NCBI GenBank assembly: GCA_020055645.1
Contig: CM034546.1
Span: 90,768,001-90,832,000 of the forward strand
DNA: 64,000 nucleotides
Direction: 5' to 3'
DNA from: Tomocerus qinae
Taxonomy: Eukaryota; Arthropoda; Collembola; Entomobryomorpha; Tomoceridae
Part shown: positions 1 through 64,000 of the stretch, piece by piece
How positions within the stretch are numbered: position 1 is the first letter of the stretch
Layout of the letters: each line of letters starts with the position of its first letter
Made by a program: the position numbers and the translations under genes
The notes under the pieces: model-generated
Database searches by the model: none
Told to the model about the DNA's origin: nothing
Seen by the model: the letters and a program-made list of their open reading frames with translations, nothing else

Positions 1-3000
1 GTAAAAATTCTTAATAGAATAAATATGCCCATAATTTCTATAGACGCCTGTAAACCAAATACTGGGTATTTTGTTCTATGGCCTACTTCTTGTGTATGTA
101 GGTAGGTTGGAATAAAGTTTTTGCTTATTACTAAAAGTAAATAAGACGATTAAAGTAAGTTGGTCATAGGCTTTGGCTAATGAAATAACGGCTGGAGAAA
201 AAGACTAGTAGATGCTATTAACTACTATTAAGCGTATTAGTAACATGACCTAATATTACTTACCTATATAAATCGCACCTAATTATGAGAAAGCTTGCAA
301 TTGCCGCAGGACACATAAAATTAGCAGCTACAGGGATTTTAGCAGTTAATTTAAATTAGCGCAATGTCTGCGTTCAGACATTCAGGCACAGTAATGTTGC
401 ATTGAATTTCTTCCGATAAGATTTTTCCTGATTTTTCCCATTCCATCTTGCAGATAGTGAGAAAATTTATCGCATCTAAATCATTGTTATTGTTATGTAG
501 TTATGTAGGTTTATACCACCAGGAGCAGTAACAACAACTTTGCTGGTGAGATAAATTTTATCTTATCTAGTTCTGTCATTTTCCAACCAACTCACGAATT
601 AGCAACATCAAAGGAGAGCACCAGGAAAATCGATTCCTTAACCAAACCAGAACACTTTTACAGAAAATATGTGGCTATTATACGATTCTACGTATGTACA
701 CATTAAAATAGTTACCAGCGCAGTCCGTTGTTATGAATTGAGTTGGCTTTCTTTGAATTCATTTCAGCAAGCAGATGCTACAGGAAGGAAAAACATAGAG
801 TTTTATTGTTAGGTGCATTATAACAGTCAAGTAAGTAAATTTATTGTGGTAGGTATTTAAAAAAGCTTAGTTGGAGTAAGGCAGAGGAACTCTACGGCTT
901 TTGTTATTATGCTTCTTTTGAATAAAGTTTTTACTGGGGAAGCAAGGGAAAAGAGTGGCACAATTCCTGTAAGTCTTTGCGAAGTAAATAGTCGCGCCGC
1001 AACAAGAACCTCTGTCGTCTACAAGGCGAAGAACCTATTTCCCATGCGACTAACTAAGGCAACTAGTACTACTGCAAGTTTACTGCATGCTTATTATTAC
1101 ATATTTAGTATAAAATAATTTAAGCTCTGTGTCTTATGCAAAAGCCTGCAACAGAAGACGGCCACCTCTCAACGGAGGTTAAGTAAGTAGGAAGACAAGG
1201 CATACACGAACAAACAACTAATATGATACCATTGGGAATGTGTTTCTAGCCCTACTTAAAAATTATGCTTCATTTTCCAGAAGATCTACTATTTAATACA
1301 TATAGGTTTATTATAGAAACTTAAGCACAATTCAAAAGAAAGAAGGAAAGGAAATGAATATTAATTCTAATCTCTTTTTACATTACCGGGAAAAAGTAAA
1401 GCTTCAGGCACACACTTTTATTTTAACGAATGAGAAACTGACTACATTAACACTGACGGAATAATATAGGTATAGTTTGCAGTCTACCAATACTTCACAT
1501 GTACTAATTACAGTACTACTATAGAATTCAAATTCCTTATATTTAGCACAATCCCATCTGATACGAATTATTCCTTCAAAGAACCAGTTTCCTCTGATGC
1601 TTTTTGAAACCTGCAAGCTGCAACTTGCACATCAAAGAGACTATAAAATAAATGTAACTGGGATACTGAAAAACTTTTTGATTAGGTAATATTACCCGCA
1701 TTAAAATATTTTGCATTGCATCTGATTGTAAATTTACAATTTAGAAATAACGACTTGGGACACATTTTTCTTGGGATTGTAAACCAGAATTCTACGAATT
1801 GTAATCGCAAAAGATATTGAGTGGGTAAAGGAGTTTGTCAGTCTTGTACGTCACAAAATGACTGGGCAAAAATTCCTGGAACCAATTTGTTTCCCTGTAG
1901 TTTCTCTGATTGTGAGTTGTCTTTTTCTTTTATGTATTTTATTTTCTCTAATATTTTTATTATTTTTCTTTTGTTGTTCTCTATGAAATAATTTGAGAAG
2001 AGTATTGGGGATTTGTCAGACGAGACGAAAGAGTAGGATAGATATACTCGTATGTGGAGCTGGTATGGAAAATGATGGGACTTTTCAGAAGAGTTTATTG
2101 GCAATAAAAAGGTTTAGGGTCCAACACTCTGGCGCAGTACTGCAACAACATGAACATTCGACCGGTCTGTTTCTTGCTCCTTGTCTGTCATATACTTTGC
2201 TCATCCCGTTATCTTCAGTCTACTGTACACTTAACTAAACTACAGTGCACATAACCTTTGTGTACTACATGATACGCAGTCAGATCAAACATTGTGTTCA
2301 CTTAAGTCCCTCTGCTCTCTTTTCTCAGCATTGTACTGCACTGTTATTGTTAGTCAGAATGGAGCGTGTTATTATTGTTCTTTTTCCGAAAGATAGCCTT
2401 TTCTATCTGTTCCTCCACATTTTTATATTTAGCAATACCTACATATTTATCTTTGTACATTATATCTATGGCTACTCTACAATGTTGGAAAAGCGAGGAC
2501 CTAGGGAAACTCATGGGCATCCTGTGCACTTGACTGAAATAAATTTTGACATAAATGCCATAATCAATGTCAGTAGCCGTCACATTGTCTCAACCTATAT
2601 TGCCCCAAGGAAGATCTGGGTAGGGGCACTACTACCACTTAATGGAACACAAGAGACTTCCGCTAAGAGCACAGAGAAACCAAAATACACTATTAATACT
2701 TACTACTATATTGCAGTTCTTTCACTTTTAATTAACTCTCTCTCCCACTATGTCTCTCCTTCCTTTAATTTCACTTATGGTATAAGGCCAGAGAATAAAT
2801 CCGAAAATTAATATTGCATTATTGGCTAATCCCTCGGAATATAGTCCATTAAAAGAGGGGAAAGTGTCAATGATTTTTATATGGGTGTACGTGGCCCAGG
2901 AAATGTCTACTTACAGAGATACTTTCAACCACCGCATTTTTATTCTGTTTCTGTATTTTATTATTGAACAGTAGACGCATGCCAGAATCCTAAAAAAGGA

Positions 3001-6000
3001 TTCTTCTGGCTTTCCTGTAGAAAGGAGAAGTTTTTGCCTTTGAAAATAATTGAATAGTGCACACACATGCCATTCGATTCATAATCTCTTTCGGTTCCCT
3101 ACATAATACTGTAAGAAGGACGGGAAAGTTATCATTTCTTTTCTATTTCATATCTTCTCAGGCATTATATTGCTTTGCTGTTTTCGATGTATGTAGTTTT
3201 ACTATTGTGTTTCAGTCAAATACAGATATAATATAAAACACGTTTCTCCTACAATATAGTTTCAGCAAAAATTCCCTATCTCAGACGTAATGCGACGGTT
3301 TTCTCCTATTGTGCGTTTCTTGGTACACAACGAATATTGCACTAGGGAACCAGAACCCCCATACTTCAATGTAGTATCTCTTAACTTTTATCGAATTGCT
3401 ACTGTGGATATCTACGGAATACATTACACACATCCGTAACATTGTAACCAGTGGATAGTGGGATACTTCTGAATTCTGACTTCTGAATTCCTATATTTTA
3501 ATGTATAATATTTTATGCATTTCTTATTTCCAAAACACAAACGTTCAATTCATCTATGTACAACATATTAACACTAACTATTATTTTATTTCTACTATTT
3601 TGTTAACGAATTTATTATAAAAGTGAGAAAATGCCAGAAAAGTCTCTCTACGAATTGCAATACTATACCTTTTGATTTACTATATTTTACGACTTTTTCT
3701 GAGCCAAAATATACTATAATTGCTCATGATTGGGTGTGGTAGATAAGCAGTACGTAGCTATTTTGAGCAATAGAAGCAGATAACATTGGAATTACTACGT
3801 AGATGACTTGGTTTACATTATTCATTTATCATAATAATGTTGGAAGCATTTCCTGTAGTCCTTTGTAATTTAATTTTATCTAACCAGAGTTATAGATCAA
3901 ATGTTCAATGGTATGAAAGTGAATTGCCAGTGCATATTATACGCCGGTATAATTGGTAAAGTGCGAGAATAATGAAGGTGATTTGGTTGCAAGAGAGTGG
4001 AGAACAAGCAGTAAAAGAGACAGTTAAAATGCATGAGAATGATAGAAACAGATCGTAAATGTACGTAAGGGCAAGTAAATATCGGCCATCTAGTTTCTTA
4101 TGTGATCAAAATGAAAATGGGAGTAAATTGGGTAAATTCTTGTTTTGAGGGCAGTAGACAAACAGAAGAAGAGGGAAGACAAACCGAGACGAAATGAACT
4201 TTAGAAATTACACTTAGGTAGAACACTCGCAGCAATGACTGCAGGTACTTGTGTTGTGTTTGAGCATCAGTTTACTTTTCTTAACTTTGTATGTACAGAG
4301 GCAGTTGGTATTTCTGTGAGTATTTACATTTATAGGAGAAAGTTGGTGAAAGTTGTTCTCATATACAATAATAGTACGTACTGTTAATGTAGAATGAGAA
4401 TGGAGTGTGCGTCGTAATGTACTTTAATGCAATTACGTCGAGGCCAACACAAGTCAAGCCAGAACACGAACAAGAAGGTAAATGAAAATGAAATGAGCTG
4501 ATTGAGTCATCAGTATGCAGGAGCACAGTTCAATTATGTTCGTCTTTAATTCACGCATTTTCTTCCATACTAATATCGGGGGTGAGAGTTGACTTCTGGT
4601 CCTTAGGATACTACGTTTATTTAACGTTCTGTTGCTTGCACTACATTGCATTATGCCAAAATAGAACATATAAGACTTTAATGTTGTTAGTGAGTTGACA
4701 TGAGTACGTATTAGGAAGCAGAGGAAGACCCGTCTAAAATGCTGTCTAATAGGATTTCATTCCTTTTTTGGCACGGAATGAGCAGTTGAGGGGGAGTCCG
4801 GGAAAAAAAGCGGAGCGTAGCCATTCGTCCATTTCCTTCCTCTCATTTTTTCCGTTCCTTTGGGTTAGTTCATAATATTATTCGGGAATTCCCTGTGTCA
4901 CATTTCCATTTCGTCCATTAAGACATAATTCAACGCTTTGGGCACATTTCGGTTTTATCTGCAGGGGGAATTGCCCTTCCTTACTGAACATATAAATTGA
5001 GTGCATACGACGGTATAAAACTGGGTTTCTACCCTGGTGCGTTATATTGCTGATAGGACCAGTTATATCATGACAATCGCATTACGTAGTATAAAGTACG
5101 GAAGTACATATTCAAATAATCGTCTGTCAAAAACCCAGTTATAAGAAATAGCATCAGCATCGACAAAAAATAACTTATTAGTAAATATGAAAGGAGTTTG
5201 GCCGACACGCCTTATCTTCTCGAAACGGCAATCATAATCCCATTACAATCACACCTCCGCACATGACACTACTGCAGAGCGTCGAAATATACAGACGAAC
5301 AATCATTCTAATTGGATTGTGAAATGAATAGCTTTCGTTTAGATTGCTTGGTTATTATTATTGGGGACTCACGCTAAATCTGCATTAGGGAAAAAGCTTT
5401 AGAATCCGTCATTCAGGTAACCAAAGAAAAGTGTAATGCATTTGTTTGTATTATTCCAAATTGGGTTGGTTGGTTCAACTGCATTAGTAATCCAGCTGGA
5501 GAAAGCTCTTTATCTACAAAGTAAATTAGAGGAAAGTGAGTGTCGAGAGTAGAGTGCAGAAATTTGTATAAAAAGAGCTGGGGATGTGATAATTTGATGA
5601 TATACTTCGATCTGGTGTCTGTGTGTGAAGTGTACGTACATGGCCCTTTACCACATAAGGTAAAATATATTATAAGGATTGTTGGTTTAAAGCAGCCCTA
5701 AGTAGACCGACACTATTCTTATGCGTCCTGCCTATGAGTCTTACGTCGCTTCACTCAATTCAGTGTTTCTAGTCTGTTTAGTTGTGTCGAGTTCATTCCA
5801 GTATGAGTGTAGGCGAGTTGTTGTACGTAAGTATACGTATAGCTACATACATACTTAGTGGGGCAAGAGAAAACTCTCGGGTAAAGGGATAATGCATCAT
5901 TTGACACGAACACTTCATCACGTTCACTTAGCGGAGCTAGCAAACATTCTCTCACTACCTAGGATAGTAGGTATGCACGACGACTGTGTGAATATATTCT

Positions 6001-9000
6001 GTGGTTTTGTCTCGCATCATCTCCTACACGTATACCTACCCGTACTGTACTTTTACTTCAGTCTTTCCAAACCTCCGAGTTTTTAGTTTCTTCTCTTCAC
6101 TCATTCCTACTCTCCAAAATTTCTTTGATCTCTGATTCTATCACATTACATCACGTCACGATGGTTGTTTTCAACTATTATACTATGCATGCGCCATACT
6201 CTCTTGACATAAGTACACATACCACTTATTAAGAGTATGCTTAATACTTTCTATTCACTAGAACATTCCTATCCACTTAGAGCATGCAGATACAAGCTAC
6301 TTACCAAAGAACGAAAATGGAGCGGTTAGAATGAATATGGTTACTTAAGCATTACAGCCCCAATACTATCATAAAGTTCGTAACGTTGCAAATTTATTTT
6401 TATTACGTTTGCAACTCTAATATGTTTAGCTACTCGCTGTTGTTGTTTATAGTTTGTGTGCTCAGCTAAAGTTACTGTATCAAAGTCATTGATGTAGTGC
6501 ATATTGGCTCTAAGAGCTGGTTTGTTAATTAAAACAGAACAACCGACATTAAGCTCACTTTCACTCCCGTCAAAGTCTGTAAATGAAGATGAGTACATGC
6601 TTTACGGTTATGTAACAGGGCATGTACAAACAAACTATATCAAAGCGACATAAGAACCATACCACAATGCAATTTCATCAACAGAAGACTCCTCCAGTGT
6701 CCTATCTCTATTTGTTCATGTTTAAAACATAGTTTGTTTTATTTGGGAGTATCGAATCCATGTTTTCCAGTGCTCTAATCATTTGACACCCCATTGCAAT
6801 ACTTTGTCGAAACACTTTGCTTAATTACTCCACATTGGTAATAATTCACTTCAAATTATTATCATCATATAAATTTTAGCATGAAAAGGGTCCAATGTGT
6901 ACCACACTATATTTTTGATTTTGCAAACTATAGGGTTTACTATAGGGTATGCTTAAATGTGAATATATTTCTCCTATACAACCATCTTACTGAAAAATAA
7001 CCTCGTTTTTTCAGTTTATTACTTTTTCAAAATTGCTCCCACCGTCCCACCGTAATTTCTTTAATGGGTGGGCATTCCTTACAAAGTTTTTTTAATGTAG
7101 TGTCATGAGAGATGACAAAATGCGTAGGCATGAAGTATCTTTTGACAGACGTCAGTAGTGTGTGTTTGCATAAGTACATAGTAGTAGAATTAAAAAAGTT
7201 GAAACAAAAGCCTTATCTTATATTTGCACTTGCCAGAAGTGGTTATTTCAATAGCGAATAAGATAGACAATTCTCACCTTGTTACTGCATGAGACCAGGG
7301 AGGCACTCCAAGCCAAAGTAAAAAGTAGGAGAAACTTTATTTTCGCTCTCATGGTGAGTGTAGGACGTCCAGGGAGGGCGGGGCTCCTGTCTGTCTCTCC
7401 ACCTGAGATGAGAAACGAGTCTCAGTGATTAAATCAACATATTAAGAATTTGTGGCTGAGAGTTGAGTCGAGTTAAATTGAGTTTCACTTCAGTTCAATT
7501 AACACTTATGGGCTACCTTCCCTACTTCGTATAATTTTTAACTTTTCCCCATTTCCTTTTAGTTGTGAGTTCCATTCTTTACTTTTCCAGAATGGAAAGT
7601 TTCATGAAAGAAAACAAAGACAAGGGAAGATATATTAACTAAAATAGTTACTTAAGTATGGAAATGAAAACTTTTCACTTTTTCTCTATTAGAGTTTTTT
7701 GCATAAGTTCTCATTCCTACGTATTTGATACACTACTTCAACCACAGTGCATAATAGCTAGTAATAGAAAGAAAGTAGGAGGGGATATTATTACATTTGA
7801 GTAGTGAAACAAAGTATTGTGCTACACCAGACCAGAGCCCGACCACACTACTTAAAGCGAGGGCCATTCTTAAGCCATTATTATTAGAATGTCTTTATCT
7901 ACGAAAGCCAAGTGAGTTGTAAGTTGACGTAAGAAAAAAAGGGGAAAAGCTTAATGAGAAAAGTAGAGGGGAAATCAACGAGTGCGGAGCAAAGGAAAAA
8001 AGAGTCATTTAGAAACAGGAAATCGTGGGTTAAGCCAAGTGTAAAAAATGTAAATGAGTGTAATTCGCTGGAGCTGTGTGGATTTGCTTCGTAAAGCTTA
8101 TATGGACCATAAGCCTTTAGGACTGAGATGCGAATCCAGTTGAGATCCATGATTTTAAGTTTATACTTTACATTTACGTTCCTTGTCTTGGTTCCCTCAG
8201 ATTACCATTAGAAGTGCTAAGGAATACTCTGCAATAGAAACGAGTGCAAATGTAACCGGCTACCTACCAAATCCACGATGGATAGGAGTGAAAAAAGTTT
8301 CTAGTTGAATAAGCAACTTATGTAGTTTCTAAGTATAGCGAAATGAAAGCACCATTCCCTATACACAGATCACTGGCAATGTCATAAACATTTTCACTAG
8401 CAGAGTGCGTAATGCCAGAGACTACTCATACTATGTCTCAGACCCCACCAGTAATGTATACCGAAAAGAGGAAGAACTGACATGTACCATTGCAGTTTGG
8501 CTAAGTTTAGCAGAGAAAGTCAAGAGAGAGCAAACAACGTGAGATATTCTGTGGAAGGTAAGTTGGGGAAAGTACGTTGCTCTTTCATTGGCTAGATTCG
8601 CCCAGTATTATTTCTTTTCACTATTCTTTTAACATGGCCAGACGTTAGTTTGACTTGTCTCCTTCACTCAACTTTAGTTTGCTTTACAAATGAAAAGCAA
8701 CGCACCGTGGCACTTGAATAGACGATGTTCTACGCGGCTTTTCCACTTGCGGCGAGGTAATTTTAGACAAGTCGTGCGAATAAATTATCATTTTAACTTG
8801 TTAACGAAATGAGTCAAAAGTTTAGAACTCCTTGAAAGAAAAGAGAGAAGAAGGTAGCTATTTACTTTCTTGTGTTCATGTGAAACGACTACAGTTGTCT
8901 TATTGTACCCATATGTCCCATTGTTAAAGTTAATGCTTTCACTTGGATTCAATAAAGCCTACTACTTGCTATGCAGTTAGCTTCCCAAATCAAAGTCCCT

Positions 9001-12000
9001 AAACTAAACTGTCTAATGAGGCTATTGAATGTCTAGAGAAAGCTAGTCAGTCAGTTTGTCAGAGTGTTTCATTACAATACATGTAATTGAATTCAGAGCC
9101 TGTTCCATTTTAGTAGTCGGAAATTAGAATAATTTTATTTCTACTGTTACACTTCCACCACCATTGCAATTTAAATAGTGTTTGTGTACAACATGTTCTG
9201 TGACAACATGAGACAAGAGAATGTGTCTGGTTGGATTTATAAAATTAATTCGGCCTTTCGCTTCAATTCACTCTCCGTTTATGCACATATGCTCTTTCTA
9301 TAAACTACTTACACATATTTAGAAGCAGACTCATGTTTGGTAAATTACTTCAGCCTTCTATGTGAGAACAAGAGGAGCAAATGCCATTGTATGTAGTTAG
9401 TTATTGTTGGAGAACGAGTAAATAGGATAGATATGTGTGCTTGTGAGAAGGAGAAGAGAGAAATTGAGAGTCAATATAAAATAATGTAATGAGATAACAT
9501 GAAATAACACAAGAACAGAAGAGAGCAATCTAGAAGCCCTCTTCTACATAGTAAAATGAAACTTGCCATCCAATCCCTGGTCTTTATGATATCTACCACT
9601 TGAGTAGATACTTATATATTTGTGTGTAATACACAAAGTACCACTTCTATACAGGCTGAAAGATCTATGTGCCTTTAGTGAATGTATCTTATGGCTTAAG
9701 CCGAATCCAAGTGGGATAGTCAAGTCATGTAAAATAAGGCTGAAGCAAAATGTAATACGTATAAATAGGATAGTAGACTTATTGCATATCTGTAGATAGG
9801 TACTTAGTTATACAGTCATTTGTACAGAGAGAATGTATCTAATAAGTAGTTCTAGAATGAAATGGAACGGACTAACTTGAGTAAATGTAATGTATTGGAT
9901 GCGATAGGATCGCCTCTATCTCTACTTGACTATATTATGCAGTAATATTATGTGTTTTCCAAGGGCTCGCTTTGCACACTAACGATGGAAAGGGGTTTGG
10001 ATTGAATGGAAAATATAATTGACTTTTCCCGGAGTAAAAGTGTTTCTCTCCTCTGGTGAAAGTATATGTGGAAAAGACGTATTTATTGACGATGGTGTGC
10101 AGACGAGTCTCCAGTGGATAAAATCAAGGGATACTGGAAGAACATCATCCACGTAGATCGTAGTAGTTAGTTTTAGAATAGTTCATCCTTTCCTTACACT
10201 TGCATACTCTAAATATCCACTGCCGCACTTATATTTACAAATATATGTATGTTGGGTTACTACACACAGAACAGTCGACTAAATCGGATCCGATCCGATG
10301 TGACATCCCCCTTTTATTCATGAGTGCAATTTTCCTCATGCGGGTGCGACGTGGTTTGCATCGAATTACATTACATTACACACACCACACCGCACCAAAA
10401 ACGAATGAGAGACATGGAGAAATTTCCTTCGTTTTCCTTTTGTTCCTTGCTGTCTCCTGCACTTCTGACGGAACTACAAACTGCTAAACTCTAGTGTACT
10501 TCTCTGCTACGAGGTACACTCGGATTGGACTCATCTACTCTCAATATCCCAGTTACTACTTAAGCGTTACTCAACTGGGATCCACATAGGAGGAGGACTG
10601 AAATCCAAAAGAGAATTTATCTGTAAAACTCACGTTAAGCGAATGAAATTAAATGTATAGACAAACAGACTAATCTAATATTGCGTCATGTCATGTTCCA
10701 TTCTATTATCTGGATGAGTTTTCTTTTCGGATTTTTACTTTCCCTGCTGCAGCGCACCTACTGTTACGTGAATTGAACTATGTAGCTGTGTATTACTACG
10801 GGAAATAACACTTGGTAGTCGTGCTTTGCCGTCTTCTCCTCTATTACGTTCCCTTGCGTTCATGTCATTCTGCAAGTCAATCTTGTCTTTTCAATTGAAT
10901 TGCATTGAATGAATCCAATTCAACTCACTCCGGCCAGTTCCCTATCTCTGCTTCGTTGAAAAGGAATAAGTTATATACAGCCAGAGTTGGTATAGCTTAC
11001 TAATAGAACAAGAACACAATTTACACGAGATTTACGATGCACGCAATGCAATGTGTACAAGGTAACATCGCAGTAGCAATAAGATGGAAAGCGCAGTGGC
11101 ATACCAATCATTACTGTAGTTTACTGCTCCATACATACTACTTACTAAGTAATAAGTGTTGGAGAAATAAACTGCATACTACTAGTATGCCCATAGGATA
11201 CACTGTCTATGATATTGTAAGAGATAATCACGAGTCTATATTTTCCATATACAAATTTCCCCGCAGACTTAGCCACCAAACACAAGGCCATACCACATAA
11301 GGAACACACATAACATAACAGAGGCGTTGTCCATGTCCCATCCATCTGTAACTTGCATTTACTTTAACTAATTTCATTACGTTGTCAACTGAATTGTTTC
11401 AAATTCTATTTGCACGTTTTCCTGGCTGTCCGACTTTTACTGCGTGTCGGAATGACTGATTGTGACTCCGTATGCATGACTGTTCCAGCTAAAGCTCTAA
11501 ATATAATAAGTTATAGCATCAGTAACTAAGTCGGGCTCTACTTCCCACTCACTCGATTCTGTCAACCAAATTACTTGTACATATTATTTATTTCTCCGTG
11601 GTTTTCGTTTTACTGCACTTAGTCCTACAACATTCGTCCAATTCCATTTATATAGCTAGATTTTATGAGAATTAGGTTGGGATGTCTCAAATATGTACAG
11701 GCGGTAGACATGTGAACGTGTAAATGCAACTTTCATGTTCTGCCAAAATGTTATGAAAAGCAATACACCATTCTAACGCAATACTTTCTTGTAATAGCTG
11801 TTATTGTTCGGCTATGTAATACAAATTAAATTAAAATGGGCGAATGAAGTGAAGTGAATGAATTTCCTTCCGTGTCATATGAATTATGTCAACCTCAGTT
11901 TGGTCGACCAACTCTAGTCTGCCTCTGGGCAAAACGTGTACATGTTTGCTCCCTTTCCTACGTGTTGTACGTAACGAATGGTGTTTTGAAATTAGAAATT

Positions 12001-15000
12001 TATTACGCAATCTATATTAAGTTGATAGCTCTCTGAAGGGTGGAATCTGTCCTAGGCACGGTACTATTTACATGAAAAGTCATTTTCATTTTACTCTAAT
12101 AATTGCTCTCTTGTAAAACAGTCAAGGGAAAAGATTACAAAACGCTCTGCTTGTTATACTGCTTTGTGATGGCAATATATTACCAGAGAGATTTTAAACT
12201 CGAGCGGAGATAAAGGGGTGCGTTAACGGGTATTACTAAATGTTAATATATTACATATATAATCTTCAGCCACTACTACTGCTCTCCTCATTCTGCTCTG
12301 CATTAATTCATTACCCATAAAAAGGGTAGTCATTCACAAACTTAAGTGTTATGGTTTTCTATTTTTGGTGTGGCACAGGATAGTACGTTGAAGGTAATCT
12401 CCTTCATCTGTTTTACGTTTTTAAAAACGTCTAGTGGTAAAGAAGAGAGTGGAGTGCAGAAGGGGGTGTCTGCTCTGTAGGTAAATGTAATGTGCCAACA
12501 CTGCTATACACAGAACCCCTGTGACAAGAGTGGTAGAATTTATGTGTATTACAGATTACTGGTGTGTGGCAAGGCGTAGTATTATTGAACATTGCATTAT
12601 TACACTCCAGTCGCCTTCCATTTCCATCGTATTAATACCTTTCTTCAGATCTACATGACTCGCACTGAGCTGTATACAGAAGTAAAGTGAAATTCGCTAA
12701 GCAAATGGCTTGAGAGACTTTTCTCCTTCTCCCCCTCTCATCCCTGAGGTATTAAAAATTAGATGCTGACGTTAGCAAGCGAACAGGAAGTTCTCCCAGC
12801 ACATTCTATTTACTATACTAACTACTTATAAGGCATAATAATTTCAAACCCTTACGCATGGAGCTCAACTCATTATAACATGAGACGAAATAGATTATTA
12901 CTTATGAGATTGTGGCTTTGCTTGGGTTCGCCTTCTCGTGCCAAGATTTTCCTTTGCTTGGTTACCTTAAGGAACTTGTGCAATGCACTATGCACTTTCA
13001 TTTCATAATTCTCATTATTTCATACTTATTTCCTCCTCCTGCTGCGAACCCTAATATATTATTGTGTTGCTCATTTATACCCATACCGAGAGAGTAAACC
13101 TTCCATACGTTTCTTCATTACCTAAGTCGAAATGAAAAGGAACATCTAAATGACTGTTGCACAAGTGTATTTATTTATCCTTTCTACTATGCATTAAATT
13201 ACACTCTCCTGTACTATTGCCCCTTCTTACACGTTTAATTAACCGCTTAATAATTTAATATCGTATGTTGTCACTTAGTTCCTCTTGAAACTGCTTTGTG
13301 ATTAATAGTTTTCGGAAGATATCATTGAGCTCTTTTAGTAATAATCTATGTCCCCATTACACGAAGCAAATTAAATACCCCTTCTATTGCATAGCACTCC
13401 ATTTTTACATAGTGTTCACTTTTACATAATTTAGTGCACCAAGCTACTGCATTTATGAGTATGCATTTAAGTGTAAATATAGTGTAGGGTTGTATGTGAA
13501 GAGAAGTAGGACAACTGCAGATGCAGGTACAAAGGAGCTTAAAAAGTAGGTAGTCTGCTTCAGTAAAAACTTAAAACGAAATCGAGTGTTGGTAGATGAT
13601 CTAAAGGAAGGAAAGTCGGTCATTCAACCCTGAGCATTCTCTTGTTTTTCTTCTCACAATGCATTATTACTATGACGAGCCACAGCTCAGGCACCATATG
13701 CAGCAATGCAGAGTAAGCTGGATGGGAGGATTACGCTGCACAGTCATATTAGTAGAAAGCATTACTCTAATCATAATAAGTATACCATAAGCCATAAAGA
13801 CCACAAAGAGAGATATGAGTGTGAAAGAAATGAGACTCCTCCTCTAGTCAAGTAGAGTGAAGTATGTGTGTGCATGCAATAAATAATCATCAAGTTGTAA
13901 AAGACGAAGACGAGAAAGAACGAAAGTATTAAAAGGTGTTTGCACACAGTTCCATGTACATACGATATACGGCCCCACACCATAGACTGTTATTATTATT
14001 TCCACCAAGGTACCTTTCCCTAACAAAATATGTAGTTTACTATCGACTGTAAAAGGAATTTCTTTGGCTTTGTTTATGTTTGTGCTACATACTGCTAGAT
14101 ACCACGCAGTATCTTTCAGTGTGGACAGACGGATTATTATATTCATTATGCATGCTTTTCATATTTTATAAATGTAGTTCAGTGTTACTGCCAACAAACA
14201 TCCGTGCATTTATATCAATATTACATGTACATTTCGTACAGCTAAAGAGATATAACATGATGCTTACTGACAAGCAGATGCTAAGTTCTGGCCTAAAACA
14301 GACTTATCTCAAAACTACAGAGCAGCAAAAACGAAGGCAGTCAAATAAATAATGCATTGCAATTTTCAGCACTGTCAAATCAACATCTAATACTCTGTCC
14401 CTCACAGTCCTTTTCTCATTTAAGAAAATGATATTTTACCACCACAGCCAAAGCATACTGCGAAAACTTACTACGAAACGAATCGGAAAAAACACAGTAA
14501 TTGAGCCAAAGCCAAAAACTTATCAAAGAAAAGAAAATAATAACGTACATCATCAATAGATATATCATTGTCTAGTAACTATCACCGAATTGAGAAACTT
14601 CCCAATTGTAATAATATTCCTCTACATATTTACAAAGTATTAATATTCGTTAAGAAATACAAATAGAATTCTAAGAGTGTGTTCATATTTAATATGAAAC
14701 AATAAAATAAACAGACGCTGGATTTCTTGCGTATATAATAGAGATAATATAACTGTAAGTGAAAGTTCAAGAAATATAGGCATAAACAGAAAGATATAGG
14801 CCCCCTCCATTCCTTTGCTCATGCGTGGCGCGTAAGTAAATGACCAAAGCCACGCCGGGGCGTAGGAAGCTGTATTTCAAAGCACACTTAATGCTAAAAA
14901 ATTAATTCTGGTCAACATATGGACATTTTGAAAATATTTTTGTTCCTATAATGATTGCAATAACGAGCCAGTATTTTTAAAAAACATTTCATATTTTTAT

Positions 15001-18000
15001 GATTTAAAACATGGCAGATAGCATTTTTCATGCTCAAGCTGGCGAAGAGTAGGGCCGCCCCAACGTGTGTTTTGTAGCATATATATTGCGCGCTTTTTGT
15101 GGCTCACACTCGCAATAAGGTTTCAGAATAGAGGATCCCTATAGAAAGCCATAGGATAGTAGTGAGAAGAAGGGAAAGTGAACTGAAGCGAGTAGTGACT
15201 TGACTACTTAGAAGCCTCATATTGGACATGACTTACTCGCTGGCGTATGCCGAGTATGAGTAGGTAAGCTAACTGCGTACAGTAAACTGTGGAGTAGAAA
15301 GCAAAGGGAGAATGTAAATCGATCGATAAATTGGCATGCTTTCCTTAAAGTCCTATTGTAAACTTACTTACGTTAGTATTGTCACAGAAAAAGACACAGA
15401 CGCACATTAAGTGCAACGTAGTAAGCCCTGAGTATAGGCAAGTATAAATATTGTCGTTAGCCGTATGTGTCCGAACTTTTGATACTAAGTGGTATACTTA
15501 TACAAGTTATACAGCACACGTAGATAATATCCGGCTACTCTCTATGAGTCACTTCACAGAGCAACCGACGGAGGAAAAGACAAAATTTTTACTTCATTCC
15601 GGGTATAGATATAGTTTATAAGGAAAAGAGATTCAACTGGGCTAGCGTAAACTTAAGCGTAAGTTAAGCCAGAGAAAAGAAAATCGTAGAGACTACTGAC
15701 ACCGGAAAAAAAGGAGCGCAGCGTAACATTTAGTTACGTAGCGTTAGCACTGCCACTCCAATTGCATGGGGAGAGTCAAATTTGACGAGAAAATACACGA
15801 CACGTACTTAGGAGCCAAACCGTGTGCTCTTTGTCTTTCCAAATATGATATATCGTGTGTTTTACAAATAGCGATAAAGATGTGCTGGGAACTGTCCTGC
15901 CCAATCTATTTCCACAGACTCCTTAATAAACAGTTAGACATGATAATCATACGTACATGAAAATTCATCTTGTGCAAGTACCTAACGGACGGATTGAAAA
16001 CTAACTGTCAGACAAGCCAAACTGCCATCAAATAAATACACACTCTATTACTTTGCTGTAGACATAGTAAATGGAAACGCTAATGTACGTAAATAAATGC
16101 TTTGCTGCTGATTTCTAAAGTTATACTTACTTCAGTGTACTATAGTTCATTGTCAATGTCAAGTGTAAGAACGAGTAATAAAATAATATAACATTGTAAG
16201 TAGGTAATATAGCACATAGTAAGTTCTAAATAAAGTTACAATAAAAGCATACTATTATGTACATAGACTATTGTAATGATATTAACAAGAGATAATACTG
16301 CTGCAGCCTTTCCGCATAAGTAACCTAGAGGAGGTTTGTAATAATGTTAGAAACTTGAGTAGATGCCATGAGAATACAATAAAGCGGACTATTGAATGAG
16401 TAAAGTAAACCATTGAGACTTACGGAAAAGTAGAGAACGTAGTCTGCTCTCAGGCTATGAGTTTACACAAAAACAGGGAATACTAAAACGAAATTATTGA
16501 CACATAGACACGCTCGCTGCACAATGAATGCTGCAAATCCGCCTGGAGCATCCACAATACAATGCGATTACAATGTTCTCTCAACGATTAGTTGATTAGT
16601 AGGATAACTATAATTTACATCCACTGGGAACTGCCGTATAATATTGTACGTATTTTATTTCACTTGTTATTCATGTATCTGGTTTTCACTAGACTCGGAT
16701 ACTTATTTGCATCAGCTTTATTGTATGCGTTTGCAATTGTGTATTCTACTAGTACAAATACAGCAGTAAATGGGGCTTTAGTGTGCAGAAAACCAAGTTA
16801 CACATAAATAGAAATCCAATTGAGCCAAATTAGTCTAAAGTACTTTGTTTGCACAAACAAGGAAAGAAAATTGAAAGTTCGCACAGTAGGTATTTAATCA
16901 AAAGGGATTAATGCAGCCAGAGATTAATAGGTGCTTGTGTTTTGACGTGACAGCAAAAGTTAGTTTACTAGTAATCGAAGCTGTCCCAAGTTTGTGTTTG
17001 GAGAACAGCTTAATTTAGTTGTAGTAGTAGCGTGCTCGTTGCAAAATTTCGCTATAGATAAGTCGACTATTAATAAGCAGGTGGTCAAATATCCCCAGAT
17101 TGACAGCAAGAACCTATAGTTGTGCAACTAAACGAAACCAGACACTGATCTAGGGAAAAGTAAATAGAAAATTGTAAACTGGCTTAATAATAACAAAGCA
17201 GCACCGAAGAGGTTTTGAAGTAGGTTCGGTTATTCCACAGCAATTACTTTCCGTTGGTATTTGTCTATATAGTTCTCACAGCTGTGCTTTTCTGCGTTGG
17301 ATCGTATGAGGACGTGTATTAGATAAGTTTGGATCAGCCTGACTACAGCAGATCAGATGAAACCAAACCAATCAAACAGATTCAGAAAACAAGTAAGGGT
17401 GAGCTTACTCTGCTTTAGTTTTGAATCTATAGAAAATCGTGGCAGTGGCTTGTCGGAAGAGAAGAAATCTACGCTGCTTTCCCTGCTGGGAGAATATGAT
17501 GAGTGCGGAGAATGAAGCAAGTCTTGGATGTCGAAATCGAGGCAGTTTCGCTTGGGAAGTGAAGGCTATTCCATAAGGAATGAATGTACGCTAGGTTCAC
17601 TCACATAAGTTGGCTACACTCAGTGGTGGGAGAAAAGAGAAAACGGTAGAGCAGGCAAGTCAAGGCAGGACAGGACACGCATGCCCCACTTCTTCTGTTT
17701 TCCCTCTGAACTCAACTGAACAAGTCTTTAGCTTTCTTTCTTTACCTTTTGCTCTGTCTTTCCTTTGTTCCCTTTCGTTTACCTTTTCCTTTACTTCAGC
17801 CGATCTTAGTGACTCATGCTGACACTGCTATCTTATCCTTATCCACAGCGAAAACTCACTTAGCCAGATACGAAGCAATCAACACATTATGAATACTAAT
17901 AATGCAAAAATTAATTTTCCTGTCGGCAAAAGCTGTGTCTACCATCTTATAGATCCATGTCTTTAACATTTTATGCCAACAAAAATATCACTAAATTATA

Positions 18001-21000
18001 TTACAGGCGCCTATTATGTTGATCAACATTTCTACATAAATTGATTGCTAAAGTATACACGATTTAATTGCAAATGTAATTAAAACTGGCAAACAATGAT
18101 TGAAGATTGCTTTTGTACAATAATTGAGTTGGTGAAATAGTTGAAGTTATCACTGCTGCATGTGCACATGGCTTGATTATGATTGATAAGAACATGAAAT
18201 TTTATTCGTTACTAATGGAATTTTTATACTACTCACGATAATAATTCCGTCGAGCATTGAAGAGCACACGAATTTTGATTGACATGAAATACTTAAAACT
18301 TGCAGATGGATTTTACAGATTAGTATCGAAAAGCAGGATATGAAAAATGAGTTGAATGAATTTCTTGATTAAAAAAGATATAAGCTTGAGTGAATGTAAG
18401 CGTCGAAAATGTCGACAGAGTGAAAGTAGAGGAAGACGGAGAAAAATTGGCCACATTTCAAGTGAGAAGGAGCATAGGGACAGGATCAGGACAGGAAGAG
18501 TTTCGTTGCCAATTAGATTCAGTATTATGGGCACTAGTAGCTCAATCGGAGCATCATTATTGTTATTGAAACTAGGAAAAAAATCAAAGTGACTCAAATT
18601 ACGGACAATGTCATTATTTCAATCTTGAGAAACTAAGTACAAGAGAGGAAGAGAGACTTAAAGACTTGGTCGTAGAATCATCCTTGTGGGAAAAGGCAAG
18701 CTGAGTCTGAAGCCAAGTCTGTAGGAGAGGAAGTAGAGCCAAAGAAAGAGAAGAGTTGAGTCGAGGAGAGTGAGTAAGAGAGAAGAATGGTACAATTAGC
18801 CTCGTAAAAATAAAATCAAGACGAATGGCCGTATGACAGAAAGTTGGCAAGACAAAGAAAAAGCCGTAAGTCGAATGAAAGGAAAAGCTGAGGAGGCTGC
18901 ATGGGGAAAAGAGAGAAATGAGCCCATTAGAGATTTCCATTTGGGACTCAAGTGTGGAAAATTAAAGCGTAAAGTCGAGCTGAAACTGTCTCTGAATACT
19001 AATCGGAATTCTTTGTGAATATCTGTGTGTATGTGTGAAGTATCGAGAGAAGTGTAAAGCTTAGAAATCCTTTCCCTTCGGCTCAACTTCGCTTTCCCTT
19101 TTAAATTACGCAGAAATTATTTCTTCTTTACGAAAATCTCAGAGAAAAATCCTTGTTTATTCTGCATAGACGGAACTGAGCTCAGCTCGCTGTCTTGTAT
19201 AGTAAATAGTTACGCATTTTTTATTTTTCCTGAGTAGGTGAGGGTAAATTGAATCCAATTGAATTCGCTATAGGTTGCGAAATGGGAAAACGAAGGGACG
19301 TCAAAGTGAAGGTGAAAGGAAGGCAAGGTAAGTTTCAGACAGGCAGGTTGTACTTTCCTCCTCTTTGCGGCTAAACTAGTTGAAGAATATTGCAAAGGAG
19401 AAGCGACTTCAGATGGTCTTGCTTTTCTTGCCTTTGTTAAAATACGGAATATCTTCAGAGAGCGTCTTCCCTTTCTTTTCTTTAGAGTTTAGCTTCCTTG
19501 CTTCCTCTTGGGTGAGTTGACTGTATTTCTGATTTATTACGAAAGAAAGTTTACTATGACTTTCTCCCGTACGGAGTCCTCGCCCTTTATAACCTTCTTA
19601 ACTACATTGAGCCTCCTGGATGACTTACGCACTAAAGTGCAGAACAGAGCAAGCACAACGGCACTACAGTTGTGTACAGGCAACAGTACATCAGTTACTT
19701 GCTCCTTCCTTGCTTATGCTGTCGCACTCTGTTTGGCTACTTACGAAGGCGGATGCATCTCCACCGAGAAAGACTTCTATCCCAATGAGAACATCTATAT
19801 AAATAGTTCTGTCTTTATGCATGCATAACATATTCCTCGTCGAGTTAAACTCTCTAACATACTTTTCTGTGGGCTACAATGCTATATTCTGTATGTACTG
19901 CCGTGTACATCAGAGTATAGGCGTGCTCTGTAAGGAGGTTCCTTTTTGTTTTGTTTGTCTACGTACAATTAGTAAGAGCTGAAGACAAAAGCTTGTAATT
20001 AGTTATGAGTAGAGACAGCATTGCGGGAAAACAGAAACTTTCTTCACAGATGATTAATATTTCGAAGATGAATTCTATTTATTCTATTGTCTTCAAGCCA
20101 AGATGATGTATTTAGTTGTAAACTGGAACTCAGCCTCTACTTACTAATAATTGAAAAACTTAATTAACTATTCAAAGCTAGTCGTGTGTTGGATCAAAAT
20201 GTTTCTTTGGACTATTGTCTTGTTTCAATATTGTTGCCTTTGCTATAAACTAGGATAGATGTAGCCATATGCGGCCTAAACTGTCATAAACAGGCTTATA
20301 GAAAGAATCTTTCCAAAATCCTTGAAAATGACTGCAAATTAGCTCCACATCAATAAGTACTACATCAAGGCATGACTAGAGTATTTTTACATGTACATCA
20401 ATTTACTTATTCTATATTCAGTATTACTCACAATGTTACAATCAGTATAATATATAGGGTATGGTAATTATACGCTATTTTGCATTTAAGTATCAAATAA
20501 TGCTAACGTGGATGATATACATTTCCGAAAGAGAATGGAAATAAAGACTTAAAATGACATATCCTGAAAATCCTCTCATATGAGATGGCAATGTCGTAAA
20601 CTATTGAGTTTGACGTGACCTGAGCCCAAAGTCCCATTACATGTCAAAAGGGCCACATTTATACATAGTGCTCTATTCATTTTGATACAAATAAGAATAT
20701 AACTGCCTTGAATTCATGAGTGTGCATTATGCTTTAATATTTTTTATCTCAAAATGGAAAGGGCTAAACAAAATATATGCATATGACTGTAGGATTATGA
20801 CACGTAGCGTAGTTTAATGGTGACAGTTATTTACAGTATCTTCCTTTCTACTTATCCATGTATGAGATAAAATAACATATACCCACACTACACCAAATAT
20901 GCTTGAGAAAATAACTTTCACTCATACTTTTCTTCCCTTCTCTCCTTTCGAACTGAAAGTGTTTTCTCCGGTTTCAGTTTGGATTTCTGTGTAGGTAATT

Positions 21001-22550
21001 TATAGAGAGATAAACTTTAGCTGACACCTACGACCCAAATTTTTGCAAAGAAGATATAAAAGAAAATCTTGAGAGACACGATCCCAAACGTAAGGAGAAA
21101 GTGAAATAAAGTGTTGGGATATTTTACGGATTCAGCTTCAATCTAAATCTGTTTCTCTTTCGTGGCTGCTAAACCGAAACTAACACTAACAAAATAAATA
21201 CATCTGAATTCGGAGAAGTATGCATGAAGGAGGAGAATACATGCACAGCGTGAGATTAAATAACGAAAACGCAATGAGCTTTTGCATATTCTAATTTTTG
21301 CTGACGCTAGCAGAACATTTTTGCACAGTCTGCTTAAAATCCCATTTTTGCATGTATCCTCTAAATCTGATAGCATTATGTCTTTCTGTTCTACAAGAAA
21401 AAGGAAAGAACTGAATCAAATAGGTGCAGGAAAATCTTGAGAAAAAATCTAGTAAAGAATGAAAGATTTGTACTGCATATTGCTTATACACCATATCTAG
21501 CTGTGGACTTTACTTACAACGTTACCTATATATCTCTTGCTTTTTGTATAGTTTTTGATATTCTGGGAATCAGTTTAAGACCCTAGAGCCTTATCGTTAG
21601 ATCAAAGCGTAGTTAACAATGAAAATAGGAAACGCATGCACTTAAGGCGAGTAAATGTAGCGTGACACATCACATCAAAATCAAGCATACATCCACTCAC
21701 TCATTCACTTACTCCCTGCAGTCGACAACCGAAGCAAACCTTGAACTCTATTGTACTTCTATGTACTATCTACAATTTTCAACGAACTATATGTACTGAA
21801 GTACCTAATGCCTATTTTTATCTTATCCTCCCTTTTATAGCCACAGATACGACGGAAACTATCATTAGCTAAATAAAATATTGTCGACTGCAAATACGCT
21901 TATTGTGCAATATGTCCCGGAAAGGAACTGAAATATCTGACTTTCTATTCTACATCGATCACAATGCATGGTTTCAAGTAGCAAACTAAAATAATGGTTT
22001 TGGGTCATTCATAGGCCAGGCTATCTTTTAAGAAATATCCAATGTTATGCGTGCGCACAAGATTTCTGCAGAAGATGAACATTTCATAATTTTCTCCAAA
22101 ATAGAAGACTGTAAGTAGACGTAGAAGTAAACGTAACATCATTAACAACATTAAGCCAGTCAGTATTTAGTATTGCTATACGTTAATGTAATTGCAACGC
22201 AACAAAATCATACTCACCTACTTCCGTCCTAAAATCGAACGTCTAAACATCGAGTTATCTAGTATGCAATCAATTAAACTTCTCTATTGAAACTCATGGT
22301 CCAGCTCCAGGTATCACAAGTTCATGTATGAGTACAAGTAAATATAATATTCAGCTCACTATCACTAACAAGGAGTAGTGCGCCTGTGCAGGCAGGTAGT
22401 CAGTAGTTTGTGGGGATTGCTATTACATCTGCAAAAAATCTTTCAACCAAAAATTGCGGCTGAGCAAAAAAATTAAACCGTTCCAAACTAAAGGGTTAAC
22501 AGTTATTGAGTCATTATATCATTTGCTTTTTGTGAAATTCTGACACTGTA
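1..22550. other. Long AT-rich stretch, no recognised gene
   Basis: I see no exon chain, RNA gene or transposon protein here. Open frames exist on both strands (the longest is 188 codons at 2245-2811, plus), but they have low-complexity or hydrophobic composition, no recognisable domain and no consistent flanking splice sites. A pyrimidine-rich plus-strand tract lies near 17690-17810 and a purine-rich tract near 18360-19050. The stretch could be intergenic or a very long intron; the sequence alone does not decide. Confidence 0.6.
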
Positions 22551-22555
22551 TTATG

Positions 22556-22728
22556 GTTCCGCTGCCACAGTCATCTCTTTGTATTCGAAAGACAATGGAT
22601 CATATGTTGCATTACAATGGACCTCCCACGTTGATATGCTCGACTCGAAGTTTGCGCTGAAGTTAAGCCTTTGTATTGCAACATATGATCTATTGTCTTT
22701 CGAATACAAAGAGATGTGGCAGCGGAAC
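22556..22728. mobile_element. MITE-like element with ~60-bp inverted repeats
   Basis: The first ~60 bases (from 22556, beginning GTTCCGCTGCC) are repeated in inverted orientation at ~22668-22728 with a few mismatches and small gaps. They enclose a ~45-bp centre, so the whole unit can fold back on itself. There is no coding capacity, as expected of a miniature inverted-repeat DNA transposon. The inverted match may run a few bases further out (ATTAT on both sides), so the exact ends and any target duplication are uncertain. Superfamily not assigned. Confidence 0.65.
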
Positions 22729-22733
22729 GATAA

Positions 22734-25700
22734 TAATAGTAATAAGTTCCAATCCATATAATAGTTGTAACGTTGTAATTGTGTAGTAAGTTCCCGAATC
22801 ATCTTCCTGGGAAAGCTAAATATAGATGTTTCCATCCACGACGACGAATTATAAGTAAGAACAATAAATTATGGAAACTTAGACAATTTATTAGTCTCTT
22901 ATTAGTCTTATGACAGGAAGTTTTCTTTGATGTTGCAAAATGCTTTTAGGTTTGGGTACTATACTATTACCTACTATTTAATGTACTATTTACTTTACAG
23001 ATACGGACTGAAAGAAAATCGAAAATCATGACAAAGAACAAATTATGAATTTATGATGGGGAGAAACAAATGCAATGAAACCTACGTGGTTGTTAACGTA
23101 CATGATATATATATTGTAGAATGCTCGGGTATCGGATATAATATTAGAAGTAGACGAAACAAAGAAAATGGTGCAAAGATTTCTTTTTTTGGTTCTGCTC
23201 GGCAATTTCCGTCCCATTTCAGTACTTGAGTTAGTCTAGCAATTCGTGATTAATCAAGAGTTAGAATTTGTACATCATAACGTAAAAATAAAATGACAAG
23301 ATTTATTATGCGAAAGTTTCCTTTTCCTTTTGAACCGACTTGACTATAATAAGAAAATATAGGCTTTGTTCGTTGATTTCTACTTCGTTATTATCATGAA
23401 ACGTCTCACAAATGCTACACTCCAAGAAAATTGAGTATCTTTTTGGTATAGAATCATCGTTGAAACAAGTTTTCAGTTCTATTGCCTCATTTTCTTCCAA
23501 AGAGATTTTATTGAGCTGAATGACCATCGGAAAGGGAAGACTTTTGTGAAATCGGTATTTTCAACCTTTTATTGGAAAGGTTTTACTGCCTAGAACAAGA
23601 CAGCACAGGTAAGCACAAAACTAGATACCTATTTTCTTTACTTTCTTTACCAATAGAAGTCCTAATATTTACCAAAAAAATCACTGAGAGTGGTTCCTGG
23701 CAAAGTATTTCTTTGTAAAAATATTGTCATCATGTACCTATACCTATGTGAAATGTAGAGGTACTTACGTAACATTATTATTTGGTGACCAATGTAAAAT
23801 TGGGTATTACATTTATAAGCCTTCTACTCTTTTGGTAGTTTTTCTTCCTCCTATTCGTTCCACCACTGTAAGTAAGGTTAAGTTGGAATAAAGTGAAAGT
23901 AAATGCAATGCACCATCTGGAGAAAAGTAGCTACGAAAAAAGAGAAGAAAAAATGTATAAGAGCAAAGGGCAGGAGATTACGATGTAGCTTTCTTGTTAT
24001 GTGCCATTGTACAAAAGGGAAATTCTTCCTTATCGTGGAATGGACTAAGCATTGAACAATGACAAGTAGACAAGGTAAATTGTATTTTTGCATGGGCCAT
24101 TGACCACTGACCACTTTTGTCGTTTTCCATTGTATTGTAATTGTTACTTTATGACATTCCCACCGAGACTTCCAATTTATACATTTTCTTTCGCACTTCC
24201 TCACTCTCCTCACTTAATTATCAGAAAATATCTTTCAATTTGCTTGGGTTTGCGTGCAAGGTCTATGGAAAATACAGATTTAAATGTCGTGCGAAATTTT
24301 TTGCTATTTTAAGTATAAATTTTTATTTCTGGCTTTCTGGGGGCTTCCTATGTGTCCTGTTCAATACAGTCGTGATACTTAACCTTTAATCTTAGATGAT
24401 CTTTATAAGCAGAAGATTAAAGACAGTTCAGAGCTTAAAATAGCAATGAATCCGAATTTCATACTTTAGAATTTTAGATTAATACACTAATTCACTAGAA
24501 AATCATTTCGTAGATATGCCAGCAGGCCTTCTTCGCAACTTTCATCAAGATTTTAATGAAAATCATTAGAGATAGAAAATTCAAGATTACCTAGCGAAGA
24601 GAATTTAAAGTGCTACTATTATTATTATTGGATGGCCATGCAGTAATAAGTCATAGCCATGCATTGCTATGAATTATCTTTCTATGTTACTATTATGACG
24701 GTACAAAATTGCTTAGTTGCTAAATACAATTTGTTCTCCCTCTCTTAGTCTCATAAAATAATTATTAGGTTGAAAATGACCTTCTACTGTAGTATCTAAT
24801 GTGTAGGGAGCTTTGCTTTTGCTTGCACAACTATCTTCTCAGTTTTGCAGTTGAAGGTTGCTATTTATAGTAATTATAAAGGAATTGAGTTCCTCCTTTG
24901 CTCTATTAGTATCTTCTTTATTAGGTAGTTAGCTAGTTTGACTCGGAACACCAACATAACATCATAACAGCAGTAGTAATATCCTCTGGACGTATTACAA
25001 GACAATTTCGTTGTAATATGAAGTAAATAGTGAATGTAGATTTGTGCTGTAGCAGATCCCTATAAGTATTTATAATGTACACAGTGCAGAACAACTACTT
25101 ATAGAGAAATGTATTTCGTAGATTAGAAGTCTATGTGTTGGTTGGTGTATTCTCCACTTGTCGGTATATAACGTACATAAAATCAAAACCATTTCCCCTA
25201 AACTCCCTTATTATTCCATTACTGCTCTAAGGTTGGCTGGTATATTTGTAACACCATATAAGATAGATATTAGATATCTCCTTTGTTCTAGATAATTAAC
25301 TTCCTGTAGTCAGAAGATAGGATAGGAGTCAGGGCAGACATATTACGGAGAAGCCAATCTATTTGTCTGTAAGTAACTAACTAGGGAAACATCACATCTC
25401 ATTCATCCCAATTAAGTTTGAGATATCGACAGAAAGAGAGAGCAATGATCTCGATTGTTTGTAAAGATCACAATCTTCTTCAGAGATAAAATTGACTTGA
25501 AACAATTAAATTGAAATGGAGAAAAAGGGGAAGTAGGGCTGTGCACCAGTCTTGCTCGTTTAGTTGAGTTGAGTTGCCACTTCTCACTCAACTCACAAAC
25601 GTTATTTATTACTGAAGTCCTAAGTAAGTAGGAAAATACTAGCAAGTACAAACAGAGCAGGGGAGAGTTACTACTTAGTCGTGGAGTAGCAAAAGCAGAG

Positions 25701-27047
25701 GAAATAGTTTTATTGTCCAACTAACTCCAACCCCAACGTAATTTAACGTAACGTTAAGTTACACAGTGCAATTCAATGGAAGGAAACACATAAAAGCCAT
25801 CTGGCCGAACTAAAACAAGAACGAATCTTCACGCAACTTTTTCTACGTAGGTTTTCCTTGGTTTCTGATACTGGTAATGCTTTATATGGCACTGGAAGCT
25901 TAGTCTTGTTTCGTGTCTTAGCAGTCCAGCAGAATGCAATACACTAGTCCTTTCTCTATTATGTGTGTGAATTGTTATCGTGGTAGACGAACGACGACTA
26001 TGGTGATCATTTGTCCGTGTGATAATAAGATTTGTGTCCAGAGAATTTATCCCCACTGAGTTTCTCTCCCCTTTGTCTATGTAAGTCCTCACAGATGCAG
26101 AGTCAGACACTCATACATAGTAAATAAGTTACGACAAATTCGAATTCAGAAAAAGTCTGCTTGTTTTTATTTTTCTGTGAATTTATTCTGATTAGTACGT
26201 AGCGTACGTACGTCTCTCGTTTTCTATTGCTTTTTCATCAACCCATGACAATTTATAGACAGGAGGGGAAGACAAGGTCCCTTGTAATTCAAACGAATTG
26301 GATTACTTCTGCAGTAGTAGATAGTTAATAGCAGGAAGGGATGAATATAAAAAGGATGCGCATCTTATCTTGCATTTTGCATAGAAAACCTTTCGATGCA
26401 TTTTTCTCCATCTTCAGCTTGTTATCTCTTTCACGTGTATTTATTTCACTGCTACGTTTTCTTGTCTTGATATGGATAGATTTACTCTTATGTCTTGATT
26501 CAAAAAGCTCTTTTTCCCATTTCACCGAATTTAAAAGGTTTTGCCTGAAAAGTTGCAATTTATTATGCAAAATACAAAGCAATTCATTACTAAAGGAATT
26601 AATAAGCCAAGCCAGTTTGTATGAAATTCTTGCTAGCATGTTTATTTCTATTGGTTTTCAAACATTGTACACATTTTCCTGGTCATTCCTCTGTTCCTTT
26701 ATAACTGTTTCTGTACACATCATTAAATTCCAAAAACCGACCGATCAAGATAAACTTTCCACTGGAGAAAGCAAAGGAAATGAACTATGAAAATAAATTT
26801 GCTCCCTTTTGTATAAAATGGAGTTTTCCTTTCCCAGTTCTGTGCATGAATGGTGTATAAACTACTACGTCACTCGATAAAACAGCCCAGTTTTTTGTGG
26901 CGATTAGTTGTGTTGTGTAGTTAGAAGCTTATCTTGGTTTCCAAGCTGTTACTTCCATTGCATTGATCTACTTGGAACTGAGGGTGTCAATAAACTTTTA
27001 AAATGGGACTGCAGATAGTGCAATTATTACAGAAGACTATAATACAC
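22734..27047. other. AT-rich stretch, no recognised gene
   Basis: No recognisable exon or RNA gene. A 73-codon ATG-initiated minus-strand frame (23306-23527) has a balanced, protein-like composition but no known domain and no convincing splice context. Overlapping frames on both strands at 26325-26790 look like chance openings in AT-rich DNA. Confidence 0.55.
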
Positions 27048-27049
27048 TA

Positions 27050-27246
27050 CAGTACGTGGCTAAAAACCGTTCATATGACTTTCACCATATGAGATTTCTC
27101 TTTTGAAACCTCCATATAAAACTTTTACCTTTGAAAGCATTACATGGTGAAAGCTTGAAGTGGAGTTTAGGTTTCCAAAGAGAAAGCTCATCTACTACTT
27201 ACTACATGGTGAAAAACATATCAAACGTTTCTAGTACCCCACCCTG
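27050..27246. mobile_element. Decayed MITE-like element, CAG...CTG ends with TA flanks
   Basis: The left end (TA at 27048-27049, then CAGTACGTGGC) and the right end (CCACCCTG, then TA at 27247-27248) are imperfect inverted repeats. Further in, TTTCACCAT near 27079 pairs with ATGGTGAAA near 27205, and TTTCTCTTTTGAAACC pairs imperfectly with GGTTTCCAAAGAGAAA. A TA dinucleotide on each side would suit a Tc1/mariner-type target duplication. The many mismatches and an apparent insertion in the right arm suggest an old copy. There is no coding capacity. Confidence 0.45.
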
Positions 27247-27248
27247 TA

Positions 27249-30200
27249 TGTTCAATGAAATGCAATATTATACCAAAATGGGTACTTTTACATTGAATGA
27301 CATTTAACTGGAAATGAAAGTACGTAGTTTGTTAGAAAATAGCAAAGTGGTAAGTAGTTTGATTTTGTACCTGGTATTATGGATAAGGTACGGCGAAACG
27401 CCTTCCTCGTATTATTTATCCTCTTGTCCCATCAATCATCGGTAACTTGATTACACTACTTACTTTTCCATTTTACTTGTTCGGTTTACTTTTAGTATGC
27501 CGAAAGTATGAAAATGGTATGTTAGTGCACCAGATTTATTGTATTGTGGAATTTTTGTTAACGAATATATAATATTATGCTTTTGTAATACTTTCATGAA
27601 TGCATGGGTAGCCGGAAAGCATGTTAATGTTAGAATAGTAGCTATAAATAAAGAAATGTGTTTAGTTTATTCCAGGCTATATCAAAGTATTTGTTACAGT
27701 TTTCTTCTAAAATTCCTTTATTCCGTACGAAAATATGCATGTGCATTTGTAGGGTTAGCATTCTGATTTGTTTTGACTCTAAACGAGGGCAGAGTTGGTA
27801 TGCTGTGAAAATAGTCATTTTTTAGAAAATCGGCTTCTCTTTATGAGCATTTTATTGCATTGCATAACATAGCGTCTACATGCCATTCTATTTTCAGCTA
27901 GAAACTTTCATCAATGAAGAAACTCGAAATCGCTGGAATTTATTTGTTATCCTGAAAGAAATACTTTTTCCGAAAGAATCCCTTTGTACGGGTGAAAATT
28001 GTATGTCCTAATCCTACGTATTCAATGGCTTGCATGGAACTGGTTTGTGACGGACAGTGGCAGTCGGAGGTTCCATCAAGCGGAATTTTTCCGAATTCTG
28101 TATCTGTAACTTAAGTTGCTTTCTCCGAAACACACAGGAGATCGCTTTCAGTGGCATTTGGCTACTTTCTCTAACATCATTTTGATTTAGGGTGAAAGGA
28201 GATTTTCTCCCTCCATGTGATGCAAATCTGCTCTAAATGACATTTATGACCGTTTTCTCATTTCCATGAAATTCAACCACGGGGTAGCATCTCACTTATG
28301 GTTATTCTTATAATAGATACGCTGCTTTACCTCTTGGCATACAATACCAAATAAATGTAATAGTGTACACAGGTTGTTTTTAGATTTGGAATTGAAAGTT
28401 GATTCCCCTTCAGATTACAACAAGGATTTCAAGTTATAGCAAGGAAGTGGATGGGAGGTTCAGCTTGAAGCATAAAGCTATTACTAATAGATTTCAAAGC
28501 AATAAAATTCTCGTATGAATGGACTTAGGTAGTGGAAATAAGTGTGGATGAGAAATGTAGAATATAAAATGACATTTTCCAATAAATAAGTTTTTGTAGA
28601 TGTCACTGTCTCGTAAAAACGCAGTGGACTATAGTTCGGCTCATTTCACAGCCATAAATAGGTATCATGTCATGTCACGGCTGTTAAGTTACAGAAGGTA
28701 CTCAAATCTATTGTATTGTGCCACAGGGGAAAATCCTACTCCAATGGAAACGCATAAAAACTGTCTGGCCAAGAATTATGGGAGGGAGGTAGACGAAACT
28801 GAAGTGGAGTCCGGTTCACGAGATGAGACCATTGCCACTGCTACTCCTTGTTAACAAAAGTGCACACTGCAGTGCACTACAAAACCTACTCAACTAATGC
28901 AAGTAAGTAGTATTACAGAATACTTACACGTACATACCAATCTCTACTATAGTAAAATGCACGAATAGTATTACTAGGAGTATGCAAGTCCAGATATGAC
29001 TATATAGACAGATGTTATCTCGTCCTTAAGACTTTCGTTATATTCATCTCACAAATTCGATGCAACTTATCGTTTGATATCTGTATATACCAAAGACCTA
29101 TATATAATATCCATTAAGGGTAGTCAGTAAGCACAAGTACGTACCTTTGCGACGGGAAATGAAGTAGTTGGCTATATGTTAAAAGACTAGGGCTAATGTA
29201 AGCTTTTACCCTAGTGTTGCTGGTGGCCATTTACCCGTGCGAAAATAAGATTTGTGTCCACTATAGATTTTCTCCCCTCGATCCCAACCCAACCAATACA
29301 ATCTTCCTGCTAATCTTTCTTCCCTGTTGTTTCCTTCCCTCTCTTAGTGCTTTTCTAGCTGGCATGAAATTTTTAGTGCACAACTTGCCAGGAAATCTTC
29401 AACATTTATCAGTAAATAAAATTGTGAGATAATATTTTAGTTTTGAAAATTAAACTAAGATGCTTTACTCTTTTCGTCGATAAAAAAGAAAGAAAGGATG
29501 GTAAAAGCACGTTTCAATGTTACGGTAAGGAATCAATCTTCTGTATAGTTGATTGTCAGCGAATGTTTCATCATTGGCTTGAGTGCTTTCTCTTCTTGAA
29601 CTACCACTATCTATGAAGAGTTTTGTGGTACTTGTAGCAACCCTCTTTCTTGACTCAACTTTTTCTGGGGGAATGGAAAATAACAAAAGTAACCTTAGTA
29701 TGTATTGTGGCTGATTCAGCTCGCTAAATAGTCTGTCAATCATATGAATTTTGGCTTTTGTTAGTAAGGGCAAAGTGAGCCAGTTGACTTTCGGATAGTT
29801 TGACGGCTAGGATTTCACCACTTAGGAATACAATATCTCGATGTTTTCTTTACAGGATATCGTTGTGGGAAAGAACGCTAATGTTTTCTTCCTCAAAATG
29901 TCAACTGATGTTCATTGTTACTTACAACATAAGCATAACAGAATATCTATTTTTATTGCATGCACCTCTTCCTACTCAATACAAAGAAATAATGGTTGTT
30001 GTGCTCTTGTTTGGCATACAAAAATCCTATTTTTAGTATTTATATTTTAGGGGAACACAAGTCATGGAATGGTGGTCAAAGGGAATGGAAAATAATGGAA
30101 AGGGTGTGAAACAAACTAGCTTAGCATGAAAGTGAGACGCAGATGGTAAAGGCAAATCATTTACGCGTTAAATTCAATTGTTTGCGTTCACCATCTTATA

Positions 30201-33200
30201 CTTTGCCATTCACCTGACTTGACTATTCAGGAACCGAAAAGATATTTCAGAGAACATACCTTCAGATCTAGTTTTGTTTCGGGATTGTTGATTCTAGCTA
30301 TATAGCCTAAGCAGACAGCTTTTGTGTTATTGTTATTATGGGAATGAAAAGACTTGAACGAAAAGAGCAAGTGAAAAGAGGGTGAAAGACTTTCAATTAA
30401 CGGAGAAAATTGCTCCAATTTGTCTCCGAAACGCAAGTCCATTTTTCATCTCATGCTTTGCCTCTCGATGAAGTAAAACTGGATCTGTAATAGAGAAAGT
30501 GAACCTCTTGTTTTGTTAGTCTGCCATTATATTTATAAGAGAAGCGAGCGGTTGTTAGAACCAAGCCACGCCATGCCAGTTCACGTTATTAGCAAATCTA
30601 TTGCATTCAACATTATGGTCTTGCTGAAATGAAATTCGGTTGGTATATAGCAGTAAACATGTTAGTCCAATCCAAACCCAGTAAGAACACCCCATTTCGT
30701 AGAAAATGAACAGAGAAAGGAGCAGACCAAACTAAACGAGACTGCATAGTCGTCCACCTGCATTATTTATTACGTGTAATGTTGTAATGGTTTAAAAGCA
30801 AATGACGTCTACTCCTGCCCCACTACATTCTGTAGTACTTAGGTATTGATCTAGTTACCAGTATTACATACCTTAGACAAGCAACTATAATAACCCTACC
30901 CTTTTAACTATCTTTATATCTATAATATGTTCGCGAAATTCGTTTAATGGTAAAGTGGAGCAAGGAATACATATCTCATTTCCTGTTTGGTGTACTTTAG
31001 TTTAGCTGGCTAGAAAGATGTAGGAACTACTAAAGTATTGGCCAAGGTACATTTTATCAGGACTCGCAATACCAAAGTAAGGTAAATACACTAGTGAAGT
31101 GTGAAGTAATAAAAACTCACATTTGGACATTTTACGCTTAGTATCCCATTTAACTTCATTTAATCAAACGGCAAATCATTTCGGTTACGGCATTTGCAGA
31201 ATGAAATTCCAAAAATAAATTAGAATTTTGCCTTTTCCTTTACTGTTATGGTAGTTTGTTATATTAAATGAATGGATATGTCTTTGAGAAATTTAATCAA
31301 ACTTTAACTCACTATTAATACTGGTAGGTAGACAATGCAATGTATACAACGACGAGGGCAAAGGAATTTGACAGGATGCGAAATAACTGGCGTGTGCTGG
31401 ATAATGCGTTCGTTCAATTCAAAGAAAATTATATTTCCAGTCAAGTATACTATCTGGAGAATTAATGTTAAAAGAATTGATAGAGGCTATGTGTCTACCA
31501 CAACACAAATTGTAGATAAGATTGTCTGAACTTGCCTGAACTGAAGTAAAAACAAGATGATATTGGAAACTCTGTTCTTTGTTCATTAAGTATTTTTGGG
31601 AAAGCAACTTCCTCATTGTGTTCTAGTATTAAGGCGGCAGATGCAAGTTCGGGAAATTATTTTCCTCCTTTTCTTCAGATGATTACTGTTCTTATTGAAC
31701 TGTCAAAGAACGATGATGAAATATCCGCTTCTTTATTACAGCACTAGAGCCAACTGCTAATACGTAAGACTATTATAAATGTAATTCGAGTAAGAAGTGG
31801 AACGTAATATCACATGAAAGAAATAATCATTATTATGTACCGTTAGTAAGGCATTTCTACACTAGTCACATCATACCCACTTCGTTCTACTACAATCTAC
31901 TTTGACAATATTTTTTATTATGAAACGCATTCATATGGGAAATGAAATGAGCATTTTTGCATAAAAATTGCTTCTACGGAAAGCAAATGAAAATAGGCAC
32001 TGCAGACTCCTACAGTGCTCTATTGTCATCAACATCTACATTTGCTGGGTATAGAATTTTTGAATGAATGTAATCTTGAATACAGGAGCTTGGGTATCTA
32101 AGCTTGTAGTCTTAATTTATTTTAATCAATACCGAATGGGAAGGTAAAATTTTATATACAAGACTAAGTGCCAGGATTAATTGCATAAAAAGTATTGGGA
32201 TCGGGTATGGTTGGGTTGACAGGAGAAAAGGGCAGAATACATTATTGGCTAGTGTCACCGAAAAGACGACAATAGAATACTTATAGAAAGCAAACTCGTT
32301 AGTTAAGAAAAATGTTCCGAACTCAGGTCTTTCCTCTTTCTTTCTTATCTGGGAGAATACTGATATTTTAGGGAAAATCCGAAAGTAAAAACTTACAATT
32401 AGACTAGAGAACACTGAACCGAATTGAATTTTGCTGGAGAAAGAGCTGTGTTCATGTAGTTGCATTAGCTAGCTAACTTTATTATATACTTAGTGCTAGT
32501 CAGTTGGCAAAATTATTGAAGGTATATCGTGGTACAATAGAAATTCTTCCTTTCCTTAAGATAACTCTCTCATAAGCCAAGTCCTCAAATGAAGGAAGAA
32601 TGGGGAAAAGAAACCAGATCACTTCTCTCTATAGTTTGCCTGAGTTTCCTTTCTTTTGGTTACTTAGGTATGCAGACTTTCCTTTTCCGGGTCGATAAAC
32701 CTTTTCAGTCAAGTCTCTATTATTACTTAATGAGAAGCGAGACTTGGGGATGTACACGTAAAAAGAGCTTTGCACTCAATTGCCTTGGTTTTACACATTC
32801 TGCATAGTGCATGGAATAAATCATTCTATTTTTTCCTTGTGATTCTATATGCTAAAATGCTCATCTAGTGTGCACTTATTAAAGTAACGGATATGAGCTA
32901 CAATACTACTAATTCAAGATACATTAACCGTAGAGCTCCCAAGTTAAACCAAGCAGGATGTTTTTCTACATTCATTTTTTAATACACTGTAAGACAAAAC
33001 TTAGGAAAACTGAATCCTCCTTTCATGATTTCAGATGAGAATATCATATCTCTTCAGAAGGATTTTCAAATACAATTATTATTGTTGTTGTTTGACTTTC
33101 TCTTCTTATTTACTATTGGCTGGTTTGTATTTTTACGAAATCATATTAACTTTTGCAGAAAGTAGAAATAAGTATTGATTTTGGGTATTGTAAAACAATC

Positions 33201-36200
33201 TCTGGTTGATAATATAGCAGTTAGTTTTCATCATTAAAATATTAAATAGGAAGCATACAAATACTTCCAGTTGTTGGGATACAGTCTGCCGTAGATTAAG
33301 CATTTAACATGTACAAGCTTCATGAACATTTGATACGACATGTTGAACACTTTGTCTGAATAGACACAAACATAAATAAATATGGATTATTGAATAGCAA
33401 GCAAAATGTCATTACTACTTTATAGTGACAATAAATGCGTAATGTTTTCTAAACCTCTTTGAGAATTTGATTCTTACTATACATAAATGTACTGATATTC
33501 GTGTACAGTAGAGATATAATGGCAATAATGATAACAAATTGGAAGGAGATGAGATGAAAGATGTTGCTGATGTCCTTGATGTCATGAACATTTTTGTGTT
33601 CTCTGTTGTAGTCATGATCATGATTTGGAGTTTAATGTAGTAAACGATGTCCGTACCTTACGACGAAAATAAAGCTAGGGAAACTGAAGTACTTTATCAG
33701 ATGGTACGGACACTGCTACTACATAACAACATGTACAGTAGCTATAAAAAGTGCATAGCATGCAGAGAACAGCGGGATCCATATTCCAGATTTAGTAAAC
33801 GTGTACTTGAGTGAAGTAGATAGGTATCCATAAGCCAAGAAGTACATGGTCTATGCATTACCGGCTGCTTTCTGAGTTAGTTTTGGTTTCGTCAAAGCTA
33901 TAACATACCATAACAGTAACTATTTAAGTTTAAACTGCTCAATTTCCTTTGGTAGATGTTAGTCAGTGAATGGAGTTGAAAGGAGTGACTGCGTATTGAG
34001 ACTTGTCTTGCTTTGCTGTCCTTATATTTAGTTTGCTCATTTCATGATGTAGCAATTTGATATGAAATGATAGACATAAAAGAGCACGAGTCTCCTTCTC
34101 TTCTGGTACATCTGGTGTGTCTGTCTGTCTCAAGTAAACTGAGGAAATCCTCGCTTCATATTATCGTGCATCGTAAGTGGAATACAGATGCAAATGCACA
34201 GCTGTGCGATGTGATATGAATGCCTGAATGGGATTGCTTTATATATCCATGTCTGGCTGGTCTCTATCTTCCTCATTCATCCACCCTTTCTTGTTCTACA
34301 TCCACTTGCCTTTCTTTTTGTTATCAACATCCCAAATAGGTAATACCGATAGGAAGTGAGAGATAGGGAGGAGACGAAATTACAATTAGCTATTATGCAG
34401 CTATTTAGATAGCTGCTTTGAATCAACTTATGTTAACCTGACATTAATACATTCCACTTTGCAATTCTTAGTTTACATAACAATACAACTACATACTACT
34501 TCTCAATTGACATGACAGTTAACAGGGCATTAATATTTGTTGCATTGTTGTCTGCTCCTGTGACACAATGTCCTCTTCGTTTGCATCTTGAATAAAAATT
34601 TCCTCTCGTGTATAAATAGAACATTCTTTTAATTATACTTGTCAGTATTCCGTCTTCTTGTCTGCGGATACTCTTTTTTTCTGTAAAAAATTTACTAGAT
34701 TAGATTGGGCTCTATGGCACTATTATACTATAGGATACTAACATAAATTGTGAGAATTTCTTCCTTATGTTGAGAAGGATTTTTGTGAATTTATGTCCAG
34801 AGCAAGCCATAGTCTCGCTCAACTGTGGAGTTATAATTCATTATTAGATTTGAATTTCCCTATATGTAGATACCAGCAGTAGTCTGTAGTGTAGCAATCA
34901 GATTAGGTTGACTCAATAGAAATGCTATTGACAGAAGAGAAAGAACCCTTTGGAAGCTTTCATGGTAGCAGAGTTTCAGTTTCTTTCTTGTGAGTTCATC
35001 TGATTTGTAAAATAAGCTGGAGATTTTCTTATGAATGGAGGAGGATGCGATACAAAGTAGATTTTATTATAGAGGCATTGAAAAGTCAATTTGAGTTATC
35101 ACGAAGTAGCAGACACCCCACTACATATAATAAATGAGGCTTTTGGTAAAGGCTCACTGCCTTCCTTATTGAGCACATTGTGCTTGGTGATAGTAGGGGT
35201 GAAAGTTTCTGAAAGGGTGCACTACTATTTGATTCGACTTGTCTGCATGGTGTTCCTGATGAAGATCGAATTACACAGGGAAAATCACGTATAGTCAATT
35301 TAACTTGAACGGAGGGCTCAGAGGGGAGAGTGAGTGTAATGAATGCCCGAATCTCAAGCAAAGTAATTTACACCTACCTACGCCACAGTTACCATCGGTC
35401 TTGACAGGCCTACTGCTGCAGTTGGGTAATACAGATATCAACTTACTTTTGCTAAAATAATCATAAATTTATAAACTCTGAGTAAGTAGTACTGTATTAA
35501 AGTTTCGTGCCTAGGAAACTTCATTATTCAGGAGAGCATGGTCAAAATTTGGATGCTAAAAAGACTTCTGGCTATTCAGGCTACAGGACCATTATCAAAG
35601 CGACTTTCTCTGCCCTACCCGCTACTTACTACATACCCTTCTTCAATCAAGACCATGAGTTAGGGAAATCTAGCACGCAGTTGTAGTTTACTTCCAATTT
35701 GTTATCTGCTTTCATATTTTATCCTAGAGAATACTTTTTTCTTGTAAACTAATGTCTACTAAAACATTCTGTAATTTGTGTTGTGCCCTGTAGTAATTTT
35801 TACGAGGTACCCTATTTGATATCGTTAACTGCGATCAAAGAACATGTCTGATATTTAGGTTTATTTTGTGCAAACATGGTATTTGTATAGTATTGCACAA
35901 ACTATGTGTATGTTTATGTTTCATTTACTTCTTTTTAAACTTTGTATTTTTAATTCAAGTTAAACTTTCTTATACATGGATTTCTTCAGGGTGGTAAGAA
36001 TTTTGTACCATTTATAATACATGCTGGGTGGTAGCTGTACTGTCCGCGTGTAGTGTGTGGACTATTATCATTTGAATTGTGTAATATGTTGAATATGTTA
36101 TGTTGTAATCTATTCAGAGGATTTTGGCATTTTTTAATTTCAAAATGCCAATGCTTACTGCAGTGTTCTAGAAAATCATTTTGGAATATATTCTAATTAC

Positions 36201-36524
36201 CTTTCTCATGCCATGTAGAAGCCAAATAGCTGTAATAGTATACACTGTCTCTATAATTCTACAGGCATTTTGATGTACTAGAAGGGCTTATTATACAAAA
36301 TGTTGAATAGTAAATTTCTGTAATTAAACTTGTATTGTCTGATTCATGCTGCACTTTTGCAAATATTTGTTGGCAATTGTACATACAGTAGTGGAAGATA
36401 TTCAAGTTTTATGGTTCACAAGTGATAGATAGACTATTATTGTTAACAAAAATCATATCGTGGAATAATTTAACAAAAGCATATGTGAAGGATAGATGTT
36501 TCTAAAACTTAATTTTTAGTATTT
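27249..36524. other. AT-rich stretch, no recognised gene
   Basis: Nothing gene-like is recognised. Short frames on both strands lack domains and splice context. A small hairpin with 10-bp arms (TTGGCATTTT / AAAATGCCAA) lies near 36124-36160, downstream of the TRPA gene, and could fall in its 3' untranslated or flanking sequence. I could not place the poly(A) signal of the TRPA gene with confidence. Confidence 0.5.
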
Positions 36525-39500
36525 TCAAACAATGCTATTGAGTTTATTTGTGATGTAGTCTAACTGTGTTTTTAAAAGTTGATTCTGTTGCAAAAGTTCC
36601 TGCATCGAAAATAGAAGGTCATTATACTTCTCTTCAGAGCGTTCCACATATTTTTCCCATCCGTCACTGCTATGAAGGGTAGAAAATCTCTGCTGAAATT
36701 CAGCAATCGCCCGTGATGGTAATTTAACAAGAGTATTTTTATATAAACATGGACTAGATGATAGAAACGGAATGAATTTTTTCTTTAGTTCCGACGGAAA
36801 AGTATTGTCATCCGAATCTGTAGGAGAAAATACCACGTATCCTCTACAAAGAAAAAAATGCATAGATAAATGGACAAGGGAGACAAAACATTGAAATCAT
36901 TTCTTGAAGTGTTATTTCCTGCAGCTTACCTTTTCATACTCTTTAGTCTATTTATAGAAAATATCTTTGCAATACAGGAAGCTAATCCACAGAGTAAAAT
37001 ATTGTTTCGGGTGAGTAGTTCAAGAAAATATATTTCTTTAATCATGCGAACAGATCTACTGACTGAGGCATCCTTTTGAAGTTGCTAAATTCACAAAATA
37101 TCCAAGCTTCGTTACCAGCTCATAAAAACAGTCTGCTATAATAGAATGTGGTAATTTTCACCTGAATGTCGCTGACTGCTAGACCAATTAACAAACTCAT
37201 GAGAACTATGGTCATCACTATAATGAAAGCTGTGTATATGAGATGGGCTGGTATAGTATACTCTAAGTCATTCAAACGATCATCTGCTGTATTCAGGATC
37301 TTGTTGTAATCTACGTCTCCAGTCATCATTAAAAGGACTTTAAGAAACGACAAAGGTATGGAATGAAAAGTCTCATGCTGCAGAACATAATAAATAATGA
37401 AATAATTAATCAGTTATCAGGGGTGAAATTATAGTATTAAAATTAGGTAAATTAATAGAGACAGACCTCAGGCATGAGAATGCTGAATCCCAAAGCAAAA
37501 GCGGCGATAAGAGATGAGTATGTTATCAAAAATAAACCAAAATCTTTTAACACCTGTAGAAATCAAAAGGTTATTTTCATTTATCTTTGAGTTAATTTTT
37601 AGAAGTATTTTTTAAATTCTAACCCGAGCGAGTACTTCTACGTAGACACCCAACCCTGGCATTCTTGCCACTTGCACCAAGTTCATTGACCAAGCGTAAA
37701 TAACTGCAAACTATTCAGTAATTAAACAAAATCTTTAAGTTTTTCAATGGTTGGTGCGTTTATTATTACTATATAAAGATTATAATATTAATAATTAAAA
37801 TTGTAAATCATACGGCAGATATAGGGTATTGCCATTGTTGCGGTTGTACTCCAAACGTAGGAAGGACTGTTATAATTACAGTCCCGATCAAAATCCCCCA
37901 CGCATAATTCAGTGGAGTTGTGAAATACGTTAGTCGGTCAACACATAACTTGTAAAACTCATAAAGTATCATGCTGAGGACAATAGACGCAGCTACAATT
38001 CCACAAACGAACATTCGAGTGCTTATTTGACAGTGGATTCCAAAATCTTCAACGAACTTGCCATTATTGGGACCATTTGTTTCCCAATCATAAGGACAAT
38101 TTATGACGAAAATGTCATAAATGAATAAAGTATACAAAACCGCGAGAAAAAACTATCAACAATCAAAAAAGTTCTGTCAAGTATAATTCTTGTATAGACA
38201 AGTTTTAAAGAAAGTTTTTGAATTAGTGATTACATAGACACTGCGAAAAATAAGGAAATGTTTTCTGACTGCCAGCCACTTCAGATGCAAAAATGCTTCG
38301 GTTAGGGGATGGGTGAGTAAGCTTTCCCGTCCTGCTCCATTGGCCTTTAAAACATTGTAGAGTAGTTCTGTCTCACACGGAACGAACGCTGTTGAACAGC
38401 ACGAACATCCACTTTCTATTGATGCTTCTGCCTTCATCTGAATTTTCTTTTGCTCATTTGACACGGTCTGTAAAATAAGGCTGGAAGATACATACGCAAA
38501 TATGTAGGCATTACAAATTTTTAAACAATAAACTTAATTGTCTAGTTAATTATCTCATTAATGGTGCAAAGCAAATGATTTAAGTACAATGATAGATAGA
38601 TATATAGATATAACTATTGAGTCTCTGCAGTAGTCTGTAACTTTATTATCTCATGGAATAAAAGCATTTACTTGTTAGCGTTTGTGCGACTGGTTGTAAA
38701 CAAACTATCGCAATGGTCACTTACTTTCTAGGAATTCATGACCTCATATAATTATCCTGAAACTGACTACTGTATCTTTACTTACCCAAAATCAAGTCTC
38801 AATTTTGAATTGTCATCATCGTCATATCGAATACATTTGTCAAACTCTTTTTCTATAACTCCAGGGAGTTTTTGGACGACCATAGTGGCTAGATTTTCAT
38901 CTTCTGACAATTTCCTAAAGCCAGAAATGAACGAGCAATAAAGATCTGAAGTCTTCTGGCAACAAAAGATCAATATTGTTATGAAAATCATTCTGATCTT
39001 ACGAATAATGCAAATCAGCTCCATTATCCAATAATACAATTGCACACTCAGACAATAAAAATTTCGCTGCGTAATACAATGGAGTCCTTCCTCTTTTATC
39101 TTCTGCATTCACATTTGCGTTATTCTTGATGAGGATATCAAGGCAATCTAGAGATTTCTTTGTACACAATTCACAGTGACATCCTAAAATTACAGAATAA
39201 TATATAAATTATAAAATGCATCCTTACGTTTATATTTCAAAGAAAGTCCACTACCTACCTCCATTCACAACTCTATGAAGAGGGGTCCGCTTGTCCTTGT
39301 CTCTAATATTAGAACTAACTCCAGCCCCCAAAATAATGGAAATACATTCGACATCTCTCTTATCCGTACTTAAATGAAGTAAGGAAGATCCAGTTTTAGA
39401 TTCCCGGTAGCTTAATGCGGCTTGGTAATCTGGATAGTTAAGTAACGTTTTCAGTTGACTAAAATTGCCACTGTTAATTAACTCTGATAGCTCCACATAA

Positions 39501-39571
39501 TACCGATTTTCTTCTGCAGGATTTTTACTGAATTGAAAGCTATTGCTTTTTGATAGAAGTGATTTTTCCAT
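36525..39571 (-). CDS. TRPA-family (painless-like) cation channel, ten coding exons
   Basis: Plasma-membrane cation channel of the TRPA group, whose insect members sense noxious heat, chemicals or mechanical stimuli. Proposed coding exons, minus strand: 39571-39259, 39183-39003, 38914-38786, 38480-38240, 38152-37814, 37710-37624, 37553-37467, 37377-37162, 37084-36930, 36843-36525. All introns have GT...AG ends and matching phases, and the total is 2067 nt (688 aa plus stop). Residues ~1-165 carry ankyrin repeats (RTPLHRVVNGG; RGRTPLYYAAK...LLDNGADL). S1 lies at ~285-305 after HPLTEAFLHLKW, and S4/S5 follow AWSMNLVQVARMPGLGVYV. The pore region is LLMMTGDVDY (~474-483), and S6 is IVMTIVLMSLLIGLAVSDIQ (~512-531). 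A C-terminal coiled coil (LLQQNQLLKTQLDYI) matches painless-type tails. At 688 aa it is shorter than Drosophila painless, mainly through fewer ankyrin repeats. The start ATG follows an AG acceptor at 39597, implying an upstream 5' untranslated exon. Pyrexia or another insect TRPA subtype is the alternative. Confidence 0.88.
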
Positions 39572-39596
39572 TTTCACCAGCAAATGATTCAATTCC

Positions 39597-42500
39597 CTAA
39601 AAACTATTTTTGATTGAAAAACAATTTGATTTCCTTATTAAAGAAATTAACTGATCCAAGTAATATTGTTCAACTACTCCTCACTGTGCTACTGTGCACT
39701 ATTTTTGGAACTAAATGACAGTTTGGAAACAATAAAAGTGTCTCATATTCACATTCAGTATAAACTATTTTAGAATATCTTTATCTTATCTTTCTGCAGC
39801 TTTTATGTAAACTCTATCTGATATTACATATTTACATGCTGTCAAAGCAAATGCCGCTAATGACTAACAATGCTATTCATTGAATACCTACTGAATCATT
39901 CTTGCAGCTCAAGTTCAATCCTTATAGCAATGATCTCATTTTTGTCGATTTTCCAAAGTGTTTCTTATCGGAACATACACTTTTAGTTGTGTACATAAGT
40001 TATCAATAATAATACCGACAATCATTGGTAGCACTCACTCTTTGCATTCCTAATCAAAAGTTTAGTAAATATCATTTTCGGTGACAGTTGCACTCACGAG
40101 AGTAGTAAATAACATTTACTTCATTGAGTTATCTCTTGTAGTTTGCTATACTGATAAACATAATGAAACTATGAATCTCTTTAGTATATGTATGCCTTAC
40201 ACGTAGCTCGCCAATGATTATGATTGTACAACGGTGTTTTAGGTGAACCGTTATCAAAATGTCAATAATAGGTCAATGTCTTATTTCATGCGTTGAAACC
40301 TTAAATTAATATTGTGTAAATTTAAGCATAAAGATTCATACCACTCCTGTAATTGGTTCAATTAGTTGTATTTACTTCATGAAAATTTATATTGCTACCT
40401 AGTCCATAGAAGAACTTAACCTGATGATAAATTAAGTTATTGTCAGACTTTTAAGAGATTGTGATATTTGATGATCGGCTAGGTGAACATGTTGTTTGGT
40501 AGAGCGGAAAATGGCTAGTTATTGTTGAAACCCACTGAAGAGCTAAATCTTACTAGTAGGTACATGAAACTGACTTGTAGTCAAGCGAGTGGGGGCTTGC
40601 TTTCGTTCCGTATAATTTCTCAATTTATTTTCGCCGTTGTGTGGATGGAGTGAAAAAATCTCAAGTTCTCTCTCTCTCGTTCACTTTGGCGGCTAAGAGC
40701 TTTCTCTCTATCTCTCACTCAGTAAATTCCCATCCCATTTCATCGTGGATTTTACTATTCTGGTTGGCTTGGCTTGGACGCAGCTTCTCTGGCTTGGCCG
40801 TCTTAGTTGTAGTGCTAAAGTAGTGTTGTGACTAACTAACAACTCAGCATGAATTCCGCTCAACTCACCAAAACTCGAGTAATAATTCACGAACAAGTCT
40901 ACAAAACATGCTGCTCTCTCTCCATTTACTTACTCCTCGAACGCACTTACACTCACCACGACCACCACAAAACAAGCAATATATCTCATTTGTTTATAGT
41001 CCCAGATGCGTTTTATTGCTTCAAAATGGAAAAATGACAATGGAAAAAACGACTTTCACTCTCTCCGTACAACAGCGACGACTACACACATAAAAGTCGT
41101 GAATTGTAATGAATTTCTAAACTAATTACGAAACCAGAGCCAATAGTATAACCTCCAAAGTCGAGATTACAGGGAGAGGATATACCTATAGGGGGTATAA
41201 TTTTGTGTAGCTTGGTAGGAGAGGGTAGAAACATCAAACTAATAATCATAATTGAATAGAGCTTGGGGCCAAATTTCTAATTTCCTAAATAAGAATTACT
41301 GGTATCGTTTAGTTCATTCCGTTTTACTACTTCTTTATTCAAAGTCTTCCAGTAAAATCCAACTCAATTTGTTGAAAGCATGTAGCTATATGCCGAAGCT
41401 AAAGCAATTAAGTTTGTTCCCTATATGCGGTCTTGTCGTGTTCGTGTTTTAATTCTTGTTTTACATTTCTGCCAGGATCTGCATATAGTAGTTGTAACAC
41501 TAGAAGCTCCTCCTACCCTAACTAATGTATTCCAAGGAGCTCAGAACAGAGACAGTGAACATTCTTTTAACGGTAGAACTATACTTTAAACTTTTATCTA
41601 TTCCGCACAGTTACTTGATTATGCTAGTTGCCTTTCACGTTAAGTAGGTACCTAAGGTGGGATAGAAAGTATCGTATCAACTTACTAAGCAATTACAATG
41701 TTATTGTTGTATATTGCACCATATAGTTTTAGTTATAGAAACAGTGATACGAGCTCAATTTACATAAAGTAAGTAAATTAACTAGAATGAATAACTAATT
41801 TAGAAAGCCGACAGCACTGGTTTGGTTTGCTTGTCTATTCTCTATTCAATGGAATAAACGACGAATTCAAATAGAATCCTAAACAACGACGGTGTTTCTC
41901 ATTACCCTTACAAGTGCACTGCACAGATCTCTACTTTTAAGCGTATGCATGCATACTTACATAGATACAGCACTAAAGTTGAAAATAAACGAAGTTCTAT
42001 CGATTTTGCCATTACGCACACCATTCTCGTTGTCTCTTCTACTATCACAACGATGACATTATATAGCTATTAGTATTAAGCATGGATACTTGCTTCACCT
42101 ACACATTAGTATAGTGGACCCAGTGATCGTTGTGCACTGATAGTATGCTCTATGCGTGATGTGATGTGACAGGGCATACGACACCGAATTATTGTATAAA
42201 ACAAACCATCCCTCTAACCCATCTATCCAATCTATTCAGATTATACAGCAATGGAGCTTTATGGAATACCACAACATACGCCTTACTTTGCAGTTTGCAC
42301 TTACAAAGCACAGAACAAACCCTCATTCACTCCACTGTCATTAATATCTGTAGCTAGTCGGAACTCGGTTCTAGAGAGAAGACTAAATTCAACTTTGTCA
42401 CCGTGTACAATGTGCGTATGTGTACAAGTTCATGTAACAGAAGAAGTGAGTGACTGAGTGAGTGGGATGTTTCACTTTCTCTCTAACTTCCCTATCAAAT

Positions 42501-45500
42501 TCGAATAAACCACCTAAGCTTCTCATTTCCTACATATAAACATTTCTATCCATACACGTATTATGTAAGTATATTAAGTATTTACTTTGAAGGAAAGGAT
42601 GTAGATATAGATGAGGGCATGTTTTCGGTTTAATTTACCACTCATGCTGTGTAGCCTGTCTTTCTACAGTACGGCGTCATTTAACCATCACTTTATTTAA
42701 TTCTGGCATACACCATACTATTAGTGTCAAGTTACTACTAGTCTATTTATCGAATAATATCGGCCTTGGATTGTTTGCGTTTCAGATGTAATTTAGGTTA
42801 TTTAACTTAAATTGCTCTCGCGAGTCGAAGCTGTTGCTTTTGTGCAATCACATTCATTAAATGAGTCTTGACTGTTGTCATTTACAATTCTCACTGTAGT
42901 AATATAATTAATGAAACTGAGTATTGGTTATAGTGCATCAATTTGTCTCTAGTGTATAGATATAAGAATGTCTGCTTTTCGACTCCTGTATAGTTTTTCT
43001 TATCAATTATGTTGACTCAGTATGTCGGTACGAAACAGTAAGAGTAGATGAATATTTTTGATGTGACTGGTTCAAAATTACAAAGGCTAAATAATGTTCC
43101 ACTTTGAAAAGTAGTGGTAATGTAAGTGTAAGCATGCTTCAACTTCATGTCGTTAGACGTTAGAATACTATTACATTTACTATTTTCAAACTCAGATGTG
43201 AATTTTATAGGCTTACAATTATATGTTAACGTTATAGCTATGAATGTAACAGTAGCTCTTGTCTGCAACAGATAACATAGAAAGATAAATGAAAAAGTAT
43301 GCAATTATAGGAAAATTGAAGCTCACTAAACATACTTACAAAATAACAGTTTATGTTTATGTTCTGCTATCTGGAAATAAGAATGTCTTAAAAATAGACT
43401 CTAAATGTCTTAAATTACTAGAAATTGACAAATAGCTACCTAAACAAGTACTAATATTTTAGCCTTTAGTCACACAACTCTCGTGTGGTCTTCGCTGTGT
43501 GGAATTCCCCTAAACTAATTGCCGTATATACAGGTACTGTATTACAAGTACCTATGGTACTTTTTAATACGTTCAAAGAAAACGGTGAACCAATTTATAG
43601 TTAGAGCTAAGGAAAACTTTATGCAGGCGACAGGAAATGCATTTGATTCTACAGGTACTTAAATAAATGATTGCTATTATGTATCAACCCAACATGCAAG
43701 TTTTGTATACATAGCTCTGTGTGTGTACCAACTTGATAGGTAAATACTAGTGGAAATGTTTGAGAATATTTAAAAGGTTAAACCACAATGGGCGATGTGA
43801 ACTAAAGTTTACTCAAGGTACATATTACAGCACATAGGTAGGTTATTTACATTTGTGCGGGCATTAGATTTATGTATGTAGAAGCTACATTGGATATGTA
43901 CATTATTTGCCATTTACCAAGAGATGCCCGGCAGGAAATTTAATTTCCACTTGTCATCAACTAACTAAAGTATTACCATCTATTCCTCTGCGTTGTCACA
44001 ATGTCAAAGCTATAAATTTAATCCGAGTTTGTTTGCATTTATTTTCGAAAATCTGTGTTTACGAGTTGAAATCACTATTCAAAAATGTTCCTCCATGCAT
44101 GTCGTCACTGAAGTAAATGTCCTCTTCTCAACTTCCATTCGATAACATTTCTGTTTCCCAATAGGAGAGTGGACGACAAGTCTCTGTGAAATATGCATAG
44201 CCAAATGAAAAGTCTTGTTGTAAACCCAGGAAAAGGAGATACGTAACGCTAAGTGCTTTCTTCTTCCGAAAAAGTCTGTAAATAGTGTTATAGGTAAGCA
44301 CAGCTCAGGGCAGAGACTACTAAATACTAGTAACGTGATTTATGTACGTATGTAAAGAAATGCGTATACACGGTCTCCGTGGATTTACTTTCTTTTTCTT
44401 TGGCACAACTTTCACTTTTCCTATATTAAATATATGTGGTCTTTGGCTCTTGTGTCTAAGTAAAGGGATCCACAGAGAAGTAATTGAACCAGAACCAAAG
44501 AAGAGAAAATAAGTCAAGCCAGACGATGCAGACGAAGCCAGAGGAAGACACAGAGTTGAGTTGCTTTGACTTGGCTTGTCTTCTCTTCTACGTATACCTT
44601 GTAGGAGCGAGAGGGGCTGCTTTTGTGCCGTATAAGTCAGCGAAGCTCCCCAGCAGACTCCTCATACCTATGTGTGAGTATGAGTATGAATACCATAAGC
44701 AAAGCAAACAGAACAGACAATTCTGCCCTGGGGAAACGTAAACTTTGCATCGAATCATGTATGCCGGTGAATCTGGCTCTGCTTTCTAGTTTACTTTGGC
44801 CATTCTCTCCTCTCTTACTATTGCCATTACTTTACCTAATGTCTACTATGCCCTCCCTGTGTAGCTCACTTGACTTTCTTTTGGCTTTGCCATGAACGGT
44901 GGACAAAGAATGACTATGTGTGGAATCTTTAATAGTACTACGACTAGTCACAACAGACATGTGTAAGCTGCGTATTATTAAAATAGTAAAAATGCATTTT
45001 CTTGTATGTACCACCTTCCTCGCTTTTGTATTGTTAATGTATGTAAATGTATATGTGCACCGACAGAAATGTATCTATTACAGCGTGGTTGAGGATGCGT
45101 AGTGCGTAGCGAATGAGTATATGTACTTTGCTCTTGACTTTCTTTTCCGTTTCTCAGCTCCGCTACTTCTCCTCACTTTACTCTTACTTGACTTTCACTT
45201 ATGAATATAAATATAATGAATTCTGTCAAGATGAGAGTATCTTCCTGTCTGCAGAAACATTAACTTGAGTTAAGCTAAGAAAACTCAAGACAACCCAACT
45301 TAGCACGTTGCAATGCGCCCCCTCAGTTTCAAACTCCTCAGAGTAAAAGAAAACATTAGATAACAAACTGCGCACCGTGCATCCTTGCCTCTAGATCCAC
45401 CGGACGCATATAACAACTTTTTAACTGCACTAATAACAGTATTGTTACTTCAGTAAATCATACACTGCATTGCTTTTGTTTATGCGTGGAAAATGTTATA

Positions 45501-48201
45501 GTTTGGGTATAATGCTGCTATGCACAAGAAACACATTATTAGTAGGTTATGCATCATTATCCCGAGATAAAATACACTGTATTGTATCGGGAATATCGTT
45601 GTTTAAATTTTAAATACACGACTGATAAACAGAATTCTTACTAGCAAAATTAACTAATAGTACAAGTAAATCTAGGTTGCATGTTAAAATGGAAGAGTAT
45701 AATATAGCAAATTGATAATATTATTTTCGGATACATGCAACATAAATGTCAAAAATAGTTTGCCCATATGTATGTCATTTCTTGTTTTATCTTTCTAAGA
45801 CAGGATTGATAGTTGATACCCTTGGTAAACGCGAGTGCAGTAGTAGCTTATTAATAGGGATAAAGTTCGGGCAAGTATTAATTTTTTGAAATAACCAGAC
45901 GTGAAATTTTGTGAAATTAGTTAGTGAGTCTAAGCTGTCTTATTTTCCTTTTTTTCCAGGAACTCAAAATCATGTCGGAAGGCAATTATTTCCTAAGTGT
46001 ATACCTAGTGGGAAAAGTACCTTCACAAAAAGTAGTAAAAACACTACCTAATAGAAAAACTTCGTGTTCGCTTCTCATAAACTGCATGGTTTTAATGTGG
46101 TGCTCGGCCAAAGGAATTATTTTTATTGTAGAAAAAGTTAGCTGCTAATGTCATCGATTATCAGTAATAACTAAGTAATAACTAAGTAAAAGAAGAAAGA
46201 AAAGCGATCAAGAAACCGAAAGGTAATTTTGGTTGAATAGCCGTTCATTTGATGATTTTTGTAGCCAACTCAGACCCTCTTTCACATTTTAAGTTTAATG
46301 ATTATAGTTTAGTTTGTGAGGTCACAGCCGAAATGATACTAAAGTGGGGATTATGCAAGTAGGTTTGTTTGTTTGGGCTAATCGAAGGCTCATGCAAGAA
46401 CATAATTCAGCACTTTAACGGAAGTTTTTCTGGTACAATACAAAGCGTTGCAATGCAATTCTGAAGAAAAGAAATAAAAGCACAGTACAAAGGTAGGGCT
46501 ACCTTGTATTTTATATATTTAGTATAGTGGGCAGATTGCAGAAATTACATTGTATGTAGCATAAAGACAATTGTTTGGAGCGCAGTATAAGGAAGGTAGT
46601 TTTTCTTTGCGTGACTTGGATTCTAATGGTCATTTCGGAGAGAACAATGTGAACGTGGACACTCTGAAATGTTTTAAGATTGCTCCTTCCCTGTATAGAT
46701 GTTTTCTTTCTATTTGGTTGGAGATAGTGTTGCAATTTAGTTCAGTGTGGTTCTGGTGTTGTGCTACTTAATAGAAGTAGTGGAGTAGAATTAAGTAGAA
46801 TACACTGAATAGAGGCTATTCTTCTTGGGGATGCTATTGCCATTTGCCCCGAATCAACTAAACGAAAGTATTCCCTCTCAATCCTCATTAGGACGGGAAA
46901 TTGAGCCGTTTTGTGATTCAGCCGTCTGGGAAAATTCTCGGATCGGATAAATATACTTGTAATGCCTTTGTCATGTCACGAGAAGACACGGTACGATGGG
47001 ACAACAGCAGGCAACAATCCACACCAGAGCACTCCATTCTGCAAACGAAACTCTATACGGAAGCTTGTGCTTGTGCTTAGGCTTAAGTAACTATATTTGT
47101 ACGAAAGGGGCACGCGAGACTTGGTATTTCTACAAATTGTGAGTTGATGTCTTTTCCTACAGCAATGAATGTTTTTCTCTTTCACTATTTTACTGTTTTG
47201 TCTATCCGTGAAGTTGATTCTCAGGCTAAAGACTAAAGACACTATGCAATATGTAAATAATACAATGGGAAAGAGCACACGAATGGAAATGGCATTAATA
47301 CTTACAAGGAAAGTCATTTTATATTATGTAACTGCAATGCATTCAGACTTCCTTTTATGCTAAAGTTCTCACAGGATAAACAACACCAAGCACAATATTC
47401 TGTGTATAATATTACCATCAATGAGAACGAAGAACAATAGTGCACAGAGAGAAATGAAGTACTTCTAGAATGCTATGTATAAGATACTTCAAATAAGAAC
47501 TTAATAATTCCCTGCATTAAAACTTGTGCACAACATAAAGTTAGGATCGAGTATAAAGGAAGGAATAGTTCATTAAAATGTCTTCCATTGCAGTCCTTAT
47601 GACTGTAATTATCTCTAATGATCCTTAAAATAAATTCCTCAGTCGCCGGCTCTCGAATTCAAATTCTCAATGGCTAATTGACTTTCTATTGCCTTTACTT
47701 ATAACTGATGCTAAGCATTGGGAGAGTGGAATAGACAGTTTGTACGTAATTATAATTAATTTGTATCATCATCCCATCATTGAAGATTTAAATGGAATTA
47801 AGGAATTCATATCTCCACTCTGCCACTCCGCTTCAAATTCTCTGCCTAGCGTTACTAAAATGAAAATTCCTCTGCTAACGAAATACTTCTTTATTGACTT
47901 TTGATCTCAGGATATTATAAATCGACCACTTAATAGTAGTTTGCCAAATGATGTTGTTATTGAAATGACTTTCAGCAACTTTTTACGTCTCGAAAGCTGA
48001 TATCATGGTGCAATATCATCTTTAATTACCCACTTTGATGGCCAATTAGTGTGCCTCTTCTGAGCAGTAAAATAGATTTGTACGATCCAAGTCAGCAACC
48101 AAATCCTAGTCTCAAAGTCTGCAGAATCCATGATTCACGGTACAAAGTTAACTAATTCGACATTTGCATATAACATGTTCTCTAACACGGAGTAGAGTAT
48201 T
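39597..48201. other. AT-rich stretch, no recognised gene
   Basis: This should contain the 5' untranslated exon(s) and promoter of the TRPA gene, which I cannot locate. Two possible exons were seen: a plus-strand frame after a strong pyrimidine tract and AG (acceptor near 45959, frame to 46148), and a minus-strand frame after a TTGCAG acceptor (frame 43017-~43265). Neither has a recognisable domain. A tandem 11-bp duplication (AATAACTAAGT) occurs near 46164-46186. Confidence 0.5.
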
Positions 48202-48210
48202 GGCTTTACC

Positions 48211-48451
48211 CAAGATTCCTCTAATGGTAACAGGTTAGTCGAAGCGGTAGTTGGCAAGTTAAAAATTAACTTTTATCATATCTAAATTCCCCTGCCTGGA
48301 ACACCATGGTAATAAGTCAGGTCCTATTATCCTATCCAAGCAGTGGAGGACAAATTATAGGATTTGTCCTCCAGAGGTGAAAAAAGTGAATTTTTAACTT
48401 GCCAACTCCCGCTTCGTCTAACCTCTTAAGGGGATCTCTATAGAAACCTTG
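48211..48451. mobile_element. MITE, 241 bp, with perfect 9-bp target duplication
   Basis: GGCTTTACC stands immediately left (48202-48210) and right (48452-48460) of a unit that begins CAAGATTCCTCTA and ends TATAGAAACCTTG. These are inverted repeats of each other with few differences. Further in, 48232-48274 pairs with 48382-48424 at 40 of 43 positions. The centre holds a perfect 11-bp palindrome (GGAGGACAAAT at 48345-48355, ATTTGTCCTCC at 48362-48372). There is no open frame. A 9-bp duplication is typical of Mutator-like elements; other superfamilies are not excluded because the C...G ends leave the boundary ambiguous (a 7-bp reading also fits). Confidence 0.8.
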
Positions 48452-48460
48452 GGCTTTACC

Positions 48461-49875
48461 AATCCTAGTAATCTAGTAGATATTAAATGTACAAATTAAG
48501 TACATAAAGTACTTCGTCGGCATGTTGTCAGGAGTTTAACAGCGCGGTGACCTTATCACGCTCCTATTTTGCGGAGACATATTATATACAAGATTACTTT
48601 TACTCTTACTTTTACGAAATACTTTTAGCTATACCACTTAAATCAGATATCAGTAGATATGGGCCATGCTAACCTGATTGGTTCATTTTGGTATGCATTG
48701 TTCATTACATTAATGTTAAACTTATTACGAATAAATTAGCTCATAAAATTCTATTACAACATAGTTTCATGATGAAATCGATTGCACATTCTTTCTTAAT
48801 TGCCCAATTATAACCGGATTAGAGGGAATTTGTGAAAACACGTTATTAAAATTGAGTTCAAAATTAATTGCACTAAAATACCTACAAATGAGAGTCTCCA
48901 TTAGACATCAAAAGGACTGTTTAAGCAGGCAATACTAGGAAAAATAGTGGATCAATTTGATATCAATAATAACTCATCCGTCGGGTTATAAAAGATAACT
49001 TTTCAGCATGTGAATTATCGGGTTATTTTATTAGTCAAAGGGTTGAGAAACAAAAACCTGTCAGATATTAGAGTTTTTTTATTAATAGAGTTTACAAGGA
49101 ATAGATGAAGTAATAAATGTACATATAAATATAAATTCTCCTTTAAAAGCCAGCTACCTAGTAAACGGACACAAACACTTAATCATTTTTGATGGGATGG
49201 TAAGAGTTAGGTGAGCTGATCAATAATTCAAGTGGAAGTGTTTAATTATTTTCATGGCTGACTGAATTACCTTAACAAGTTAAAGAGCGAGAGAGAGCTG
49301 AGGGGATTCTATTCCAATGCTCTCAATGCATTTAATATTATAAGGTGGGTATACCACGAGCTTATTTGTAATTCTGTTCAAATGAGAACTGATAGATGAT
49401 ATTTCATGTCCTCCTCTCCTTCTCTACAGACTATCCCAGTTTAAACCCCAAATTGTTAGCAGTGCAGAGAAAGCAAACTACGCTGCTCGTACTCATGATT
49501 TGTTTTGCAATGTCCGTATAACATGTTGAATCTCAATGAGTGTTCTTTATTATATTTATTACATAGATCTTGTAATAATATAAAACAAATATTTTGATGT
49601 CTGCAAGAGCATTAGTCATTAGAGCATTTCCAAGTGGAATGTCTTTTTAACTGCTTCAAATCATTACTTGAAACCACATGAGTGCAAAATAATTTTAATT
49701 TTGCGGTACAGCAATTAGATAAGTAATATATTATAAGCATCTACATAGACACGTGTCCTTTTAATGTTTTGCTTTTGATTGCTTGATAACATATTTTTGG
49801 TATGTACCTTGAAGCAGACCTTTTTAACTTCATATGAGTAGTAATGGCAATTAAACAAAATGTACCAAATCACCC
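48461..49875. other. AT-rich flank left of the viral element
   Basis: No gene recognised. The left end of the Polinton-like element, including the outer part of its terminal inverted repeat, may lie inside this interval. It cannot be placed because the partner repeat is outside the window. Confidence 0.5.
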
Positions 49876-49944
49876 AACCAACCCCCTAAGCCGAGTCTTA
49901 GGGGGTCGGCTGGTTTCACTAGACACAACTGTGTCTAGTGAAAC
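49876..49944. repeat. Two adjoining palindromes near the left end of the element
   Basis: ACCCCCTAAG (49881-49890) and CTTAGGGGGT (49897-49906) are perfect inverted repeats around CCGAGT. The stem extends with AACCA / TGGTT across a 4-base bulge (49876-49915). A second palindrome follows: GTTTCACTAGACACA (49913-49927) pairs perfectly with 49930-49944 around two bases. The palindromes share 49913-49915, so both stems cannot form fully at once. A role as a terminal or replication structure is inference. Confidence 0.8.
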
Positions 49945-50006
49945 AATACCAGAGCGCGTTCATTTAAAAATGAATCGTTCTCTCCTTCATCTTGTGACCA
50001 ACAAGT

Positions 50007-50265
50007 AATTGTTAAAGGTTTACTCTACTTGTCGCCAACAGTGAAGACGAATTTGGAACAGCCGTGGGTGAATTTGTCAAAGATAGACAGCAAATTGTTG
50101 AAGGTTTACTACCATAATTTCACGGTGAGGACGAATTTGGAACAGCCGTAGGCGAATTTGTCAAGATTGTTTTTATTATTTGTGAGTGAAAATTATTGTT
50201 AAAGGTTTACTATCAAATTTCTCACCGAGACGAAATTGCTTGCCAAGCACTTGCCAAGACTGTTT
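50007..50265. repeat. Three diverged direct repeats, ~86-101 bp period
   Basis: ATTGTTRAAGGTTTACT begins copies at about 50008, 50094 and 50195. Copies one and two also share a 39-bp block (50043-50081 and 50127-50165) with only four differences. The third copy keeps the first part, then diverges. The repeats lie just upstream of the proposed start of the spliced membrane-protein gene and could belong to its promoter or to the inner part of the terminal repeat. The four differences in the shared block are all at third positions of one reading frame. Confidence 0.7.
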
Positions 50266-50278
50266 TCATTAATCAAAG

Positions 50279-51347
50279 ATGTCAGGTATGAAAACAATTA
50301 TTTCAAATTATTATTATTATCATTGGTATTTGTTACAATAGACTATTCATTCGGAATCAGATGCGATAAACGGTTTCCCACAATCGGTTTCTGGAAGAAA
50401 CCGATTGTGGGAAAATGTCTATTTAGAATCAGATGCAATAAACGGTTTCCCACAATCGGTTTCTGGAAGAAACCGATTGTGGGAAATTGTCTAATTAGAA
50501 TCAGATGCAATAAACGGTTTCACACAATCGGTTTCTGGAAGAAACCGATTGTGGGAAAACCTCTATTTGAATTTATTATTTATTAAATGAAAAAATTATT
50601 TTTTAGGTTGTAATTTGACAATGCTATGCCGCCAATGTGCCAATATGGGGTGCTGGTTTGCCCGTTATATGAACGGTACAAGTGGATGCTTTCCTTCTGA
50701 AGGAGACATTGGCCCATCGTCCTACTACATAGGACCACATTTATCAGCCAGATGCCCTTCCTTTACTCCAACATCAGTACAGTCAACAACTAGTGAAGTT
50801 GAAAATGAAGGTGGTGGTGGGCAAATTTATGCTGGTAAGAATTATTTAATTAAAGTATTAAAAATTGCCTTTTATAAATTCAACCAAAAATTAAAATTAA
50901 AAATATTTTTTTAAATTCCCCAAGGAATCGCAATTGGCGTGGTAGTAGGCGTGGCGATGGCAGGGGGCGTCGTCTACCGTTATGGACTACGTGTCGTCCC
51001 TGACACATATCTACGTTTTCGCGCTCTTTTGGCCAGGAATGCTGAAGTCCCCCGGAATATGCTCCAAGCTCTACGTCTCTGCGTGACCCGCGCACCTCGG
51101 CCAAACCCGCCAAATGAAATTCCCGCGGAAATAATATCGGATTCTGAAGAAGAAGAAATTCTTGTAAGTTTTTAAATTTATTTTGTAATCATGTCCCTGT
51201 GATAATAAAAATAAATTACAATTTTTTTAGTATCAAAGCCCGATAGCGCCCCCTGCTGTGAGACGTCCCTACCGCACTCGTGAAGTGTCACCAGCGGCGG
51301 AGGTTGGACCCAGCCGCACCCGCTCAGGGGTCCTTATTAAATTATGA
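50279..51347 (+). CDS. Spliced Cys-rich single-pass membrane protein (four exons), unknown function
   Basis: Not recognised as a named family. Proposed coding exons: 50279-50285, 50607-50834, 50925-51163, 51231-51347, giving 196 aa. Donors are CAG|GTATGA, CTG|GTAAGA and CTT|GTAAGT. Each acceptor ends in AG, the first and third after a run of T, and the phases (1, 1, 0) join all frames without a stop. Six Cys fall in the first 52 residues (two as CRQC), then a Ser/Thr-rich linker and Gly run, then one glycine-rich membrane helix (GIAIGVVVGVAMAGG, residues 79-93). The tail has an acidic patch (SDSEEEE) and a Pro/Arg-rich end. No classical signal peptide precedes the Cys region. Exons 3 and 4 look clearly richer in G+C than their neighbours. 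If the 7-nt first exon is wrong, translation could start at 50621 (189 aa). A virion membrane or host-interaction role is inference only. Confidence 0.68.
50354..50569 (+). repeat. Three tandem 72-bp repeats, each with a 19-bp hairpin
   Basis: Exact 72-bp period, units at 50354, 50426 and 50498. In each, arms of 19 bases (left arm TTTCCCACAATCGGTTTCT) flank the 3-base loop GGA: 50374-50392/50396-50414, 50446-50464/50468-50486 and 50518-50536/50540-50558. The first two stems are perfect; the third has one mismatch. The array lies inside the proposed first intron of the membrane-protein gene. The period is 24 codons, so one frame stays open across it, but that frame has no ATG. Confidence 0.95.
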
Positions 51348-51367
51348 GGCTATAAATTTTTATGAGA

Positions 51368-51373
51368 AATAAA
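51368..51373 (+). terminator. Poly(A) signal AATAAA of the spliced gene
   Basis: Lies 21 bases after the stop codon at 51345-51347. It faces the poly(A) signal of the opposing capsid-protease cluster about 30 bases away. Confidence 0.7.
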
Positions 51374-51404
51374 GACTGAATTGTAAATTGTTTTTCAATA
51401 CATT

Positions 51405-51410
51405 TTTATT
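51405..51410 (-). terminator. Poly(A) signal (minus strand) of the protease/capsid cluster
   Basis: TTTATT on the plus strand reads AATAAA on the minus strand, 64 bases beyond the protease stop. It would serve as the shared 3' end for the compact minus-strand structural cluster. Transcripts ending here would overlap the 3' end of the spliced plus-strand gene. Confidence 0.6.
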
Positions 51411-51473
51411 TAACTCATAAATATAAAATTAACATTTTAACACAAATTAATTGAGCATAATTATATAAAAAAT

Positions 51474-51971
51474 TTAAAAGTTTCTATTTAATCGCCACAA
51501 AATTTGCGGTTCACATTCTTCATAAAACTTTTTAGCATATTTTTCAATATCTTTTACACAATCAAACATACTCATAAAATTATCGTAAATACCATATCCG
51601 AAAGCCCTATAAAATAAAAACAAAATACACATTTGTCCACAAACTTTAGAATCAATATTTTGAGTAGCAATTGTAAATGAATGCTTTAATATTCCAGGTG
51701 GTTTTTGTAGATTATAGTATTCAATCTTCTTTCCAAACGAGTCATAATATTCATAAACATAAGGTTCAGGGCAGTAAAACACTATCCAATGTACCCCAGG
51801 CGAATTCCGTTTATCCGTGTTCATTATAATTGAAATGGGATATGAAATAGACGAAAAGTCGACTTGATTCATTTCATCTGCAGCAATGACGTAAAATGAT
51901 CTTGATCTTATCGGTATGTGAAGATCCTTGTACAAAACCCTCAACCATGCCAACAATGTATTTCCATCCAT
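51474..51971 (-). CDS. PRO: Adenain-type (C5/Ulp1-like) cysteine protease
   Basis: Maturation protease that cleaves capsid and core precursors in the particle. At 165 aa it is close to the ~200 aa of adenovirus protease. The visible catalytic set is His61 in GVHWIVFY, Asp77 in YEYYDSFG, Gln104 and Cys111 in QNIDSKVCGQMC. The spacing Gln-x6-Cys equals that of adenain (Q115/C122). The ATG at 51971 is the only sensible start. It sits 3 bp after the capsid-gene stop, last in a four-gene minus-strand run, which fits co-expression with its substrates. No damage is visible. Adenovirus protease needs an 11-residue pVI peptide as cofactor; I see no obvious equivalent. Confidence 0.93.
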   Translation of the reverse strand: MDGNTLLAWLRVLYKDLHIPIRSRSFYVIAADEMNQVDFSSISYPISIIMNTDKRNSPGVHWIVFYCPEPYVYEYYDSFGKKIEYYNLQKPPGILKHSFTIATQNIDSKVCGQMCILFLFYRAFGYGIYDNFMSMFDCVKDIEKYAKKFYEECEPQILWRLNRNF

Positions 51972-51974
51972 GGT

Positions 51975-53255
51975 TTACTGTTCAATAGAAACGTTTCGAT
52001 ACTGGTCAATTTCGACAAGACTTTGAAACTGGGCTAGGACAACAACGGTGACAGATGTAGACAAGGCCTTGGCAAACTTTAGATCGAGAGTAATTTTTGC
52101 AGCCTTGTTTAATTGAAAACGACCACCCTTGTTAGATGGTAGTAATGCTAATGCGTAAAGTGTGTTACCTTTTATATAGGTATCTCTATCAATGCCACAT
52201 TCCTTTTGTCCTGCAGAAGAAAGGGTTCTAAAGCCCATCAAATATTGTTTCTTCTCAAAATTAAAAGTTTGAACTTGGTATAACACAGGCTTACCATCGG
52301 CAAACACTCCAATAGATGATAAATCAAAAGGTTGAAAATTAAATGGACTTTTGTTTAAAACACCCGAAAACGCTGAAGAGTCCACGAGTCCAACCACCAT
52401 ATACTCGGGAATTGGCCCCGAGAAAACTGAATCGTTAATAGACGAAAGTTGTCCTTGTGGAATGTTATAAGATTTTAGATTATCGGCACGTATTGGATAT
52501 TTTGCCGGTTCTCTTGTAAAATAGTGTTGCTGACTTGTCAGCATGTGATCATGCAATGTCACCTTTTTAACGTGTAAAACGGCTTTAAGTAGATTAATTT
52601 TGTATGTTTTGGTAGTTGTAGGCGAAGACAGACAAAATTCTGGACGACTTCTTCGTAACCCTATTGTTACAGGGAGGTTGTTAGGTAAATACTTTATTTG
52701 ATCTAATATAGACGATTGAAGGTATCCAACAAATTCCACAACAGACGAACCTGCAATTAAAGCTTTTCGCTTTGTATATCCAGAATTGTTTTGGTTATCG
52801 TCTGGATTAGTGTCAGTATACCATCCCTGCGAAGTGAGAGAACCGTCCTTTTCATCCTTTGAAGTCGTCAATAAAGTTTTAATGTACGCACGATATGGAT
52901 TCATTGACGTAGCATCGGATACGTCTTTCCCATTGACTACAACGTTTACTGAATTTATAAATGTGTGGAGAAAATTGTTTTCCAAAGCCACGTCGTCGTT
53001 TATGCCTAGATTACTACCGTCAGAGTTAACAACTTGAATTGCAATTTGTAAAGGACTGTTTCTCAAGTCGAGATAATGTATTCCATCTCCGAGTATATTA
53101 TACTCGATTGGATTTAACTCGTTTTCAACGCTTGAAAAGGGGAAATAAGGGTGATATTCTTCCGATGAGACGGAGACATCTGTCACCGGTAAATTAAATA
53201 AATCGAGCTCGGGTCTTGCAACTAACGAAGAACCACTAAAAACTTTTCCTTCCAT
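51975..53255 (-). CDS. MCP: Double-jelly-roll major capsid protein (hexon-like)
   Basis: Major shell protein, 426 aa, of the Polinton/adintovirus type (the family also annotated as F54H12.2-like in animal genomes). Family hallmarks run in order: an N-terminal strand region with ELDLFNLPVTDVSV; the first jelly roll with NPIEYNILGDGIHYLDLRNS and NNFLHTFINSVNVVVNGKDV; NPYRAYIKTLL with a following GWYTDT; and a second barrel around LDQIKYLPNNLPVTIGLRRS. Homotrimers of such proteins form pseudo-hexagonal capsomers in the nucleus. The ATG at 53255 fits the family start. It lies 21 bp after the Lys-rich protein gene and 3 bp before the protease gene. No frameshift or stop is seen. Confidence 0.92.
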   Translation of the reverse strand: MEGKVFSGSSLVARPELDLFNLPVTDVSVSSEEYHPYFPFSSVENELNPIEYNILGDGIHYLDLRNSPLQIAIQVVNSDGSNLGINDDVALENNFLHTFINSVNVVVNGKDVSDATSMNPYRAYIKTLLTTSKDEKDGSLTSQGWYTDTNPDDNQNNSGYTKRKALIAGSSVVEFVGYLQSSILDQIKYLPNNLPVTIGLRRSRPEFCLSSPTTTKTYKINLLKAVLHVKKVTLHDHMLTSQQHYFTREPAKYPIRADNLKSYNIPQGQLSSINDSVFSGPIPEYMVVGLVDSSAFSGVLNKSPFNFQPFDLSSIGVFADGKPVLYQVQTFNFEKKQYLMGFRTLSSAGQKECGIDRDTYIKGNTLYALALLPSNKGGRFQLNKAAKITLDLKFAKALSTSVTVVVLAQFQSLVEIDQYRNVSIEQ

Positions 53256-53276
53256 TGCTTACTTCGCAAATGTCAT

Positions 53277-53594
53277 TTAGCGACTAACTAAAAATTTTCC
53301 ACACTTTTTCTTTTTAACATTTTTCTTTGCCACCTTTTTCTTTAAAACTTTCTTCTTTGCACTTTTTTGTTTCTTTTTCAGACTACCCGAGCCAATCTGT
53401 TTTCTTCTTTTCGACAGCTTTACAGCTTTCTTTATTGTTTTTAATGACTTTTTGTTTGATTTTTTGGACTTTACATTTCTAGAAGACATTGGAATAGTAT
53501 AGTCAGGAGCCTCTAAAGCCAATCCTCCTCCAATTTGTGTATCAGACAATGGTTCTAAGACGCATTTGCCGTCTAAACAAAGAATTTTCCTCAT
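53277..53594 (-). CDS. Lys-rich core-like protein with adenain-type cleavage site
   Basis: 105 aa. The N-terminal third is ordinary in composition and contains TQIGGGLAL, whose IGGG|L fits the adenain rule (M/I/L)-x-G-G|x. The remaining two thirds is very rich in Lys, Arg and Ser (runs such as KKKVLKKKVAKKNVKKKK), as in DNA-condensing core proteins. Adenoviruses have comparable protease-processed basic proteins (pVII, pX/mu), so a DNA-packaging role is likely by analogy; I do not claim homology. It begins 5 bp after the upstream 570-aa gene and ends 21 bp before the capsid gene, both on the same strand. Nuclear localisation is expected from the basic runs. Confidence 0.75.
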   Translation of the reverse strand: MRKILCLDGKCVLEPLSDTQIGGGLALEAPDYTIPMSSRNVKSKKSNKKSLKTIKKAVKLSKRRKQIGSGSLKKKQKSAKKKVLKKKVAKKNVKKKKCGKFLVSR

Positions 53595-53599
53595 TTTAT

Positions 53600-55312
53600 C
53601 TATAGATACTTTGGTTTAAAGTGTAACTCAACTGTACTTACGTTTGATCCAAAGTTCAAAAGTTGACCAAACTGATTTGTAAATTTGACACAAATAGTCT
53701 TGATATCCGAAGATATCAGCGGCTTGTACACAACTGGATTAAATGTTACTAATGCTGGACTATTTATTTTGCCAAAAGAACATCTTCCAAGATTTTGAAC
53801 AAGTGATTCACCTTCACCGCTAGCTTCTACAATGTCACATTCAATGTTGACGTACTGTGAGATTCTACCCGACTTTGGAGGGTAATCAAGAGACAAAGTT
53901 TGATGGTTTGAAACTGATTTTCTCTGTATACCCAAGTAATCGCAAATTCGATCAGGTAAATACACATTTTCGTATTCTCTTAAACTAACTACACATTTAG
54001 ATCCATCGATTTTAATCCACGACCGTCCAAATGCCTTGTTTAAAGCACTCAAAACATTTAATTCATTTACATCAGGAGGTTGTTCAATAGTTTTAACTTG
54101 GAAAGAAGTGACGATTTCCTTAATAACAATATCTGAATCAAACATAATGTTTGAATACAATTGAGGGTCCGTTGCCATGTCTGCCAAATACTCGCCCGGT
54201 GAAAATTCGGTTTGTAAAAAACCAATTGATCTGGCAAAATCTTGAGGTAATACAAGCGTTGAATTATCTGTAGACGCGGTGTAAATAAGGTTTACTTTAT
54301 ATAAAGAAGTTTCCCACATGTCAATGAAAAATTTCAAATTGTTTGCTGAAAATACCAAGTTTGCAGCGAGTATAAAATCATGTATTTTATGTCCTCTTTT
54401 TTCTACAGATATGCTTGTCGTTTCTCCAGTCGCTACATCAATGACATCAAATGCGATATTTCCATCTGGAATATTCTCAAATGCAGCGCCATCGTAGAAA
54501 TAGGTTGATTTTGAGACACCTTGCGAAAATTCATCTTGTTCAAACCCCAAAATACTTTTTAAAGGGTCGTTGATTTTCAAACGGTGAGAAGATTTATAAT
54601 TAACTACCATACTTTTAAAATATTGAAAATTTACAGATAAATCGATATTAAGCTCTGCTGCTTTTAAAAGACTGTTCACTTGCACGACATAATCGGATAT
54701 ATTTTTAGTTTTCTTTACACTGTCAATGTACTGGTAGGTTTTTCGCTCCTCGTCACTAGTATAATAAAAAACTATTCTAGTATTCAATGGAATTCTGTCC
54801 CACATATCATAATTAACATTCAATTTACTTTTATATGTCCCAGGTATACATTCCGTAGTGTCTAGTAACAAAACTCCCTGTAGCAGATCAGGGATAAATA
54901 TAACTACATCTAGTGTATTATTTTGAAAAACAGCTTGCCTTGGCGTTTCCTGAGCTATTGCTGTGAAGGTGTGGCGTGGCGTTCCCTGAACTGACACATC
55001 CTTTTCATACATTTTTTGAAATTGTTTTTTGATATCCGACTCTGTTTTTTGATATGTAATGGCACTAGAGCTGACAGATTTAACTTTCATGTCTCTATTT
55101 TCTAAAGATGAAAAGAGAAGATCATTCAACACAGTAAAGGACGTGCTTAATATCCCCACATTATATGTATTTGGTAAAAATTTTAAAGGTTTGTACAGTG
55201 TATTTTTAAAATGATTGGGTTGGTTATCTGAATGGTTTGATTTTGCATCACTTCGAAGAGTTTCTATGAAATGAGTATTAATATTTAACATATCTCCCCT
55301 TTTAGTATTCAT
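53600..55312 (-). CDS. Large multi-repeat structural protein, candidate minor capsid/penton-type
   Basis: 570 aa. An N-terminal block (THFIETLRSD...FKNTLYKPL...YNVGILSTSF) resembles that of the 586-aa protein at 60282-62042. It is followed by at least three related ~60-residue segments (about 205-265, 308-372, 413-462), each with a Leu/Asn-rich helix and ending in a hydrophobic LG-F or LGI pattern. The C-terminal ~85 residues (VVYKPLISSDIKTICVKFTN...VELHFKPK) look like a beta-rich domain common in Polinton structural proteins. Position next to the capsid gene suggests the minor capsid (penton) or a vertex-spike component, but no fold can be proved by eye. Gap to the next gene is 5 bp. Confidence 0.6.
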   Translation of the reverse strand: MNTKRGDMLNINTHFIETLRSDAKSNHSDNQPNHFKNTLYKPLKFLPNTYNVGILSTSFTVLNDLLFSSLENRDMKVKSVSSSAITYQKTESDIKKQFQKMYEKDVSVQGTPRHTFTAIAQETPRQAVFQNNTLDVVIFIPDLLQGVLLLDTTECIPGTYKSKLNVNYDMWDRIPLNTRIVFYYTSDEERKTYQYIDSVKKTKNISDYVVQVNSLLKAAELNIDLSVNFQYFKSMVVNYKSSHRLKINDPLKSILGFEQDEFSQGVSKSTYFYDGAAFENIPDGNIAFDVIDVATGETTSISVEKRGHKIHDFILAANLVFSANNLKFFIDMWETSLYKVNLIYTASTDNSTLVLPQDFARSIGFLQTEFSPGEYLADMATDPQLYSNIMFDSDIVIKEIVTSFQVKTIEQPPDVNELNVLSALNKAFGRSWIKIDGSKCVVSLREYENVYLPDRICDYLGIQRKSVSNHQTLSLDYPPKSGRISQYVNIECDIVEASGEGESLVQNLGRCSFGKINSPALVTFNPVVYKPLISSDIKTICVKFTNQFGQLLNFGSNVSTVELHFKPKYL

Positions 55313-55331
55313 GTTGTTAACACTATGATCG

Positions 55332-55337
55332 TTTATT
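55332..55337 (-). terminator. Poly(A) signal (minus strand) of the ATPase gene
   Basis: TTTATT on the plus strand gives AATAAA on the minus strand, 36 bases past the ATPase stop and 20 bases before the 570-aa gene start. It suggests the ATPase transcript ends before the structural cluster begins. Confidence 0.5.
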
Positions 55338-55372
55338 GAAAACTGTTGTGAATGATATTTTTCTTGACGCTT

Positions 55373-56059
55373 TTAATGGTAAACGAGATTCACAAGCTGC
55401 TGTAAAGGTTGTTCGGGGACGTATATTTCAGTTTGGTTTGGTACATAAAACACACTGTTTCTCACACGGTATATATTATTTGTAACTTGGTGAAAGTCAA
55501 GGAAAAGGTACCCAAAAGGTTTTTTTGTTGCACTTTCATATGCTTCCAACAGGTACTTTGGCTTTCCCGGCGCAAATTGACGTGACAAAATTGAAATTGA
55601 AGTTTTATCTCTTGGCTGATTGAAAAATATTAGATACTGCGTGTTAATCATTGCAGTATGTAGATTATCTACAAATAATGCTTGTAGTATTAAAATAACT
55701 GAAACAGACAAATGATGACTTAACACGGTAAACCATTTAGTGATAAATGTGCTATCTTTCTTCTTTTCTGAAAAATCCAACATTTTGTCGTCGAAAATAA
55801 CAATAGTATTTTCACCCAAATGTGATTCCAAATCTTCCACATCTGTCGTGAAAATTATATTGGGAATTGTCTTTTGTAAATCATCGTAAATTTTTTGGTG
55901 TGCCGCATACACATATATAATTTTGTCAATTTTTTTATCAAATATTGAGTCAACATTTTCCAAGATTAGTTTAGTTAATTCAGTTTTACCACATGAAGAC
56001 GGTCCACATATTGTAATTCTAGCTGGGTGTTGAATTTTCATGATGAGACTATTCTCCAT
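55373..56059 (-). CDS. ATPase: FtsK/HerA-like genome-packaging ATPase
   Basis: 228 aa, typical for A32-like packaging ATPases of Polintons and related double-jelly-roll viruses. These pump DNA into preformed capsids. Walker A is GPSSCGKT (residues 19-26), placed near the N-terminus as in the family. Walker B is TIVIFDD (85-91), and ILILQALF (122-129) is a plausible sensor strand. The next segment, MINTQYLIFFNQPRDKTS, and a later Arg-rich stretch fit the HerA-type core. The ATG at 56059 gives the expected short N-terminal extension. Flanked by the 413-aa gene upstream (90-bp gap) and the 570-aa gene downstream (60-bp gap), same strand. Intact. Confidence 0.92.
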   Translation of the reverse strand: MENSLIMKIQHPARITICGPSSCGKTELTKLILENVDSIFDKKIDKIIYVYAAHQKIYDDLQKTIPNIIFTTDVEDLESHLGENTIVIFDDKMLDFSEKKKDSTFITKWFTVLSHHLSVSVILILQALFVDNLHTAMINTQYLIFFNQPRDKTSISILSRQFAPGKPKYLLEAYESATKKPFGYLFLDFHQVTNNIYRVRNSVFYVPNQTEIYVPEQPLQQLVNLVYH

Positions 56060-56121
56060 AATGTGTGTTAGTTTATCAAACTCAATTTTACAAATGTTGC
56101 AAATGTTTTAAATGACAGGTT

Positions 56122-56131
56122 TTTATTTATT
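56122..56131 (-). terminator. Overlapping poly(A) signals (minus strand) of the 413-aa gene
   Basis: TTTATTTATT reads on the minus strand as two overlapping AATAAA motifs, about 20 bases downstream of the 413-aa protein stop and before the ATPase gene. Confidence 0.55.
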
Positions 56132-56149
56132 TTTTGTTTCACACTCGCC

Positions 56150-57391
56150 TTAGTGCAATTCTTTAACAAGATCTTTAATGTAGAGACCTAATCTTCTCGC
56201 TTCTTTGACTGAGTAAATTTGTGTTGGCCCCGCCCACCCAACGCTACTCCATCGCGAATTAACCCGCTTTAGAATGTGAAACTGATAAACGCCGGTGGGA
56301 AGACGATGTACTCTGAAGGAAATTTTATTGTCCGAAGAGGTATAGGCAACTAACGGATCCCAAAAAGCTTCAGATTTTACTTTCACTCTTTCACCCTCAG
56401 CATTTCTCAACATTGGAATCACCTCATTTTCCTGTGTACATGCAATCTGTTTAAGAACTTTGTGGATATAGCTTGAAATTTCCACCCCGTCATAGGCTGA
56501 AAAGGCTAAACGGCTAGGTTTTCTTGTGCCCTGTTCTTTTAAAACGTGAATGTAAAAGCTGTCACTATCTTCAAAATAACTATGTTTAAACCTAATGCTA
56601 TCAACTTGAACAAAGTTAGTTTGGAAAAAAAGTGGATTGTTAGGTTTATCGCAGTTAGATACCTGAGTTCGAGTTCCAAATGAATCGAGAGACTCCATGT
56701 TGAAATAGTCATCAGGATCAGGTGCATTTCCAGGGGGCTCTGTATCAATCTGCATTGCAGATTCACTTTCACTGCTTATCTCACTGTTAAACTCTGAGTC
56801 CTGAGTGTTCATTTGCTGGGCGTTTTGTTCTTCATTGTCTGGAATTCTTACACCACCAGGGGTTAGAATACCATACCTATACATAGTATCCACGTCGGGG
56901 GAAGATGGTGGAGGTATAGACGATGCTCGATCAACCGGATCTGCCGGTGGTTCAGAAGGCTCTTCAGATCCCGAATCAGGAATTGGACTTAAACTCACTT
57001 GGTCAACTATGGGTGATTGTTGAGAGGTTGATGAGGAAGGCGATGGTTTGTTATTGATTAGAGTTCGAGCTAGTTCAAGAACTTCCTTATAAAGCTGAGG
57101 GTCTAACGTTTTCCTTACCGATGGTGATGATTGATCCGATTCGATGGACGATGGTTTAGAAGGCTCTTCAGATCGTGAAACGGGATTTGGGCTTAAACTC
57201 ACTTGATCAACATTGGATGATTGTTGAGAGGTTGATGAGGAAAGCGTTGGTTCGTTATTGCTTAGAGATCGAGCTAGTTCAACAACTTCCTTATAGAGCT
57301 TAGGGTCTAACATTTTTCTAGTCTTTGTTGGATCGATTTCTCCGTTCAAAGTCTGCTCGACTAATTTCCGTTTAATATTGCTGATGTCCAT
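56150..57391 (-). CDS. 413-aa protein with internal duplication and two beta-alpha C-terminal repeats
   Basis: Not recognised. The N-terminal half is Ser/Pro/Glu-rich and holds a tandem duplication: residues ~27-80 and ~95-148 share LDPxLYKEVxELAR, SSSTSQQS and VDQVSLSP (DNA 57152-57313 and 56948-57109). An acidic linker follows (SEISSESESAMQIDTEPP). The C-terminal ~160 residues form two similar units, each several beta strands then a helix (e.g. KISFRVHRLPTGVYQFHIL...SVKEARRLGLYIKDLVKEL). That order resembles small PC4/PUR/whirly-type single-stranded-DNA-binding folds, so a DNA-binding or transcription role is possible but unproven. A minus-strand TATA box lies at 57437-57445. It is divergent from the plus-strand cassette and upstream of the ATPase gene. 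Confidence 0.7.
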   Translation of the reverse strand: MDISNIKRKLVEQTLNGEIDPTKTRKMLDPKLYKEVVELARSLSNNEPTLSSSTSQQSSNVDQVSLSPNPVSRSEEPSKPSSIESDQSSPSVRKTLDPQLYKEVLELARTLINNKPSPSSSTSQQSPIVDQVSLSPIPDSGSEEPSEPPADPVDRASSIPPPSSPDVDTMYRYGILTPGGVRIPDNEEQNAQQMNTQDSEFNSEISSESESAMQIDTEPPGNAPDPDDYFNMESLDSFGTRTQVSNCDKPNNPLFFQTNFVQVDSIRFKHSYFEDSDSFYIHVLKEQGTRKPSRLAFSAYDGVEISSYIHKVLKQIACTQENEVIPMLRNAEGERVKVKSEAFWDPLVAYTSSDNKISFRVHRLPTGVYQFHILKRVNSRWSSVGWAGPTQIYSVKEARRLGLYIKDLVKELH

Positions 57392-57884
57392 GTTGATTTC
57401 AAGAGTGAACTGATTTGGTAAATGAGATTTACCTTTGTATTTATACGAATATCTTGTTTACAAAGAATGAAGTTTACTGTAGGAAGTAAATTCAATAAAC
57501 AGGTTATCCAACTTTTGAACGTTAGCCAAGGCAATCGGGAAATTCTCAAGGAAAATAAACAGGTTACCTCACCTTTTTTATCAACAGACAAGGTAAGCTC
57601 TATCCAGGAAATGGTGAAGATCAGTAGGAAATTAAACAGGTTTCATAGTTTTTTACCATTACCATAGTACTAACCAGGAAATAGTCAAGGTCGTAATAAC
57701 CGGTTACTCCACTTTTTTACTCATCCAAGGTAATTCACAAAGCAGGAAACGATAAAAGCAAAAAAATAAACCGGTTTCTCAAGGTCATATGTTGGTAAAC
57801 AGGGAAAATCAAATGTAGTCAAGGACAAACCAAATTATTTCCTGCGTATAAATACAAATAGTATCTAGCTGAAACTTTATCATT
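57392..57884. promoter_or_regulatory. Divergent promoter with mirror-image TATA boxes
   Basis: This 493-bp gap separates two gene sets that point away from each other. TATAAATAC occurs on the plus strand at 57847-57855 (30 bp before the ATG at 57885) and on the minus strand at 57445-57437 (46 bp before the ATG at 57391). Both are followed by AAA. The space between is filled by five iterated motifs. The two TATA boxes and the symmetry make a bidirectional promoter likely. Confidence 0.75.
57494..57785 (+). repeat. Five iterated motifs in the divergent promoter
   Basis: Copies with the core ATAAAC(A/C)GGTT(A/T) start at about 57494, 57554, 57631, 57695 and 57764 (60-77 bp apart). Most are followed by a T-rich run (for example ACTTTTTTA). 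CAAGG or a CAGGAAAT-like tail recurs between copies. The fifth (ATAAACCGGTTTCTC) resembles the start of the hairpin unit at 50354-50569 (ATAAACGGTTTCCC). They may be binding sites for an element-encoded or host factor. Confidence 0.7.
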
Positions 57885-58220
57885 ATGCTCGATAGGTTCG
57901 AGCGCAACAGAGCGTTCCTAGAGCAATTTGCCAATTCTAAATCTAGAAAAGGAAAACAGATAATAGAAAGAGCAACTGACGACGAAATAAAAAGCTTAAT
58001 TGAGTGTTTGGAAAATTTTAGTTCATTTAAACAGACTAAGCGAGAAGAAAAGAAACTTTCAAAGTATTCAAAGGCTATTAAATTATTGTTGAGAGGAAGA
58101 AAGTGGAATTTATCAACCGCAAAAACCGTGTTAACGAAATATAGAAGTATTATTCAACCAGTTGTAGCTTTTGTTTTAATAGAAGTTTTCAAATTCTTTA
58201 TAAATTCACAAAATATTTGA
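57885..58220 (+). CDS. Small basic protein with C-terminal hydrophobic segment
   Basis: 111 aa. It opens with an Arg/Lys/Glu-rich helical region (NRAFLEQFANSKSRKGKQII), has a second basic stretch (KQTKREEKKLSKYSKAIKLLLRGRKW), and ends in a hydrophobic stretch (QPVVAFVLIEVFKFFI). The layout of about 110 residues, basic helices and a hydrophobic C-terminus recalls small proteins often found beside capsid genes in Polinton-like elements; that likeness is from memory, so treat it as weak. First gene of the plus-strand cassette, 30 bp after a TATA box. Its stop TGA overlaps the next ATG by one base. Confidence 0.75.
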   Translation: MLDRFERNRAFLEQFANSKSRKGKQIIERATDDEIKSLIECLENFSSFKQTKREEKKLSKYSKAIKLLLRGRKWNLSTAKTVLTKYRSIIQPVVAFVLIEVFKFFINSQNI

Positions 58221-58426
58221 TGAGCTCTGTGTTCATTCCAATACCCAAAGAAATTTATCACGATCCAGATATATATCGTTTAATTCAAGCAAAACTAATT
58301 GCAAGTGGGCTAAAGACGGATGAGAAACAGGTGCCGGAAATTAAAACTGCCGAAAAGAGCGATTATTGCCCCTGGATTTCTTTTGAGGAGATTGAAGAAA
58401 AGAAAAATGGAGTGTCCATTGTTTAA
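58220..58426 (+). CDS. Small 68-aa protein, unknown
   Basis: The ATG at 58220 overlaps the previous stop by one base (TGATG), so translation could be coupled. The product is 68 aa, acidic to neutral, with an Ile/Pro-rich start (FIPIPKEIYHDPDIY) and the late segment YCPWISFEEIEEKKN. No domain is recognised. It overlaps the following gene by 20 bases in another frame. It could instead be the 5' part of a spliced product, but I see no strong donor. Confidence 0.5.
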   Translation: MSSVFIPIPKEIYHDPDIYRLIQAKLIASGLKTDEKQVPEIKTAEKSDYCPWISFEEIEEKKNGVSIV

Positions 58427-58910
58427 GGTTATTTCCGATATTACAGAACAGCTACCTGGTGAACTGGAACCTTTTCGGGATTATGATCCAGACAGGAAGG
58501 TACCATTAATAATTGCTTGCAATCATATGCCTTGCGATATGAATGCTGTGGAAAAATATGATTATATTTTTAAATTAATCAATAAAGATGGTAATCCCCC
58601 ATCGCCAACATGCAGTAGATTTATTCTATCTGTGAATCAAAACTATTCTGGGAGTTTAGTAGACGGATGGCACCCACCTATGGCAAACTATAATTACGAT
58701 GAGGAGACAAAATTGCCTTTTATTACTGGATGTCGACATTTGGCCTGCCGGGATAATCGTGAGCGGTTCAGAGACATTGTCTGGTATGTGCATGGCAACA
58801 TGACTGGCAAAGAATATGTTTCTAAAGTTAAAGCCCGTATTAAAGGTTTATGGGACGAAAAGAATATGACGTGCGACTGTATAGCGGGTATGAATAAAAT
58901 GAAATTGTAA
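58407..58910 (+). CDS. Protein with duplicated CxHxxC motif
   Basis: 167 aa from the ATG at 58407 (the frame is open further upstream but without a better start). Two related blocks about 71 residues apart: DPDRKVPLIIACNHMPC (27-43) and DEETKLPFITGCRHLAC (98-114), each ending C-x-H-x-x-C. Further Cys lie at 69, 156 and 158. Paired Cys/His groups suggest metal binding, perhaps one site per block or a shared site; the fold is unknown. Last gene of the plus-strand cassette, overlapping the 68-aa gene by 20 bases. A poly(A) signal (58943) follows 32 bases after the stop. Confidence 0.75.
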   Translation: MECPLFKVISDITEQLPGELEPFRDYDPDRKVPLIIACNHMPCDMNAVEKYDYIFKLINKDGNPPSPTCSRFILSVNQNYSGSLVDGWHPPMANYNYDEETKLPFITGCRHLACRDNRERFRDIVWYVHGNMTGKEYVSKVKARIKGLWDEKNMTCDCIAGMNKMKL

Positions 58911-58942
58911 AAACTTTTGTAAATTTTGTAAATAATTTATTA

Positions 58943-58948
58943 AATAAA
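58943..58948 (+). terminator. Poly(A) signal AATAAA of the plus-strand cassette
   Basis: Lies in an AT-rich stretch 32 bases past the stop of the CxHxxC protein and before the minisatellite. Confidence 0.65.
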
Positions 58949-58983
58949 TTGTTAAAATACATTATTTTAGACTAGTCAAATTG

Positions 58984-59212
58984 GTTAAAACCATTCTATT
59001 CATTCAAATGTTTTGAATCATTCGGATAATACGAATTGATTAGATTGATCCGAATTGATTAGATTGATCCGAATTGATCAGATTTATCTGATTGATCAGA
59101 TTGATCAGATTGATCTGATTGATCAGATTGATCCGAATTGATCAGATTGATCAGATTGATCCGAATTGATCAGATTGATTCGAATTATTCGAATGATTAG
59201 AATGATTTTAAC
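58984..59212. repeat. TGATCA-rich minisatellite inside an imperfect inverted repeat
   Basis: About 59031-59180 is built from variants of GATTGATC, joined as GATTGATCAGATTGATC or GATTGATCCGAATT. TGATCA is its own reverse complement, so many alternative hairpins are possible. The flanks 58984-59019 and 59177-59212 pair in inverted orientation at 30 of 36 positions, so the whole block can fold. It sits exactly between the convergent ends of the plus-strand cassette and the integrase gene. Confidence 0.9.
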
Positions 59213-59223
59213 GGTTTGAATAA

Positions 59224-59229
59224 TTTATT
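59224..59229 (-). terminator. Poly(A) signal (minus strand) after integrase
   Basis: TTTATT on the plus strand, AATAAA on the minus strand, about 69 bases beyond the integrase stop. Confidence 0.5.
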
Positions 59230-59297
59230 TATCTATTACTATGTATCCTAATTAAACAAAAAAATTTTTTGAAAATAAAACAAATATTTAAATATAA

Positions 59298-60281
59298 TCA
59301 CTTGTTATCTAAAACTGATTTTCTAGATAAATTTGCAACTCTCTCGTCGACGGCTTGTAACTGATCCTCATAAAAAATTCCTTCAATATCATTTGACGGA
59401 GTGGCCATATCCCGAACATTATATGTCACTGGTTTTGTTTGAAGCACTTTACTTACTATAAACACTTCTTGCGTCCAATTAAACGTGTAGGATTTCATAA
59501 ATAGTCTCTTAACCGTTGACAATCGAACATATTGCCCAACTTTTAGTTTAGGCTTGGCATATTTCTCTTTTGACCGTTTTTCAAAAACGTTATTCCAGAC
59601 CACACTTGCATTATCTTCTAGATATACTTCATTAGGAGTCATGCCAATCCCATGGTGAAATGAATTATTATAACTGTTTACGACTCCATTTAAGACATCA
59701 ATCCATTTATTGTTTTTTCTATGAGTAAAAATACGTTGTAAACGATATTTTATGGTTCTATTTACACGTTCAACATTTGCAGCTTTCATCTCACTATTAG
59801 TACTATAAAGTTTTATGTTTTTCGTCTTTAAAAACTGTTCCATTTGCTTGTTCCAAAATTCCCCTCCCAAATCCGCAAATAATTGACGTGTTGACCTTAG
59901 TTCCTTGTTTCTTTTGAAAATAGTTTTCAAAGCCTCGAGCGTCGATGCCCCCGTTTTATTTTTCAACGGTTCGGCATACAGTTTTCTGGAAAATGCGTCC
60001 ATAACCATTAGAATCCATTTAAATGATTTATTCTCAGAGCTATATGCCGAGTAATCCACTAAATCCATGGCTAATAAGTCGCCCACAAAATTAACTTGAA
60101 TATGTCGTCTCTGTTTAATTATTTTTTTCGCTGGTCTATGCAAACTATACGCATCCAACAAATTTAATTCTTTTTCCACAAGTCTTTTATTTTTAAAAAC
60201 TGTATTTTTTACAAATGTATCCACGCCCCCAAAGCTACCAGGGAGATTGGTTTTCACATATCGCGCTTTAACAGTCGCCAT
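59298..60281 (-). CDS. INT: Polinton retrovirus-type integrase (rve/DDE)
   Basis: 327 aa. Inserts the element DNA into the host chromosome in the nucleus. The N-terminus has the Polinton-specific LLDAYSLHRPAKK block before the catalytic core. The core acids are Asp73 (AMDLVDYS), Asp137 (LFADLGGEFWN) and Glu171 (KAANVERVNRTIK), with 33 residues between the last two by my count. NSYNNSFHHGIGMTPNEV closes the core. An SH3-like region follows (LKVGQYVRLS...YTFNWTQEVFIVSKV...GIFYEDQLQAV). The protein ends soon after; the chromodomain seen in some Polinton integrases is absent. The start ATG directly abuts the stop of the 586-aa gene (0-bp gap). Intact. Confidence 0.95.
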   Translation of the reverse strand: MATVKARYVKTNLPGSFGGVDTFVKNTVFKNKRLVEKELNLLDAYSLHRPAKKIIKQRRHIQVNFVGDLLAMDLVDYSAYSSENKSFKWILMVMDAFSRKLYAEPLKNKTGASTLEALKTIFKRNKELRSTRQLFADLGGEFWNKQMEQFLKTKNIKLYSTNSEMKAANVERVNRTIKYRLQRIFTHRKNNKWIDVLNGVVNSYNNSFHHGIGMTPNEVYLEDNASVVWNNVFEKRSKEKYAKPKLKVGQYVRLSTVKRLFMKSYTFNWTQEVFIVSKVLQTKPVTYNVRDMATPSNDIEGIFYEDQLQAVDERVANLSRKSVLDNK

Positions 60282-62042
60282 TTATTTGTCTCGTTTTCTG
60301 AATTTTAAAACAGTAATTAGATTTTTCCAGTTTGCCGGTAGCAAAAACTCGTCACATCCAGATGATAGCTTAATTTCAATTTCTTCAATTGTTGACGGTT
60401 GAATAGGAAAATAATACAAAGGTCCATATGCAACGTTGGTCGTCAAAACACTGGCGTCATTTTCCCATTGAATTGTCCTTAAGACACTACTTTTTTTATC
60501 CCCCATCATCATTCCATCACACAAATTGCTAGAAATGTTAATTTGATTTCTACACAAATCACTGGAATAAATTTCATTTAAAGTTTTATTGGCTGCCGTC
60601 AGCCATTGATGATTTTTTATGCTAAAAAGTTGAGAAATTCTCGGAGGAAGCTTGACTTTACATCCATCGGGAATATCTAACAACACTTCACTCTTGTCAT
60701 TTAGCTTAATCCAAGGTTTATTAGAGTGTAGGTCCATAGCCTTGTTTAACGCAGCAACTACCGTTGCACGGTCACGATTGACTGGAAATGGAACTGTAAA
60801 TTCCAAGTCTGAAGTTGTAATCGATTGTATTACATAGCCCTTGTTTATTATACTTTTAAACTCAGCATAAAAAAAGGGGTTCTTCATTAAGGCTACATGT
60901 TTTCCCGCTCGGAATGACACGGTATCCAGCCCAATCAATGTAGCCAAATCCAATGGAATAATCAGTTCTTTATTTACATCATCTGCATAATAATCAACTT
61001 CGGTCTCATAGACGGTATTTTCAAAAAGGCAAATCTCTGCTCGTATATTATGTTCAAGGAATTTAGAATTAACTTGATCGAAAAATGCATCCCAAGTCCC
61101 TGTTTTTGTAAACTCAAATGTTCGTTCTATCCCCCGTTCCTCATCCTTTGCTACAATTTTGTAAAATCCTAATTTACACGATGAAATATCATCCACAAAT
61201 CCATCCGAAACGAAATTTTCCGCTCTATCAGCAGCTGCCAGTAGACCAGTAGGCAATTTTAACTTTTCCACTAGTTCATCATCAAAATACAATAAAGTTT
61301 GTCTCCCCAGGGCAACGTTTAAACTTTGAGGTCGATGCTCCAAGGAAATCACCACAGGTAATCTCTTTTCTGCAAACAGATCGTTGAGGTGTGTAACCAA
61401 GTTTTCAATTGTCGATTCAGTTTTAAAAAACTGTATAGTATTCACCGTTTCACTGCCAAGTGATGGAAAAGGACTCCTGCTGTGTAAAAAATTATATTTT
61501 TTCGAAGGCGTGGCCAACAGTTCATTTAGATTAGCCACATATGGGGAATAATGACGTCCCTTGGAGTACACTCTTGACGGCATTGCAAATATTTTTTGAA
61601 ATTGTTCAGGCAGTTTAAAATATATATCTTCTAAAACGTCAATATAAACTCTTTTTCTAAAATGAGTTTTCATGACCTTAAATCTAGCTGGGATTATCGG
61701 GCTAGTTTTTGACAGTTTATTGTTTATTTCCTCTAGGAAGGTTGGGTAATCCCAAAGTTTATTATGCTTTATTTCTCGAGAGAATGTCGTTTTTTTAATA
61801 ACTTTCAATTTCCTATCATCGTCTTCAAGGAATACTTTATTATTCAAATTAACAAAAATTTCGGCTAATGCCACTTCCCAGCAATCCTTCCCATACTGAT
61901 CGTTTAGTAGCGCGATTTGCTTGGGCAATTCGTTTTTAAACTTTGAAACACAATTTTCAGGATATTTATTTTTACATAGATTAGAATCTAGATGCACGTA
62001 AAATTCTCTGGAATCAGGCACAGAATTATTTTCATTATCCAT
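60282..62042 (-). CDS. 586-aa multi-repeat structural protein, relative of the 570-aa protein
   Basis: The first ATG is at 62042; the frame is open upstream only through a GTG. The N-terminal block EFYVHLDSNLCKNKYPENCVSKFKNELPKQIALL...CWEVALAEIF fits a pattern I associate with large Polinton virion proteins. At least three ~100-residue segments follow, with repeated TFLEEINNKL / NLVTHLNDLF / AFFDQVNSKF helices. Then ALNKAMxxxxNKPWIKLNDKSEV...LPPRISQLFSI matches LNKAFGRSWIKIDGSKCVV...LPDRICDYLGI of the 570-aa protein. The C-terminal region (PLYYFPIQPSTIEEIEIKL...VLKFRK) aligns with that protein's end. Likely a vertex, fibre or minor capsid component. It lies 20 bp after the polymerase stop and directly before the integrase. 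Confidence 0.65.
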   Translation of the reverse strand: MDNENNSVPDSREFYVHLDSNLCKNKYPENCVSKFKNELPKQIALLNDQYGKDCWEVALAEIFVNLNNKVFLEDDDRKLKVIKKTTFSREIKHNKLWDYPTFLEEINNKLSKTSPIIPARFKVMKTHFRKRVYIDVLEDIYFKLPEQFQKIFAMPSRVYSKGRHYSPYVANLNELLATPSKKYNFLHSRSPFPSLGSETVNTIQFFKTESTIENLVTHLNDLFAEKRLPVVISLEHRPQSLNVALGRQTLLYFDDELVEKLKLPTGLLAAADRAENFVSDGFVDDISSCKLGFYKIVAKDEERGIERTFEFTKTGTWDAFFDQVNSKFLEHNIRAEICLFENTVYETEVDYYADDVNKELIIPLDLATLIGLDTVSFRAGKHVALMKNPFFYAEFKSIINKGYVIQSITTSDLEFTVPFPVNRDRATVVAALNKAMDLHSNKPWIKLNDKSEVLLDIPDGCKVKLPPRISQLFSIKNHQWLTAANKTLNEIYSSDLCRNQINISSNLCDGMMMGDKKSSVLRTIQWENDASVLTTNVAYGPLYYFPIQPSTIEEIEIKLSSGCDEFLLPANWKNLITVLKFRKRDK

Positions 62043-62062
62043 CTTGGTTGAAAGTGAAACAC

Positions 62063-64000
62063 TCACTGAATTGAATCCACATCCGTTGCTGTATTTTGAG
62101 CAATTTGTTCCAGTTGCCTTCGTCTGTGCATAGCAATATCTGGATGTCCATAGGGTAACGAAGATATATTGTTTATCATAAATCGTTTTGTATTTATTGG
62201 GGTAAATGCAACTTTCATACCTCTTTTGCTATAAAGTTTAAAATCTTCGCTGCGGATATTGTAGACCGGTAATCTTAAAATTTCGTCGTTTAATACAATT
62301 TTTTCATAGTCCTCGTGTTTTATTTCTTTTAAACTAGACCCAGGTATTCCTCGGCATCGAACTTCATGACCATCATTTTCTGAAGTCTCCAGATCGTGTT
62401 TAAGTATACTGTAGCATTTACTTGCAATCGCACAATGTTTTTTAACGTGTAATACTTCACACTTTAGTAAGCCTGCTTGAGATTTTCTTGAAACATCATA
62501 CAACTCATGGTGTCTTGGAAGATTACTAAAATCAAACATTGAAGATATCTGCTTTAGTTTCCTCATATAACTATTTTCTCTGTCAATTACGGAATAAATA
62601 ATTGAATCAGTGTCTGTGTACAGAATTGTAATGTTTTCTGCCCCAAACGTTGGTATCAAACCGGGAATAGTGCCATCTATGGAACCATAAATTTGGTTAT
62701 ACAATGTCAGCTTGGAATTGAAAAGGGTGATAGTCCCAATAATTTGAGCCTTATCCATTTTGACTGTCATTTTCTGCATTTGAAATATTGAAACGTTGTC
62801 TGAAAGTATGGTCACATCTTTAAAGTTACATTTCGACATCAACTCTTCACACAATGCTCTACTTGTACAGATACGAGTTTCCGATTTTTCCCTAAATTTT
62901 TGCAGGGCTTTTCCAAAACAGGCATTAGGATATAACTTTAAAAGTTTTTTTATAATTTCAGATGATGCGTTTCTTCTAAGTTCGATGTTTAGATTAATGT
63001 AATCAGCCATAAATGCCTCCTGTTTAAACTTTATTCCCCTAACTCTTCGTGTAATTTCTATTCCATGGTGTAGAAAGAATTTTAAAAGACGGTAATAGCA
63101 AACATACTCAGTTTTCGATTCAACCGTTAATAACAACTTTTTTGCAGTTAATACATTTTTAACATCGTTTTTAAATTTTCTTATGTGATGTTTTTGCACT
63201 TCTGACAGCTCTTCAAACTCAACTTTCCTAGTTATTGGTAGAAATGGAAACTGTTCTGTTTTCCTTGCTAGTTCAGGGCTATAATAAAGGTCCAGTTCAA
63301 AAATGTAGCCAACGGGCGAGTCCTCGGGTATTGCCATAATGTCAATTGTTTGAAGCTCTTCGTCCGTCATCCATTCGAATTGAGAGACCCCTAGCGGCTG
63401 CGATAAGCTGTGGGCATATAGACTGTTCAAGTCGGTGTATGTAATATACTTTCTAGGTTCTTCAGGTCTGTAATTCCCACATATTTCATTATTGGCAATC
63501 GCTATGCGATCATTTACGTGAACTATACCACCTTGTATAGACCGTTCAATAAGGTTTACCATTTCAATGTCTTTGATAATTTCTATCTGGACGCCTGTAT
63601 AATTCAACATCGCATTCCAAGAATGAGCTGGCAACGTAAAAAACGAATATGGATTAAGCTTATGAGTTGACATGATCTGTCTCCTGAAATATGTGACAGC
63701 TTCTGCGAGCAATATCACATCAGTTTTCTGATACAATAACAAATAGTCTCGTATTGTTTGACAATTAAACTCGCGCCAAACATCCTGGGCGTGTTGATAT
63801 TCTTCCATTGTGACGCCACTTTGCTTGACGCTAGAATAAAACTGACAGATTTCCGGTAAACTTCTTTCCTCAAGTTTAGAAGGGTGGGATAAGTATTCAT
63901 AAGGAAAAATTCCTTTTCTCGTTAGCAGATTAATTTGATTGTCGCTTATTCCATCAAATGCCGTCCGCAATATATCAAAGGGCATTCCATCTCCCTTCAA
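62063..64000 (-). CDS. PolB: Protein-primed family B DNA polymerase, C-terminal part (gene runs off the window)
   Basis: 645 codons visible; the N-terminus lies beyond the right edge. Replicates the element from terminal-protein primers. Visible in order (fragment numbering): GIFPYEYLSHPSKLEERSLP (30-49); exonuclease motif III YQKTDVILL (90-98); PAHSWNAML (124-132); the SIQGGIVHVNDRIAIANN block linking the exonuclease and polymerase parts; polymerase motif A YTDLNSLY (188-195); motif B KLLKLYPNACFGK (352-364); motif C YTDTDSIIY (461-469) with both catalytic Asp; and a basic block near KHCAIASKCY. The long insertions around motif A and between motifs A and C fit protein-primed enzymes. No internal stop. 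It ends 20 bp before the 586-aa gene. Confidence 0.95.
   Translation of the reverse strand: MKGDGMPFDILRTAFDGISDNQINLLTRKGIFPYEYLSHPSKLEERSLPEICQFYSSVKQSGVTMEEYQHAQDVWREFNCQTIRDYLLLYQKTDVILLAEAVTYFRRQIMSTHKLNPYSFFTLPAHSWNAMLNYTGVQIEIIKDIEMVNLIERSIQGGIVHVNDRIAIANNEICGNYRPEEPRKYITYTDLNSLYAHSLSQPLGVSQFEWMTDEELQTIDIMAIPEDSPVGYIFELDLYYSPELARKTEQFPFLPITRKVEFEELSEVQKHHIRKFKNDVKNVLTAKKLLLTVESKTEYVCYYRLLKFFLHHGIEITRRVRGIKFKQEAFMADYINLNIELRRNASSEIIKKLLKLYPNACFGKALQKFREKSETRICTSRALCEELMSKCNFKDVTILSDNVSIFQMQKMTVKMDKAQIIGTITLFNSKLTLYNQIYGSIDGTIPGLIPTFGAENITILYTDTDSIIYSVIDRENSYMRKLKQISSMFDFSNLPRHHELYDVSRKSQAGLLKCEVLHVKKHCAIASKCYSILKHDLETSENDGHEVRCRGIPGSSLKEIKHEDYEKIVLNDEILRLPVYNIRSEDFKLYSKRGMKVAFTPINTKRFMINNISSLPYGHPDIAMHRRRQLEQIAQNTATDVDSIQ

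What the first reader, a model, noticed from the sequence alone, without database searches (positions are those of the whole stretch)
50279..51347. Spliced, four-exon membrane-protein gene in a largely intronless element
Three GT-AG introns join four frames without a stop, starting from an exon of only seven coding bases. The product has six Cys before one glycine-zipper membrane helix and an acidic then Arg-rich tail. Its coding exons look richer in G+C than the element, which suggests capture from elsewhere. This is my best candidate for an undescribed component: a virion membrane or host-interaction protein.
Basis: partly seen in the sequence, partly recalled or inferred. Interest (0 to 1): 0.8.

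Follow-up and report, generated by a model that had tools for sequence, protein, structure and literature searches.

The report
Spliced membrane-protein gene of a Polinton
A virus-like mobile element carries, at one end, a real four-exon gene for a small membrane protein whose splice points are conserved in distant relatives of the element; some lineages do without it, so it looks like an accessory tool for dealing with the host.

Summary
Four exons joined by three GT-AG introns lie between the left end and the protease gene (PRO) of a 20.6-kb Polinton/Maverick-type element. Diverged relatives in the same genome give the test. Three lineages (A: window plus one copy; B: 4 copies; C: 1), 26-49% identical per exon in A against B or C, share all three intron positions and phases (1,1,0), a short MS- first exon, six cysteines, a GxxxG helix, an EIISDSEEE tail motif and a TRSG end. 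Between B and C exon 3 has 12 synonymous changes to 1 non-synonymous. Two other recently multiplied lineages (D, E) have only 332-429 bp between end and PRO and lack the gene; 3 of 4 B copies have a broken exon 3. B and C are near-identical from exon 3 rightwards but strongly diverged from the left end to intron 2: a block with the ectodomain was exchanged. No relative was found outside such elements in the collections searched. Best reading: an accessory, probably N-out host-interaction membrane protein with an exchangeable Cys-rich ectodomain and constant tail. Gene, conservation and exchange are shown; topology and function are inferred; recent capture is not shown.

The parts
49831..49836 (.). 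6-bp target-site duplication CATATG; its twin lies beyond the window at L006:426-431
49837..49981 (.). left terminal inverted repeat, begins AGTAGTAATGG; partner beyond the window at L006:281-425; element about 20,589 bp
   Evidence: (89% over 151 bp, duplication included)
50279..50285 (+). exon 1, seven coding bases (MS + phase 1)
   Evidence: B and C also begin ATGTC- and end in phase 1 (22 and 25 nt)
50286..50606 (+). intron 1, phase 1, with three 72-bp palindromic repeats
50607..50834 (+). exon 2, symmetric 1-1 exon: six-Cys domain with two N-x-S/T sites
50835..50924 (+). intron 2, phase 1
50925..51163 (+). exon 3: GxxxG membrane helix, PDTxLRxRAxLxRN stretch, EIISDSEEE acidic motif
51164..51230 (+). 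intron 3, phase 0
51231..51347 (+). exon 4: Arg/Pro-rich end with TRSG, stop included
51368..51373 (+). poly-A signal AATAAA
51474..51971 (-). convergent adenovirus-type protease (PRO)
   Evidence: Peptidase_C5, E 0.00028, 21.0 bits against cut-off 21.3
51975..53255 (-). capsid protein, 493 relatives in the protein collection, two of the 120 listed named F54H12.2-like
   Evidence: that this name marks Polinton capsid proteins is recalled
59298..60281 (-). integrase (rve)
   Evidence: E 3.3e-9, above cut-off

Best explanation
Shown: a conserved four-exon gene is the first gene inside the left end of three Polinton-type lineages of one genome; its exon 3 is under purifying selection; it is absent beside PRO in other lineages; and the block from element end to exon 2 was exchanged between lineages at the intron 2/exon 3 border. 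Inferred: the product is an accessory single-pass membrane protein, N terminus outside, C terminus in the cytosol. The exon-2 domain, probably held by disulfides, faces the lumen or surface and binds a host (or rival) partner; GxxxG pairs the helices; the tail's acidic cluster of CK2 type and its basic stretch route it through trans-Golgi/endosome traffic or dock it to the element's capsid. Because the ectodomain sits in a symmetric 1-1 exon, elements can swap it by recombination in an intron and keep the tail. In logic it would work like adenovirus E3 membrane proteins (recalled: accessory, spliced transcripts, variable outside).
For: Intron positions and phases 1,1,0 shared by A, B and C at 26-49% identity per exon. 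All six Cys invariant; G-V-x-x-G, PDT-LR-RA-L-RN and EIISDSEEE conserved. Exon 3 B-C: 12 synonymous to 1 non-synonymous, p 6e-7; exon 2 B-C also below neutral, p 4e-8. Net charge before/after the helix -3/+3 in A, -1/+4 in B. Gene in 7 of 30 PRO loci scanned; D and E have no room for it yet recent copies, 98.3% and 99.3% identical. L014 and L015, at different sites, share a broken exon 3. Block exchange.
Against: No expression, topology or binding data. No fold: single-sequence models have pLDDT 48 and 56. N-glycosylation sites are not conserved: two in A, one in B and none in C by eye. The juxtamembrane stretch is not significantly amphipathic. Exon 2 shows purifying, not diversifying, change between B and C, so nothing shows adaptive ectodomain change. 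D and E might carry an unrelated or unrecognised counterpart elsewhere; their other genes were not read.
Confidence: 0.5

Rival explanations
1. Virion envelope or attachment protein: it sits in a membrane around the Polinton particle and serves entry, the Cys-rich ectodomain binding a receptor.
For: It lies next to the protease and capsid genes. Nematode Mavericks are reported to encode a putative fusogen (PMC10680173, passage seen).
Against: Absent beside PRO in D and E, which multiplied recently, and broken in 3 of 4 B copies, though copying inside one genome may not need entry. At about 196 residues it is small for a fusogen. No match to solved structures.
Confidence: 0.25
2. Membrane-active capsid-core protein, the Macc class proposed for midsize linear DNA viruses: it disrupts a host membrane from inside a naked particle during entry.
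For: Some Macc proteins are described as holin-like (PMC11071296, passages seen). A chance-level profile match to adenovirus capsid protein IIIa (E 0.5-1.5). One adenain-like MxGGx word in A, inside the helix.
Against: Six conserved Cys and a conserved acidic sorting-like tail are not expected of a naked-capsid protein; the MxGGx word is not kept as such in B and C (by eye).
Confidence: 0.1
3. Regulatory or nuclear protein whose hydrophobic stretch is not a membrane helix.
For: Basic, Pro-rich tail and a TRSG word also seen as TRSG/LRSG near the start of two small right-end ORFs. The hydrophobic stretch is modest in B (KD15 1.84).
Against: Conserved Cys domain, Gly-spaced hydrophobic helix and opposite charges on its two sides in A and B.
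Confidence: 0.1
4. Chance frame: splice-like words joined by eye in non-coding DNA.
For: 2 of 188 control stretches give as long a spliced frame.
Against: Same intron positions and phases and conserved residues in two further lineages; 12:1 synonymous excess in exon 3.
Confidence: 0.02

Closest known systems
Polinton/Maverick elements (adintovirus-like, Preplasmiviricota)
   Same: Terminal inverted repeats, 6-bp duplication, integrase, adenovirus-type protease, capsid protein
   Different: A conserved spliced membrane-protein gene between left end and protease; the passages found in one review text hold no mention of transmembrane or intron (PMC11071308), which is weak evidence of novelty
Adenovirus E3 membrane proteins (recalled)
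   Same: Logic only: accessory, spliced, small membrane protein with variable outer part and tail signals
   Different: No sequence match to any Pfam family; own gene at the element end; exchange at an intron border
Putative fusogen of nematode Mavericks (PMC10680173, passage)
   Same: A membrane protein carried by a Maverick
   Different: The present protein is far smaller than a class III fusogen (size recalled) and no similarity was seen; a direct comparison was not made
Class 1-1 extracellular modules of animals (PMC8001218, passages)
   Same: Outer Cys-rich domain in one exon flanked by phase-1 introns; exchange at an intron border
   Different: Matches no known module in Pfam; it is in a virus-like element, and the whole left block moved, not exon 2 alone

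Membership tests
Polinton/Maverick element | Terminal inverted repeats and 6-bp target duplication | tested here: met
   (CATATG; second copy AATACT)
Polinton/Maverick element | Retroviral-type integrase | tested here: met
   rve above cut-off
Polinton/Maverick element | Double jelly-roll capsid protein | tested here: inconclusive
   493 relatives, two of 120 listed named F54H12.2-like; the link of that name to capsids is recalled; no PDB sequence match
Polinton/Maverick element | Adenovirus-type protease and packaging ATPase | tested here: inconclusive
   Peptidase_C5 21.0 bits against 21.3; ATPase matches all below cut-off
Polinton/Maverick element | Protein-primed DNA polymerase B | tested here: inconclusive
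   ORF 62063-63985 has no Pfam match at E 0.1; it holds a DTDS word that I recall from PolB
Adenovirus E3-type membrane protein | Sequence match to a known E3 family | tested here: not met
   exons 2-4 of A, exons 2-4 of B and exon 2 of C against Pfam: nothing reached a curated cut-off
Adenovirus E3-type membrane protein | Dispensable for replication, acts on host immunity | not testable with these tools
   absence from D and E and broken B copies are indirect
Maverick fusogen | Fusogen fold, membrane fusion | not testable with these tools
   models too poor; no fold search was run
Adenovirus capsid protein IIIa | Significant profile match | tested here: not met
   best E 0.51, best stretch alone E 4.9-7.7: chance level
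Class 1-1 extracellular module | Domain exon flanked by phase-1 introns on both sides | tested here: met
   A, B and C
Class 1-1 extracellular module | Belongs to a known shuffled domain type | tested here: not met
   no Pfam family

The most novel reading that the evidence does not exclude
Polintons of this genome carry an undescribed family of spliced membrane receptors or decoys whose outer domain is traded between element lineages by recombination at an intron border: virus-like elements using exon shuffling to change what they bind in the host while keeping one sorting tail.
Probability: 0.3. Interest if true: 0.8.

Novelty: new variant of a known kind. Interest (0 to 1): 0.6.

Why it matters
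How animal Polintons meet their host cell is poorly known; a conserved membrane protein with a swap-ready ectodomain exon is a concrete, testable candidate. It also shows a Polinton gene keeping the same spliceosomal introns across lineages whose proteins are below 50% identical, and a block exchange at an exon border in virus-like DNA.

Tried and rejected
Chance frame: rejected. Recent capture from G+C: not supported. Host paralogue: none seen with exon 3 or exon 2; the exon-2 query saw lineage A itself only at E 0.52, so a host relative that distant could be missed. Homologues elsewhere: PRO against 5.8 billion proteins (7 candidates, 0 hits), exon-3 profile (89 candidates, 0 hits), viral contigs with capsid, exon 3, polymerase ORF and capsid profile (none confirmed), PHROGs with exons 2 and 3 of A (none). 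These collections hold few animal genomes and exon pieces miss spliced full-length proteins by the length rule, so absence there is weak. Adenovirus IIIa: chance level. Amphipathic juxtamembrane helix: not supported. Single-sequence folds of exon 2 (pLDDT 48) and exon 3 (56) too poor; no fold search was run. A first global alignment of the two A copies was wrong because one was reversed; one search failed on a file name; redone by BLAST. Literature: ten searches; none of the titles listed is about this gene, and only passages of PMC11071296, PMC11071308, PMC8363768, PMC3743005, PMC10680173 and PMC8001218 were seen; the adintovirus description paper was not held. So a claim that this gene is undescribed rests on these searches alone.

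Full report
What was checked. The window is G000:C1:90768001-90832000 of a 334-Mb genome in 115 contigs. The frame by itself is about a 1-in-100 event: 2 of 188 control stretches reach that length under permissive splice rules. Composition segmentation, blind to splicing but set to seven segments, recovers five of the six borders within 13 nt; the end of exon 3 is off by 34 nt. AATAAA follows the stop by 21 nt and the protease gene (PRO) converges from the right.

The element. Neighbouring minus-strand ORFs include an rve integrase, an adenovirus-type protease just under its cut-off, weak ATPase matches under their cut-offs and a capsid-type protein with 493 relatives. Four of the nine large ORFs scanned had no Pfam match at E 0.1, among them the one I take for a polymerase part. 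The element begins AGTAGTAATGG at 49837 after the duplicated site CATATG and ends beyond the window at L006:425, giving 20,589 bp. A second copy at C1:75138489-75154699 is 16,211 bp with its own duplication AATACT. Over the 3084 bp aligned the two copies are 99.6% identical; inside the element part the five differences fall at about 50304, 50912 and 51228, one in each intron, and two in the capsid ORF, none in the exons. That fits coding constraint but is too few to test.

Conservation. Exon 3 as a protein query found seven places: the two A copies and five diverged ones without stops. Exon 2, exon 4 and a convergent PRO (54-55% identical) lie beside exon 3 in all five (the exon-4 matches alone are weak, E 0.7-0.8). 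Reading L012 (lineage B) and L011 (lineage C) shows the same gene: a first exon that starts ATGTC- and ends in phase 1, phase-1 introns on both sides of exon 2, a phase-0 intron before exon 4, which starts with the same Tyr codon, and a stop just after TRSG. Intron lengths differ (A 321/90/67, B 231/98/144, C 110/116/131). Identity A-B is 19/66 in exon 2, 37/76 in exon 3, 12/38 in exon 4; A-C is 18/68, 37/76, 13/38. All six cysteines, a Trp, a YxGP and a CP are invariant in exon 2; GxxxG, PDTxLRxRAxLxRN and EIISDSEEE in exon 3. B and C differ in exon 3 by 12 synonymous and 1 non-synonymous change (p 6e-7), and in exon 2 by 36 and 32 (p 4e-8), both below neutral. Synonymous sites between A and B or C are near or beyond saturation.

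Copy state. B has four copies at different sites, C one. Measured against L012 and L011 (314 nt), exon 3 is 313 nt in L014 and L015 and 240 nt in L013, each out of frame, so 3 of 4 B copies are broken there; the one-base change lies in a G run, where an assembly error cannot be excluded. L014 and L015 have different flanks, so the changed version was probably copied. Fragments are L020, L022 and L057 with one stop.

Exchange. B and C match at 301/314 in exon 3, 108/122 in intron 3, 130/141 in exon 4 and 441/450 in PRO. To the left they match poorly: exon 2 147/206 (shuffled 0.72) and intron 2 70/92 (shuffled 0.75) are at background, the 5' part 225/281 (0.80, shuffled 0.73) and the short intron 1 101/108 (0.94, shuffled 0.87) slightly above it; the drop falls within about ten bases of the intron-2 acceptor. 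Exon-2 proteins still match at 41/68. So the left block, ectodomain exon included, has an older split than the right part: a block exchange at an exon border. Fragments L020 and L022 also carry C-type left parts. This does not show selection for change.

Presence and absence. A PRO query found 100 places; loci were given for 30, and all 30 were scanned with exon profiles. The gene was found in 7 of 30 (A two, B four, C one), not in 23; flanks of 1500 bp limit this and many of the 23 are distant. In lineages D (L028, L029) and E (L030, L031), 55-56% identical to A in PRO, the AGTAGT end lies 332-333 and 429 bp from the PRO stop, leaving no room. Their copy pairs are 98.3% and 99.3% identical, so they multiplied recently. 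In the PRO tree the 13-row clade holding A-E is firm (99/99); B and C join D (85/87); A lies outside with weak support (84/73); the program warned of long branches. Loss or transfer of the gene is likely.

Mechanism. Six conserved cysteines ahead of a hydrophobic helix, acidic before and basic after it, suggest N-out, C-in topology; no signal-peptide predictor was run. The tail's SDSEEE resembles CKII acidic clusters that PACS-1 reads (passages of PMC3743005; furin's own sequence is recalled). A symmetric 1-1 exon holding the whole outer domain is the pattern described for exon-shuffled extracellular modules of animals (passages of PMC8001218). With the patchy presence this favours an accessory host-interaction protein over an essential virion protein; a virion role remains possible.

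Limits. No expression data, no animal genome collection, no usable fold, host species unknown. That no homologue was found means none in the collections named.

Noticed in passing
window 50349-50564: Three tandem 72-bp units in intron 1, each a strong hairpin (z -8.6 for one unit folded as DNA); reminiscent of enhancer or origin repeats of insect viruses (recalled).
   Followed up: partly
window 50003-50270: Repeated units upstream of exon 1: GGTTTACT at 50017, 50103 and 50204, and a 43-bp pair at 50038 and 50122; possible promoter repeats.
   Followed up: no
L005:2803-3249 (-): ORF with RING (above cut-off) and BIR (22.4 bits against 22.9) domains: an inhibitor-of-apoptosis-like gene in the same element.
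   Followed up: no
L005:5012-5224 (-) and L005:5764-5979 (+): Two small ORFs near the right end begin with TRSGR / LRSGR words, recalling the TRSG end of the spliced gene.
   Followed up: no
window 56945-57319: A 171-nt direct duplication (87%) inside the ORF 56150-57391.
   Followed up: no
window 59016-59228: Short-unit repeat array of ATTGATC type between two ORFs.
   Followed up: no
whole genome G000: At least 100 places match the protease at E 0.001 or better, from 100% down to about 25% identity: many Polinton lineages in one genome.
   Followed up: partly
window 49880-49945: The terminal repeat holds two palindromes, around CCCCCTAAG...CTTAGGGGG and CACTAGACACA...TGTGTCTAGTG (by eye).
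   Followed up: no
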